DNA of 42,270 bases, taken from assembly GCA_036399815.1 (NCBI GenBank), contig DASWMK010000274.1, positions 1 to 42,270 on the forward strand, given 5' to 3'. Numbering within the stretch: position 1 is the first letter of the stretch; each line of letters begins with the position of its first letter. The stretch is from Acidimicrobiales bacterium. GTDB taxonomy: Bacteria; Actinomycetota; Acidimicrobiia; Acidimicrobiales; DASWMK01. This document shows, piece after piece, positions 1 through 42,270 of the stretch. A model generated the notes under the pieces. It was not told where the DNA came from and did no database searches. It saw only the letters and a program-made list of their open reading frames with translations. A program made the position numbers and the translations under genes.

Positions 1-318
1 CGGGAGCGGGCGCTGGCCCTCGACAACCCGGCCGGCTACCTCTACCGCGTCGGCCAGAGCCGGACCCGCCGGCGCCGGCCGGTGTGGGGCCCCGCCGCCG
101 AGCCCGGCCGCCTCCCCGACGTCGAGCCCCGCCTCCCGGCCGCCCTGGCCGCGCTGTCCGAGCGCCAGCGGGTGGCCGTGTTCCTCGCCCACGGCTGCGG
201 GTGGACCCACGGCGAGGTGGCCGAGCTGCTCGGCATCTCGGCGTCGTCCGTGGCCAACCACGTCGCCCGGGGGATGGCCAGGCTCCGGGCCGAGCTGAAG
301 GTGACCGTCGATGCCTGA
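1..318 (+). CDS. RNA polymerase sigma factor, ECF type (C-terminal part)
   Basis: The frame is open from the first base of the window, so the N-terminus lies outside it. The visible 105 residues begin in the end of region 2 (NPAGYLYRVGQSRTRR, a typical sigma-70 family stretch), pass a short linker and end in a region 4 helix-turn-helix. The motif LSERQRVAVFL is followed by HGEVAELLGISASSVANHV, which would contact the -35 element. The stop overlaps the start of the next gene by 8 bases. That gene encodes a single-pass membrane protein, a usual arrangement for a sigma factor and its controller. The family is secure; the regulon cannot be told from the sequence. Confidence 0.85.
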   Translation, partial: RERALALDNPAGYLYRVGQSRTRRRRPVWGPAAEPGRLPDVEPRLPAALAALSERQRVAVFLAHGCGWTHGEVAELLGISASSVANHVARGMARLRAELKVTVDA

Positions 319-1501
319 CCTCGACCAGCAGCTCCGGCGCTTCGCCGACGCCGTGCTCGCCGGCGTCGAGCCCGTGACCGTCGACGAGGCGGCCGGCCGG
401 CACGCCCGCCGGCGCCCGCCCCTCGTGCTCGTCGCCGTGGGCGTGGCCGCCGCCGTGGCCCTCGTGGCCGCCGTGCTCGTCCTCCGCCGGGACCGGGGCG
501 AGGAGCTGAACCTGGTCGGCCCGGGCGGGGCGACGAGCTGGGTCGCCCTGCTCGAGCGGGTCCCCGACACCCCGAACACCCGGTCCGGTCACATCTCCGT
601 CACCGACCCGGAGCGGGGCCGCCTGCTCGCCGGCCGGCCGCCCACCGGTCCCGACGCGAGCGACCGCGAGGTCATGGCCGACTTCGAGGCGGCGACCGGC
701 TCGTCGACGGGCTTCGGCGACCTGCTCGGCCACCCGCCATCCGAGGTGCGGGCGGAGATCGGCCTCGACCTCCGCGAGGTCGACCAGGGCGTGGTGGCCG
801 GGACGCCGCCGCACCGCTTCACGGTCCTGCGGGGGCGGTTCGACCCCGCCGCCGTGCGCACGGCCGTGCAGACCGACCCGTACTGGTCCTCGATGGTCCA
901 GGCCAGGGAGCACGAGGGCGTGCCGTTCTGGTCGTGGGGCGAGGACTACGACCTCAACGCCATCTTCAGCCCGATCCGCGGGCCGGGGAACAGTGCCAGG
1001 CTGGCCCTGGTCGACGACCTGGCCGTGTGGACGGCGGGCGACCCCGAGCTCGTGGCCACGCTCGACGCCGTCGCCGGCCGGGGCCCGTCGCTGGCCGACG
1101 ACCCCGCCTACCGGGCCGCCGCCGAGCAGGCCGATCGCCACGCCCTGGTCGAGGCCACGATCTTCGACGCCACGGCGCTCCACGAGATGCGCGAGCAGGA
1201 GGCCCTCCCCGGCGGGGACGTGCCCGAGCCGGTGCCCGACCGCGCCGTCCCCCTCGTGCTCCTCCACGGCAGCACCAGGGTCGCGGGCGCCAACCAGTAC
1301 GTGACCGTGCTCGTCTACCCGACGGAGGACGCGGCCGAGGCCGCCCTGCCGGACGTGCGCCGGTACGAGGCCGAGGTGCGGGCGCGGGGCGAGGCCCAGG
1401 CGATGACCGGAGGCGAGGACGTCCCGCAGCAGGACCCGGTCTTCACCGTCGACGGGCGGGTGCTCGTCGTCACCGACGGCGCCTGGCTGTTCGTGCTGTA
1501 G
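311..1501 (+). CDS. Membrane-anchored protein of unknown function, coupled to the sigma factor
   Basis: This 396-residue protein has a short cytoplasmic N-terminus of about 35 residues, one membrane helix at about residues 36-58 (LVLVAVGVAAAVALVAAVLV) and a long outward domain of about 335 residues. The start ATG lies 8 bases inside the sigma factor gene, so the two are translationally coupled. This position and the one-helix topology suggest a role in sensing or controlling the sigma factor. However, I see no zinc-finger anti-sigma motif (HxxxCxxC) in the short N-terminus. The outer domain is not recognised. It has few cysteines and is rich in Asp, Glu and Arg. A lipoprotein or transport role cannot be excluded. 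Confidence 0.75.
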   Translation: MPDLDQQLRRFADAVLAGVEPVTVDEAAGRHARRRPPLVLVAVGVAAAVALVAAVLVLRRDRGEELNLVGPGGATSWVALLERVPDTPNTRSGHISVTDPERGRLLAGRPPTGPDASDREVMADFEAATGSSTGFGDLLGHPPSEVRAEIGLDLREVDQGVVAGTPPHRFTVLRGRFDPAAVRTAVQTDPYWSSMVQAREHEGVPFWSWGEDYDLNAIFSPIRGPGNSARLALVDDLAVWTAGDPELVATLDAVAGRGPSLADDPAYRAAAEQADRHALVEATIFDATALHEMREQEALPGGDVPEPVPDRAVPLVLLHGSTRVAGANQYVTVLVYPTEDAAEAALPDVRRYEAEVRARGEAQAMTGGEDVPQQDPVFTVDGRVLVVTDGAWLFVL

Positions 1502-1532
1502 GACCACCCGGCCCCGCCCGTAGCATCGGGGC

Positions 1533-2450
1533 GTGCGGGTCCCGCGCCTCTCCCCGGCCACCTACCGCAGGGTGACCCTGGCCGCCGCCCTGGCCCTCGC
1601 GTTCATCATCGTGTCGGGCGGTGCGGTTCGGCTCACCGGCTCGGGGCTCGGGTGCTCGGACTGGCCGAACTGCGAGGAGGGACGGCTGGTCGCCCCGCTC
1701 GAGTTCCACCCGATGGTCGAGTTCGTGAACCGCACCGTCACCGGGCTGGTCTCGGTGGCCGTGGTGCTCGCCGTGCTCGGCTCCCTCGTCCGCACCCCCC
1801 GCCGCCGCGACCTGACCGCCCTCTCCCTCGGGCTCGTCGCCGGCGTCGCCGGCCAGGTCGTGCTCGGCGGGGTGACCGTGCTCGTCGGGCTGTCGCCCCC
1901 GTTCGTGATGGCCCACTTCCTGCTGTCGCTCGTGCTCCTCTGGAACGCGGTCGTCCTCCACCACCGGGCCGGCCAGCCGGACGGGCCGCCACGCGCCGTC
2001 GTCGGCGGCCAGGTCGTCGGCATGGCGAGGTGGCTGGCGGGCATGGCTGCGATCGTGGTCGCGACCGGCACGGTGGTCACCGGGTCGGGGCCGCACGGCG
2101 GCGACGAGGATGTCGAGCGGCTCCCGTTCCTGCTGCCCGACGTCGCCCGGGTGCACGGGGTCGCGGTCATGCTGTTCCTCGCCATGGCGCTCGCGCTCGC
2201 CTGGGTGCTGCGCCGCGACGGCGCCCCGGCCGGCGTGCTGCGGGCGGCGCAGGTCCTGCTGGCCGTCCTCGTCGGGCAGGCGGCCGTCGGCTACGCCCAG
2301 TACTTCAGCGGGGTGCCGGTCGTGCTCGTCGGCATCCACCTGGCCGGCGCGGCCGCCGTGTGGGCGGCGACCGTCCACCTCAACCTCGTGCTGTTCGAGC
2401 GGCGGCCGGTCGTGGCGCCGGCCCGCCCGCCGGTGCTGGAGCCGGCATGA
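1533..2450 (+). CDS. ctaA: Heme A synthase, CtaA/COX15 family
   Basis: The 305-residue integral membrane protein would convert heme O to heme A for the aa3-type cytochrome oxidase. It has about eight hydrophobic segments. Near the N-terminus is the family pattern [17 protein letters not shown], followed by a Cys and an [10 protein letters not shown] segment with a conserved His, expected for heme contact. A second half with similar His-bearing helices ([21 protein letters not shown]) matches the internal repeat of the family. Translation starts at a GTG. The last four bases overlap the clpS start, so the two genes share a transcript although their functions are unrelated. Confidence 0.9.
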
Positions 2451-2740
2451 CGACGCTGTCGCCCGTCGAGGTCGAGGAGCCCGTCGCCGGGGAGGCGACG
2501 AGCGAGGACCGGCCGTGGGTGGTGATCGTCTGGAACGACCCGATCAACCTGATGTCCTACGTCACCTACGTGTTCCAGAAGCTGTTCGGCTACAGCCTGG
2601 AGAAGGCCACGGCGCTGATGCTCGACGTCCACCACAAGGGCAGGGCCGTCGTGTCGAGCGGGCCGCGGGAGAAGGCAGAGCTCGACGTGTTCCGGCTCCA
2701 CGAGCACGGCCTGTGGGCGACCATGCAGCACGACACCTGA
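2447..2740 (+). CDS. clpS: ClpS, adaptor of the Clp protease
   Basis: This 97-residue protein delivers N-degron substrates to a Clp ATPase-protease. After a variable tail of about 23 residues, the core begins with [20 protein letters not shown], the classic ClpS strand with the N-D-x-x-N/T-M-x-Y-V motif. It continues with the Leu/Met-rich helix [16 protein letters not shown] and ends in a short helix. Those residues form the N-end-rule pocket and the face that docks on ClpA/ClpC. The ATG overlaps the ctaA stop as ATGA. The following gene begins one base after its stop, and a ClpS-DUF2017 pair is common in actinobacteria. Confidence 0.95.
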
Positions 2741-2741
2741 C

Positions 2742-3227
2742 GTGTTCAGGGCCAGGGTCTCCCGCGCCGGTGACGGCACCTTCCGGGTGCGGCTGACCGC
2801 CGACGAGCGGGCGCTGCTCGCCAACCTCGCCGGCCAGCTGCGCGAGCTGCTGACGGCGGGCGAGGACCCGGTGCTGCGCCGGCTGTTCCCGCCCGCCTAC
2901 GCCGACGACCCGGCGAGGGACGCCGAGTGGCGGGCGCTCGTGGGCGACGACCTGCTGGCCCGGCGGCTGCGGGCCGTCGACCTGCTCGAGTCGACCATCG
3001 AGGAGAAGCGGCTGACCGAGGAGCAGCTGACGGCGTGGATGGCCGCCGTCAACGACGTCCGTCTCGTGCTCGGCACCAAGCTCGACGTCGACGAGGACAT
3101 GGAGGACGTCGACCCGGCCGACCCGGACGCCCCGCTGCTCGCCGCCTACGCCTGGCTCGGCTGGGTGCTCTCCGACGTGGTCGACGCCCTCGCCGCCGGC
3201 CTCCCCCGCACGGGCAGGGACCGCTAG
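2742..3227 (+). CDS. DUF2017 family protein
   Basis: The 161-residue, mainly helical and acidic protein starts with GTG one base after the clpS stop, so it is almost certainly co-translated with it. Features include LTADERALLANLAGQLRELL near the N-terminus, an LFPPAYADDP segment, and a C-terminal helix AYAWLGWVLSDVVDAL. These match the actinobacterial DUF2017 family, which is regularly found next to clpS. The function is unknown; a role in N-degron proteolysis is guilt by association only. Its TAG stop overlaps the opposing degV stop within the palindrome CTAG (3224-3227), so the two genes converge with no room for a separate terminator. Confidence 0.85.
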   Translation: MFRARVSRAGDGTFRVRLTADERALLANLAGQLRELLTAGEDPVLRRLFPPAYADDPARDAEWRALVGDDLLARRLRAVDLLESTIEEKRLTEEQLTAWMAAVNDVRLVLGTKLDVDEDMEDVDPADPDAPLLAAYAWLGWVLSDVVDALAAGLPRTGRDR

Positions 3228-4063
3228 CCCCTGCGGGCGACGGCCGGGTGGAAGAAGGCGCCCGCCGTGCCCGGGCCGGTGTGGGCGCCGACGCTCGGCC
3301 CGACCCGGTAGCGGACGAGCTCGCGCACCTCGGGCCGGTCCAGCAGGCGCTCGGCCAGCGCGTCGGCCACCGGCCCGGCCGCGGCGTCGGCCACGCCCAC
3401 GGCCACCCGGAGGTCCCGGCCGCCGGCGAGGACGTGGCCGGCCATGACGGCGGCGGCCTCGTCGGCGTCGGCGGCCCGGCCGACGGCCCGGATCTCGCCG
3501 CCGACGAGGGACAGCACCGGGACCCCGGCCTCCTCGCCGACGCCCGCCGCCAGCCGGCCCCCGGCCCTGGCCAGGTCGAGCGCGCCGACCACGAACACGT
3601 TGCCGATCGTGGCCGCCAGCTCCTCGGCCACCCTGGCCGCCTCGTCGGCCGTCGCCCCCGCCCGCAGCGCCTCGGCCGCCTCCCACACGCAGCAGCCGAC
3701 GCCGAAGCTGGCCGTCCCCGTGTCGACCAGGCGCACGGGCACGGGCGCGCCCCTGGCCCCGATCCGGGCGGCGTTGAGCGTGCCGGACACGGCCGAGCCG
3801 ACGTGGACCGACAGGACCTCGTCGGCGCCCCGGTCGGCCAGGCGCCGGTAGGCCTCGGCGAAGCGGCCGGGGCTCGGCTGCGACGTGGCCACCTGCGGGC
3901 GGCCGGCGGCGAAGCGGGCGTAGAAGGCGTCGGCGTCGAGGTCGACGCCCTCGAGGTGGTCGACGCCGTCGACGGTCACGGTGAGCGGGACGACCTCGAC
4001 GCCGTAGCGCTCGACCAGCTCGGGCGGGAGCTGGGCGTTGCTGTCGGTGCAGAGGCCGATCAC
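3224..4063 (-). CDS. DegV family fatty-acid-binding protein
   Basis: The 279-residue cytoplasmic DegV-fold protein begins at GTG with VIGLCTDSNAQLPPELVERY, the typical first strand and Asp-Ser motif. It continues with VEVVPLTV and with ATSQPSPGRFAEAY, where the TSQPS serine lines the lipid headgroup site. DegV/FakB proteins bind a fatty acid and can present it to a fatty acid kinase for phosphorylation. No fakA-like kinase is in view. The start overlaps the plsY stop as GTGA. Neighbouring PlsY consumes acyl phosphate, so the pairing makes sense as phospholipid precursor supply. Family membership is secure; a partner kinase is inference. Confidence 0.92.
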   Translation of the reverse strand: MIGLCTDSNAQLPPELVERYGVEVVPLTVTVDGVDHLEGVDLDADAFYARFAAGRPQVATSQPSPGRFAEAYRRLADRGADEVLSVHVGSAVSGTLNAARIGARGAPVPVRLVDTGTASFGVGCCVWEAAEALRAGATADEAARVAEELAATIGNVFVVGALDLARAGGRLAAGVGEEAGVPVLSLVGGEIRAVGRAADADEAAAVMAGHVLAGGRDLRVAVGVADAAAGPVADALAERLLDRPEVRELVRYRVGPSVGAHTGPGTAGAFFHPAVARRG

Positions 4064-4674
4064 CGGGGCCGGGCCGCCGTGACGAACCGCCAGAGGACGA
4101 CCCCGCTGCTGGCCGCCGCGGCGGCCGGGAGGGCGGCCGTCGGCCGCGGGCCCCACGCGTTGGGCCAGCCCCTCCGCCACCACAGCACCCCGGCGGCGAC
4201 CCAGCAGGCCGACGCCACGGCCGTCGCCGCGAAGGCCCGGTCCCGCCACCGGGGCGAGGCGGCCGCCAGCGCGGCGACGCCGAGGTCGACGGGGGTGTAG
4301 GCGGGGAACGTCGCCAGGCACTGACCGGCGCTGGTGGCGACGCCCTTGCCGCCCCGGAACCCGCTCCACACCGGGTAGCAGTGGCCGACCACGGCGGCCG
4401 TGCCGGCCAGGTGGGCGGCGGCGTCGCCGCCGACGCGGCGGCCGGCCCGGCAGGCGAGCGCGCCCTTGGCCACGTCGGCCGCCATCACGCCGTAGCCCCA
4501 GGCCGGGCCGAGCACCCGCATGGCGTTGACCCCGCCGGGGTTGCCGCTGCCGGCCAGGCGGAGGTCGGTGGCCCCCTTCCCGGCCAGGCGGGCGGCCACG
4601 TCGGCCGACGGCACGGTGCCGAGGAGGTAGCCGGCGACCGCTGCCGCGACCAGCCGGCCCGTCCTCGCAGCCAC
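4060..4674 (-). CDS. plsY: Acyl-phosphate glycerol-3-phosphate acyltransferase PlsY
   Basis: This 204-residue membrane enzyme makes 1-acyl-glycerol-3-phosphate from acyl phosphate, the first acylation step of phospholipid synthesis. Visible signatures are LAGSGNPGGVNAMR (the family SGNPGATN motif, here with GGVN), ADVAKGALA, and VVGHCYPVWSGFRGGKGVAT, the PlsY motif with the GGKG phosphate-binding turn. About five hydrophobic segments agree with the family. I chose the GTG at 4674 because it starts just before the first membrane helix; longer versions of the frame are Arg/Gly-rich nonsense. It overlaps degV by 4 bases. Confidence 0.92.
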   Translation of the reverse strand: MAARTGRLVAAAVAGYLLGTVPSADVAARLAGKGATDLRLAGSGNPGGVNAMRVLGPAWGYGVMAADVAKGALACRAGRRVGGDAAAHLAGTAAVVGHCYPVWSGFRGGKGVATSAGQCLATFPAYTPVDLGVAALAAASPRWRDRAFAATAVASACWVAAGVLWWRRGWPNAWGPRPTAALPAAAAASSGVVLWRFVTAARPR

Positions 4675-4715
4675 GCCGGGAACGGTAGCCGTGGCCGCGG
4701 CAGCCGGCCCGGGCG

Positions 4716-5150
4716 TCAGCGGCGGCGGGCGAGCAGGCCGGCGGCCACGACGCCGGCGGCGACGACGGCGAGCGCGGTGGCGAGGCCGGTCCCGTAGTCG
4801 AGCGGGTGGACGGACGGGTTGTTCGGGAGGCGCCCCCACCCGCGCACGCCGGGGAAGGCCACGGCCGTGACGGCGGCCGCGGCGACCAGGCCGCCCGCCA
4901 CCGGCCCCCGCCAGGCCCTGGGCACGACACGGGCGACGGCCACGCCGGCCAGGCACACCAGCGGGGCGACGACCAGGTCGTGGGCCAGGGCGACGCCGAC
5001 CACCCAGGCGCCGGCCCGCAGCCAGGAGACGGGGCCGGCGAAGTGGTCGATGCCGCCGAGCAGGCCGGCGACGCCGACGCCCATGAGCGCCCAGCCGACC
5101 GCCACCGACGGCCAGAACCCCCGGGGGCGGGTGCGGTCCGGGGCGCTCAC
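4716..5150 (-). CDS. Small integral membrane protein, partner of the molybdoenzyme
   Basis: The 144-residue protein has about four hydrophobic segments: WALMGVGVAGLLGG, a helix around AWVVGVALAHDLVVAPLVCL, one around PVAGGLVAAAAVTAVAF, and a C-terminal one around TALAVVAAGVVAAGLL. An Arg-rich tail follows. It starts at a GTG that overlaps the stop of the sulfite-oxidase-type gene upstream as GTGA, so the two are translationally coupled. It may be a membrane subunit or assembly factor for that enzyme. I recognise no cofactor motif; a His in the second helix is the only candidate heme ligand seen. Function unknown. Confidence 0.75.
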   Translation of the reverse strand: MSAPDRTRPRGFWPSVAVGWALMGVGVAGLLGGIDHFAGPVSWLRAGAWVVGVALAHDLVVAPLVCLAGVAVARVVPRAWRGPVAGGLVAAAAVTAVAFPGVRGWGRLPNNPSVHPLDYGTGLATALAVVAAGVVAAGLLARRR

Positions 5151-6280
5151 CGGACGACGACCGCCGAGAGCCACTTCGTCTGCTGCACGCCGGGGCGGTT
5201 GGGGCCGATCAGGCGGAGCGGGAAGCCGTGATCGAGGTGGAGGGGCTCGCCGCCGAGGTCGAGGGCGAGGAGCGTGTCCGGGTCGGCGGCCTGGGCCGGG
5301 CTCAGGTCGGAGGTCCGGTAGATGCCGCCGTCCTGGAGCGAGGCCACCGTCGCCCCGGCGCCGTCGGCCGCGCCGGCCATGGCCAGCACGTCGCGGACGG
5401 GGACGCCCCGCCAGGTGGCCGTACTGCTCCAGCCCTCCACGCAGGCGATGGGCAGGGTGGCCTCCCGCTGGGGCATGGCCCGCAGGTCGTCGATGGACAG
5501 GGACAGCTCCCGCTCGACGGCGCCGGTCACCGACAGCCGCCAGGCAGGGGCGGTCGCGGCGTCGACCACGCCCGCGCCCGACGCGGTCGTGTTCACGGGC
5601 ACGCCCTGGGGCCCGGCCGACGGGCGCCGGGGCGCCACGAGCGCCAGCCGCTCGAGCGGCCGCACCGTCTGGCCGACCGTGAAGACGGTGACGGCGCCGG
5701 CCGCGGTGGCGACGGCGGCGAGGAAGCCCCTGCGGTCGAGGGCGGCGTCGGCCGGCGGGCCGTCGAGCAGCGGGCGGCTGGCGGCCGCGCCGCCCCGGCC
5801 GACGACCCTGGCCGTCGTCGCCCACGTCGCCCCGACGTGCACGACGAGCCCGCCGACGACCAGCCAGGCGACCCAGAAGTGGCCGGCCGTGAACGAGAAC
5901 GCCCACGGCCGCCAGCGGAACACGTTCCCGACGCCGGAGAGGAGGAGGAACAGGGAGCCGCCGACCAGCGGCACGAGGCTCACCCGCTCGACGGCGTGGG
6001 CCACCGAGCGGACCGGCGGCCAGCCCCAGAAGCGGGGGTAGGCGACCCACAGCTTGGCCAGGAGCAGCGGCACCGAGGCCAGCCCGGTGGCGACGTGCAG
6101 GCCCTGGGTGACCCGGTAGAGCCCGGCCGGCCGGGGCGGCCACCGGAACCACGACGGCGGGTCCTGGACCAGGTGGGAGAGGAGGCCGGTGAGGAAGCAG
6201 ACGGCGAAGGCCACGCCGAGGGCGACCCCGAGCACGGCCGCCAGTCGCTCGTCGTGCAGCCGGCTCCGGAACGGCATCAC
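5147..6280 (-). CDS. Membrane-anchored molybdopterin oxidoreductase, sulfite-oxidase family
   Basis: The 377-residue protein joins two parts. Residues 1-170 carry about four membrane helices with His residues (LSHLVQDPP, GLHVATGL, TAGHFWVAW, VVHVGATW), like a b-type cytochrome anchor. After a twin-Arg-like RRGFLAAVATAAGAVTVF segment comes a sulfite-oxidase-type molybdopterin domain from about residue 225. It includes LRAMPQREATLPIACVEGWS, in which Cys280 is the expected molybdenum ligand, and GFPLRLIGPNRPGVQQTKWL near the end. It probably works on the outer face, passing electrons to or from the membrane. The substrate cannot be told. Protein or solute sulfoxide reduction and sulfite oxidation are both possible. 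It is coupled to the small membrane protein downstream. Confidence 0.88.
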   Translation of the reverse strand: MMPFRSRLHDERLAAVLGVALGVAFAVCFLTGLLSHLVQDPPSWFRWPPRPAGLYRVTQGLHVATGLASVPLLLAKLWVAYPRFWGWPPVRSVAHAVERVSLVPLVGGSLFLLLSGVGNVFRWRPWAFSFTAGHFWVAWLVVGGLVVHVGATWATTARVVGRGGAAASRPLLDGPPADAALDRRGFLAAVATAAGAVTVFTVGQTVRPLERLALVAPRRPSAGPQGVPVNTTASGAGVVDAATAPAWRLSVTGAVERELSLSIDDLRAMPQREATLPIACVEGWSSTATWRGVPVRDVLAMAGAADGAGATVASLQDGGIYRTSDLSPAQAADPDTLLALDLGGEPLHLDHGFPLRLIGPNRPGVQQTKWLSAVVVR

Positions 6281-6375
6281 CGGCGACGGTACGGCGACGG
6301 CCGCCGCCGGTCGCCGTCCGCCGGCCCGCCGTCACCGGATGTTCATCGCGGGCCGGCGCTAGCCTCCGGCCGCTC

Positions 6376-6448
6376 GCCCCCATCGTCCAGTGGCCCAGGA
6401 CACCGCCCTTTCAAGGCGGCAACACGGGTTCGAATCCCGTTGGGGGTG
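6376..6448 (+). tRNA. tRNA-Glu (TTC anticodon)
   Basis: The cloverleaf is clear. The acceptor stem GCCCCCA (6376-6382) pairs with TGGGGGT (6441-6447), with a G-U first pair. The anticodon arm is CCGCC-CTTTCAA-GGCGG with TTC in the loop, and the T arm is CGGGTTCGAATCCCG. No CCA is encoded. The sequence just downstream is the low-GC block at 6510-9890, and tRNA genes are frequent integration sites. However, I could not find a convincing second copy of the tRNA 3' end. Confidence 0.95.
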
Positions 6449-6509
6449 CTGCGAGTCGTTGACCCCCATTTGGTTGACCGCTGGTATGAGGGGCGCCGCG
6501 CCCGGCCGG

Positions 6510-7649
6510 CTACTCGAACCGAAGCCGCACCGCGTCGTCCCTCAGCTGCTCGAGCCTCTCCGTCCTATCGGTGGCAAACCAGGCCTCCTCGTCGAAGTCG
6601 GGCTCGGGAGGGACGTGACCGTTCAGCCGATCCTCGACGAAGACGCTAAGCGCCCGCTCGGCCGCATCCGGCAACTTCGTCTCGTCGACTTCGGCGATCA
6701 GTCGGTCGCGGGCGGCTTCGACCGCAGTCGGTGACCCGGACACCAGGTGCTCGCCGTTCGCTCCGACGACCATGACCGCCAGCAGCGTCGCTGCCAGGTT
6801 GCCATAGGTCGGGAACTCCCTGAGCGATGTTGGACGGGCGGCGGCGAGGAGCAGGTGCTCCTGCACGCGCGTGAGTCGCTGGTCCCAGAGCGGGGCTCGC
6901 GGAGTCGGGGCGAGCATGATTTGCGCCGCATGCGACGGAGCCCGCATTTGAAGCCAGGTGCTCCGCATATCCCAGAACGCGTCCTCCGCGCGCACATGGT
7001 GGAGCACATGCACATGGTGGAGCACATCGAAGACGCGCGCTTCGGCATGATGGGCGAGGTCACCGAACGCACCGGCTCCTACGAGGGTCGAGATCCATGC
7101 GACGAGTCCGCGCTGCTCGTGGCTTAAGCCAGCCTCCAAGAGCCCAGCGCTCCAGGCGGCGATCGACGCGGCAGCGAGCGGTTCCACCAACCTGCCGAGG
7201 TGCTCGCAATCGACCTCGCGGAGGGCAACCCGCAGGTCGACCTCGCGATCGACCCACAGCCGTGTCGCCTCTAGCTGCTGCAGACGCTCTCCGAGGTAAG
7301 CACCGCCCGCCCCGGCGTCGGGAGCAGGAATCGGTTCCGCTGGCACGCCCGGCGCTCCCGGTCCGAGTCCGCCGCCGAGGTACCCACGGCGGACGAGCGC
7401 CCGGACCTCGTCGAGACTGCGGAACGGGATCTCGGCGCCGTCCTCGCCTCGGAGTCCCTCCTGGAAACCCGCGCGACACGCGTGCAGCGCCGTGGAGATC
7501 CGACCCACCGGGACGGGTTCGAGGTCGGGCACGGCGAGGAACACCGTCGAGGAGGCCTCGATCGACTCAGGTGGCCGAACCGACGCGAACAGGCGACCGT
7601 CGAGGACCGACCACGTGTCGACGTACCAAGTCCGGTCGGCTACTTCCAC
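6510..7649 (-). CDS. Unrecognised protein, third gene of the tRNA-linked operon
   Basis: A 379-residue, probably soluble protein. I chose the GTG at 7649, which overlaps the stop of the preceding gene by 10 bases; the frame upstream of it is a shadow. The N-terminal 60 residues look like a beta domain (WYVDTWSVLDGRLFASVRPP). A Gly/Ala/Pro-rich linker follows near residue 100, then a long helical region. A His-rich stretch VFDVLHHVHVLHHVRAEDAF lies near residue 220 and an acidic C-terminus follows. Codon use is visibly less GC-biased than in the flanking genes, which suggests a transferred block. I recognise no family. Its two partners are the genes immediately upstream. Confidence 0.75.
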   Translation of the reverse strand: MEVADRTWYVDTWSVLDGRLFASVRPPESIEASSTVFLAVPDLEPVPVGRISTALHACRAGFQEGLRGEDGAEIPFRSLDEVRALVRRGYLGGGLGPGAPGVPAEPIPAPDAGAGGAYLGERLQQLEATRLWVDREVDLRVALREVDCEHLGRLVEPLAAASIAAWSAGLLEAGLSHEQRGLVAWISTLVGAGAFGDLAHHAEARVFDVLHHVHVLHHVRAEDAFWDMRSTWLQMRAPSHAAQIMLAPTPRAPLWDQRLTRVQEHLLLAAARPTSLREFPTYGNLAATLLAVMVVGANGEHLVSGSPTAVEAARDRLIAEVDETKLPDAAERALSVFVEDRLNGHVPPEPDFDEEAWFATDRTERLEQLRDDAVRLRFE

Positions 7650-8527
7650 TGGTAGCCCTGTCCGTGAGCGGTGACCACGCGGGTCCGCATGTCGATGTCG
7701 TCGAGCCCGCTGGCGACGAGCTCGCGGCGCAGCAGCCAGAGCCACTCGACGGCCGGGAGTGTCCGGCCGGTGCTGAGCCGGCTGCGCAGCCGGGCCTCGA
7801 CTGCGACCTCGTCGGGCGACTCACGGACCTCCTCGACGTCCGCGAGCGTGAATGAGTCGGGCAGGTCGAGGTGGACCTCGATGAACTCCTGGTCGCGGAG
7901 CACCATGGCCGCGACCGTGCCGCTGGTGACCAGCCTCGGCTGGTGCTCCAGCTCGGGGAGCACCCGCATCAGAACCATGTCCCGGAGGTCGGACCCCCAC
8001 CGCCCGCGGATCCGCTCGACGACGAGCGCTGACCTTGGGTCATCCGGCTCGATGTCGGCGAGGGGTGGAAGGAGCAGGTCGTACGAGTCGCGGTCGAGCA
8101 GCTGGGTGGCGTCTTGGGCGACGCCGCGCTTGAGCACCATGCAGTACTCGCCGTAGTAGCGGACTCCAGCGCCGCCGAGCGCGACCGCTGCGAAGTAGGT
8201 CTGTTTCGGTCGGATCCCGATCTTGACGTCGACTCGCACCCGGTTGCGTGACGGCTCCGGCCGTGCGGTGCCAACGAGCGGGCGGTCGTAGAGGTTGAGG
8301 TAGCGGTTGTCAGGAAGCAGGGAAAGCAGCCCGGCGGCGCTGATGTTGATGACTGCTCGCAGCCCGGCGTCAGGCTCGTTGATCGCATTCGCGGCCACGA
8401 CCTGGTTGCTCGCGGCGAACCCTTGATTCTGGGGCAACGACTCCCAGTCCTGCACCCGCTCCGTCCACGTCCGTCCCGAGTTGAAGTAGACCGAGTCCAT
8501 CGCCTCGAGGGGATCCGGCCCGCTCAC
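7640..8527 (-). CDS. Unrecognised protein, second gene of the tRNA-linked operon
   Basis: The 295-residue soluble protein starts at a GTG in a GTGA overlap with the stop of the membrane gene upstream. The N-terminus runs VSGPDPLEAMDSVYFNSGRT. The central part, with VRVDVKIGIRPKQTYFAAVA followed by VRYYGEYCMVLKRGVAQDAT, looks like an alpha/beta enzyme-like or toxin-like fold, faintly reminiscent of ADP-ribosyltransferase-type DUF proteins. I would not call it on this evidence. The C-terminal third is helical and charged. Codon use is less GC-biased than in neighbouring housekeeping genes. It overlaps the downstream gene by 10 bases, so the three products are probably made together. Confidence 0.75.
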   Translation of the reverse strand: MSGPDPLEAMDSVYFNSGRTWTERVQDWESLPQNQGFAASNQVVAANAINEPDAGLRAVINISAAGLLSLLPDNRYLNLYDRPLVGTARPEPSRNRVRVDVKIGIRPKQTYFAAVALGGAGVRYYGEYCMVLKRGVAQDATQLLDRDSYDLLLPPLADIEPDDPRSALVVERIRGRWGSDLRDMVLMRVLPELEHQPRLVTSGTVAAMVLRDQEFIEVHLDLPDSFTLADVEEVRESPDEVAVEARLRSRLSTGRTLPAVEWLWLLRRELVASGLDDIDMRTRVVTAHGQGYQWK

Positions 8528-9225
8528 GCTTCTCCCCGAGCAAGGATCTCCGCCGCGACCGCGTCCCGGTCGCTGTCCGCTCCTGCATACGGCCGGGTGT
8601 TGACAGTCTCGATCACTTGTCGCCGAGTGGATTCGTCGAACCGGCCCCACGCCTCCTTGGCGGCAAGGAGTCCGTGGTACTGCTCGTTGCCCGACTTAGA
8701 GTCGGTGATCGCGGAGCGCAGCGCGTCGATGGTGACCAGCGAGGGGTCGCCGCGGAGCAGTCCCACGGCGAGAACCCGCTCTGCGGGTGATCCCTTCGCC
8801 AGTTGGGCCACGTCCTTAGGGTTCGGCTTGGTCGTGAAGGATCTGGTGCGGACCTGGTCGATAAGTGCATCCTGGAGCTTGACCTTCGCCGGCCGGTAGG
8901 CCGCGTCCTCACCGAGGGCCGAGTGGACGAATGCGTACGCCGACGCGACCTGGGTGATGCCGGCGCTGGAGAGCTCCTTGGCGACGTCGTGTCCGACAAT
9001 ACTGGCGAGCTCGGCGGTGACTTTGGTGTCGCCGTGACCAAGCGACAACGACCGCACTCGATTCCAGAACAGCGCCATCAGTAGGATGAATGCGCCAAGG
9101 AGCAGCCAAACGACGAGGACGCTGTCGGTCAAGTCGACGCCGCCGAGCCCGCCGACGCCCAGCATCGCCGCCCCGATGATCCCGACGGCGCTACGGACGA
9201 TGAAGTCCTTCGTGCTCGTCCCCAC
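8524..9225 (-). CDS. Two-helix membrane protein, first gene of the tRNA-linked operon
   Basis: The 233-residue protein has two membrane segments near the N-terminus (SAVGIIGAAMLGVGGLGG and VLVVWLLLGAFILLMALFW) and then about 165 helical cytoplasmic residues. One part, GSPAERVLAVGLLRGDPSLV, resembles HEAT-like helical repeats. The start is uncertain. The GTG at 9225 places the helices directly after the N-terminus, but the frame stays open to a GTG at 9507, which would add 94 residues of fairly plausible protein. The family is not recognised. A membrane protein coupled to two soluble unknowns beside a tRNA is compatible with a defence or conflict system, but the sequence does not prove that. 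Confidence 0.65.
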   Translation of the reverse strand: MGTSTKDFIVRSAVGIIGAAMLGVGGLGGVDLTDSVLVVWLLLGAFILLMALFWNRVRSLSLGHGDTKVTAELASIVGHDVAKELSSAGITQVASAYAFVHSALGEDAAYRPAKVKLQDALIDQVRTRSFTTKPNPKDVAQLAKGSPAERVLAVGLLRGDPSLVTIDALRSAITDSKSGNEQYHGLLAAKEAWGRFDESTRRQVIETVNTRPYAGADSDRDAVAAEILARGEA

Positions 9226-9561
9226 TGCAGTGGATGATAACGGACATCCATCGCAGCCATCCGAAATGTCTTGAGTCGCCGGAACCGGCCAAGCGAGCCG
9301 CGACGACGACGGGATGTCGTCGCCTTCGCCTTCGGCAGTCCCGGTGAGACCGGCGAGGGCTCGCCGGACTTCACCGGCGATCCACGTGGCAACGCTAGGG
9401 GAGGCGACCGATGGCTGCTGCAATAGCTCGCCCCAAGTCGGCCGTGTCGCACCCTTCGTCGTAAGGTTCGGCCAGGACCCGGGGTGGCGCAAGCACCGCC
9501 GGGGCACCTGACTGTCACTGCTTTCAATCGAATGCAGTGAACCGGGGCCGGGAAGGTCTCG
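9226..9561. other. Stretch without an assigned gene upstream of the tRNA-linked operon
   Basis: These 336 bases lie upstream of the three-gene operon. The minus-strand frame of the first operon gene stays open to 9507 and may be its true N-terminal domain if translation starts at the GTG there. Otherwise the stretch should hold the operon promoter, but I see no convincing -35/-10 pair. The sequence is less GC-rich than the surrounding chromosome. Confidence 0.4.
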
Positions 9562-9796
9562 GTGTGCGGAGAATCAAACCTCATCCAGCAGCTGGTCGAT
9601 CCGGTGTTCGGCGCCAAGATGGCGGAGCTCCGCAAGTTGGTGGAGGGGGTGCTGGCCAAGAGCGCAGCCCAGGCAGCGGCGGGTCTACGCCCGGCGGAAG
9701 CCCCGGGTCACGACCGAGCTGACGCCGGAGCAGCAGGCCATCCAAGACGCCATCAACGAGCTCGAGGCGGACGAGAAGCCGCCCAAGGCAGCCTGA
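9562..9796 (+). pseudogene. Small gene split by a frameshift
   Basis: Two plausible coding halves sit in different frames. From the GTG at 9562, frame 1 reads a sensible amphipathic sequence (NLIQQLVDPVFGAKMAELRK, then LVEGVLAKSAAQAAA) to about 9680. Frame 2 then carries RVYARRKPRVTTELTPEQQA followed by IQDAINELEADEKPPKAA, ending at the TGA at 9794-9796. Frame 2 has no start codon of its own, and frame 1 turns into Arg/Pro/Gly-rich shadow sequence after the crossover near 9675-9690. Joined, they would make a protein of about 77 residues. A real frameshift mutation, a sequencing indel or programmed shifting are all possible. Family unknown. Confidence 0.45.
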
Positions 9797-9799
9797 GCC

Positions 9800-9890
9800 T
9801 CACGCTGCGGCTTCCAGGTCCTCAACCAGCCGGACCAGTTCGGCCAGGCCGTCCCTGCTGGCGGGGTTGGAAAGAGCCGTGATGGGGGGT
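9800..9890 (-). pseudogene. Possible C-terminal remnant of an unknown gene
   Basis: In one minus-strand frame the last residues before a TGA (9800-9802) read APPITALSNPASRDG and then LAELVRLVEDLEAAA. This looks like a real amphipathic protein C-terminus rather than shadow sequence. No start codon or N-terminal part is present, because the upstream sequence belongs to the methyltransferase gene. With the neighbouring frame-split gene, whose stop lies four bases away, this suggests debris at the edge of an insertion. The evidence is weak. Confidence 0.25.
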
Positions 9891-9892
9891 GC

Positions 9893-10666
9893 TCAGGACG
9901 GCGGGTCGACGGCGGCGACGACGTGGAAGCACCTCGCCACCCCCCGGAACGGGTCGCGGGACCCGGCCAGCCACTCCACCTCGTAGGCATCGGCGGCCGC
10001 CTCAGGGTCGGCCGGCATGCCGGCGTGCTCGGTGAACAGCCCCACGCCGTACCACTCCTGCACGTGGGCCCCGAACTTCTCGAGGAGGGCGGTGACCTCG
10101 GCGAGGCTCGGCTCGCTCGTCGGCAGGTACTGGGCGCCCGTCTCCCGGCCGGCCTCGAGCGTCGCCCTGGCCTCCTGCCAGCGGCCCTTGACGGCGCTGC
10201 GCATGGCGGCCGCCTCGGGGTTCAGCGACAGCAGCGACACCAGCCCGCCGGGCCGGACCGTCCCGACCACGCCGGCGACGAACGGGGCCGGCTCCTCCTC
10301 GTACATGAGGACGCTGTGGCAGCAGGCGACGTCGAAGTCGGACCCGACGACCGCGGGCGCGTCGAGCCCGTCGCCGAGGACCAGCTCGACCCGGGCCCGC
10401 ACCTCGGGCGGCTCGCCCTCGAGCCGGCGCCTCGCGAGGTCGAGCATGTTCGGGTCGAAGTCGAGCACGGTGACGGTGTGGCCGTCCCTGGCGAGGGTGA
10501 TGGCCTGCTGCCCGTAGCCGCCGCCGACGTCGACGATGCGCCGGGGCCCGGGCGGCACGTGGCGGGCGATCGCCCTGCGGATCAGCTCGAACGACAGCTG
10601 CCCGCGGTTGCGGGCGTACGCCTCCGCCAGCTGGGCGGCGTGGCGCGACCAGTGGTTGTCCCTCAT
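9893..10666 (-). CDS. SAM-dependent methyltransferase, CmoM/SmtA-like, of the peptide operon
   Basis: The 257-residue class I methyltransferase starts at an ATG preceded by a strong GAGGAGG ribosome site and also overlaps the upstream hydroxylase gene as ATGA. The SAM site is IVDVGGGYGQQAITLA (residues 44-59), followed by VTVLDFDPNMLDLARRRL. The layout, with GQLSFELIRR before the SAM site, a CCHSVLMYEEEP segment and VRPGGLVSLLSLNPEAAAMR, resembles CmoM/SmtA, which in E. coli methylates the carboxylate of a tRNA wobble carboxymethoxyuridine. As the last gene of a peptide-modification operon it more likely methylates the peptide, possibly a carboxylate; that is inference. A housekeeping tRNA role remains possible. 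Confidence 0.85.
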   Translation of the reverse strand: MRDNHWSRHAAQLAEAYARNRGQLSFELIRRAIARHVPPGPRRIVDVGGGYGQQAITLARDGHTVTVLDFDPNMLDLARRRLEGEPPEVRARVELVLGDGLDAPAVVGSDFDVACCHSVLMYEEEPAPFVAGVVGTVRPGGLVSLLSLNPEAAAMRSAVKGRWQEARATLEAGRETGAQYLPTSEPSLAEVTALLEKFGAHVQEWYGVGLFTEHAGMPADPEAAADAYEVEWLAGSRDPFRGVARCFHVVAAVDPPS

Positions 10667-11619
10667 GGTGCGACCTCCTCGGTGTGCTGTTCGAGCCGCG
10701 CGAACCAGGCACGACCCTCGTCGGTCCATGCCGCCTTCTCCCGCAGGACGGCGACCGCCCCCACGAGGTTGGCGAGCGACTCCTCGGCTCGCCGGGCCAC
10801 CTCGGCCGGCGCGCCGCCCTCGTCCCGCCACAGGGCCAGCCCCGTCGCCATCCGGGCGAGGGCGTACGCCGCGTGGACGGTCCCCGACACCGGCCGGGGA
10901 TCGGGGCGCAGCGGGTGGCCGGCGAGGTCGGCCCCGTTGGTGACGAAGGGCTGGAAGCGCCGGCGCAGGACGAGCGCGAGGTGGGCGCTCTCGTGGACGA
11001 GCATCTCGAAGGCGGCCGGGACGCTGTCGTTGTAGCGCTCGCCGACGAAGACGGCGCCGAACACCTCGTCGGCGGTCGCCGACCTGAAGCCGCCGCCCTC
11101 GACGTGGACGACGGCCCTGACCTGGAGGCGGAGCTCCGTCGCCGCCTCCGGCCAGACGCGGTAGAGGACGGCGAGCGCCCGGTCGACGTTGGTCCGCCGC
11201 GACCCGAGCGGCGCGGCGGCCAGCCGCATCGGGGGCTGGGGCCACAGCTGGGTCACCTGGGCGTCCACCGTCGCCACGCCCCAACGGGCCCACGGCTCGT
11301 CCCGGTCGGCGCCGACGTGCTCGGGCGCGGCGGAGGGCGTCCTCGACGCGGCCAGCAGGTCGCTCACCGGCAGCCCGCCGTCCGCCACGAGGTCAGGCTG
11401 CTCGACGGCGACGCGGGCGGCCCAGACGGCGCGGGGGTGCAGCGATCGGACGCCGTACGCCCGTCCGGCGCCCGTGTCGGCCCACCCGAGCCGGGTGGCC
11501 TGGTGGACGAGGCGGACGGCCAGGGCGCCGTGGTAGGCCCGCAGCCAGGCCGCCGTGCGCCCGGGGTCGAGGCCGACGGCGGCCGCCGTGCACGAGGGCG
11601 CCGCCGCGGGGCGGGTCAC
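10663..11619 (-). CDS. HExxH-type putative peptide beta-hydroxylase (stand-alone)
   Basis: The 318-residue protein belongs, by motif, to the HEXXH putative peptide-modification family. Characterised members are iron- and 2-oxoglutarate-dependent peptide beta-hydroxylases acting in RiPP pathways. The metal motif HESAH is at residues 209-213. It is followed by PFVTNG and HPLRPDPRPVSGTVHAAY, where Arg242 could hold 2-oxoglutarate and His249 is a candidate third metal ligand. Before the motif lies DEVFGAVFVGERY. It is plainly homologous, about half identical by eye, to the C-terminal domain of the MFS fusion protein in the same operon. The GTG start overlaps the M41-like gene as GTGA, and the stop overlaps the methyltransferase. 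A peptidase function is the main alternative for an HExxH protein. Confidence 0.85.
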   Translation of the reverse strand: MTRPAAAPSCTAAAVGLDPGRTAAWLRAYHGALAVRLVHQATRLGWADTGAGRAYGVRSLHPRAVWAARVAVEQPDLVADGGLPVSDLLAASRTPSAAPEHVGADRDEPWARWGVATVDAQVTQLWPQPPMRLAAAPLGSRRTNVDRALAVLYRVWPEAATELRLQVRAVVHVEGGGFRSATADEVFGAVFVGERYNDSVPAAFEMLVHESAHLALVLRRRFQPFVTNGADLAGHPLRPDPRPVSGTVHAAYALARMATGLALWRDEGGAPAEVARRAEESLANLVGAVAVLREKAAWTDEGRAWFARLEQHTEEVAP

Positions 11620-12221
11620 GCCGTCGCCTCCGCCGCCGGCGCCCGCTCGACGAGGGCCAGCACGTCGGCCTCCGTCAGCGACCACCCGTCGCCCGTCCCG
11701 GGGTGGAGCCCGGCGGCGACGCCGGCGAGGTCCGTCCCGGTGAGCCCGGCGACGACCGCCTCGATGGCGGCCCGCTCGGCCTCGACCCAGGCGACGGTGC
11801 GGGCCATCGCGGCGGCGAACGGCTCGGGCAGGAGGGCGTGCACCAGGTGCTGGAGGTCGGCCATCACGTCCGGCTCGGGCACGCCGAAGCCGCGGCACCA
11901 CAGGGTCAGGTCGCCGAGCCACGAGCGCGGCATGTGGTGACCGAGCACCACGAACTCGGCCGCGCTGCCGGCCATCACGAAGAGGAAGGCCGCAGCCGGG
12001 TCGGCGCGCACCCAGGCGAGGGGGTCGTCCGCCCCCATGACGACGCCGCCCGCCCGATGGCCGCCGCTGTGGGCCACCCACCCGCCCGGCGGCCGGACCC
12101 GCACCTCGGCGAAGCGGATGCCGTGCCGGGCGGCGGCGACCGCGTGGGCGGCCTCGTGGACGACGACGTGGGGCAGCACGCCGTGCCGGCCGCAGACCTC
12201 GTCGACGTCCACGCCGTTCAC
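11616..12221 (-). CDS. M41 (FtsH protease domain)-like stand-alone zinc peptidase
   Basis: The 201-residue protein has VVVHEAAHAVAAARHGIRFA, with HEAAH at residues 22-26. It then has MAGSAAEFVVLGHH (residues 83-96) and a WLGDLTLW segment with Asp104. This order of HEAxH, a GG/AG-x-AAE helix and a downstream Asp is that of the FtsH/M41 zinc peptidase domain, but no AAA ATPase part is attached. It sits between the two hydroxylase genes with 4-base overlaps on both sides, so it belongs to the pathway. Possible roles are leader-peptide cleavage, product degradation for self-protection, or a structural role. It is distinct from the HExxH hydroxylases: it lacks their DPRP and GTxHAAY motifs. Confidence 0.75.
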   Translation of the reverse strand: MNGVDVDEVCGRHGVLPHVVVHEAAHAVAAARHGIRFAEVRVRPPGGWVAHSGGHRAGGVVMGADDPLAWVRADPAAAFLFVMAGSAAEFVVLGHHMPRSWLGDLTLWCRGFGVPEPDVMADLQHLVHALLPEPFAAAMARTVAWVEAERAAIEAVVAGLTGTDLAGVAAGLHPGTGDGWSLTEADVLALVERAPAAEATA

Positions 12222-14563
12222 GACGGGACCGCGACCGGCAGGGCGCCGGCCCGCTCCTCCAGCCGGGCGAACCAGGCCCGCCCGGCGTCGGTCCAGGCCG
12301 CCTTGTCGCCGAGCACGGCGATCGTGGTGCACAGGTCGGCGCGGCACTGCTCGGCCCGCTCGGCCACCTCGGCGGGGGCGTCGGGGTCGCCGTCGCGCCA
12401 GCGCGCCAGCCCCGTCGCCATCCTGGCGAGGACGTAGGCCGCGTGGAGGGTGCCGGAGATCGGCCGGGGGTCGTCGCGGAGGGGGTGCATGGCCATCTCG
12501 TCGCCGTTGGTCACGAACGGCTCGAAGCGGGCCCGCAGGAACAGGGCGTGGTGGCCGCCCTCGTGGAGGATCATCTCGAAGGCCGCCGGCACCGTGTCGA
12601 GGTAGCGGTCGCCCACGAACACGGCGCCGAACACCTCGTCGAAGCTGGCCGACCCGAACATGGCGCCCTGCACGTGGACGATCGAGCGGACGTAGGAGTG
12701 GAACTCGACGGCCGCCTCGGGCCACACGTCCGCCAGGACGGCGAGCGCCTCGTCGACGTGGCGCCGGCGGTCGCCGAGGGGGAGGGGGGCGAGGCGGAGC
12801 CGGTCGTCGACGTCGATGCGCTGGGCGTACGACGCGAGGTTCTCGACCCCCCAGCCGACCCACCGCTCGGCCGTGCCGGCGCCGACGTGCTCGAGCACCG
12901 GCGCCGGGCCGCGGCCCTCGTCGAGCATGGCCCGCACCGGCACCGCCTGCCCGTCGAGCAGGGCGGGGTCCCTCGCCGCGATCCTGGCGGCCCACACGGC
13001 GCCGGGGTGGAGCCAGCGGACGTCGGCGGGGTCGGCCGAGCCGGGGGCGGCCCAGCCCAGCCGCTCCGCCTCGTGGACGAGGCGCCGGGCGAGGGCCTGG
13101 TAGTAGGCGACGGTCAGCGACGACGACACCCGGGGGTCGATGTCGGCGGCGACGATCTGGTCGTGGAACGTCTCGGGGAGGCGCCGGCGGGGGTCGTCCG
13201 GCTCGCGGCCGGGCGCGGCGTCGGTGGGGCTTCTGGCCGGCTCCGGCTGGCGGGCGGCGTCGGCCGGGCCGCCGGCGTCGGCGTCGGCGTCGGGGGCGGC
13301 CGTCTCGCCGGTGGCCGTCGCCCGGCCGGGGGACCGCAGCCCGAGGAGCAGCGGCGGCGTCACGCAGGCGAGGACGACGGCGGCGACGGTCAGCGCCGTC
13401 CGCTCACCGGCCATGGCGCCGACGGCGCCGCCGACCGCCAGGCCGGCGAGGGCCGCGACCTGCAGGATGTTGTTGGCCAGCGCCATGGTCCTGGCGACGG
13501 TGCCGCGGGCGGCGGCCTCGGCCTGGAGGCTGCCGAACACGGCGGCGATCACGATCGTCCCGCCGAAGGCGCCGGCGAGCTCGAAGTTGACGACGGCGGC
13601 ACCGCCGAGCCAGCCCGGCCCGACGAAGGGCAGGGCGGCGACCGACCACAGGGTGGCGAGGAGGCCGACGGCGCCCGTCCACCGCCCCATCCGCTCGGCC
13701 ACCCGGCCGACGAGGAACCCGCCGACCACGCCGCCCACGGCGCCGACGGCGAGGAGCAGCCCGATGGCCGACTCGCGCATGTCGAGGGCGTGCAGGCAGA
13801 ACAGGACGAAGACCGCCTCGGTGATCCCGTTCACCAGCGCGATCGCCGTCAGGCACCACACCCCGCGCCGGGTGGCCAGCTCGCGCCCGATCGCCACGAC
13901 CTCGCCGACCGAGGCCCGCCCCCTGGTGCGGGGGGCCGGCGGAGGAGCGGCGTCGGCGGGCGGCCGGATCCTGCGGGTCAGGAAGGCGCCGACGAGGAAC
14001 GAGACGGCGTCGGCCACCAGGATGACGGGGGCGGCGAGCACGGCGAGCAGCGCGCCGCCGGCCGCCTGCCCGGCGATGTCGGTGGCGCTCCTCGTGCCGC
14101 TCAGCCGGCCGCCGGCGGCGACGAGCTGGTCGCGTGGGACGAGCTCGACGACCACCGGCCCCGACGTCGCCGCGAGGCAGACGCCGATCACCGCCTTCAT
14201 CGCCACGATGGCGAGCAGGCGCTCGAAGGTGAGCGCGCCGAGCCACCACAGGAGCGGGACGAGGGCCACGAGGGCCCCGAGCACCACCTGCGCGGCGGCC
14301 ATGATCCCGAGGCGGGACCGGATCGAGTCCGACCACATCGCCGCGGGCACCTGGAGGAACAGCCCCGGCAGCATCCCGGCCGCGCCGAGGAGCGCCATCT
14401 GGGCCGGCGACGCGCCGAGCGTGGCGGCGGCGATGATCGGGACGACCACGATCGACACGGCCGACCCGGCGCCGGAGACGGCCAGCGCGGACCAGTACGT
14501 CCGGAAGCCGCGGTTGTTCCAGAGGCTCGGCCGGGTGCCGTCCGGCCCGCCGTGCTCGGCCAC
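12218..14563 (-). CDS. MFS exporter fused to an HExxH peptide hydroxylase domain
   Basis: One uninterrupted 781-residue frame. Residues 1-405 form an MFS transporter with about 12 membrane helices, beginning SLWNNRGFRTYWSALAVSGA and containing SDSIRSRLG in the first cytoplasmic loop. Residues 406-460 are an Ala/Asp/Pro-rich linker. Residues 460-781 are a complete HExxH domain (HEGGH at 667-671, HPLRDDPRPISGTLHAAY with His707), homologous to the stand-alone copy two genes downstream. The linker has no stop and no good start, so I read a true fusion. The GTG at 14563 lies 5 bases after the M29-like gene. The linker and catalytic domain should face the cytoplasm, putting hydroxylation at the export gate. 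The substrate is inferred to be the 51-residue peptide. Confidence 0.85.
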   Translation of the reverse strand: MAEHGGPDGTRPSLWNNRGFRTYWSALAVSGAGSAVSIVVVPIIAAATLGASPAQMALLGAAGMLPGLFLQVPAAMWSDSIRSRLGIMAAAQVVLGALVALVPLLWWLGALTFERLLAIVAMKAVIGVCLAATSGPVVVELVPRDQLVAAGGRLSGTRSATDIAGQAAGGALLAVLAAPVILVADAVSFLVGAFLTRRIRPPADAAPPPAPRTRGRASVGEVVAIGRELATRRGVWCLTAIALVNGITEAVFVLFCLHALDMRESAIGLLLAVGAVGGVVGGFLVGRVAERMGRWTGAVGLLATLWSVAALPFVGPGWLGGAAVVNFELAGAFGGTIVIAAVFGSLQAEAAARGTVARTMALANNILQVAALAGLAVGGAVGAMAGERTALTVAAVVLACVTPPLLLGLRSPGRATATGETAAPDADADAGGPADAARQPEPARSPTDAAPGREPDDPRRRLPETFHDQIVAADIDPRVSSSLTVAYYQALARRLVHEAERLGWAAPGSADPADVRWLHPGAVWAARIAARDPALLDGQAVPVRAMLDEGRGPAPVLEHVGAGTAERWVGWGVENLASYAQRIDVDDRLRLAPLPLGDRRRHVDEALAVLADVWPEAAVEFHSYVRSIVHVQGAMFGSASFDEVFGAVFVGDRYLDTVPAAFEMILHEGGHHALFLRARFEPFVTNGDEMAMHPLRDDPRPISGTLHAAYVLARMATGLARWRDGDPDAPAEVAERAEQCRADLCTTIAVLGDKAAWTDAGRAWFARLEERAGALPVAVPS

Positions 14564-14568
14564 GACCG

Positions 14569-15690
14569 CTACCCGACGAGCGCCCGTGAGGCGCCGGTCG
14601 CGGCGACGCGGAGCTGGCGGTAGCCGAACCCGCAGCAGTCGCCGGTGATGTCCTCGTCGCGGACGTCGGGGTGGGCGGCGCACGTGACGGCCAGGTCGTG
14701 CAGGTCGAGCACGCCGGGCTCGCCGTCGATCTCGATCCTGGCGCCGTCGGCGATCAGGTCGAGGTGGATGTCCTCGAGGTAGGACACGCGGGACGGCGGC
14801 TGGTTGTGCTGCCCGAACCCGACGTGGACGCCGGGGCGGCGCTCGTTCAGGTGCGAGTTCTCGGGGAGGAACCGGCGCACGCCGACGTTCGTCCCGAAGC
14901 CCAGCTCGCCGACGTTGCGGCCGTACGGGCGGGTGAAGCACAGGCCGACCAGCTCGTGGATCCGCGGGTTGGCGCAGGAGAAGTCGACGGCCCGGCCGCC
15001 CTCGACCTCGACGGTCAGCGGCGTGTCGGCCAGCCGCATGTCGAGGCGGCTGATGACGTTGCAGTTCACCGCGCCGTCGGCCACGAGGACGCCCTCGATG
15101 GCCGCCGGGTAGGTGGCGATCTCGCCGGCGGGGAGGATCGTGAAGTGGCCGCCGCGGTGGAGGCCGCGGTTGCTGATCCAGTCGTAGCGGGACGAGTCCA
15201 GCTCGACCTGGAGATCGGTTCCCCCGTCGGACTTTATGCGAATTGTCTTTCGCCCATTGAGCCGACTCAGCAACGTCGCATTGCGCTGCGAGAGCTCGTC
15301 GGGCGTGAGGTTCAGGCCCTCGGTGAAGAACTCCTCCGAGGCACTGATGATGCGGACGATCTGGCAGTCGTCGCCGTACTCCTCGAGCACGCTCGTGAGC
15401 GGGCCGAAGTGCGACATCGACTCCTTCTCCAGGGTGAAGATCACCAGGCGCCCGGCGAGGTCGTCCTTCGCGGGCAGCACGCCCCGCAGCCGCTCCTCGA
15501 ACGCCTCGTCGACGAGGGGCCGCATGGCGACCAGGCTCGGCTCGACGCCCCTGGCCTTCACGCCGGCGGCGAGCCACGCCGCCGCGTCACGGCTGTCGGG
15601 CGAGTACACGACGACGACGGCATCCCGCCGCTCCAGCCCGGCGTAGGCGGACAACAGCCTGTCGACGCCCCGAAAGATCTCTGGTCCCAC
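14569..15690 (-). CDS. M29 aminopeptidase-like protein of the peptide operon
   Basis: The 373-residue protein starts at a GTG with an AAGGAG site six bases upstream. The N-terminal half is an alpha/beta domain (LSAYAGLERRDAVVVVYSPD). The C-terminal half carries the metal-ligand pattern of M29 (aminopeptidase T/PepS): VGELGFGTNVG with Glu262, GVHVGFGQHNQ with His289, and IHLDLIADG with His309 and Asp311. Spacings are close to but shorter than in classical M29 enzymes, and I could not place the first Glu ligand with confidence. It may trim the leader or the N-terminus of the product. Alternatively it may be a catalytically altered relative with another role in peptide tailoring. Confidence 0.75.
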   Translation of the reverse strand: MGPEIFRGVDRLLSAYAGLERRDAVVVVYSPDSRDAAAWLAAGVKARGVEPSLVAMRPLVDEAFEERLRGVLPAKDDLAGRLVIFTLEKESMSHFGPLTSVLEEYGDDCQIVRIISASEEFFTEGLNLTPDELSQRNATLLSRLNGRKTIRIKSDGGTDLQVELDSSRYDWISNRGLHRGGHFTILPAGEIATYPAAIEGVLVADGAVNCNVISRLDMRLADTPLTVEVEGGRAVDFSCANPRIHELVGLCFTRPYGRNVGELGFGTNVGVRRFLPENSHLNERRPGVHVGFGQHNQPPSRVSYLEDIHLDLIADGARIEIDGEPGVLDLHDLAVTCAAHPDVRDEDITGDCCGFGYRQLRVAATGASRALVG

Positions 15691-15737
15691 CGCCTGCTCC
15701 TTGCTCTGGCGTGATGTCCGGTCGGCTGCCGCAGCCG

Positions 15738-15760
15738 GTCCGGGGGGCGAGCCCCCGGAC
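15738..15760 (-). terminator. Hairpin after the precursor gene (partial terminator or attenuator)
   Basis: A perfect 9-bp stem GTCCGGGGG / CCCCCGGAC encloses a GCGAG loop, with no run of U after it. It lies 19 bases downstream of the precursor stop and before the ribosome site of the M29-like gene. In peptide operons such a hairpin commonly stabilises or partly terminates the short precursor message, so that more precursor than enzyme is made. The placement supports that reading; its efficiency cannot be judged. Confidence 0.6.
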
Positions 15761-15779
15761 CCGCTGCGTCCAGTGGTGG

Positions 15780-15935
15780 CTACTGCTCGTTCGTCTTGTA
15801 CGCGATGTACCAGGCGACCTCGTTGCTGTCGGTCCGGTCGAAGGCGGACGGCTCCAGCGCGTACTCGGCCTCGAGGGCGGTCATCTCGCCCATGACGCCG
15901 GCGACGAGGTCCTGCATCTGCTGCTCTGAACTCAT
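15780..15935 (-). CDS. Candidate RiPP precursor peptide, 51 residues
   Basis: A short gene with a good ribosome site (GCGAGG, 7 bases before ATG) at the head of the peptide operon. The first half, MSSEQQMQDLVAGVMGEMTA, is helical, acidic and Met/Gln-rich like a leader. The second half is LEPSAFDRTDSNEVAWY followed by IAYKTNEQ: polar, with three Asp/Asn candidates and an aromatic AWYIAY patch, and no Cys, His or Gly-rich core. The lack of Cys rules out thioether or thiazole chemistry and fits side-chain hydroxylation or carboxylate methylation. No double-Gly cleavage site is seen. Precursor identity is inferred from size, position, the hairpin behind it and the enzymes that follow. Confidence 0.7.
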   Translation of the reverse strand: MSSEQQMQDLVAGVMGEMTALEAEYALEPSAFDRTDSNEVAWYIAYKTNEQ

Positions 15936-16354
15936 GACGTACCTCGCAGTCGTTGTGGGGAACTTGTCGGTGTCCGGGTGAACGACGAGGCGTCACCGGC
16001 CAGCGGAGTCGAACATGGGAAGGTCCCCGCCGACGCTTGGATGACCCGCCAATCCCGTACGAGAGTCGACTATACGACGGGTCCGTCATCCTGCCTAGGG
16101 GTGCGTGACTTTTTTGTTACGAAATACAATCGCCGGCATGACAATAAACGCTGAACCCGCTGGTCAGGCCGCCCGACCGGATGCCGGAACCGTGTGACGA
16201 CGCCGATCTGCGAGCGCGGCCATATGCCCGACTTCTGTGAAATGAGGGGAGGTGAGCGGAGGCCGATATCCCGATCGGAGCGCCGGCCGGCACCCCGGGC
16301 GGCCGGTCGTCGGGGACGCGACGGGGGAGGCCTCTGCTACCCTGACCCCTCCCT
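15936..16354. other. Intergenic region between the peptide operon and the tRNA genes
   Basis: These 419 bases hold no gene I can support. The half nearest the precursor should carry the operon promoter and a leader. A small AT-rich block at about 16107-16150 (with CTTTTTTGTTACG) stands out from the GC-rich surroundings and may be a regulator or RNA polymerase contact site. The part just before 16355 should hold the tRNA promoter; no clear consensus is seen. Confidence 0.5.
16069..16074 (-). promoter_or_regulatory. Possible -10 element for the peptide operon
   Basis: On the minus strand the hexamer TATAGT is one of few AT-rich hexamers upstream of the precursor. It would give a leader of about 125 bases. 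No matching -35 hexamer is found 17 bases further upstream, so an activator or another sigma factor would be needed. The AT-rich block at about 16107-16150 lies just upstream of it. Confidence 0.25.
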
Positions 16355-16429
16355 GGTCCCGTGGTGCAGTTTGGAGTGCACGCCGGCCTGTCAAGCCGGA
16401 GGCCGCGGGTTCAAATCCCGTCGGGACCG
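16355..16429 (+). tRNA. tRNA-Asp (GTC anticodon)
   Basis: The acceptor stem GGTCCCG (16355-16361) pairs with CGGGACC (16422-16428). The anticodon arm is CCGGC-CTGTCAA-GCCGG with GTC in the loop, and the T arm is GCGGGTTCAAATCCCGT. G is the discriminator and no CCA is encoded. It is followed after 26 bases by tRNA-Phe, probably on one transcript. Confidence 0.95.
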
Positions 16430-16455
16430 CTGCCGCACGGCGACGTGCGGCCCTG

Positions 16456-16528
16456 GGTCGGGTAGCTCAGTTGGCAGAGCGCGCGCCTGAAAAGCGCGAG
16501 GTCACCGGATCGACGCCGGTCCCGACCA
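16456..16528 (+). tRNA. tRNA-Phe (GAA anticodon)
   Basis: The acceptor stem GGTCGGG (16456-16462) pairs with CCCGACC (16521-16527). The D arm is GCTCAGTTGGCAGAGC, and the anticodon arm is CGCGC-CTGAAAA-GCGCG with GAA in the loop. The T arm stem is ACCGG/CCGGT with an unusual loop, ATCGACG, in which the normal TTC of the T-loop reads ATC. The discriminator is A and the full CCA is not encoded. The T-loop oddity may be worth checking against close relatives. Confidence 0.92.
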
Positions 16529-17147
16529 CCGGTCCCGCCGCCCGGCGGTGGCGGACGTCGCGCAGCGCCGGCGGCGCCGCCCGGGCAACCCTGCCGCTCG
16601 GTCGAGGCGGCGGCCGACCGCCCACCGCCTTTCCGACGGCCGGCGCGTCGATCCGACCCGGCCTGCCCGTCGCCACCGAATGCGCGCCGGTCCGGCGGCC
16701 GACCGCGGCGACCCCCGCGTGGAGCACCCGCACGGCCGCCGGCCCGGCACCGCGGCGCAACGGCGGCGACGCGGTCGTCGAGCGCCCGCAGGCCGACAGC
16801 TCGGCACCGCGGCGCGACGGCGGCGCACCCGCTCGTCGAGGACCCGCGCGGCCGACAGCTCGGCACCGCGGCGCGACGGCGGCGACGCGCTCGTCGAGGA
16901 CCCGCGCGGCCGCCGGCTCGGCGCCGCGGCGCGACGGCGGCGACGCGGTCGTCGAGCGCCCGCACGCCCGTCGGCTCGCCACCGCGGCGCGTCGAACGGC
17001 CGACGGCTCGAGAGGTTCGATCGGGACGTCCCGGAGCGGGCGACAGCCGCCGGCGCGCCGACCGCTCACGCCGTCCCGTTCGTCGCCGGTGGTGGCGGTC
17101 GCCCCTCCCGGAGCAGCGGCCGACGCGCTACCGGCCGGTCGGCGCGG
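16529..17147. other. Gene-free region downstream of tRNA-Phe
   Basis: About 620 bases between tRNA-Phe and bldC. Every open frame here is an Arg/Ala/Pro-rich artefact of GC-rich sequence, with no start site or family I can support. The main content is the tandem repeat at 16705-17000. The rest, including 17000-17147, shows nothing recognisable beyond CG-rich short inverted repeats that may serve as terminators for the converging tRNA and bldC transcripts. Confidence 0.55.
16705..17000. repeat. About 58-bp tandem repeat, roughly five copies
   Basis: Units begin at 16745, 16802, 16861, 16919 and 16977, each with C-G-G/C-C-A/G-CCGCGGCGC. They run through GACGGCGGCGACGCG, then GTCGTCGAG and a CCCGC-GGCCG block, ending in GGCT or AGCT. 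Spacings are 57, 59, 58 and 58 bases. A half unit precedes the array (about 16705-16744), and a fading partial unit ends it near 17000. As 58 is not a multiple of three, the array is not a protein repeat. There are no spacers, so it is not a CRISPR array. Each unit contains CCGCGG and GTCGTCGAG-like self-complementary parts and could fold. Confidence 0.75.
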
Positions 17148-17366
17148 TCAGCGCTGGCCCTGCTCGGGCTCGGTCGACAGCTCCTCCAGGCAGCGGCGGA
17201 TCTCCGAGGCCCGGAACCGGCGGTGGCCACCGAGGGTGCGGATCGCGGTCAGCTTCCCCGCCCGAGCCCAGCGGGTCACCGTCTTGGGGTTCACCCTGAA
17301 CATCGCCGCGACCTCGGAGGGCGTCAGGAGAGCGTCGGGTGCGTCGGAGTCGTTGTTCTGCGCCAT
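17148..17366 (-). CDS. bldC: BldC-type MerR-like DNA-binding regulator
   Basis: The 72-residue protein is almost entirely a winged-helix DNA-binding domain. LLTPSEVAAMFRVNPKTVTR is followed by WARAGKLTAIRTLGGHRRFR, nearly the same as Streptomyces BldC, which holds off sporulation and controls many developmental genes. It has the normal BldC length and no effector domain. The ATG has a GAAGGGA ribosome site five bases upstream. It is divergent from the amino acid dehydrogenase gene, with a palindrome between them. The family is certain; the developmental role in this organism is inference. Confidence 0.93.
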   Translation of the reverse strand: MAQNNDSDAPDALLTPSEVAAMFRVNPKTVTRWARAGKLTAIRTLGGHRRFRASEIRRCLEELSTEPEQGQR

Positions 17367-17416
17367 GAGTTCCCTTCGTCTGCCGCGCCCGGTGTCCCTC
17401 CGGGGAGGAACTCTAG

Positions 17417-17432
17417 CTGACAACGGTGTCAG
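17417..17432. promoter_or_regulatory. Inverted repeat between bldC and the dehydrogenase gene
   Basis: CTGACA-ACGG-TGTCAG is a perfect 6-bp inverted repeat with a 4-base centre, about 50 bases upstream of bldC. On the minus strand a TAGAGT hexamer (17410-17415) next to it could be the bldC -10 element, so a protein bound here would affect bldC transcription. The binding protein is unknown; autoregulation is a guess. Confidence 0.4.
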
Positions 17433-17559
17433 GCTGGTGGAGCGTGGCCTTCGCCCGATAACTGTACGGTCCTCCGACCCCGCCACGAACGGGAAGGAAC
17501 GCGAACGTGTGCCGATTCAGCCGCCGCGCCCCGTTCCACCGTTGGCAAACGGGCAAGGA

Positions 17560-17565
17560 TACCCT
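17560..17565 (+). promoter_or_regulatory. Possible -10 element of a leaderless dehydrogenase transcript
   Basis: GATACCCT places a TACCCT -10 hexamer eight bases before the GTG at 17574, and no ribosome site precedes that GTG. Transcription would then start at or next to the start codon, the leaderless arrangement common in actinobacteria. TTGGCA lies upstream, but the spacing is too short for a standard -35 element. Confidence 0.4.
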
Positions 17566-17573
17566 CGGCGCGC

Positions 17574-18668
17574 GTGACCAACGATGCTCACGTCTTCGAG
17601 CTCCTGTCCGACGGCGGGTACGAACAGGTCGTCTTCTGTCACGACCCCGCGAGCGGGCTGCGGGCCATCGTCGCCATCCACTCGACCGTGCTCGGCCCCG
17701 CCCTCGGCGGCACCCGGTTCTGGCCCTTCGCCTCGGAGCACGAGGCCCTCGTCGACGTCCTCCGCCTGGCCAAGGGCATGACCTACAAGGCCGCCGTGTC
17801 CGGGCTCGACCTCGGCGGCGGCAAGGCCGTCATCATCGGGGACCCCAGGCGCCTCCGCAGCGAGGCGCTGCTGCGGGCCTACGGCCGGTTCGTCGACGGC
17901 CTGTCCGGCCGCTACATCACCGCCGAGGACGTGGGCACGACCAAGGACGACATGGACCTCGTCAGCCTGGAGACCCGCCACGTCACCGGCGTGAGCGTGT
18001 CCCTCGGCGGGTCGGGCGACCCGTCGCCGGCGACGGCGTGGGGCGTCCTGTGGGCCATGCGGGCGGTGGCCGAGCACCGGTGGGGCACCACGGCCCTCGA
18101 CGGGCTGCGCGTGGCGGTCAGCGGGGTCGGCAAGGTGGGCCTCGACCTCGTCCACCACCTCGTCGACGAGGGCGCCAAGGTGACCGTCGCCGACGTGAAC
18201 CCCGACGCCGTCGAGAACGCCGTCGGCCGCTACGGCGCCACCGCCGTCGACCCCGACCAGCTGCACACGACCGAGTGCGACATCTACGCCCCCTGCGCCC
18301 TGGGCGCCGTGCTCAACGAGCGGACGATCCCCGAGCTGCGCTGCGGCGCGGTGTGCGGGTCGGCCAACAACCAGCTGGCCACCCCGGAGGACGGCGAGCG
18401 GCTGGCCGAGGCCGGCATCCTCTACGCCCCCGACTACGTCGTGAACGCCGGCGGGCTGATGAACGTCGCCGAGGAGCTGCGCGGCTACGACCAGCAGCGG
18501 GCCTACGAGCGCATCCGCGGCATCGAGGGGAACATCCGCCGGGTGCTCGCGACGGCCGAGGCGGAGGGCATCACCCCGGCCGACGCCGCCGACCGGGTGG
18601 CCGAGGCCCGCATCGAGGCCATCGCCGCGCTCCACCGCATCCGCCCGGGCCGGGGCAGCGCCCAGTAG
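17574..18668 (+). CDS. Leucine/valine dehydrogenase (Glu/Leu/Phe/Val dehydrogenase family)
   Basis: The 364-residue NAD-dependent amino acid dehydrogenase interconverts branched-chain amino acids and 2-oxo acids with release of ammonia. The substrate domain contains GPALGGTRFWPF, AKGMTYKAAVSGLDLGGGKA with Lys72 and catalytic Lys84, and ITAEDVGTT. The Rossmann domain has VAVSGVGKVGLDLVHHL, with the Gly-rich dinucleotide loop, and VTVADVNPDA with the Asp that favours NAD. Further along, GSANNQLATPEDGERLAEAG and APDYVVNAGGLMNV are typical of leucine/valine dehydrogenases. The length is normal. Leucine versus valine preference cannot be decided. It probably begins branched-chain acid supply or leucine breakdown. 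Confidence 0.92.
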   Translation: MTNDAHVFELLSDGGYEQVVFCHDPASGLRAIVAIHSTVLGPALGGTRFWPFASEHEALVDVLRLAKGMTYKAAVSGLDLGGGKAVIIGDPRRLRSEALLRAYGRFVDGLSGRYITAEDVGTTKDDMDLVSLETRHVTGVSVSLGGSGDPSPATAWGVLWAMRAVAEHRWGTTALDGLRVAVSGVGKVGLDLVHHLVDEGAKVTVADVNPDAVENAVGRYGATAVDPDQLHTTECDIYAPCALGAVLNERTIPELRCGAVCGSANNQLATPEDGERLAEAGILYAPDYVVNAGGLMNVAEELRGYDQQRAYERIRGIEGNIRRVLATAEAEGITPADAADRVAEARIEAIAALHRIRPGRGSAQ

Positions 18669-18691
18669 CGCGCCGCCCCGCGGGAGCCGTC

Positions 18692-19156
18692 CTACGTGGC
18701 GGACCGGCGGAGGGCGAGGGCGACGGCGAGCGCCACGGCGGCGCCGGCCACGCCGGCGATCGTCACCACCCACGCCTCGCCCCGGAAGTCGCCGACCACG
18801 CCGGCGGTGAGGGCGTCGAGGGCCCGGAACTCGTCGTCGGTGAGCAGGGTGCCGCCGTCGTCGGCCACGTCCTCGACCCGCACGGCCTCGCCGGCGCCCT
18901 CGTGGACGAGCAGGCGGACCGAGCCGCCGGCCACCGTGGCGTGCACGTCCCACACCGGGTCGCCCTCGTAGGTGCCGGGCCGCACGTCGGGGTCGAGGCG
19001 GACCTCGCGCAGGCCGACCCGGGCGAGGGCGTCGGCGGCGAAGGCGGCGGCCTGGTCGGCGGTCAGCTCCTCCGGGCCCCTCGCCCACTCGAGGACCACC
19101 CCGCCGGCCAGCGCGACCGCGCAGGCCACGGCGAGGGCGGCGAGGGCGGCCCTCAA
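18692..19156 (-). CDS. Two-helix membrane protein with PepSY-like outer domain, coupled to purM
   Basis: The 154-residue protein has an N-terminal signal/anchor helix (LAALAVACAVALAGGVVLEW), an outer domain of about 85 residues and a C-terminal helix (TIAGVAGAAVALAVALAL). The middle part, with DQAAAFAADALARVGLREVR and VWDVHATVAGGSVRLLVHEG, looks like a PepSY-type domain, but I would not insist. The TTG start at 19156 overlaps the purM stop as TTGA, and no ATG or GTG fits before the first helix. Its place at the end of the purF-purM transcript does not reveal a purine role. Confidence 0.65.
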   Translation of the reverse strand: MRAALAALAVACAVALAGGVVLEWARGPEELTADQAAAFAADALARVGLREVRLDPDVRPGTYEGDPVWDVHATVAGGSVRLLVHEGAGEAVRVEDVADDGGTLLTDDEFRALDALTAGVVGDFRGEAWVVTIAGVAGAAVALAVALALRRSAT

Positions 19157-20202
19157 CCGGGGGGCCGGCCGGTCAGCCGGACGTGGCCGGCGCCGGGGAC
19201 GACCGTGCCGACCACCGCGGCGCCGGGGCGGCCGGCGGCGGCGAGCGCGTCGACGACCGTGCCGGCGTCGTCGGGCGCCACGGCGAGCACCATCCCGAGC
19301 CCGAGGTTGAACACCCGCGCCATCTCGGCCTCGTCGACCTCGCCCAGCCGGCGGATCTCGCCGAAGACGCGCGGCTCGGCCCACGAGGACCGGTCGAGCA
19401 CGGCGTCGACCCCGGCCGGCAGCACCCTGGACAGGTTGCCGGGGAGGCCACCCCCGGTCACGTGGGCGACGGCGTGCACGTCGGCGGCGGCGACGGCAGC
19501 CAGCACGGCCCGGGCGTAGACGACCGACGGCCGCAGCAGCTCGTCGGCGAGCGAGTGCCCCGCGCCCTCCCAGGCCGGGCCGTCGAGCGGGAGGCCGGCC
19601 CGGTCGAGCAGCACCCGGCGGGCCAGCGAGTAGCCGTTGCAGCGCAGGCCGGGCGAGGGCAGGCCGACGAGCACGTCGCCCGCCGCCACCCGCTCGCCGG
19701 TGATCACCCGGTCCCGCTCGACCACGCCGACCGCGAACCCGGCGAGGTCGAACCCGCCCTCCTCCAGCGCGCCGGGGTGCTCGGCCATCTCCCCGCCGAC
19801 CAGCGCGCAGCCGGCCTGGCGGCACCCCTCGGCCACCCCGCCGACCAGGGTGGCGACCGCGGCCGGGTCCAGGCGGCCGACGGCGACGTAGTCGAGCAGG
19901 AACAGTGGCTCGGCGCCCTGGCAGACGAGGTCGTCGACGCACATGGCGACGAGGTCGACCCCGATCGTGTCGAGCCGGCCGGTGGCCGCGGCGACGAGGG
20001 CCTTGGTGCCGACCCCGTCGGTCGACGAGACCAGCACCGGCCGGCGGTAGCGCTCGGTCGGCACGGCGACGAGCGCGCCGAACCCGCCGAGGTCGCCGAG
20101 CACCTCGGGGCGGAACGTCGAGCGGGCGGCCGCCCTGATCCGGTCGACCGCCTCCTCGCCGGCGGCGATGCTGACCCCGGCCGCCTCGTAGGTCTCGCCC
20201 AC
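19153..20202 (-). CDS. purM: Phosphoribosylformylglycinamidine cyclo-ligase (AIR synthetase)
   Basis: The 349-residue enzyme closes the imidazole ring, making AIR from FGAM with ATP. Typical segments include the N-terminal YEAAGVSIAAGEEAVDRI, VSSTDGVGTKALVAAATGR (the ATP-binding Asp-Gly-Val-Gly-Thr-Lys motif), VDLVAMCVDDLVCQGAEPLF and VAHVTGGGLPGNLSRVLP. Length and domain order are normal. The GTG start follows the purF stop by 9 bases, so the two genes form one transcript, and the stop overlaps the small membrane protein gene. Confidence 0.96.
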   Translation of the reverse strand: MGETYEAAGVSIAAGEEAVDRIRAAARSTFRPEVLGDLGGFGALVAVPTERYRRPVLVSSTDGVGTKALVAAATGRLDTIGVDLVAMCVDDLVCQGAEPLFLLDYVAVGRLDPAAVATLVGGVAEGCRQAGCALVGGEMAEHPGALEEGGFDLAGFAVGVVERDRVITGERVAAGDVLVGLPSPGLRCNGYSLARRVLLDRAGLPLDGPAWEGAGHSLADELLRPSVVYARAVLAAVAAADVHAVAHVTGGGLPGNLSRVLPAGVDAVLDRSSWAEPRVFGEIRRLGEVDEAEMARVFNLGLGMVLAVAPDDAGTVVDALAAAGRPGAAVVGTVVPGAGHVRLTGRPPG

Positions 20203-20211
20203 GGGGCCGGG

Positions 20212-21723
20212 CTACCGGCGGGCGGCGGGCGCCGCGGCCGACGCCGCGCCCCGGCCCAGCCGCGTCGGGTGGGCGTCCACCTCGAGCACGCCCTTGTGGA
20301 GGTCGACGGGCACGGCCACCGGGTAGTGGCCGGTGAGGCAGGCCGTGCAGAACCCGGCACCGACGGCGCCGGTGGCCGCCACCAGCCCGTCGAGGGCGAG
20401 GTAGGAGAGGCTGTCGGCGGCGAGGTAGCCGCGAATCTCGTCGACCTCGAGGCTGGCGGCCAGCAGCTCGCCCCGCTCGCCGGTGTCCATCCCGTAGAAG
20501 CACGGCCACCGGTAGGGCGGCGACGTGATGCGCAGGTGGACCTCCGCGGCGCCGGCCTCGCGCAGCATCCGCACCAGCTGCTTCTGGGTGGTGCCCCGCA
20601 CGATCGAGTCGTCCACGACGACCAGCCGCTTGCCGGCGATGTTCTCCCGCAGCGGGTTCAGCTTGAGGCGGACGCCGGCGGCCCGCAGCTCCTGGCTCGG
20701 GGCGATGAACGTCCGGCCGATGTAGCGGTTCTTCACCAGCCCCTGCCCGTAGGGGATCCCGCTGCGGCGGGCGAAGCCCTCGGCGGCGGCGATGCCGGAC
20801 TCGGGCACGCCCATGACCATCGCCGGGCGGGGCGACGGGGAGGGGTCGGGCGGCAGCGGGGCCTGGTCGGCCAGCATCTCGCCCATCCGCAGCCGGGCGG
20901 AGTGGACGCTGCGGCCGTAGAGCTGGCTGTCGGGGCGGGCGAAGTAGACGAACTCGAACAGGCACAGCCGGGGGTCGACCCGCTCGTCCGGGAAGGGCCG
21001 GGACGAGCGGTGCCCGGTGGCGTCGACGACGATCATCTCGCCCGGCTCGAGCTCGCGGACGAAGTGGGCGCCGACGATGTCGAGCGCGGTCGTCTCCGAG
21101 GCCAGCACCCAGCCCCGCTCCAGCCGGCCGAGGCACAGGGGCCGGAACCCGTTGGGGTCGCGGACGCCGATCACCCTCGTCTCGTCCATCAGCACGAACG
21201 AGAACGCGCCCTCCAGGCGGGGCAGCACGCGGGCGAGGGCCGTCTCGAGGGCCCGCCCGTCGCTGCGGTTGTCGCCCAGGCGGCGGAGCTCGACCTCGAC
21301 CATCTCGGCCACGAGGTCGGTGTCGCTCTCCACCATGCCGGGGAGCATCCCGGCCTCGGCCGCGAGGCGCGACGTGTTGGTCAGGTTGCCGTTGTGGCCG
21401 AGGGCGAAGCCGCCCTCGCCGACGTCGCCCCGGTAGACCGGCTGGGCGTTGCGCCAGGTGCTCGACCCGGTGGTCGAGTACCGGGTGTGGCCGATGGCGA
21501 GGTGCCCGGGCAGGCCGGCCAGGGTGCGGTCGTCGAAGGCGTGGGTGACGAGGCCCATGTCCTTCACGACGGTGATCGTCTCGCCGTCGCTCACCGCCAT
21601 GCCGGCCGACTCCTGGCCCCGGTGCTGGAGGGCGTGCAGCCCGAGGTAGACGAGGTGGGCGACCGGCTGGCCGGGGGCGTAGACCCCGAAGACGCCGCAG
21701 GCCTCCTTGGGGGCGTCGTCCAC
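20212..21723 (-). CDS. purF: Amidophosphoribosyltransferase
   Basis: The 503-residue enzyme starts purine synthesis by moving ammonia from glutamine to PRPP. The N-terminal Ntn-hydrolase domain begins at the Cys of KEACGVFGVYAPG, with GLHALQHRGQESAGMA downstream. A propeptide of 8 residues would be removed to expose the catalytic Cys. The PRPP site is RLVVVDDSIVRGTTQKQLVR near residue 360. I chose the GTG at 21723 because GGGAG lies 7 bases before it; the GTG at 21729 is only one base from that site but adds just two residues. The gene follows the MocR gene by a short gap. Confidence 0.96.
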   Translation of the reverse strand: MDDAPKEACGVFGVYAPGQPVAHLVYLGLHALQHRGQESAGMAVSDGETITVVKDMGLVTHAFDDRTLAGLPGHLAIGHTRYSTTGSSTWRNAQPVYRGDVGEGGFALGHNGNLTNTSRLAAEAGMLPGMVESDTDLVAEMVEVELRRLGDNRSDGRALETALARVLPRLEGAFSFVLMDETRVIGVRDPNGFRPLCLGRLERGWVLASETTALDIVGAHFVRELEPGEMIVVDATGHRSSRPFPDERVDPRLCLFEFVYFARPDSQLYGRSVHSARLRMGEMLADQAPLPPDPSPSPRPAMVMGVPESGIAAAEGFARRSGIPYGQGLVKNRYIGRTFIAPSQELRAAGVRLKLNPLRENIAGKRLVVVDDSIVRGTTQKQLVRMLREAGAAEVHLRITSPPYRWPCFYGMDTGERGELLAASLEVDEIRGYLAADSLSYLALDGLVAATGAVGAGFCTACLTGHYPVAVPVDLHKGVLEVDAHPTRLGRGAASAAAPAARR

Positions 21724-21751
21724 GATCACGCTCCCATGGTAGGGGGGCGGC

Positions 21752-23080
21752 TCACGCCAGCCGGGTGACGGCGGCAGGGGCGACGGTCGCCGCCAGGTCG
21801 GCGGCCAGGCGGAGGGCGTCGGCCCGGCGGAGGCGGGCGACCGTGACCCGCACGGCCGGGCCGCTGCGCAGGCGGAAGCGGGCGCCGGCGGCGACCGCCC
21901 ACCCGCGGGCCAGCAGGCCGGCGACGACGGGCTCCTCGGCGGGGACCGGCACCCAGACGTTGAGGCCCGACCGGCCGGTGGCGGCGATGCCGTGGCGGGC
22001 GAGGGCGGCGACGAGCGCGGCCCGCCGGCCGGCGTAGGTGCTCGCCGCCCGCTCCAGCCGGGCCTCGGTGGCCGGGTCGGCGAGCAGGGCGGCGACCGTG
22101 TCCTGGAGCACGTGGCTCACCCAGCCGGCGCCCAGCCGCTGACGGCCCTCGACCCGCGCCACCGTCGTGGCGTCGCCGGCGACGACGGCCAGGCGGAGGT
22201 CGGGCCCGAGCGACTTCGACACCGACCGCAGCACCGCCCATCGCGGCCGGCGGCCGTCGGCCAGCGGGAGGAGGTCGGCGCCCGCCACCGGCCCGGCGTG
22301 GTCGTCCTCGACGACCAGCGCGTCGGGGTGGCGGCGCAGCACCCGGCGGAGGTCCCGCCGGCGCTCGGCGTCGACGGCCGCCCCGGTCGGGTTGCCGGCC
22401 CTCGGGGTGACGACGGCGACGGCCGCCCCGCCGGCGAGCGCCCGGTCGAGGTCGTCGGGGAGCGGGCCGGCGTCGTCCACGGCGACGGGCACGGCGGCCA
22501 GCCCGAGGGCGGCGACGAGGTCGTGCACGCCGGGGTAGCCGGGGTCCTCGACGGCCACCGCGTCGCCCGGCCGGGTGGCGGCCTGGAGCACCCGCTCGAG
22601 CCCGTCGAGGGCGCCGCCCACGACGGCCACCCGGTCGGCGGGCACGCCGTCGGCGGCCAGCCCCGCCACCACCCGCTCGACCAGCTCGGCGCCGGCCGCC
22701 GGCTCGCCGTACAGCCGCTGGCGGCGGCCGGCCCTGGCCAGCGCGGGAGCGAGGGGAGGGAGGAGCGCCGGGTCGGGGTTGCCGTCGGCCAGGTCGACGA
22801 CGCCGGGCGGCAGGGCCAGCCCGCCGGGGGTGGCGAGGGGCGGCGCCGGGCGGACCCTCGTGCCCCGCCGGCCCTCGCCCCGCACGAGCCCCCTGGCGGC
22901 GAGCGCCCGGTAGGCGGCGGCGACGGTGCCAGGGCTGACGCCGAGGTCGGCGGCCAGCGAGCGCACCGGCGGCAGCACGGCGCCGGCCGGCAGCCGGCCC
23001 TCGGCGATGGCCCGCTCGGCCGACGACGCGATGTCGGCGGCCGTGCGGCCCCGCAGGCGATATTGTGTCGCGATGGTCAC
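21752..23080 (-). CDS. MocR-type transcription regulator (GntR helix-turn-helix plus aminotransferase domain)
   Basis: The 442-residue protein has an N-terminal GntR winged helix (RTAADIASSAERAIAEGRLP, then RSLADLGVSP-type helices with GTVAAAYRALAARGLVRGEG). A fold-type I aminotransferase domain follows, with VVEDDHAGPV and the PLP-binding SVSKSLGPDLRLA, in which Lys289 is the expected Schiff-base lysine. MocR proteins sense PLP or an amine and commonly control vitamin B6 or neighbouring genes. It is divergent from a PPOX-fold flavoprotein gene with overlapping 5' ends and a palindrome, so that gene is the likely target. The downstream purF-purM may also be on its transcript. Confidence 0.9.
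   Translation of the reverse strand: MTIATQYRLRGRTAADIASSAERAIAEGRLPAGAVLPPVRSLAADLGVSPGTVAAAYRALAARGLVRGEGRRGTRVRPAPPLATPGGLALPPGVVDLADGNPDPALLPPLAPALARAGRRQRLYGEPAAGAELVERVVAGLAADGVPADRVAVVGGALDGLERVLQAATRPGDAVAVEDPGYPGVHDLVAALGLAAVPVAVDDAGPLPDDLDRALAGGAAVAVVTPRAGNPTGAAVDAERRRDLRRVLRRHPDALVVEDDHAGPVAGADLLPLADGRRPRWAVLRSVSKSLGPDLRLAVVAGDATTVARVEGRQRLGAGWVSHVLQDTVAALLADPATEARLERAASTYAGRRAALVAALARHGIAATGRSGLNVWVPVPAEEPVVAGLLARGWAVAAGARFRLRSGPAVRVTVARLRRADALRLAADLAATVAPAAVTRLA
23061..23066 (+). promoter_or_regulatory. Possible -10 element of the PPOX-fold gene
   Basis: TATTGT lies six bases before the ATG at 23073 with no ribosome site between them, which would produce a leaderless mRNA. It lies inside the 5' coding part of the divergent MocR gene, so the two transcripts would overlap at their starts. 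If translation instead begins at the GTG at 23115, this element would give a leader of about 40 bases. Confidence 0.35.
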
Positions 23081-23735
23081 TGGTTCGTACCATAACGAAT
23101 CTCCGGCGTTCCCGGTGACGGACCGCACCCGCCTGCGGCGCCTCCCCGACCGCGGCTCCTACGACCGCGAGGTGGCCTACCGGATCCTCGACGAGGGCCT
23201 CGTCTGCCACGTCGGCATCGTCCAGGACGGCCAGCCCTTCGTCGTGCCCACCGGGTACGCCCGCATGGGCGACCACCTCGTCGTCCACGGGTCCGTCGCC
23301 AGCCGCCTCATGCGGGCGCTGCGGGCGGGGACCCCGGCGTGCGTGACCGTGACCCTCACCGACGGGCTCGTGCTCGCCAAGTCGGCGTTCCACTCGTCGA
23401 TGAACTACCGCTCGGTCGTCGTCCTCGGGCAGGCCACCGAGGTGACCGACCCGGCGGAGAAGCGGCGGGCCCTCGACGTGCTGGTCGAGCACATGGCGCC
23501 CGGCCGCACGGCCGAGGCGAGGGGCCCGAACGACGTCGAGCTCCGCCAGACGATCGTCGTCACCGTGCCCCTCGAGGAGGTCTCGGTGAAGCAGCGGGTG
23601 GGCGGCCCGAAGGACGACGAGGAGGACCTGGCGCTCCCGGTGTGGGCCGGCGTGGTGCCGTTCCGCGTGGCCGCCGGCACGCCCGAGCCGGCCGAGGGCG
23701 CGCCGGCCTACGCCACCGACTACCGGCGGCCCTGA
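23073..23735 (+). CDS. Pyridoxamine 5'-phosphate oxidase-fold flavoprotein
   Basis: A 220-residue PPOX-like split-barrel protein. Key parts are [60 protein letters not shown] and [20 protein letters not shown], typical of the NimA-like/PPOX family that binds FMN or heme. The start is either the ATG at 23073 (leaderless reading, overlapping the MocR start by 8 bases) or the GTG at 23115, where the conserved part begins. The divergent MocR regulator fits a B6-linked or small-molecule-responsive role. The C-terminus overlaps the convergent purL stop by 16 bases. The substrate is unknown. Confidence 0.88.
23084..23099. promoter_or_regulatory. Palindromic operator candidate between MocR and PPOX-fold genes
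   Basis: TTCGT-ACCATA-ACGAA is a 5-bp inverted repeat with a 6-base centre. On the minus strand its centre reads TATGGT, a fair -10 hexamer ending eight bases before the MocR GTG, so the site would lie on the MocR promoter itself. A MocR dimer bound here could control both genes. The match is short, so chance cannot be excluded. Confidence 0.5.
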
Positions 23736-25927
23736 GCGGCGCCCAGCGCGTCGGGGAGGCGGCGGCGCCAGGCGGCGACGGCGTCGGCCAGCGCCACGTC
23801 GAGCACGCCGTCGACCACCAGCCGGTCGCCGCCCGAACCGCCGAGGAACGCGCTCGGCACGCCGGCCTCGGCCGCGGCCCGGAACACGGCCTGGGCGGCC
23901 GCCGGCTCGGCGCACACGACGGCGGCCGACGGCGACTCGGCGAACAGGGCGTGGTGCCCGTCCACGCCGGCGACCCGGAACCCGACCCCGGACCGGACCG
24001 CCATCTCGGCGAGCGCCAGCCCGAGGCCGCCGTCCGAGCAGTCGTGCACGCCGGCGGCGAGGCCGTCGGCCACCAGCCGGCGGACGAGGGCGAGCAGGCG
24101 GTCGTGGGCGGCGAGGTCGACGGCCGGGGGGCGCCCGCCCCGGTGGCCGCGGACGTCCCAGGCCCACCGTGACCCGCCGAGGGCGGCGGGCGGCTCGCCG
24201 AGCAGGAGCAGGCGCCCCCCGTCGACCAGGCCGACGCCGGGCGGGCGCCCCGCCAGCCGGTCGACCACGCCGAGCACGCCGACCACCGGCGTGGGGTCGA
24301 TGTCGGCGCCGTCGGTGGCGTTGTAGAGGCTGACGTTGCCGCCGACGACGGGCAGGCCGAGGGCGAGGCAGGAGTCGGCCATCCCGTCGATGGCCTCGGA
24401 CAGCTGCCACATCACCTCCGGGTGGCCGGGGTCGCCGAAGTTCAGGCAGTCGACGAGCGCGACCGGGCGGGCGCCCACGCAGGCCAGGTTCAGGGTCGCC
24501 TCGGCCACGACGGCGGCGGTGCCCGCCCTCGGGTCGAGCGAGCACCAGCGGTGGTTCCCGTCGGTGGTCACGGCGAGGGCCCGGCCGGTGTCCTGGCCGG
24601 TGGCCGGGTGCTTCAGGCGCAGGACGGCGGCGTCGCCGCCCGGCCCCTCGACGGTGTTCAGGAACAGCTGGTGGTCGTACTGGGACCACACCCACGACGT
24701 GTCGCACAGCATGGCCAGCAGGTCGGCCCCCGGGTCGCCGGCCGGCAGCCGGGCCGGGTCGTCGGCCAGCCGCCCGTCGAGGTCGGCGGGCCGGCGCCGG
24801 GGCCGGTCGTAGCGGGGGGCGTCCTCGTGGAGGGTCGACGCCGGCACGTCGGCCAGCACCTCGCCGCCGTCGGCGTCGAGTACCCGCAGCCGGCCCGACC
24901 CCGTCACCCGCCCGACGACCGTGGCCCGCACCTCCCAGCGCCGGCAGATGGCCAGCACCTCGTCGAGGTCGGCCGGCGCCACGATGGCGAGCATCCGCTC
25001 CTGGGACTCGCTCGTCATCACCTCGACCGGCGTCATCCCCGGCTCCCGGCACGGCACCGCCCCGGCGAAGACGTCCATCCCGGTGCCGCCCCTCGACGCC
25101 GTCTCGCTCGTGGCGCACGTGAGCCCGGCGCCGCCGAGGTCCTGGATGCCGACGACGAGGCCGGCGTCGAGCAGGGTGAGGCACGCCTCGATCAGGCGCT
25201 TCTCCTCGAACGGGTCGCCCACCTGCACGCTCGGCCGCCGGTCCTCGGCGCCCTCCTCGAAGCTGGCCGACGCCAGCACGCTGACCCCGCCGATGCCGTC
25301 CCGCCCGGTGGACGAGCCGAGCAGCACGGCCAGGTTGCCCTCGCCGACGGCCCGGCCGAGCACGAGGCGGTCGACCGGCAGCAGGCCGAGGCACAGCACG
25401 TTGACGAGCGGGTTGCCGCGATAGGTCGGGTCGAACACGACCTCGCCGCCCACGGTCGGCACGCCGACGGCGTTGCCGTAGCCGGACACGCCGCTCACGA
25501 CGCCCTCGGCGACCCACCGGCTGCGGGCGTCGTCGAGCGGGCCGAAGCGCAGCGGGTCGAGCAGGGCGATCGGGCGGGCGCCCATCGTGAAGACGTCGCG
25601 CAGGATGCCGCCGACCCCGGTGGCCGCGCCCTGGTAGGGCTCGATGGCCGACGGGTGGTTGTGGCTCTCGATGCGCAGGGCGGCGGCGATGCCGTCGCCC
25701 ACGTCGACCACCCCGGCGTTCTCGCCCGGGCCGACGAGCACGTGGGCGCCCTCGCTCGGCAGGCGCCCGAGGTGGGCCCTCGACGACTTGTAGGAGCAGT
25801 GCTCGCTCCACATCACGGCGTACATGGCGAGCTCGAGCGGGTTCGGGGCCCGGCCGAGGAGGCGGGTGACGGCGTCGGCCTCGTCGTCGGTCAGCCCGAG
25901 GGCGCGGTGGAGCGGCTCGGCGTCCAT
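23720..25927 (-). CDS. purL: Phosphoribosylformylglycinamidine synthase, large catalytic subunit (small-type PurL)
   Basis: The 735-residue protein makes FGAM from FGAR, ATP and ammonia supplied by PurQ. Its length is that of the PurSQL type, not of the single-chain 1300-residue enzyme. Signatures are [19 protein letters not shown] near residue 40, [20 protein letters not shown] with the catalytic His, [20 protein letters not shown], and [15 protein letters not shown] in the second half. The ATG at 25927 begins the family N-terminus; the longer frame is a shadow. purS and purQ lie upstream on the same strand but are separated by a plus-strand gene, so purL probably has its own promoter. Confidence 0.96.
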
Positions 25928-26006
25928 GACGGCACCGTACCAGCCTCGTCTATTTCGATATGCGGTAGGAGTTGACCCCGAAATAAGGCTGTGGTCACAT
26001 GGCGAC

Positions 26007-26432
26007 ATGGCCACGACCACCAAGCGCAAGAAGCGCGAGCTGTCCGAGGACCACCTCGCCGCGCTCGCCGCGGGACGGACCCAGAGCGCGGCCGTGCGCC
26101 GCTATCTCGAAGCGCTCGAGGCCCACAAGCCGAAGCGGGGACGCAAGCGCACGACCGACACCATCAAGACCCGGCTCGACAGGATCGACGCGGAGCTGCA
26201 AGAGGCGACCTCGCTGCGCCGGCTCCAGCTCATGCAGGAGCGGGCCGACCTCCTCGAGGAGCTCAATGCGACGGCCGCCACCGTCGACCTGTCCGAGCTC
26301 GAGGAGGGGTTCGTGAAGGCGGCCAGGGCCTACGGCGAGCGCAAGGGGATCACGTACGCGACCTGGCGGGACTTCGGCGTGCCGGCCTCCGTGCTCAAGC
26401 GGGCCGGGATCACCAGGGGGGCCGGCATCTGA
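26007..26432 (+). CDS. Conserved-looking basic/helical protein of unknown function
   Basis: The 141-residue protein opens with a Lys/Arg-rich segment ([20 protein letters not shown]). It continues with [20 protein letters not shown] and a long predicted coiled coil around [20 protein letters not shown], then an acidic part. It ends with [20 protein letters not shown], which looks like a small helical DNA- or protein-binding module. No ribosome site precedes the ATG, and a leaderless transcript is possible. It sits alone on the plus strand between purL and purQ, converging on purQ. I cannot name the family; a nucleoid or regulatory role is suggested only by charge and motif style. Confidence 0.75.
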
Positions 26433-26463
26433 CGGCCGGCCCGGGAGGACGCCGCGGGCGCCC

Positions 26464-27135
26464 CTAGGCGGGCACGGCCGCGGCCAGCAGGCTCGACAGG
26501 AGCGGCACGCCGTCCTCCGAGCCGAGCAGCGGCATCGACGCCCGTTCCGGGTGAGGCATCAGACCGACCACGTTGCCGCCTTCGGAGCAGATTGCCGCGA
26601 TGTCGTCGACGGATCCGTTGGGATTGTCGACGTAGCGGAGCACGACCCGTCCCTCGTCGCGCAGGCGCCGCACGGTCTCGTCGTCACAGGTGTAGTTGCC
26701 CTCGAAGTGGTTGATCGGGAGGCGCAGGACGGTGCCCTCCTCGACGGCCGACGTGAGCACGGAACGCTGCGTCTCCACCCGGACCCGCACGGTGGTGCAG
26801 AGGAATTTCAGGCCGCGATTCTTCTGCAACGCACCGGGCAGCAGGCCCGCTTCGGTGAGGACCTGGAAGCCGTTGCAGATGCCGACGACCGGGCCGCCCT
26901 CGGCCGCGAACGCCTCCACGGCGGCCATCACCGGCGACAGGCGGGCGATCGCCCCGGGCCGCAGGTAGTCCCCGTGCGCGAACCCGCCGGGCAGCACGAG
27001 GGCGTCGACCCCGGCCACCGAGCGGTCACCGTGCCACACCATCCTCGCCGTGCCGCCCAGCCGCTCGACGGCCTCGGCCACGTCCTGCTCGCAGTTGGTG
27101 CCCGGGAACAGCACGATGCCGACGGTGGCGCTCAC
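26464..27135 (-). CDS. purQ: Phosphoribosylformylglycinamidine synthase, glutaminase subunit
   Basis: The 223-residue class I glutamine amidotransferase releases ammonia from glutamine for PurL. The Cys-His-Glu triad is visible. The nucleophile elbow is GPVVGICNGFQVLTEAG with the Cys, and LMPHPERAS near the end carries the His and Glu. The N-terminus is VGIVLFPGTNCEQDVAEAV, typical of PurQ. The GTG start overlaps the purS stop as GTGA, giving tight coupling of the two small subunits. Confidence 0.96.
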   Translation of the reverse strand: MSATVGIVLFPGTNCEQDVAEAVERLGGTARMVWHGDRSVAGVDALVLPGGFAHGDYLRPGAIARLSPVMAAVEAFAAEGGPVVGICNGFQVLTEAGLLPGALQKNRGLKFLCTTVRVRVETQRSVLTSAVEEGTVLRLPINHFEGNYTCDDETVRRLRDEGRVVLRYVDNPNGSVDDIAAICSEGGNVVGLMPHPERASMPLLGSEDGVPLLSSLLAAAVPA

Positions 27136-27392
27136 CGGGGCACCTCGTGGAGCACGCGCACGACCGTGTCCTCCATGACCGGGTTGGCGAGGAAGCGGGC
27201 GCACAGGTCCTCGACGGTGGCCACCGCCGTCGCCTCGTCCGGCGCCTCGACCTCGAGCCGCACGCACTTGCCGGTGCGCACCGACCCCACGTTCTCGAAG
27301 CCGAGGGCCGGCAGGGCCCGTTCGATGGTGGCGCCCTGCGGGTCGGCGATCCCCGGCCGCAGCCACACCTCGACGAGCACGGCGTAGGTCAC
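27132..27392 (-). CDS. purS: Phosphoribosylformylglycinamidine synthase, PurS subunit
   Basis: The 86-residue small subunit bridges PurL and PurQ. The sequence VLVEVWLRPGIADPQGATIE, then RALPALGFENVGSVRTGKCV, matches the ferredoxin-like PurS fold. Length is typical. It begins with GTG and overlaps purQ by 4 bases. The gene upstream ends 4 bases before its start, so it is read from the purB-purC transcript. Confidence 0.95.
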   Translation of the reverse strand: MTYAVLVEVWLRPGIADPQGATIERALPALGFENVGSVRTGKCVRLEVEAPDEATAVATVEDLCARFLANPVMEDTVVRVLHEVPR

Positions 27393-27396
27393 GCCG

Positions 27397-28095
27397 TCAC
27401 TGTAGGGGGACGAAGGCGGTGTCCCGGAGGACCGGGACGGCCTCGCTCACGTCGAGCCGGGCCGCCATCTCCACGTCGGCCCCGAGCCCCCTGGCCACGA
27501 GCTCGCGCCCCGAGCCGCAGGCGCCGAGCCAGCCGTCGAGGTCGCCGGCCGCCGACCCGAACGTCTCCATGGCCGCCCTGGCCTCGGGCGAGCAGCTCTC
27601 CCTGGCGGCCGCGACGAGGACGGCGCCCGCGCCCAGCAGGTCCTCGACGGCGACGCGCAGGCGGCCGGGCGGCTCGCCCCACCGCTCGCCGGCGGGCACG
27701 ACGGCGACCACCCCGTCGCCGGCCAGCCGGGCCGCCGCCCGCCCGACGGCCGAGGCGTTGCGCAGGCAGCCGGCCAGCACGGCCGCCCCCCACGCCGTGC
27801 CCTCGATCGACAGGGTGGCGCCGTTCGGCGACGGCAGCTCGACGACGTCGCCCCGCCGCACCCGGGACAGAGCGACCGGCGACAGGTCGGCCGTCGCCGG
27901 GGAGTCGGACGGGCCCGTCCAGCGATGGGGCACCACCGAGCCGCCCCGGCTCACGACCACGTCCACGCAGGTCGTGAAGCGCAGGACGTCGACGACGACG
28001 ACCACGTCGGCCACGGCGGCCAGCCGGCGGAGGCCGTCGAGGCCCCACTCCAGCCGGCACTGGAAGCCGGCCTGGCCGAACGGGTCGTCGCTCAT
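27397..28095 (-). CDS. 2-phosphosulfolactate phosphatase (ComB) family protein in the purine operon
   Basis: The 232-residue protein shows the ComB pattern: VVVVVDVLRFTTCVDVVVSR near residue 30, DVVELPSPNGATLSIEGTAW, and AVLAGCLRNASAVGRAA. Related enzymes remove phosphate from 2-phosphosulfolactate in coenzyme M synthesis, which an actinobacterium is not expected to make, and no comA or comC is nearby. It is locked between purC and purS by a 4-base overlap on one side and a 4-base gap on the other. A different phosphatase role tied to purine or phosphoribosyl metabolism is plausible. The family call is good; the reaction is uncertain. Confidence 0.85.
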   Translation of the reverse strand: MSDDPFGQAGFQCRLEWGLDGLRRLAAVADVVVVVDVLRFTTCVDVVVSRGGSVVPHRWTGPSDSPATADLSPVALSRVRRGDVVELPSPNGATLSIEGTAWGAAVLAGCLRNASAVGRAAARLAGDGVVAVVPAGERWGEPPGRLRVAVEDLLGAGAVLVAAARESCSPEARAAMETFGSAAGDLDGWLGACGSGRELVARGLGADVEMAARLDVSEAVPVLRDTAFVPLQ

Positions 28096-28979
28096 CCGGT
28101 CCCGGCGCCGGGCCAGTCGGCGAAGGACCGGCCGGTGACGAGCTCGTAGGCGGCGACGTAGCGGGCCCTCGTGGCGTCGACCACCTCGGGCGGCAGCGGC
28201 GGCGGGGGCGGGGCCTTGTCCCAGTCGAGCCCGTCGAGGTGGTCGCGGAGCGGCTGCTTGTCGAACGACGGCGGGGTGGCGCCCGGCGACCACCGGTCGG
28301 CCGGCCAGAACCGGGACGAGTCGGGGGTGAGGACCTCGTCGGCCACCACCAGCTCGCCGTCCACCAGGCCGAGCTCGAACTTCGTGTCGGCGACGATGAT
28401 GCCCCGCTCGGCCGCCCACTCGGCGCCCCGCCGGTACAGCTCGAGGCTCACGTCGCGGGCCCGGGTGGCGAGCTCCTCGCCCACGAGGTCGACGGCCGCC
28501 TCGAAGGAGATGTTCTCGTCGTGGCCGACGTCGGCCTTGGTGGACGGCGTGAACACCGGCTCGGGCAGGCGCTCGGCCTCCCGCAGGCCGGTCGGCAGCG
28601 CCGTGCCGTGCATGGTCCCGCTGGTGCGGTACTCCTTCCAGGCCGAGCCGGACAGGTACCCGCGCACGATGCACTCGATCGGCAGCATCTCGGCCCGGCG
28701 GCACAGCATCGCCCGGCCGGCGAGCTCGGGGCGCCTGGCCTCATCGGGCAGGTCGTCGAGGTCGGTCGACAGGAGGTGCGACGGGGCCACGTCGGCCAGG
28801 TGCTCGAACCAGAACGCCGACATGGCGGTGAGGACCCGCCCCTTGTCGGGGATGGGCTCGGCCATGACGACGTCGAAGGCCGAGATGCGGTCCGAGGTGA
28901 CCATCAGCAGGCGGCCGTCGCCGGCGTCGTAGACGTCGCGGACCTTGCCGGTGTGCACGCGCGGGAGGTTCAGGGTCAC
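28092..28979 (-). CDS. purC: SAICAR synthetase
   Basis: The 295-residue enzyme joins aspartate to CAIR with ATP. Signature parts are KVRDVYDAGDGRLLMVTSDR at the N-terminus, ISAFDVVMAEPIPDKGRVLT, PIECIVRGYLSGSAWKEY, and IIVADTKFELGLVDGELVVA near residue 190. The C-terminal extension with FDKQPLRDHL is that of the longer, fungal-like PurC group common in actinobacteria. It overlaps purB and the ComB-like gene by 4 bases each. Confidence 0.96.
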   Translation of the reverse strand: MTLNLPRVHTGKVRDVYDAGDGRLLMVTSDRISAFDVVMAEPIPDKGRVLTAMSAFWFEHLADVAPSHLLSTDLDDLPDEARRPELAGRAMLCRRAEMLPIECIVRGYLSGSAWKEYRTSGTMHGTALPTGLREAERLPEPVFTPSTKADVGHDENISFEAAVDLVGEELATRARDVSLELYRRGAEWAAERGIIVADTKFELGLVDGELVVADEVLTPDSSRFWPADRWSPGATPPSFDKQPLRDHLDGLDWDKAPPPPPLPPEVVDATRARYVAAYELVTGRSFADWPGAGTG

Positions 28980-30406
28980 AGGATGGGCTCCGGGGTGTAG
29001 TCGGCGGCATCGGGATGGCGGGCGACGACGGCGGCGACGGCGTCGGTGAAGGCCCGCACCTGGCGGGGCGCCTCGCCGACGAAGGCCAGCGGGTCGGCCA
29101 CCAGCTTCTCCAGGGCGCCGGCGTCGACGGGCAGGTCGGGGTCGGCGGCGAGGCGGGCGAACAGGTCGGCGCCGGCCTCGTCGCCCGAGCGGCGGGCGAG
29201 GGCGGCGGCCACGGCGTGGCGGCGGATGGCCTCGTGCGCCGCCTCCCGCCCCATGCCGGCCCGCACGGCCTCGACGAGCACGGCGGTCGTGGACAGGAAC
29301 GGCAGCTCCCGGCGCAGCTCGGCCTCGATGACGGCGGGGAAGGCGCCGAGGTCGGCCAGCACGTGGAGGAACGTCTGGAACACGCCGTCGGCGGCGAAGA
29401 ACGCTCCGGGCAGGGCCACCCGGCGCACGACCGAGTCGCTCACGTCGCCCTCGTTCCACTGCCCGCCGGCGATCGCCGTGACCATGGCCAGGTGGCCGCC
29501 GAGGACGGCGGTGAGCGCGCCGATGCGCTCGCAGGACCGCGTGTTCATCTTGTGGGGCATGGCCGACGAGCCGACCTGCCCGGCGGCGAAGCCCTCGGTG
29601 ACGAGCTCGTGGCCGGCCATCAGCCGGACGGTGAGCGCGAGGCTGGCCGGGCCGGACGCGGCCTGCACGAGGGCGGCGACCACGTCGAGGTCGAGGGACC
29701 GGGGGTAGACCTGGCCGACGTTGTCGAGCACGCGGTCGAAGCCGAGGTGGTCGGCGACGGCCCGGTCGAGGGCGGCCACCCGCTCGGGGTCGCCCAGCAG
29801 GTCGAGCTGGTCCCGGGCCGTGCCCACCGGGCCCTTGACCCCCCGCAGCGGGTAGCGGCCGAGCAGGTCCTCGACCCGGGCGAGGGCCTGGAGCAGCTCC
29901 TCGCCGGCGTTGGCGAAGCGCTTGCCGAGCGTGGTCGGCTGGGCCGGCACGTTGTGGGTCCTCGCCGCGATGACGGTCGCCTCGTGCTCCTCGGCCCGCT
30001 CGGCCAGCCGGGCGAGGGCGGCCACCATCCGGTCCCGCACCAGCTCGAGCGAGCGGCGCACCTGGTGCTGCTCCACGTTCTCGGTGACGTCGCGGGAGGT
30101 CAGCCCCTTGTGGGCGTGCTCGGCGCCGGCCAGGGCGGAGAACTCGTCGAGGCGGGCCTTCACGTCGTGGCGGGTGACCCGCTCGCGCTCCTCGATGCGG
30201 TCGAGGTCGACGTCGTCGACCGCCGCCCGGTAGGCCTCCACGACGCCGTCGGGCACCGGCACGCCGAGGTCGCGCTGGGCCTCGAGCACGGCGACCCAGA
30301 GCCGGCGCTCGAGCACGACCTTGGTGCGCGGCGACCACAGGTCGGCCATCTCGGCGCTGGCGTAGCGGGCGGCCAGGACGTCGGGGACGACCGGCTTCGC
30401 GCTCAC
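28976..30406 (-). CDS. purB: Adenylosuccinate lyase
   Basis: The 476-residue enzyme releases fumarate twice in purine synthesis, from SAICAR and from adenylosuccinate. The superfamily signature GQVGSSAMPHKMNTRSCERI contains the flexible catalytic loop Ser. Other conserved parts are RHDVKARLDEFSALAG, HKGLTSRDVTENVEQHQV and ARTHNVPAQPTTLGKRFANA with the second active-site His. I chose the GTG at 30406 (VSAKPVVPDVLAARYASAEM), as upstream residues are not family-like. It heads the purB-purC-comB-like-purS-purQ transcript and is divergent from a zinc-finger gene. Confidence 0.95.
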   Translation of the reverse strand: MSAKPVVPDVLAARYASAEMADLWSPRTKVVLERRLWVAVLEAQRDLGVPVPDGVVEAYRAAVDDVDLDRIEERERVTRHDVKARLDEFSALAGAEHAHKGLTSRDVTENVEQHQVRRSLELVRDRMVAALARLAERAEEHEATVIAARTHNVPAQPTTLGKRFANAGEELLQALARVEDLLGRYPLRGVKGPVGTARDQLDLLGDPERVAALDRAVADHLGFDRVLDNVGQVYPRSLDLDVVAALVQAASGPASLALTVRLMAGHELVTEGFAAGQVGSSAMPHKMNTRSCERIGALTAVLGGHLAMVTAIAGGQWNEGDVSDSVVRRVALPGAFFAADGVFQTFLHVLADLGAFPAVIEAELRRELPFLSTTAVLVEAVRAGMGREAAHEAIRRHAVAAALARRSGDEAGADLFARLAADPDLPVDAGALEKLVADPLAFVGEAPRQVRAFTDAVAAVVARHPDAADYTPEPIL

Positions 30407-30483
30407 CGTGGAGAAATCGTCAAGGTCGCTACGGACGGTGCCGATGGAGCAGGCGGCGACGGGAGTGAAGGGAGGCGGCCACC

Positions 30484-30858
30484 ATGCTCGACACCTGCAC
30501 CAGGCACCCATTCGAGCGGGCCGAGGACACGTGCCGGTCCTGCGGCAACGGCTTCTGCGGGGACTGCCTCGTCTACGCGTTCGGGCCCAAGCGCCCGCCC
30601 TACTGCATCGGCTGCGCCATCGCCGCCGCCGGCGTGCGGTCCACGGCCGGTAACCGGCCGGCCACCCGCAAGGAGCTGCGGGCGGCGGCCAAGGAGCGCA
30701 GGGCCCGCCGGCGGGGCAAGGGCGGCGACCACGTCCAGGTGGCCGAGGCCCTGGCCAGCGCCATCGCCGAGGAGCCGGTGCGGCCGAGCATCGAGGAGAC
30801 GGCGATCGACCCGGCCGGCGACCACAGCTGGGTGCCGGTCGGCGCCGTCGCCCACTAG
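30484..30858 (+). CDS. Small B-box-like zinc-binding protein
   Basis: The 124-residue protein has an N-terminal zinc module with Cys5, His8, Cys17, Cys20, Cys25, Cys28, Cys41 and Cys44. The pattern is C-x2-H, C-x2-C, C-x2-C, C-x2-C, enough for two zinc ions and similar to bacterial B-box zinc fingers. A basic helix follows (TRKELRAAAKERRARRRGKG), then an acidic tail. A GGGAGG ribosome site precedes the ATG. In other bacteria B-box zinc fingers often sit on membrane or rhomboid proteins; this one stands alone. It lies between divergent purB and convergent purE. Function unknown. Confidence 0.8.
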   Translation: MLDTCTRHPFERAEDTCRSCGNGFCGDCLVYAFGPKRPPYCIGCAIAAAGVRSTAGNRPATRKELRAAAKERRARRRGKGGDHVQVAEALASAIAEEPVRPSIEETAIDPAGDHSWVPVGAVAH

Positions 30859-30862
30859 GGCG

Positions 30863-31318
30863 TCAGCCACCGCCCATCTCCCTGCGGTCGGCCTCGAGGC
30901 GCGCCGCCAGGTCGGGGTCGGACACGGCGAGGACCTGGACGGCCAGCACGGCCGCGTTCCTCGCCCCGTCGATGGCGACGGTGGCGACCGGGATGCCCCT
31001 CGGCATCTGCACGGTGGCGTAGAGCGCGTCGACGCCGTTCAGCGCGCTCCCCGACAGGGGCACGCCGATCACCGGCAGGGTCGTGTTGGCGGCGACCGCG
31101 CCGGCCAGGTGGGCGGCCATGCCCGCCCCGCAGATGATCGCCCCGTAGCCGGCCTCGCGGGCGGCGGCCGCGAACCCGGCCACCTTGGTCGGCGTCCGGT
31201 GGGCCGACATCACGTGGACGTCGGCCTCGACGCCGAACTTCCCGAGCGTCTCGACGGCGGGTTGCATCTTGGACTCGTCGCTCGACGACCCCATCAGCAC
31301 GGCGACCTTCAGGCTCAA
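30863..31318 (-). CDS. purE: N5-carboxyaminoimidazole ribonucleotide mutase
   Basis: The 151-residue enzyme converts N5-CAIR to CAIR. The conserved parts are [34 protein letters not shown] with the catalytic His, and [20 protein letters not shown]. PurK, its usual partner, is not in the window. The TTG at 31318 is the best start: it overlaps the purD stop as TTGA and gives a normal short N-terminus, whereas the next GTG would cut into the first strand. The stop lies 5 bases from the convergent zinc-finger gene stop. Confidence 0.93.
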
Positions 31319-32553
31319 TGTCGGGTCCAATCCCTCGCTGCGGCAGCAGCCGCGATGTCGGTCCGGTAGTGGATGCCGGCCCAGTGGAGCCGGACGCTGG
31401 CGTCGTAGGCCCGCTGGCGGGCCTTCGCGATCGTCGGTGCCGTGCCGGTGACGCACAGCACCCGGCCGCCGGCGGTGACCAGCGCACCGTCCGGCGCCCG
31501 GCCCACGCCGGCGAAGTACACGGTGACGCCGTCGACCGCGCACGCCGACTCGACGCCGTCGATGCGGTCGCCGGTGCGGACCTCGCCGGGGTAGCCGGCG
31601 GCGGCGCACACGACGGTGACGGCGGCGTCGCTCACGAAGCGGGGCTCGCCCGGCACCCGCCCGGCCGCCGCCCCGGCGAGGAGGTCGGCGAGGTCGCTGT
31701 CGAGACGGGGCAGCACGACCTGGGCCTCCGGGTCGCCGAAGCGCACGTTGTACTCCAGCACCTTCGGGCCGTCCGGGGTCACCATGATGCCGGCGTAGAG
31801 CACGCCGCGGTAGTCGATGCCCCGGCGGCGCAGCTCGGCGAGCGTGGGCTCGACGGCCCGCTCCATGATCTCCTCGACGAGCGCCGGGCGGGTCACCGGG
31901 ACCGGCGAGTACGCGCCCATGCCGCCGGTGTTCGGGCCGGTGTCACCGGTCCCGGCCCGCTTGAAGTCCTGCGCCGGCGCGAGGGCCACCGCCCTGGTGC
32001 CGTCGCACACGGCGAGGAGCGACACCTCGGGCCCGCCCAGCCCCTCCTCGACGACCACCCGGCGGCCGGCGTCGCCGAAGCGCTCGCCGGCCAGCTTGGC
32101 CCGCACGTCGTCCTCGGCGTCGATCAGCGAGTCGGTCACGAACACGCCCTTGCCGGCGGCCAGCCCGTCGGTCTTCACCACGTAGGGCCCGGGCAGGGAC
32201 CGCAGGAACCCGAGGGCGGGGGCCACCTCCGAGAAGGCGCCGTGCCTCGCCGTGGGCACGCCCGCAGCCACCAGCACCTCCTTCATCCACGCCTTGGACC
32301 CCTCGAGGCGGGCGCCGTCGGCGCCAGGGCCGAAGACCAGCGCGCCCCTGGCCCGCAGGCGGTCGGCCAGTCCGTCGACCAGCGGCGCCTCCGGGCCGAT
32401 CACGAACAGGTCGGCCTCGACCTCCTCGGGCGGCGCCGCCACCGACCCGGGGATGCCGGCGTTGCCCGGCGTGACGACGACGTCGGCCGAGCGCCCGAGC
32501 GCGACGGCGAGGGCGTGCTCCCGCCCGCCCGACCCGACGACGCAGACCCTCAC
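31315..32553 (-). CDS. purD: Phosphoribosylamine-glycine ligase (GAR synthetase)
   Basis: The 412-residue ATP-grasp enzyme adds glycine to phosphoribosylamine. Visible motifs are [20 protein letters not shown] at the N-terminus, [37 protein letters not shown] (the ATP-grasp lysine region), [20 protein letters not shown] and [19 protein letters not shown] with the metal-binding residues. The length is normal. It overlaps purA upstream and purE downstream by 4 bases each, forming a purA-purD-purE transcript. Confidence 0.96.
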
Positions 32554-33845
32554 GACGCCGGCTCCGCCGCCCGCCGGGCCACGACCTGCTCCCGGCCGGG
32601 GCCGACCCCGACGAGGCGGACCGGCACGCCGGCCAGGTCCTCCACGGCGGCGAGGTAGTCGTGGGCCGGGCCGGGCAGGTGGTGGGGCTCGGTGGCCCCG
32701 CTGGTGTCGGCGTCCCAGCCGGGCAGCTCCTCGTACACGGGCCGGGCCCGGTGGAGCACGGACTGGTGGTCGGGCAGGCGCTCGACCCGCTCGCCGTCCA
32801 CGTCGTAGGCCACGCACACCTTGACGACGGGCAGCCCGTCGAGCACGTCGAGCTTCGACACGGCCAGCTCGGAGAGCGAGTTGACCCTGGTGGCGTGGCG
32901 GGCCATCACGCCGTCGAACCACCCCGCCCGCCGGCGCCGACCCGTGTTGGTGCCGTACTCGTGGCCCCGGTCGACGATGCGCTCGCCGACCTCGTCGAAC
33001 AGCTCGGTCGGGAACGGCCCCGACCCCACCCTCGTCACGTAGGCCTTGGCCACCCCGACGACGCGGTCGACGTGGCGGGGGCCGACGCCGGCGCCGGTGC
33101 AGGCGCCGCCGGCCACCGGGTTCGACGAGGTGACGTACGGATAGGTGCCCTGGTCGAGGTCGAGGAACGTGGCCTGGGCGCCCTCGAAGAGGACCGAGCG
33201 GCCGGCCTCCAGGGCCTCGTGCACGAGGTTCACGGTGTCGGCCACGTAAGGGCGCAGGCGGGGGGCGAGCTCGTCCAGGTAGGCGGCCGCCATCTCCTCG
33301 CCGTCGAGCGGGAGCTGGTTGTACACCTTGGCGAGGAGCGGGTTCTTCTCCTTCAGCACCACGTCCAGCTTCTGGCGGAAGATCTTCGCGTCGAACAGGT
33401 CCTGCACCCGCAGGCCGACCCTGGCCGCCTTGTCGGCGTAGGCCGGGCCGATGCCCCGCCTGGTCGTGCCGAGCTTGTTCCTGCCCAGCCACCGCTCGCT
33501 CACCCGGTCGATGGCCTGGTGGTACGGGAGGATCAGGTGGGCGTTGCTGCTGACCCTGAGCCGCGAGCAGTCGACCCCCCGCCCCTCGAGCAGGTCGATC
33601 TCGTCGAGGAGGACGCGCGGGTCGACGACGACGCCGTTGCCGATCACCGGCGTGATGTGCGGGTAGAGCACGCCGCTCGGCACGAGCTGGAGGGCGAAGG
33701 ACTCGCCGCCGACCACGAGGGTGTGGCCGGCGTTGTGGCCACCCTGGTAGCGGACGACCACGTCCATCTCCTTGGCGAAGAGGTCGGTGAACCTCCCCTT
33801 GCCCTCGTCGCCCCACTGAGTGCCGACGACCACCGTCGCGGGCAC
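32550..33845 (-). CDS. purA: Adenylosuccinate synthetase
   Basis: The 431-residue enzyme joins IMP and aspartate using GTP, the first step to AMP. It begins [20 protein letters not shown], with the GDEGKG phosphate loop and the catalytic Asp. It contains [35 protein letters not shown] and [18 protein letters not shown]. The GTG start has a strong GGAAGGAGG ribosome site. A TACAGT hexamer on the minus strand at 33882-33887 could be the -10 element of a leader of about 30 bases. It heads the purA-purD-purE transcript. Confidence 0.96.
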
Positions 33846-33907
33846 GCGCGCCCTCCTTCCCGACTGCGGCCGGTCTCGGCCACTGTAGCGACGGGTACGC
33901 AGGGGGC

Positions 33908-34051
33908 ATGCCCGAGCGGTTCACCCCCGAGGAGCACCGGTCCTACAGCGCCGCGCCCGCCGACTCGGGGCTCGTCCCCGACGAGGACGAGGCCCCCGAG
34001 CCGGCCGAGGGCGTGGTCGACGACGACGAGGACGGCCCGCCCCCCTCCTGA
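33908..34051 (+). CDS. Very acidic 47-residue protein
   Basis: A short gene with a G-rich ribosome site (AGGGGGC) directly before ATG. The product begins [20 protein letters not shown] and then carries a strongly acidic Asp/Glu/Pro tail ([24 protein letters not shown]) with no predicted structure. It is divergent from purA and lies 83 bases before the next plus-strand gene, so it could be the first gene of the tail-collar set or a solitary gene. The composition looks selected rather than shadow-like, but I know no family. Confidence 0.5.
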
Positions 34052-34134
34052 CCGCGCCGGTCGCCGCGCGCCGTGGGGGCACGACCACGGGCGCGCTCGC
34101 TAAGGTCGGCGGCGGCCGGACCCAGGAGGCGACC

Positions 34135-34728
34135 ATGAGCGACACCGCGGGACCGGCCGAGCGGCCGACCCTGCTCGACGTCGAGGTGGACTTCGACACG
34201 ATCGTCGCCAACGGGGCGCTCGAGCTGTACGACGAGGAGCAGGTCCGGGCGTGGTTCTCGGGGAAGCGGGCGCTGACCGTGCGCGAGGTGCTCGAGGTCC
34301 GCACCCACCCCGGCCGGCTGTTCTGGGCGATCATGCGCGAGCGGGTGGCGCCGGCCACCGTGCTGCGGCGCATGGCGATCGTCATGGCCAGGGAGTTCCT
34401 CACCCGGATGGTGGCCGACGGCGTGTACGTCGACTTCCGCTCCTCGCGGGCCCTCGACACGGCGAAGGCCTACGTCGACGGCGAGGTCAGCCTCGGTGCC
34501 ATGCGCGTCGCCGCCGTCAAGGCGGCGCAGGCGGCCGTCGACGTCGCCGAGCTCGACGAGCCGAAGGTGGCGGCCGCCGCCCTCGTCGTCGACCAGGCGC
34601 TCCTGCCCGACGCCGAGGAGGCCGTCTCGCAGGTCTTCTACACGTTCGTCGCCTGGTTCGGCCGCCGGGCCGACCTCCACTGGCTGGTCGACCAGGCCCG
34701 CTCGGTCTTCGGCGCCACCGCCGCCTGA
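34135..34728 (+). CDS. Unrecognised 197-residue helical protein preceding the tail-collar gene
   Basis: The ATG has a good CAGGAGG site. The protein is mostly helical and charged: DFDTIVANGALELYDEEQVR, then RALTVREVLEVRTHPGRLFW, a basic IMRERVAPATVLRRMAIVMA segment, and an Ala-rich helix. It ends in YTFVAWFGRRADLHWLVDQA. There is no signal peptide and no membrane helix. It ends 22 bases before the tail-collar gene, so the two are likely co-transcribed. It could be a scaffold, chaperone or regulatory partner of the structural protein; no family is recognised. Confidence 0.75.
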   Translation: MSDTAGPAERPTLLDVEVDFDTIVANGALELYDEEQVRAWFSGKRALTVREVLEVRTHPGRLFWAIMRERVAPATVLRRMAIVMAREFLTRMVADGVYVDFRSSRALDTAKAYVDGEVSLGAMRVAAVKAAQAAVDVAELDEPKVAAAALVVDQALLPDAEEAVSQVFYTFVAWFGRRADLHWLVDQARSVFGATAA

Positions 34729-34750
34729 CGCAGCGCCCGAGGAGGAGAGG

Positions 34751-36331
34751 ATGGCAACGGCAACGCCCGAGACGGCGGTCGACGCGGCCCTGCCCGTGGG
34801 CAGCGTCGTGGCCTACGCCGGCCGCGTGCCCGGCGCCCTGGCCGACGAGGGCTGGCTGCTCTGCGACGGCAGCGTGCGGGACCGCGACGAGCTCCCCGAG
34901 CTGTTCACCGCGATCTACTTCAACTTCGGGCAGGTGACCGACCGCCGGTTCAACCTGCCGGACCTGCGGGGCCTGTTCGTCCGCTGCACCTGCCCCGACC
35001 CGGTGGTGCGGGCCCAGCGCGACCCGGACTGGGAGCGGCGGAGCGCGCTGAACCCGGCCGGGAACACGCGCGAGAAGGTCGGCTCGTACGAGGACTACGG
35101 CACGGCCAAGCCGCGCGTGCCGTTCCAGTCGAAGGTCGAGCACCTCGACATCCGCAACTGGCACGACGACGCCGGCTGCGCGTCCCGGCCCGGCAAGCAC
35201 AACGACGACGCACGCGAGGTCGCGGCGTCGGGCGGGGGCGACCTCGAGACCCGGCCGGTGAACAAGTACGTCCACTTCCTGATCAAGGCGGCCTCGACCA
35301 CGCGGGCCGGCGGGCCCGTCGTCCTCCCGGCCGGCGCCGTCCTCCCCTACGCCGGGCCGGCCACCGACCTCCCCCGCTGGCTCCGCTGCGACGGCCGGGC
35401 GCTGTCGAGGGTGGGCCAGTACGCGGCGCTGTTCCAGGCCGTCCAGTACGCCCACGGCAGCGAGGGGGACGACCGCTTCGTGCTCCCCGACTACCGGGGC
35501 TGGTTCCTGCGGGGCGTGAGCGGCGACACCAACCGGCACCCCGACCCCGACCGGGGCTCGCGGACGGCGCCGCACGCCGGCGGCAACACCGGCAACGACG
35601 TCGGGTCGGCCCAGCCGTGGTCGACGGCGCTGCCCCTGAACCCGTTCTACGCCACCTTCCGCCACCTCCCGACGAGCGACGCGTCGAAGCTCGTGGGCGG
35701 CAACCTGTGGAACCTCCTCCAGGTCAACGGCGGGAGCAGGGGCGTCTCGCTGACCAACGGCGGCGGCGGCGACGCCGAGTCCCGCCCGGAGAACCTGAGC
35801 GTGGACTTCTACGTCTGCGCCGAGCCCATGGCCGGGGCCGACGCCACCGCCGACGTCCCGATCGGGGCCGTCGCCACGATCGGCCTCGACCTCCCCGAGA
35901 ACCCGTACTGGCTGCCCTGCGACGGCCGGATGGTGGCGACCGCCGATCACCCGGAGCTGTCGAAGGCGCTCGGCGCCACGTACGGGACCTCGGAGGGGAG
36001 GTTCGGCCTCCCCGACTACCGGGCCCGGTTCCTGCGGGGCTCGAGCGACACGACCGGCATCGACCCCGACGCCGACCGCCGGATCCCGGCCGGGACCGGC
36101 GCGGCGAGCGGCGTCGGCAGCGTCCAGGCCTACGCCACCGGCCGGCCGGGCAAGGAGTTCACGACGTCGGTGCCCAACCTCCCGGCCAGCACGATCGGCG
36201 CCCACGGCGCGACGAACAGCGGGAACGCCGGCGACAACGGCACGTTGACCTTCGACCCGTGGTCCAAGGGCGGCGACGGCGACACCCGGCCGAACAACGT
36301 CTACCTGAACTTCTACATCCGGGCCCGCTGA
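34751..36331 (+). CDS. Protein of three tandem phage-tail-collar domains
   Basis: The 526-residue protein contains three copies of a tail-collar/MdpB-like module, starting near residues 14, 190 and 369. Each has a PxGxVxxYAG-type strand, a W-L-x-C-D-G turn (WLLCDGSVRDRDE, WLRCDGRALSR, WLPCDGRMVAT) and an LPD-x-R-x-x-F-x-R segment (NLPDLRGLFVRC, LPDYRGWFLRG, LPDYRARFLRG). A Gly/Asn/Thr-rich C-terminal part with a final N-x-Y-hydrophobic strand follows in each. Such domains form trimeric tips and collars on phage tails and related secreted particles. Three in one chain suggests a pseudo-trimer. GAGGAG precedes the ATG. There is no signal peptide. Confidence 0.85.
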   Translation: MATATPETAVDAALPVGSVVAYAGRVPGALADEGWLLCDGSVRDRDELPELFTAIYFNFGQVTDRRFNLPDLRGLFVRCTCPDPVVRAQRDPDWERRSALNPAGNTREKVGSYEDYGTAKPRVPFQSKVEHLDIRNWHDDAGCASRPGKHNDDAREVAASGGGDLETRPVNKYVHFLIKAASTTRAGGPVVLPAGAVLPYAGPATDLPRWLRCDGRALSRVGQYAALFQAVQYAHGSEGDDRFVLPDYRGWFLRGVSGDTNRHPDPDRGSRTAPHAGGNTGNDVGSAQPWSTALPLNPFYATFRHLPTSDASKLVGGNLWNLLQVNGGSRGVSLTNGGGGDAESRPENLSVDFYVCAEPMAGADATADVPIGAVATIGLDLPENPYWLPCDGRMVATADHPELSKALGATYGTSEGRFGLPDYRARFLRGSSDTTGIDPDADRRIPAGTGAASGVGSVQAYATGRPGKEFTTSVPNLPASTIGAHGATNSGNAGDNGTLTFDPWSKGGDGDTRPNNVYLNFYIRAR

Positions 36332-36335
36332 GGGG

Positions 36336-37985
36336 TCAGGCCACGTCCCAGGCGAGGCCGACCCCGCCCGCCCCGCCGCTGACGTACACGTCGCCGTCCC
36401 AGAGGGAGCGCTGGGGCACGCGCCCGCCGAGCGGGACGGCCAGCCGCCCGACCAGCGAGCCCATCGGCAGCCGGGTCGACGCGTCCCGCACCTCGCCCCG
36501 CAGCGACGAGCCCTCGGCCTGCCAGGTGACCTCGACGACCGAGCGGGGCGTGTTGACCCCGCTGCCCGACCGCAGCCGGAAGGCGCGCAGCTGGGCCGCG
36601 CCCTGCACGGCGGGGCCGGCGAAGAGCAGGTTGGCCGTCGCCGTCGTGCCGCCGCCGGTGGCCACCATCCGCACGTAGGTCACGCCGGTCGCCCCGATGG
36701 CCACCGGCGTCGTGCCCGTCGGGTCCACGGGGCGGGGCGACGGCGTGCCCCCCTGCCCCCACACGGCGAGCGTGGCCGTGCCGCAGGCGACCTGCCAGGT
36801 CAGGGCGACCTCGCCGGGGCGGGCGGGGTCGGCCGTGAAGCCGAGCTCGACGACGGCGGCCCCGACGGCGACGGTGACCTCCCGCCGCTGCGGCTTCGAC
36901 CCGAGGGCCACGAGCGTGTACGTCGTGCTGACCGCCGGCTCGACGGGCCGGCTCCCGCTCCTGTCGACCGACTGCCCCGCCGGCGGCTCCAGGAGGCAGG
37001 CGCTGGCCCACGTCGTGCGCCACTGGATGGTCGCCGGCCGGCCGGGGTCGACCACCTGGGGGACGGCGGCCAGCTCGTCGACCACCACCGGCATGACCTC
37101 GATCCACCGGGGCTGGGACACCTTGCGGCCGTAGCCGCTGGCCTCCAGCGTGTACCAGCCGGTGTCGTGGATCGGGAAGGCCCGCGAGCCCTCGCCGGGG
37201 TCGACGGCCTGGTGGAACGGCTCGATCGTGACGGCGTCCGCACCCTTCACGAGCCACCGCATCGTCACGTCGGCGTCCTGGGCCACCTGGGTGGGCGACA
37301 CCTGGAAGTCGAGGATGCGGACGGTCGCCACCGTCACCGTGATCTGCTGCTGGATGAACGTGCCGCCGCCCTCGGCGGTGATCACGAAATGGGTGGTCTC
37401 GAGCGGCTTCAGCGGGAGGGTGCCGTTGACGTCGACCGGGCTCGTCACGTCGCCGGTGCGCAGGGTGCAGGACGTGGCGCCGGTGGTCGTCCAGGAAAGG
37501 ACGATCGTGCCGCCAGGGGCGACCTCCACGGGGATGGCCGTGAGGCTGGTGAAGGCCAGGCCGGGGACGCGCTTGTTGACCCCGAGGTCCCGCGTCCGCA
37601 GCTGGTCGGTCAGCTCCGACACGCCGATGACCGCGCCGCCCGGCGTGCCGTTGACGGCGACGTCCTCCAGGACGAAGCCGATGCTGCCGCCCGCCGGGAT
37701 GCCGCTCACCGGGTAGGTGGGGATGGCGAGGAAGGTGCCGTTGCCCTGGTCCCGCACCGACCACGGCGACTCGTCGGTGGCCCGGCACCGCAGGCCGAGG
37801 CGGGCGACGAGGTCGCGCTCGGCCGTCCCGGCGGTGACCGTGAACATCAGCATCGAGCACGGCACGTCGCGCTCGGTCCGGTTGGTGACCGTCACCTGGA
37901 GGATGACCGTCACCTCGGACCCTGGCCGGCTGTAGGGCACCTGGTCGGGGGTGACGTGGTACTCGAACACGGTCGGGTCGGCCAT
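36336..37985 (-). CDS. Multi-domain Ig-like repeat protein
   Basis: The 549-residue beta-rich protein starts at an ATG with an AGAGGAG site. Residues 1-140 form a domain (EVTVILQVTVTNRTERDVPC, then a PWSVRDQGNGTF turn) that is also found at the C-terminus of the 1381-residue neighbour. About five Ig-like repeats of 75-85 residues follow, each with a strand carrying a Trp: IVLSWTTTGA, VTMRWLVKGA, ATIQWRTTWA, VALTWQVACG and VEVTWQAEGS. No signal peptide or sortase motif is seen. This could be a tail-spike, surface or secreted scaffold protein. It converges with the tail-collar gene, their stops only 4 bases apart. Function unknown. Confidence 0.8.
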   Translation of the reverse strand: MADPTVFEYHVTPDQVPYSRPGSEVTVILQVTVTNRTERDVPCSMLMFTVTAGTAERDLVARLGLRCRATDESPWSVRDQGNGTFLAIPTYPVSGIPAGGSIGFVLEDVAVNGTPGGAVIGVSELTDQLRTRDLGVNKRVPGLAFTSLTAIPVEVAPGGTIVLSWTTTGATSCTLRTGDVTSPVDVNGTLPLKPLETTHFVITAEGGGTFIQQQITVTVATVRILDFQVSPTQVAQDADVTMRWLVKGADAVTIEPFHQAVDPGEGSRAFPIHDTGWYTLEASGYGRKVSQPRWIEVMPVVVDELAAVPQVVDPGRPATIQWRTTWASACLLEPPAGQSVDRSGSRPVEPAVSTTYTLVALGSKPQRREVTVAVGAAVVELGFTADPARPGEVALTWQVACGTATLAVWGQGGTPSPRPVDPTGTTPVAIGATGVTYVRMVATGGGTTATANLLFAGPAVQGAAQLRAFRLRSGSGVNTPRSVVEVTWQAEGSSLRGEVRDASTRLPMGSLVGRLAVPLGGRVPQRSLWDGDVYVSGGAGGVGLAWDVA

Positions 37986-37999
37986 CGGGCTCCTCTGCG

Positions 38000-40900
38000 T
38001 CAGGGCTGCCGGGGCTGGAGGGCGGGGACCTTGGCGACGGCGAGGACGCCGGTCCTCGTCGCGTCGGTCGTCTCGGTCACCCGGATCTCGGCCACCCCGG
38101 GCTCGGGCACGACCCGGACGCCGGCGAGGAGCAGCGACACCGTCGCCCCGGCGGGGACGGTGCCGGCCGGCACGGCGGTGACCGTGCCGCGCCCGTCGGA
38201 GGCGACCGTCCACGGGGCGCCGCCGGCGACCGACGCCACGACGAGCGCCGGGTCGGCGGTCAGGGCGGCCGGCGAGGCGCCGACGGGCAGGGCCAGCTGC
38301 ACGGCCGAGCAGGCGACCGGCCCGCCGGAGCCGTTGTACACGGTGACCTGGAGGATCGCCGTGCTCGGGTCGTCGCGGTCCACGGTGCAGGGGACCGAGG
38401 CGGGGACCACGCCGTACGTGAGCACCGTCGGCGGGCCGCCGAGGACCAGCTGGAGCCAGCCCTCCCTGGCGACCGGCGGGGCATCGAGCAGGTGGGCGGT
38501 GGCGTCGGCCGCGCGCACGACGGTCTCGACGGCCGGCGCCTCGGTGCCGTGGTACTCCAGCCAGGACCACGTCCCCTCCCGGAGCCCGGGCAGGGGCATC
38601 ACCGCGCCGGTGGCGTCGCCGAGGACCGGACCGGTCCGGAACGTGACGGCGATGCGGCGGACGGCGGGCGCCACGAAGCCGACCGGCAGCGAGGCCTCGA
38701 CGACGGGGAGCAGGCCGGTGACGGCGTGGACCGAGCCGCGGGGGTCGAGGAGCAGGGTGAGAAGCGCCGTGCGGCCGGGCCGGAAGGGCAGCTCGGGCCG
38801 GGTGTCGCGGACGTAGGGCCGGTCGCCGCCGCCGGCCGCGTGGACCGATTCGATCCCGTCGTAGCGGTCGTCGAGCCAGAACCCGACGAGCCCGTCGTCG
38901 AGCAGCTCGGTGCTGCCGAGCTGGACCCGGAAGCGCACGTCCTCGAACCCGCCGGTGGCGTGGCGGCCCGACTCGGCCCAGGCCTGGCTGGCGGCCGGCG
39001 CCCCGCGGAGCTCGAGGCGCAGCCCGGCCCGCACGACGGCCAGCGGCCGGCCGACCAGCACGGCCAGCTCCTCGTCGGCCGCCGGCCCGCCGGGGTCGAA
39101 GCCCCAGGACACCTCGTCGACGAGCGCGAGGAGGTCGGCGAGGGCGGCGCGCGGGTCGGGGTGGTCGAGGATCCCCCGGACGACGGCCCGCAGGTGGTCG
39201 TTGCCGATGTCGACCGGCGGCCGGCCGCCGTGGGGCGGCGGCGAGGTGGCCGGCGGCGGCAGCCAGAGGGCGCCGTCGACGGCCAGCAGCAGCTCGCCGA
39301 GCGGCTCGCCCGCCGCGTCGTACACGAGGAGGCTGCGGTCCAGGTGGTCGAGCACGAGCCACCCGCACACGGGGTCGGTGCCCGCGTCGACGCCCAGCTC
39401 CATGGCGTCGTCGGCCGCGTCGAGCAGGGGCAGGACGGCCCGGGCCGGCTGGGTCAGGCGGGGCTTGAGCTCGACCAGCCGGGCGCTGCCGGCCGTCACG
39501 AGGTCGGGCGAGCGGACCGGCTGGAAGTTCGACGGCTGCACGCCCATGGCGCCGAGCACGTCGAAGACCTGGCCGAAGTCGTCCACCACCCACAGCCGCT
39601 GGACCGAGAGGTGGCCGGCCCTGACCGGCTGGAACTGGCGGGCGGGGGCGCCGGGCACGGGGATCGAGTCGGGCACGAGCGACGGGGCGCCGGCCGGCCG
39701 GAGGTAGGGGACGAGCGAGCCGTCCCACGGGAGGCGGGCGGTCTGGGGCGTCCGCTGGAGGAGGGCCAGCCCGAGGCCGCTCAGGGCCTGGGCGAGGAGG
39801 TCGGCCCGCTCGACGTACTCGAGCGCGTCCTGGAGGGCCCACAGCTGCTCCTGGGTCGCCGGGTCGGGGGCGTACTGCTCGATCACCTGGGCCAGCCGGG
39901 CGGCCAGCACGTCGGTGGCCTGGGGGGTGAGGAACGTGCGCCCCTCGAGCGGCACCGGGTCGGTCTCGGGCGGCGGCTCGGCCCCGGTCCACCGGTAGGT
40001 GAGGTCGTCGGCGCCCCGGTCGGCGCGGTCGGCGGGCGGCGCCCAGTCCCGCAGGCGGCCGTCGGCCCGCTCGGCGGCGGGGACGTACTGGAGGGCCCAG
40101 TCGAGGTAGAGCGGCGCCCACGGCGGCGACCACACCTGGAGCCCGACCTTCGACGGGAGGGCGCCGAGCCCGTACTGGGTGAGCAGGCCGCCGGCGTCGG
40201 CCAGGGCCTGCGGGTCGAGCGCCGGCGACAGGGCCGGCGTCCACACGACGGCCTGCTCGCGCCGGATGGCGCCGAGCAGCGGCCACGGGTCGGCCGGGTC
40301 GGCGGCGACGGCGATGGCGGGGGCGTTCGTCGTGTCGAGGAAGAACGCCTCCACGAACAGGTCGGCGAGCTCGGCCGGCGGCGACACCGGGGCGACCGGC
40401 GGCACCGGCACCTCGGCGCCGGTCACCCGGTACGACCGGTCGCCCTGCACGACCTCGATGCCGGCGACGGCCTGGCCGGTGAACCGGCAGGGCAGGACCA
40501 TCCCCTCGGCGAACGCGTGGTCCTCGCCGTGCTTGAAGGCCCGGTGGGCGCCGGTCACGAGCAGCACGGGCTCGTTGGGCTGCGAGAACGACGGCGCGGC
40601 GAGCGCCTCGAGCCGCAGGTCGCCGAGGACGGCGGCGAGGGCGACGACGGCGCCGTCGCGCTGGCGCAGCAGCCAGCGGTACTCGCCCACCAGGGCCAGG
40701 GTCGCCGCCTGGGCCGCCGCCCTGGCGTCGGCCACGAGCTGGCGCCAGCTCGGGTCCTGGGGCACGGCGAAGGGCAGGCGCTGCTGCTTCCACCAGAGGG
40801 CGTAGGCCTCCCACTGGGCCGAGGCGAGCTCGTCGGCGCAGCGGTCGAGGGCGCGCTGGAGCACGCCGAGGGTCGTGAGGAGGGCGGCCTGGTCCTCGTC

Positions 40901-42145
40901 GAGCGGCGGCGGCGCCTGCCGGCCCTGCGGGTCGCCCTGGTCCTCGGGGGCGACGACGGTCCACGACGTCCCGCCCGGCGCCGAGGCGAACCAGCCCCGC
41001 TGCGACGCCACGTCCAGCCGGGCCCGGCCGTCGGGCAGGTCGAGCACGGGCAGCAGGCCGGCGGCGAAGGCCTCGATCACCTCGACCAGCTCGGCCGGCG
41101 GGTGGGGGGCGATCTCGTCGGCGAGGTCGACGGCCATCAGCGTGGCCAGGCCGTCCATGGCGCTGTTGCCGATGGCGACCTTCGGCCGCACGTAGCCGGC
41201 GTGGTCGGGGTTGGCGGTCGGGACCCCGGTCAGGTGCGGGCCGTCGACGCCCAGCCAGGTCACGCCGGTGACGACGCCGTGGCACACCGTCCTCGCCGGG
41301 AACCTGGTCCGGGGCACGGCCGGGTCGACGACGACGCCGTGGTCGCGGGCCCAGGCGGCGGCCGCCTCGGCGGCCCGCTCCAGGTCGGCCTCGTCGGTGC
41401 CCGGCCACCAGCGCCGCTCGCCGACCACGGCCCGCCACTCCGCCTCGGTCCGCCACCCGTCGGGGCCGTAGGCGGCGGTGCCGAGGAGCGGGTCGACCGC
41501 CGGTGCCGCGTACCACCCGTGGACGGCGTAGGACACCGGGCCCTGGAGCACGTCCTCCATCTCGTCGCCCAGGGAGAGCACGTTGCGAACGTTCGGGGCG
41601 AACGCCGCGTAGGTCGCGTCGCCGGGGCCGACGGCCGTGAGCGGGGGGACGAGGGCGCGGGCGGCGACGGCCGCCTCGCCCGGCCAGTCCTCCACCCGCC
41701 AGGCCCGGCCGAGCGACGTCGGCCCGGTCCCCCGGGGATCGGGGAACGGGCTGCCCGCCGGGTCCCCGACGTAGTCGCTGGCGAGGATCCACGACCGGAA
41801 CGCCCACCGCCCCGGGTCGGCCGCGTCGGGCGCCTTCCTCGTGACGTACCAGCGGTTGGGCACGTCGGGATAGACGACCCGGCCGTCCCGGCCCTCCGCG
41901 CCGTGGGTCAGGCCGTCGGGCAGCGCCCAGTGGAGGACGACGCCGGTGAACGGCTGGCTGCGGGCGTTCACCGGGAACCGCCGGTAGAACGGCGGGGCGT
42001 CGGTGCTGCCGTACATCGGCAGGAACCCGTACTCGGGCGGCACCCAGGCGAACAGGGCGTTGGCCGACCGCCGGGTGAGCACGAGCGCCTCGACCACCAT
42101 CGGCACGAGCAGCGCGGGCGCCGCCGGCCCGCCGCTAGCGGCCAC
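38000..42145 (-). CDS. Very large unrecognised protein (1381 residues)
   Basis: One unbroken reading frame with normal codon bias. The N-terminal part contains ALFAWVPPEYGFLPMYGSTD and GVVLHWALPDGLTHG. The middle is a long helical region with Trp-rich WEAYALWWKQQRLPF, and later parts are mixed alpha/beta. The last 125 residues (STAILQVTVYNGSGGPVACS, GGAPWTVASDGRGTV) are homologous to the N-terminal domain of the 549-residue protein downstream. No signal peptide, membrane helix or enzyme motif is recognised. The GTG at 42145 overlaps the upstream stop by 11 bases; the ATG for Met16 is an alternative. It is likely a structural protein of a particle or surface apparatus; this is inferred from neighbours. 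Confidence 0.8.
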   Translation of the reverse strand: MAASGGPAAPALLVPMVVEALVLTRRSANALFAWVPPEYGFLPMYGSTDAPPFYRRFPVNARSQPFTGVVLHWALPDGLTHGAEGRDGRVVYPDVPNRWYVTRKAPDAADPGRWAFRSWILASDYVGDPAGSPFPDPRGTGPTSLGRAWRVEDWPGEAAVAARALVPPLTAVGPGDATYAAFAPNVRNVLSLGDEMEDVLQGPVSYAVHGWYAAPAVDPLLGTAAYGPDGWRTEAEWRAVVGERRWWPGTDEADLERAAEAAAAWARDHGVVVDPAVPRTRFPARTVCHGVVTGVTWLGVDGPHLTGVPTANPDHAGYVRPKVAIGNSAMDGLATLMAVDLADEIAPHPPAELVEVIEAFAAGLLPVLDLPDGRARLDVASQRGWFASAPGGTSWTVVAPEDQGDPQGRQAPPPLDEDQAALLTTLGVLQRALDRCADELASAQWEAYALWWKQQRLPFAVPQDPSWRQLVADARAAAQAATLALVGEYRWLLRQRDGAVVALAAVLGDLRLEALAAPSFSQPNEPVLLVTGAHRAFKHGEDHAFAEGMVLPCRFTGQAVAGIEVVQGDRSYRVTGAEVPVPPVAPVSPPAELADLFVEAFFLDTTNAPAIAVAADPADPWPLLGAIRREQAVVWTPALSPALDPQALADAGGLLTQYGLGALPSKVGLQVWSPPWAPLYLDWALQYVPAAERADGRLRDWAPPADRADRGADDLTYRWTGAEPPPETDPVPLEGRTFLTPQATDVLAARLAQVIEQYAPDPATQEQLWALQDALEYVERADLLAQALSGLGLALLQRTPQTARLPWDGSLVPYLRPAGAPSLVPDSIPVPGAPARQFQPVRAGHLSVQRLWVVDDFGQVFDVLGAMGVQPSNFQPVRSPDLVTAGSARLVELKPRLTQPARAVLPLLDAADDAMELGVDAGTDPVCGWLVLDHLDRSLLVYDAAGEPLGELLLAVDGALWLPPPATSPPPHGGRPPVDIGNDHLRAVVRGILDHPDPRAALADLLALVDEVSWGFDPGGPAADEELAVLVGRPLAVVRAGLRLELRGAPAASQAWAESGRHATGGFEDVRFRVQLGSTELLDDGLVGFWLDDRYDGIESVHAAGGGDRPYVRDTRPELPFRPGRTALLTLLLDPRGSVHAVTGLLPVVEASLPVGFVAPAVRRIAVTFRTGPVLGDATGAVMPLPGLREGTWSWLEYHGTEAPAVETVVRAADATAHLLDAPPVAREGWLQLVLGGPPTVLTYGVVPASVPCTVDRDDPSTAILQVTVYNGSGGPVACSAVQLALPVGASPAALTADPALVVASVAGGAPWTVASDGRGTVTAVPAGTVPAGATVSLLLAGVRVVPEPGVAEIRVTETTDATRTGVLAVAKVPALQPRQP

Positions 42146-42269
42146 GGCGCAGCGCTTCGAGCAGCTCCGGGGCGGACCGGGGCGGCGGCGCCGGGGGGCC
42201 GGGCGGCTCGGCCGGCGCGGCCGTCGGCGACGCCACCGTCGGGACGAACGCCTGCCGCTCGGCGGCCGC
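42135..42269 (-). CDS. C-terminal end of a Pro/Ala-rich protein (partial)
   Basis: The frame is open from the window edge and ends at a TAG at 42135-42137, overlapping the start of the 1381-residue gene by 11 bases. The 44 visible residues read AAAERQAFVPTVASP, a Pro/Ala linker, and a helix SAPELLEALRRGR. The overlap and the plausible C-terminal helix support a real gene in the same operon. Too little is visible to name it. Confidence 0.5.
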   Translation of the reverse strand, partial: AAAERQAFVPTVASPTAAPAEPPGPPAPPPRSAPELLEALRRGR

Positions 42270-42270
42270 G

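Follow-up and report, generated by a model that had tools for sequence, protein, structure and literature searches.

Within the window, that is, the whole 42,270-nucleotide stretch of Acidimicrobiales DNA that was analysed, six genes were found in succession on the minus strand, running from 15935 to 9893 in the order given in Table 1. As the initial annotation had described, a hairpin follows the first of them, and from the MFS fusion onward neighbouring genes overlap by 4 bases, at 12218-12221 (P0003/P0004), 11616-11619 (P0004/P0005) and 10663-10666 (P0005/P0006). The hairpin folds as RNA at −47.8 kcal/mol, a stability that 1 of 200 shuffled sequences equalled. Strong hairpins occupy the same place in three Streptomyces relatives (L037, L038 and L059; z −2.3, −3.3 and −4.1), and the fold at this place is unexceptional in L061, L062 and L075 (z −0.8 to −1.4). 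We infer that the hairpin may serve as an attenuator or a stabiliser of the transcript.

Table 1. Features of the operon in gene order
Feature	Position	Strand	Remarks
Precursor peptide gene	15780..15935	(-)	51 aa; core ..NEVAWYIAYKTNEQ at the C-terminus; 15 related loci have homologous small genes; HMM tests; motif specificity
Hairpin between precursor gene and rest of operon	15715..15775 (approximate bounds)	(-)	z −2.8; same place in L037, L038, L059
M29-like protein	14569..15690	(-)	GTG start after AAGGAG; C-terminal DEDITGDCCG; M29 fold from profiles and, with a poor model, from fold search
MFS transporter fused to complete HExxH hydroxylase	12218..14563	(-)	MFS at about residues 1-410, HExxH at about 456-781
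Small M41/M50-like protein	11616..12221	(-)	HEAAH and GSAAE..GDL motifs; weak Pfam M50 match, below cut-off
Stand-alone HExxH hydroxylase	10663..11619	(-)	TIGR04267
SAM-dependent methyltransferase, nearest tRNA methyltransferase CmoM	9893..10666	(-)	45-47% identical to those beside clusters L090 and L092

The operon is surrounded by housekeeping genes of purine synthesis, and an island is possible. Together with three Pfam-less genes it fills the interval between tRNA-Glu (6376) and tRNA-Asp and tRNA-Phe (16355 and 16456) at window positions 6376-16530; the three genes are consecutive on the minus strand at 6510-9507 (6510-7745, 7640-8650 and 8524-9507). The earlier statement that no classical synthetase is in view held: known RiPP synthetases (radical SAM, MNIO, LanB, YcaO, graspetide) were absent both from family scans of the operon and ten flanking genes and from the gene list, a search confined to the window.

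Searches of the window's own order, covering 148 genomes and 395 of the class, found no close relative, and a first scan of genome contigs with one HExxH protein gave nothing. When both HExxH proteins were used, the contig scan returned two Streptomyces loci whose M29-like gene is 60% identical to that of the window. Searches with the M29-like family then yielded 7 strong matches in 296 genomes of the genus Streptomyces and 6 (4 of them new) in 308 genomes of its family; a class-wide sample of 395 added two other actinobacteria, and IMG/VR a single phage contig. Of the 15 related loci, Streptomyces or its family accounts for 12, other actinobacteria for 2 and a P2-like phage for 1; with the window they make 16 (the window; L037, L038, L059-L064 and L089-L092, 12 loci; L075 and L076; L077). 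The only other TIGR04267 protein in the class sample of the window (L005/L036, G070:C33:6578-10030) adjoins a class I methyltransferase, and no M29-like gene was found there. HExxH matches on plasmids sit in clusters of other kinds, with LanB/ThiF/TldD (L039) or YcaO (L040).

In every one of the 16 loci a small gene lies directly upstream of the M29-like gene. Conservation of an encoded precursor beside modifying enzymes supports two earlier claims, that the small gene would recur in related neighbourhoods and that the operon is of the RiPP type. An HMM of the relatives' peptides, with the window left out, placed the window peptide at the top of 561 window ORFs (E 1.3e-9, the runner-up at 0.18) with 34 bits, the best of 2000 shuffles reaching 10.9. 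After four more members had been included, the peptide was found at E 1.6e-6 and 24.6 bits, against 16.1 for shuffles. Judged from these sequence scores, the peptide gene is more than a chance reading frame.

The leader halves of the peptides have a stretch resembling LV..L.EL.AAE in common. The initial annotation expected a variable C-terminal core; the opposite was seen, the core being the most conserved part of the peptide. Its form [VSM]AWx[IV][AS][YT] ends 12 of the 16 peptides, and the pattern AWx[IV][AST][YT], placed at most 20 residues from the end, occurs in 27 of 13,247 six-frame ORFs of the fetched loci. All 27 are copies of peptide genes beside the M29-like gene, which makes the motif specific to these peptides. 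The core A-W-Y-I-A-Y-K-T stands at the C-terminus of the window peptide (VAWYIAYKT); the phage L077 has VAWYIAYST, L090-L092 have VAW[KR][VI]SYST, and L076 carries two copies of SAWSISYST in one peptide. Six peptides (L037, L038, L059, L060, L061 and L089) have MAWF[IV][AS]T at the very end; GMWRITYST (L062) and EAMYIAYGT (L075) are close forms outside the strict AW set, and L063 and L064 have diverged to SAWETED. RiPP cores tend to vary, and the fixed VAWxIxYST-like tail is therefore less suggestive of a diversifying antibiotic than of a conserved target or of a cofactor-like or signalling function.

Both HExxH proteins of the operon (motifs HESAH and HEGGH) scored well above the curated cut-off of 40 of TIGR04267, the model of 2-oxoglutarate HExxH-type peptide beta-hydroxylases, with 75.3 and 73.2 bits, and the pair matched the solved hydroxylase ChlH (8s5f) at E 4e-9. 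An alignment with ChlH matches the HExxH motif as well as the downstream Arg and His of DPRP.SGT.HA, and most relatives conserve these residues. By sequence, both proteins are thereby members of the 2-oxoglutarate peptide hydroxylases, as the initial annotation had proposed; because of the same scores, match and conserved residues, the view that they are plain peptidases, or group with plain metallopeptidases, was rejected. The domain in the MFS fusion is 54% identical to the stand-alone protein, closer than to any relative found. Published members of the family hydroxylate Asp, His, Gln, Pro or Phe in RiPP precursors (PMC12636437, PMC13060819). ChlH/ChlBH, PflC, PosC, PesO and BpmH/BipH share TIGR04267 membership and the motifs with the operon proteins, whereas the partners in the operon differ, radical SAM and MNIO proteins being absent, and one copy is fused to an MFS transporter. 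No description of such a fusion was found in the literature searched.

We then compared what accompanies the peptide across the loci. The peptide and the M29-like protein are constant (16/16); the HExxH protein is not. In six relatives (L037, L038, L059, L060, L061 and L089) the pair is joined by an MFS transporter, a JmjC_2 oxygenase and a HExxH protein. In L090-L092 it is joined by a PhyH-type oxygenase and an MFS transporter 44-45% identical to that of the window; in L090 and L092 the opposite strand nearby encodes a methyltransferase sharing 45-47% identity with that of the window, so that relatives of both operon proteins occur in PhyH-type clusters, and in L091 a gene for an M16 peptidase lies downstream. 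In all three loci the MFS gene is followed by a conserved protein of about 90 residues (MYLTKTTVDT...) (L090:10915-11190, L091:10042-10311, L092:10583-10858), the L091 copy giving no Pfam match. The HExxH homologs of L062 (9815-10753; REVSH) and L075 (8203-9081; no motif at all) lack the first or all metal ligands and are possibly pseudo-enzymes that only bind peptide. A different methyltransferase, with no oxygenase seen, accompanies the pair in L063 and L064, and in L076 a shortened M29-like gene continues into a methyltransferase that shares 42% identity with that of the window, at a junction that is either a deletion or an assembly join. The M41/M50-like protein, possibly a leader peptidase, had no homolog in the related clusters or in plasmids. 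The proposal that the same six genes travel together thus found no support, no relative having all six. Nor was it supported that the HExxH enzymes define the class: some relatives pair them with JmjC, some have PhyH instead, two carry degenerate copies, and in others none was seen.

Since the M29, M41/M50 and HExxH proteins are all peptidase-like, and subunits can be encoded by small genes, the operon might be taken for a proteolysis or stress module with the small gene as a structural subunit, and not for a RiPP system. We regard this as very improbable: the HExxH domains belong to a hydroxylase family, the conserved part of the peptide is its C-terminal core, doubled in L076, and exporters and JmjC or PhyH oxygenases accompany the peptide in relatives. 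That this is a RiPP operon at all is, in our judgement, highly probable.

The M29-like protein was examined by profile and by structure. It falls in the fold of M29 peptidases and 2,5-dihydroxypyridine dioxygenase (mixed profile E 3e-16 to 2e-9). AlphaFold2 models built from 3 and 4 sequences had mean pLDDT of 43 and 49, at which just the M29 fold is readable; the top eight matches in the fold search of the low-confidence model were all M29-fold. By both routes the nearest solved relative is the iron dioxygenase 7cn3. The metal site of CgnB, an M29-derived protein of the crocagin pathway, consists of Glu161, Glu252, Glu274, His280, His291 and Asp293 (PMC10070186), and E190, E262, E283, H289, H309 and D311 are the aligned counterparts of all six. 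This site is intact in every complete member of the family.

Active M29 aminopeptidases carry EEHYHD (PMC7023490), and retention of the fold and of all metal ligands would suit an aminopeptidase that trims the modified peptide. However, all 15 members that reach the site have EEHNHD, with Asn296 of the window protein in place of the catalytic Tyr, a replacement found in none of 34 other M29-like proteins compared. The Pfam M29 score, 14.3 bits, lies below the gathering threshold of 27, and the gene always adjoins the precursor gene, even with an M16 peptidase near (L091). We rejected an active aminopeptidase, which is unlikely, on the loss of the Tyr and the Pfam score. The fold and metal ligands are shared with AmpT, AmpS and PepS and with 7cn3, but the M29-like protein differs from the first three in its Asn and from all four in an extra DCCG tail and in its constant association with a small peptide gene. 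Like the Asn, the C-terminal DCCG-like motif is limited to the peptide-paired family.

The crocagin pathway of Chondromyces crocatus (CgnA/B/C/D/E/L) offers, by analogy, the nearest working model. There, the M29-derived CgnB and CgnE bind the precursor, with no activity of their own seen, and deliver it to CgnC, a 2-oxoglutarate dioxygenase that oxidises Tyr and Trp; methylation by CgnL follows (PMC10070186). The operon likewise has a protein of the M29 fold, with counterparts of all six metal ligands of CgnB, and a 2-oxoglutarate/Fe oxygenase and a methyltransferase whose predicted substrate is a short aromatic core; neither system has a classical synthetase. The dioxygenase partner is of the HExxH type in the operon and JmjC_2 or PhyH in relatives. 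In contrast, the core reads W-Y-I-A-Y instead of Ile-Tyr-Trp, the leader is longer and acidic where that of crocagin is basic, a single M29-like copy is present, with its family-specific Asn and DCCG, and no CgnD hydrolase is found. The methyltransferase is nearest to CmoM (8joz and 4htf), CgnL (7pd7) being absent from its 28 structure matches, and the profile match of the M29-like protein to CgnB (6zsv) is not significant at E 0.29. Full membership of crocagin was rejected on the different core order, the different kind of methyltransferase and the lack of a significant sequence match to CgnB. A crocagin-like principle still fits the operon, with a real chance of a new class. The biphenomycin clusters (bip/bpm; PMC12707348, PMC12257519) combine an MFS exporter with JmjC and HExxH hydroxylases, as six Streptomyces relatives do; they add MNIO, B12 radical SAM, an arginase-like protein and TldD, which the operon does not have, and their precursor is unrelated.

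Since the peptide and the M29-like protein are always present and the oxygenases change, we favour, with moderate confidence, a RiPP family defined by this pair, in which oxygenases are interchangeable and the M29-like protein delivers the peptide; it is not described in the papers accessible to us. The M29-like protein, having lost peptidase chemistry, would bind the helix-like LV..L.EL.AAE stretch in the leader half and present the core AWYIAYKT to Fe(II)/2-oxoglutarate oxygenases, as CgnB and CgnE do for CgnC. The two HExxH hydroxylases, one tethered to the exporter, would place hydroxyl groups at two positions, most probably within the conserved W-Y-I-A-Y stretch. Methylation would fall to the methyltransferase, trimming of the leader possibly to the M41/M50-like protein, and export of the product to the MFS domain. 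The initial annotation conjectured that hydroxylation followed by methylation may be all the chemistry there is.

We arrived at delivery because the pair is constant, the core motif is specific and doubled in L076, and the hydroxylases are kin to TIGR04267 and ChlH; further because three oxygenase families (HExxH, JmjC_2 and PhyH) adjoin the same M29-like protein, as would befit a recruiter for exchangeable oxygenases, EEHNHD is universal among members reaching the site, CgnB and CgnE set a precedent, and the methyltransferase and MFS transporter have relatives in related clusters. Delivery is less certain than the RiPP nature of the operon. Counted against it are the non-significant CgnB match and the lack of CgnB and CgnE among the fold-search matches of the low-confidence model, the lack of a visible oxygenase in L063, L064 and the phage pair, the HExxH homologs that have lost metal ligands in L062 and L075, and a core unlike the Ile-Tyr-Trp order of crocagin.

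The phage locus bears on a further reading. At L077:4730-6180 (IMGVR_UViG_2791355399_000004), an insert between the tail-completion and baseplate genes of a P2-like phage holds only the peptide and M29-like genes. It is AT-rich (35% GC against 59%), is closed by an inverted repeat with a T-run, its own terminator, and the reading frame of its M29-like gene has one break, at a long T-run. The 23 kb record yielded no HExxH gene, and no other copy of the pair was found in the phage, E. coli or viral collections searched, the viral scans returning the same contig only. The M29-like protein might itself be the class-defining metal enzyme. It would modify the W-x-I-x-Y core and form, with the peptide, the minimal system, to which oxygenases and methyltransferase would add tailoring steps afterwards. 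In favour of this reading, no other protein occurs at all loci, every complete member has kept the metal site, the nearest solved relative is an iron dioxygenase, the Asn and DCCG motif are family-specific, and L063 and L064, like the phage, have no visible oxygenase. We nevertheless consider a catalytic role doubtful: CgnB and CgnE, which alone among RiPP proteins of this fold have been studied, bind peptide and showed no activity themselves, and oxygenase partners may be encoded elsewhere in the genomes that seem to lack them. Equally tentative is a new RiPP class in which an M29-fold metalloprotein modifies the VAWxIxYST-like core, with a minimal two-gene form as cargo of a P2-like phage and an expansion by interchangeable 2-oxoglutarate oxygenases in actinobacteria.

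On the delivery reading, one testable biosynthetic family would unite the M29-like protein, the conserved core and three 2-oxoglutarate oxygenase families, and the crocagin principle of a peptidase-like protein steering oxygenases would extend to Streptomyces, other actinobacteria and a phage. Genome mining by known synthetases is likely to miss such clusters. Accessible papers, most subscription titles and all supplements aside, contained no description of this cluster type. CgnB/CgnE homologs were reported by the crocagin authors from about 100 genomes, some of them actinobacterial (PMC10070186), so part of the family may be in their lists. A Streptomyces cluster at L068:6500-12500 combines a radical SAM/SPASM protein, a JmjC oxygenase, an MFS transporter and a subtilisin-like gene with an M29-like protein short of most metal ligands; from this cluster, M29-like proteins may be wider RiPP helpers.

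Follow-up and report, generated by a model that had tools for sequence, protein, structure and literature searches.

An MFS exporter and an alpha-KG-HExxH hydroxylase domain encoded as one polypeptide in a predicted RiPP operon of an Acidimicrobiales genome

ABC exporters fused to C39 peptidases are a known tie of peptide maturation to export. A stretch of 42,270 nucleotides from an Acidimicrobiales genome (hereafter the window, meaning the whole sequence analysed) contains an open reading frame in which an MFS transporter runs without interruption into a HExxH domain, and this raises the questions of whether the two halves truly form one protein and whether modification of a peptide could be coupled in this way to its export. 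The reading that we consider probable is that a complete HExxH hydroxylase is tethered by a flexible linker to the cytosolic C-terminus of an MFS exporter, within a RiPP operon for a 51-aa precursor.

The frame belongs to a set of six genes transcribed in one direction, as delineated by a simple coding-potential caller, with overlaps of 4 nt at the last three junctions. In operon order these are the following:

15780..15935, minus strand: candidate precursor peptide of 51 aa, MSSEQQMQDLVAGVMGEMTALEAEYALEPSAFDRTDSNEVAWYIAYKTNEQ, with GAGG 8 nt before the ATG, a coding signal and similar ORF ends in related loci
14569..15690, minus strand: M29-aminopeptidase-like protein of 373 aa, common to all related loci and 59-61% identical to its counterparts in three inferred-Streptomyces clusters with split genes
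12218..14563, minus strand: MFS-HExxH fusion of 781 aa (MFS_1 plus TIGR04267)
11616..12221, minus strand: M50-like zincin (HEAAH) of 201 aa, with a weak Peptidase_M50 match (E 0.0012) below the cut-off
10663..11619, minus strand: second, free alpha-KG-HExxH enzyme of 318 aa (TIGR04267, 73.2 bits against a cut-off of 40)
9893..10666, minus strand: SAM-dependent methyltransferase of 257 aa (Methyltransf_11, 53 bits)

The methyltransferase also gave weak matches to CmoM and to a daptide methyltransferase, both below the cut-off. The 373-aa protein is called M29-like in name only, because its match to Peptidase M29 (PF02073) is sub-threshold (14.4 bits against 27, E 0.017) and the remaining argument is a resemblance of motifs: the GE, VGE, HxGxG and HxD segments are invariant among its relatives, and we take them to recall the metal ligands of M29. 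Chromosomal genes flank the operon, including a purine cluster and genes for tRNA-Asp and tRNA-Phe; the two tRNA genes (16355-16530) lie just upstream and may mark an integration site, and further in this direction, on the same strand as the operon, a BldC-like MerR-type DNA-binding protein of 72 aa is encoded at 17148-17366. More remotely, at 34751-42100, a phage-tail-collar-like protein (526 aa) and its 1366-aa neighbour possibly belong to a tail-like or surface system.

The preliminary description of this DNA had proposed a single frame with neither a stop nor a believable start between the halves, and the frame at 12218-14563 of the minus strand indeed gives a stop-free translation of 781 aa. 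By itself this is weak evidence for one gene, because the DNA is very G+C-rich and this frame runs on without a stop for another 338 codons upstream, across the M29-like gene, which it reads out of frame. The linker region is more telling. The GC3 values of MFS part, linker and enzyme part are 0.988, 0.978 and 1.000, respectively, and the three-base coding signal favours the fusion frame in every 15-codon step over the linker. The other two frames of this strand have stops at codons 386, 391 and 401 and then at 483, so that no same-strand frame contains a stop within codons 402-482; between codons 409 and 479 there is no in-frame ATG, GTG, TTG or CTG, while the start of standalone HExxH relatives corresponds to about codons 457-459. 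Since the linker lacks both a stop in any same-strand frame and a usable start, one indel cannot hide two ordinary genes, and a two-gene arrangement would need a lost stop together with a lost start, that is at least two errors. An indel concealing a linker stop (about 13180-13345), which had been named in advance as a danger to the fusion, would therefore not be enough to separate two genes, and a single-indel artefact is rejected in view of the absent stops, the missing in-frame enzyme start and the continuous coding signal. More generally, an error of sequencing or assembly joining two genes, to which the draft state of the assembly (287 contigs) and the split homologues lend some colour, appears highly improbable, given that at least two such errors would have to coincide under an unbroken coding signal. 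The MFS-HExxH fusion is real and probably gives one polypeptide.

One gene may still yield two products, an MFS protein and a free HExxH enzyme, either because translation also starts internally, at GTG479 or some non-canonical codon, or because the linker is cut. All relatives use a free enzyme, GTG479 is available and the Ala/Pro linker, being exposed, would be open to cleavage; against this, codons 409-479 are devoid of the four start triplets listed above, and GTG479 has no Shine-Dalgarno sequence and as a start would delete an N-terminal segment conserved in standalone relatives, which makes production of two proteins rather unlikely. The parts of the undivided chain are arranged as follows:

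13334..14563, minus strand: MFS exporter part with 12 helices, residues 1-410, the charge distribution placing both ends in the cytosol
13196..13333, minus strand: flexible Ala/Asp/Pro-rich linker, about residues 411-456, with low pLDDT and coding signal kept
12221..13195, minus strand: complete alpha-KG-HExxH hydroxylase domain, residues 457-781
12551..12565, minus strand: HEGGH motif, residues 667-671
12443..12478, minus strand: R-D-DPRP-x-x-G-x-x-H motif, residues 696-707

The identities initially given to both halves held, each profile being matched above its cut-off. Pfam MFS_1 covers residues 24-356 (72.3 bits against 33.4), and the proposed 12-helix transporter is reproduced in the AlphaFold2 model of the full chain, where 12 membrane helices occupy residues 18-408, mostly with pLDDT above 90. 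The alignment behind this model comprised MFS rows (26 MFS relatives) and the free HExxH copy, and the enzyme part came out poorly because it had only this one relative in the alignment. By fold comparison the MFS part resembles MdfA, NorA and VMAT. No transporter subfamily is assigned, because the match to TIGR00900 (H+ antiporter, 2A0121) reaches 74.6 bits, far below the cut-off of 319.6. Lys and Arg residues number 18 in the predicted cytosolic loops versus 3 in the outside loops, which places the two termini, and with them the enzyme, on the predicted cytosolic side. The MFS half is best viewed as an exporter of drug/H+-antiporter type with a predicted cytosolic tail, and as a member of a drug-efflux-like group it could be a self-resistance pump. 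The linker, unstructured in the model (pLDDT about 35-40), has the Ala/Asp/Pro character first ascribed to it, its length being nearer 46 residues (about 411-456) than the 55 originally counted.

The TIGR04267 profile (mod_HExxH) covers residues 603-764 of the fusion with 75.3 bits against a cut-off of 40, and HEGGH and RDDPRPISGTLH are both intact, so that the family signature HExxH plus R-x-D-x-RP-x-x-G-x-x-H is present and the claim of a complete domain with all its motifs is borne out. Folded alone on an alignment of 27 relatives, from which two plasmid-derived rows were left out, the domain gave a mean pLDDT of 87.9 and a pTM of 0.87, and the only good PDB matches of this model were ChlH (8s5f, E 5.2e-12, TM 0.70) and SjiH (22ob). 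The fused domain is accordingly described as a predicted Fe(II)/alpha-ketoglutarate-dependent peptide hydroxylase. A fusion of the radical SAM-HExxH (ChlB) type was considered and rejected, the N-terminal half being MFS with no radical SAM domain. As for cleavage in place of hydroxylation, the zincin-like motif and the ability of the family member PflC to cut peptide bonds (by oxidation at an ARMD motif, and proteolytically in the absence of a leader) would allow a metalloprotease processing the precursor during export, like the C39 domain of ABC exporters; we judge this unlikely, as the alpha-KG signature DPRP-x-x-G-x-x-H is intact, the fold is that of ChlH and two other peptidase-like genes are already present in the operon. 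A role as peptidase only was likewise rejected. Returning to the predicted hydroxylase, the whole assembly contains exactly two TIGR04267 domains, the fused one and the free one (10663-11619), which are 57% identical to each other and group together in the tree with support 88/96, in line with a duplication in this lineage followed by fusion of one copy.

How the same parts are arranged elsewhere was followed through the HExxH profile and the M29-like protein. Among 343 genomes of one genus (inferred Streptomyces) the profile revealed three full-length close relatives, in loci sharing the order precursor, M29-like protein, MFS, JmjC-type oxygenase and HExxH, with MFS and HExxH as separate genes; the MFS proteins are about 25% identical to the fused MFS over part of the length, and for the HExxH proteins the identity is about 41-44% over the domain. 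The pairing of JmjC-type oxygenase and HExxH recurs in genome G350 (L050 4522-7009), where the former directly precedes the latter near relaxase/helicase-like genes, and in G1041 (L087 9088-11409) two tandem HExxH genes follow the gene of a 47-aa peptide, which represents another type of cluster in which the duplication recurs. A fourth locus, G1106, found via the M29-like protein, has at the end of a contig the precursor, the M29-like gene and a HExxH-like gene without the motif; in this protein (L092 8152-9084) the fold region is kept, HExxH (ELTASAARL) and DPRP are lost, and it is possibly a non-catalytic relative. A fifth, G147, found in the same way and belonging to the same taxonomic order as the window, has precursor and M29-like gene, then some 960 nt in which no gene is evident, and then a standalone MFS, which is the sister of the fused MFS (support 100/100, long branches). 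The size of the gap (L094 7545-8502) fits a lost HExxH gene, with no similarity seen in it. All five loci share the precursor and the M29-like protein, and in every relative seen the MFS and the enzyme are unlinked, because three loci have them split, G147 has the MFS alone and G1106 a HExxH-like protein without motif. Such splitting of all homologues had been put forward as evidence that would tell against the fusion; it was found, three clusters being split and a fourth having the MFS alone, and it makes the fusion lineage-specific, not unreal. These comparisons suggest that two parts which related clusters encode apart were joined in this lineage.

Over 1,995 genome searches (repeats included), and in plasmids, phages and IMG/VR, no further chain uniting MFS and HExxH was detected, and TIGR04267 applied to 397 genomes of the same order matched only the genome of the window and G070, where the other HExxH domain (L003 519-2238), distant in sequence, lies beside a SAM methyltransferase gene. 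Within the loci examined, 64 frames carry a HExxH/DPRP-like pattern, some by chance and some overlapping, and none of them has at least six in-frame membrane segments upstream. Pattern scans of the contigs of 84,980 species, one using the fused chain and one a HExxH alignment, matched nothing; the patterns were too strict, since other genome searches later turned up relatives, and absence cannot be read from these empty results. The M29-like protein had only distant matches among plasmids, two of them annotated as aminopeptidase, and none among phages or E. coli. A literature search covering only a minority of subscription journals returned neither MFS-HExxH fusions nor M29 enzymes in RiPPs. 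The fusion is so far a singleton: its modules are known, their arrangement is new, and the type of RiPP cluster that contains it is apparently undescribed.

The assignment of the short peptide as precursor is based on its recurrence. A short ORF directly upstream of the M29-like gene is present in all related loci, and the similarity is low but patterned, with an acidic leader and, at the C-terminus, an aromatic end beyond which the peptides have little in common: AWYIAYKT terminates the peptide of the window, AMYIAYGT that of G1106 and MAWFVAT or MAWFVST those of the three Streptomyces-type loci, with RRYRITYET of G147 as a looser match. The clearest support for the candidate precursor comes from a prophage region that is P2-like and related to phages of Klebsiella (viral contig IMGVR_UViG_2791355399_000004, L098 6600-9930), where a 59-aa peptide encoded between tail genes ends in PSEDVAWYIAYSTRSNM, the end shared with the window being AWYIAY(K/S)T. 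Behind its gene lies an M29-like gene that is interrupted at a run of T, and of the operon set of the window the prophage carries only this pair, as phage cargo. Thus the pair of precursor and M29-like gene recurs in six other loci with a conserved C-terminal end, as looked for in a RiPP operon. The 51-aa peptide matched no precursor family of NCBIfam, which is expected if the family is undescribed. Since the prophage and all loci keep peptide and M29-like protein, these may be taken as the minimal pair, with exporter, HExxH, JmjC, M50-like protein and methyltransferase as accessories.

From the open frame, domain identities, fold, topology, operon structure and precursor conservation, all of them computed, we infer activity, substrate, order of steps, export and a benefit of tethering in the following form. 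The M29-like protein would act on the precursor by trimming or by a first modification; the tethered HExxH domain and its free paralogue would hydroxylate side chains in the cytosol, probably near the C-terminal AWYIAYKT; the M50-like protein and the methyltransferase would finish the peptide; and the MFS part would export the product, with the linker holding one of the two hydroxylases at the cytosolic mouth of the exporter. Members of the HExxH family hydroxylate peptides in other RiPP operons beside separate MFS genes, namely PflC and PesO, as well as BipH beside the MFS gene BipB (PMC12707348). Coupling of hydroxylation to export is plausible, being fairly drawn from the predicted cytosolic tail and the precursor-like peptide in the operon. 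The split relatives imply that a pathway of this type can do without covalent linkage, and since a free HExxH paralogue is encoded in the same operon, the tethered copy may be superfluous or act on a different substrate. Hydroxylase and exporter (or self-resistance pump) may even work independently, with linkage providing co-expression only; the singleton status of the fusion, the free paralogue and the unlinked state of related clusters are in favour of such neutrality, the intactness of both halves and the joining of one of two duplicated enzymes to the exporter speak weakly against it, and on balance we see it as a possible, less probable state of affairs. With regard to the tethered hydroxylase, one may tentatively go further and imagine an exporter with a built-in hydroxylase at its cytosolic mouth, through which the peptide would leave the cell exclusively or for the most part in hydroxylated form; the RiPP family concerned, undescribed so far, would be characterised by its M29-like enzyme and a precursor end of the AWYIAYxT type. 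As relatives carry the same parts unlinked and the operon itself has a free paralogue, the fusion represents a ready-made test case.

Comparison with known systems delimits what is new here. The radical SAM-HExxH protein ChlB/ChlH (8s5f; TIGR04267, IPR026337) shares the alpha-KG-HExxH domain and its fusion to a pathway module, but there the domain is joined to a radical SAM enzyme rather than to a transporter, and ChlH is soluble. In the biphenomycin operon (BipB MFS, BipG JmjC and BipH HExxH; PMC12707348) a RiPP operon possesses MFS, JmjC and HExxH, as do the split relatives of the window, whereas all its proteins are separate and genes for MNIO, B12-radical SAM and TldD-type peptidase stand instead of the M29-like gene. 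The plasmid cluster NZ_CP109265 of Streptomyces hirsutus (HExxH, ThiF, MFS, TldD and LanB-like) has a full-length HExxH relative (31%) beside an MFS gene and a short peptide gene, but its genes are split, an M29-like gene is missing, enzymes of lantibiotic-dehydratase type are present and the precursor is unrelated. The locus thus leads to an apparently unreported RiPP family with a short peptide and an M29-like enzyme as the only constant parts, distributed over actinobacteria and one Klebsiella-type P2 prophage. To peptidase-containing ABC exporters (PCAT, C39) the fusion had been likened from the beginning, and the likeness stands as far as layout is concerned, a maturation domain being covalently tied to an exporter; beyond the layout it fails, since profile searches of the fusion found no ABC transporter with C39 peptidase and the activity tied to the C-terminus of the MFS is predicted hydroxylation. 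A fusion of MFS exporter and oxygenase would add a second, independent solution for linking maturation with export.

Follow-up and report, generated by a model that had tools for sequence, protein, structure and literature searches.

The unannotated open reading frame (ORF) of 51 amino acids at the head of an operon in the window, that is, the whole stretch of 42,270 nucleotides analyzed here, is very probably the gene of a RiPP-type precursor. A short precursor gene stands beside modifying enzymes and is conserved with them, which is the pattern by which RiPP clusters are recognized, and the reading of the ORF in a preliminary description as the precursor of a peptide-modification operon was supported. 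With moderate confidence, the cluster is best explained as a RiPP that is crocagin-like without being crocagin, in which an M29-like protein would hold or process the core and HExxH enzymes would hydroxylate it.

Precursor gene and operon

The precursor ORF (MSSEQQMQDLVAGVMGEMTALEAEYALEPSAFDRTDSNEVAWYIAYKTNEQ; positions 15780..15935, minus strand) contains no Cys. A ribosome-binding GAGG (15943..15946, minus strand) lies 7 nt 5' of the ATG. The ORF and its ribosome site, as first described, are real, and the GC contents of the three codon positions (0.61/0.37/0.96) were coding-like. The leader occupies approximately residues 1–35, and the conserved core block, AWYIAY, is close to the C terminus. 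Between the stop codon and the start of the M29-like gene there are 89 nt, in which a G+C-rich hairpin (15730..15768, minus strand) follows the ORF directly, as had been stated, beginning 11 nt past the stop, with a minimum free energy of −43.3 kcal/mol for a 91-nt stretch (z −2.19). A strong hairpin was present 3' of the short ORF in all six loci folded out of the 12 (the window and five others; z −2.2 to −5.4), and it likely serves as an attenuator or mRNA stabilizer.

The 51-aa peptide was compared with 99 genomes (its own and 98 relatives), and one real match was obtained, in its own genome. The remaining 11 genomes with matches at E ≤1 gave values of 0.042 or worse; ten of these matches lay in open frames of 120–1093 aa, and the eleventh in a 35-aa frame with a stop. 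Since none of the 98 relatives gave a real match, a housekeeping small protein was rejected, in agreement with the earlier expectation that the ORF would not be uniformly conserved.

The operon genes form an unbroken run of 5.8 kb between 15690 and 9893, in which the stop of one gene overlaps the start of the next by 4 nt at three junctions, and the stretch of modification genes said to follow the ORF was supported. Gene calls in the window relied on the ORFs together with start sites and family matches, as a simple GC-frame method picked wrong frames for the main genes. All of them are on the minus strand. Directly downstream of the precursor lies the gene of an M29-superfamily metalloprotein of 373 aa (14569..15690), followed by a single 781-aa ORF (12218..14563), in which an MFS transporter half (13334..14563) is joined in frame to an Ala/Pro/Asp-rich linker and the first aKG-HExxH hydroxylase domain (together 12218..13333). 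This single reading frame was not mentioned in the preliminary description. As in-frame ATG/GTG codons occur between the two parts at residues 384, 401, and 479, it is possible that the HExxH part is translated separately. The next gene encodes a predicted metallopeptidase of 201 aa with the motif HEAAH (11616..12221) and a weak likeness to M50; its Pfam matches were all below threshold, M50 being the first (E 0.0012), and a search for a solved relative gave none. This protein is a candidate leader protease. It is followed by the second aKG-HExxH hydroxylase (318 aa; 10663..11619) and a class I SAM-dependent methyltransferase (257 aa; 9893..10666; Pfam Methyltransf_11, 54.9 bits, cut-off 21.2). 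The methyltransferase had been called CmoM-like, and the general likeness stood, as CmoM was the best named model; however, its 71.4 bits fell far below the model cut-off of 366.

Their profile scores place both HExxH domains of the window among the aKG-HExxH peptide hydroxylases, which agrees with the earlier assignment. Domain 1 (HEGGH) and domain 2 (HESAH) scored 75.3 and 73.2 bits, respectively, with TIGR04267 (aKG-HExxH peptide beta-hydroxylase; cut-off 40), and a profile of the window domains matched the solved hydroxylase ChlH (8s5f) at E 5e-9. Compared with the known systems of this family (ChlH, PflC/PosC, and the Pes enzyme), the window operon has neither a radical SAM enzyme nor an MNIO, a partner set that was not found in the material searched, and one of its domains shares a reading frame with an MFS transporter.

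Distribution of related loci

A scan of genome contigs with both HExxH domains yielded two Streptomyces loci, L013 and L014, both with the order short ORF, M29-like gene (60% identical to that of the window), MFS, JmjC_2, and HExxH. With a profile built from three M29-like proteins, matches at E ≤1e-40 were obtained in 9 of 392 Streptomyces genomes, including that of L013, and in a wider sample of the class, two of 374 genomes matched at E ≤1e-30, namely G763 (the same as L013) and G1168 (4.1 Mb). Besides these nine Streptomyces genomes, M29-like relatives were accordingly found on one more contig from Streptomyces and in a single additional genome within the class. The profile of 11 M29-like proteins matched one of 326 genomes of the phylum, which was the genome of the window itself. 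HExxH profile A1 likewise found itself alone among 397 genomes of its own order and matched two of 396 genomes of the phylum, the second being G548 (L036), in which no M29-like gene was present within 19 kb. Plasmid records contained one remote aminopeptidase (27% identity). Because so few genomes matched the M29-like profile (9/392, 2/374, and 1/326), the system is rare and patchy. Homologues of the crocagin proteins CgnB and CgnE have been described from approximately 100 genomes, some of them of Actinobacteria, together with RiPPER precursor candidates (PMC10070186), and some of the present loci may already be in that list. In all, 12 loci were examined, with the window included.

Short ORFs of the related loci

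A short ORF was present immediately 5' of the M29-like gene in 12 of the 12 loci (11 of 11 outside the window), and a short ORF at the same position in relatives with the same enzymes, as the preliminary description had expected, was thus found. The six main Streptomyces short ORFs (L013, L014, and L028–L031) are mutually close and end in AWFIAT, AWFVAT, or AWFVST. The corresponding block is EVAWYIAYKT in the window, EAMYIAYGT in L046, GMWRITYST in L032, GLWQIPPAAC in L033, and SAWETED in L034 and L035. Exactly one Trp occurs in 11 of the 12 ORFs; L046 has none and carries Met in its place.

The window ORF was aligned with the six Streptomyces ORFs with a Smith-Waterman z of 5.8, a score reached by none of 5000 shuffles and none of 1049 control ORFs (other ORFs of 30–90 aa); therefore, the likeness exceeds chance. 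Against the same six, the leader half alone was reached by 21 of 5000 shuffles and the core half alone by 4 of 5000, so both halves carry signal. The short ORFs of L032 and L046 gave z values of 7.7 (against seven) and 7.0 (against six), respectively, and the comparison of the window ORF with L046 alone was weak (reached by 126 of 5000 shuffles). When a profile HMM was built from the six Streptomyces precursors, the window ORF ranked first among 273 ORFs of the window at E 0.41; this model was too narrow to decide, and shuffles and control ORFs were used instead. The short ORFs of L033–L035 had no similarity to the others beyond that of shuffles and were counted by position alone. Among the six main Streptomyces precursors, pN/pS was 0.10–0.34 in six pairs and 0.44 in the more distant pair L013/L031; the pair L034/L035 gave 0.59.

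The features in common are a leader of helical character and the core motif A-[WM]-[YF]-[IV]-A. The helical, acidic leader half of the first reading was supported. The same reading had named Asp and Asn as hydroxylation targets, and this was rejected because the conserved block has neither and because His, Gln, and Pro are likewise modified by characterized members of the aKG-HExxH family (PMC12636437, PMC13060819). The conserved block is also unlike the substrates of the known aKG-HExxH enzymes (Asp/His, Gln, and Pro). As this block is what is conserved, the putative hydroxylation targets most likely lie within A-W-Y-I-A-Y.

Partner genes

The sole constant pair across the loci was the short ORF and the M29-like gene. 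The HExxH motif is intact in both window domains and in L013, L014, L028, L029, L030, and L031; it is degenerate in L032 (REVSH, with TIGR04267 still at 45.8 bits), and the HExxH relative of L046 has no motif and no NCBIfam match. No HExxH gene was found in L033, L034, or L035. JmjC_2 is present in all six main Streptomyces clusters and absent from the window operon, with three matches elsewhere in the genome of the window. L034 and L035 have a methyltransferase gene downstream and an MFS gene upstream. With the HExxH enzyme degenerate in two relatives and not found in three, HExxH hydroxylation is not the step common to all, and the M29-like protein appears to be the constant component of the system. 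The M29-like gene, which adjoins the precursor and is its most constant partner, had been overlooked in the preliminary description.

Several of these loci showed additional features. The motif-less HExxH relatives of L032 (10018–11256) and L046 (8152–9084) stand beside intact M29-like genes and are possible pseudoenzyme peptide carriers. In L033 (1158–8012), two ABC transporter genes, a P450 gene, and a carbamoyltransferase gene lie next to the short ORF and the M29-like gene; a carbamoyltransferase is known from crocagin, too. In L030 (5994–8282), a gene with a lantibiotic dehydratase N-terminal domain lies just upstream of the precursor, in a neighboring or mixed cluster.

M29-like protein

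The M29-like proteins of the relatives are 39–62% identical to that of the window, and two further matches in its own genome were partial and weak (E 6e-9 and 4e-4). The only Pfam match was PF02073 at 14.4 bits, below the gathering cut-off of 27, and no NCBIfam match was obtained at E ≤0.1. Six putative metal ligands, E190, E262, E283, H289, H309, and D311, were invariant in 12 of 12 sequences. The C-terminal tail HP...DED...CC (residues 340–354 in the window, DED...DCC) was equally invariant in all 12, which suggests a special role. An ordinary M29 peptidase was rejected as a label for this neighboring gene.

CgnB binds two zinc ions via E161, E252, E274, H280, H291, and D293 (PMC10070186). 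The spacing of E283/H289 is identical to that of CgnB E274/H280, and that of H309/D311 to that of CgnB H291/D293; by order and spacing, we infer that the putative ligands of the window protein correspond to those of CgnB. At the sequence level, no match to CgnB or CgnE was obtained, as a profile of the 11 M29-like proteins reached neither at E ≤10 among PDB sequences.

Structures were predicted for the window protein (pLDDT 74.9) and for the L028 homologue (pLDDT 80.4), and both models matched the M29 superfamily. With the L028 model, nine solved entries stood clear of the next (Z 8.7). The best match was 2,5-dihydroxypyridine dioxygenase (Z 24.4 and 24.3), followed by M29 aminopeptidases (Z 19.5–21.0), CgnB (Z 16.8 over 265 residues), and CgnE (Z 16.6 over 272 residues). 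With the poorer window model, the dioxygenase (Z 15.2) and aminopeptidases (11.3–13.1) led, and CgnE (Z 9.1) and CgnB (Z 8.8) were near unrelated entries. The scores thus rank the dioxygenase and aminopeptidases above CgnB and CgnE, which are shorter proteins. CgnB and CgnE were not among the Foldseek matches listed and were seen in the Z-score structural comparison. Identity in the structural alignments with the dioxygenase and aminopeptidases was 9–17%. As the sequence profiles fail to reach CgnB/CgnE and the window-model scores lie near those of unrelated entries, the idea that the M29-like protein works like CgnB is put forward as a hypothesis, and the protein is not filed as a CgnB member.

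Comparison with crocagin and proposed pathway

The crocagin system comprises the precursor CgnA, the M29-derived peptide-binding proteins CgnB and CgnE, the 2OG dioxygenase CgnC, and the methyltransferase CgnL. The precursor is bound by CgnB and CgnE, which apparently deliver it to CgnC for hydroxylation of the Tyr and Trp beta-carbons, and CgnB has been proposed to drive an elimination with its zinc (PMC10070186). The window operon resembles this system in its short precursor with aromatic core residues, its M29-fold protein with the ligands E, E, E-x5-H, and H-x-D, its 2OG-type oxygenase, its methyltransferase, and its exporter. It differs in having a single M29-like copy instead of CgnB and CgnE, HExxH enzymes instead of CgnC, and an acidic instead of a basic leader; no serine hydrolase like CgnD was seen in the window operon. 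Moreover, the crocagin core is a C-terminal Tyr-Trp, whereas that of the window is AWYIAYKTNEQ and those of Streptomyces are AWFIAT/AWFVAT. A plain crocagin member was rejected.

In the proposed pathway, the amphipathic leader (QMQDLVAGVMGEMTALEAEYAL) and the core would be held by the M29-like protein, as CgnB and CgnE hold the crocagin precursor. The HExxH enzymes, with Fe(II) and 2-oxoglutarate, would hydroxylate at least one residue within A-W-Y-I-A-Y, with beta-carbons as the most likely sites, and the M29-like protein, through its putative dinuclear metal site, would then perform a further step (elimination, cyclization, or trimming). The HEAAH protein would cut off the leader, the methyltransferase would cap the product, and the MFS half would export it; the hairpin would keep the precursor mRNA above the enzyme mRNA.

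Other roles of the M29-like protein and the short ORF were also considered. It is rather unlikely that the M29-like protein trims the leader as an aminopeptidase while the HExxH enzymes alone modify the core. This role would fit the retention of the six ligand positions, the fold shared with M29 aminopeptidases, and PF02073 as the sole Pfam match; however, that match is below its cut-off, and no aminopeptidase activity was observed for the aminopeptidase-derived CgnB and CgnE (PMC10070186). In addition, the M29-like gene persists in loci with a degenerate HExxH or none found, so that under this reading L034 and L035 would have no modifying enzyme other than a methyltransferase, and the invariant DED...CC tail and the operon context set the protein apart from the aminopeptidases as well as from the dioxygenase with which it has the fold in common. 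An oxidative enzyme whose metal acts on the aromatic block, like 2,5-dihydroxypyridine 5,6-dioxygenase, appears improbable, even though that dioxygenase was clearly the best structural match with both models (Z 24.4 against ≤21.0 for L028 and 15.2 against ≤13.1 for the window) and clusters such as L034 and L035 have no recognized oxygenase. In the aligned stretch, the dioxygenase has Phe opposite the invariant E190, a sign that the two metal sites may differ. Finally, the short ORF is very unlikely to encode a small protein that assists or regulates the enzymes instead of serving as their substrate. Its leader half is as conserved as its core within the Streptomyces group, but the C-terminal block and the tail differ from one group to another, and the ORF is always ahead of the enzymes and accompanied by an exporter and hydroxylases.

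Beyond the crocagin-like reading of the window, a broader one can be offered tentatively, namely a family of RiPPs whose hallmark is an M29-superfamily metalloprotein that carries the invariant DED...CC tail and acts on or presents an aromatic A-[WM]-[YF]-[IV]-A core. The oxygenases associated with it (HExxH, JmjC_2, and P450) would be exchangeable and in places decayed to HExxH-less forms or missing; thus, the M29-like metal center itself would do the shared chemistry.

RiPPs, aKG-HExxH enzymes, and M29-derived peptide-binding proteins are each already known. In searches of the literature that covered open PMC papers, neither this combination nor the aromatic core family nor the MFS-HExxH ORF was found, and in the literature considered, crocagin was the sole case of M29-derived proteins at work in RiPP biosynthesis, where the role of their metal site is still a proposal. 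The operon and its relatives are small single-copy systems with natural variation in the core and the oxygenase partner, for which some loci have none found. This variation makes the role of the M29-like metal site directly testable. Another question, raised by the ORF that joins MFS and hydroxylase in frame and by the HExxH partners that have decayed, is whether such proteins double as peptide carriers.

Two further observations were made. In G548, L036 (4522–7009) contains a JmjC_2-like gene, a short ORF (5753–5983) with a similarly acidic leader-like start, and an HExxH gene, and is perhaps a sister RiPP type. In the window, a G+C-rich stretch (16740–17000) lying between tRNA genes and the gene that follows holds, as seen by eye, several near-copies of a unit around CACCGCGGCGCGACGGCGGCGACGCG.
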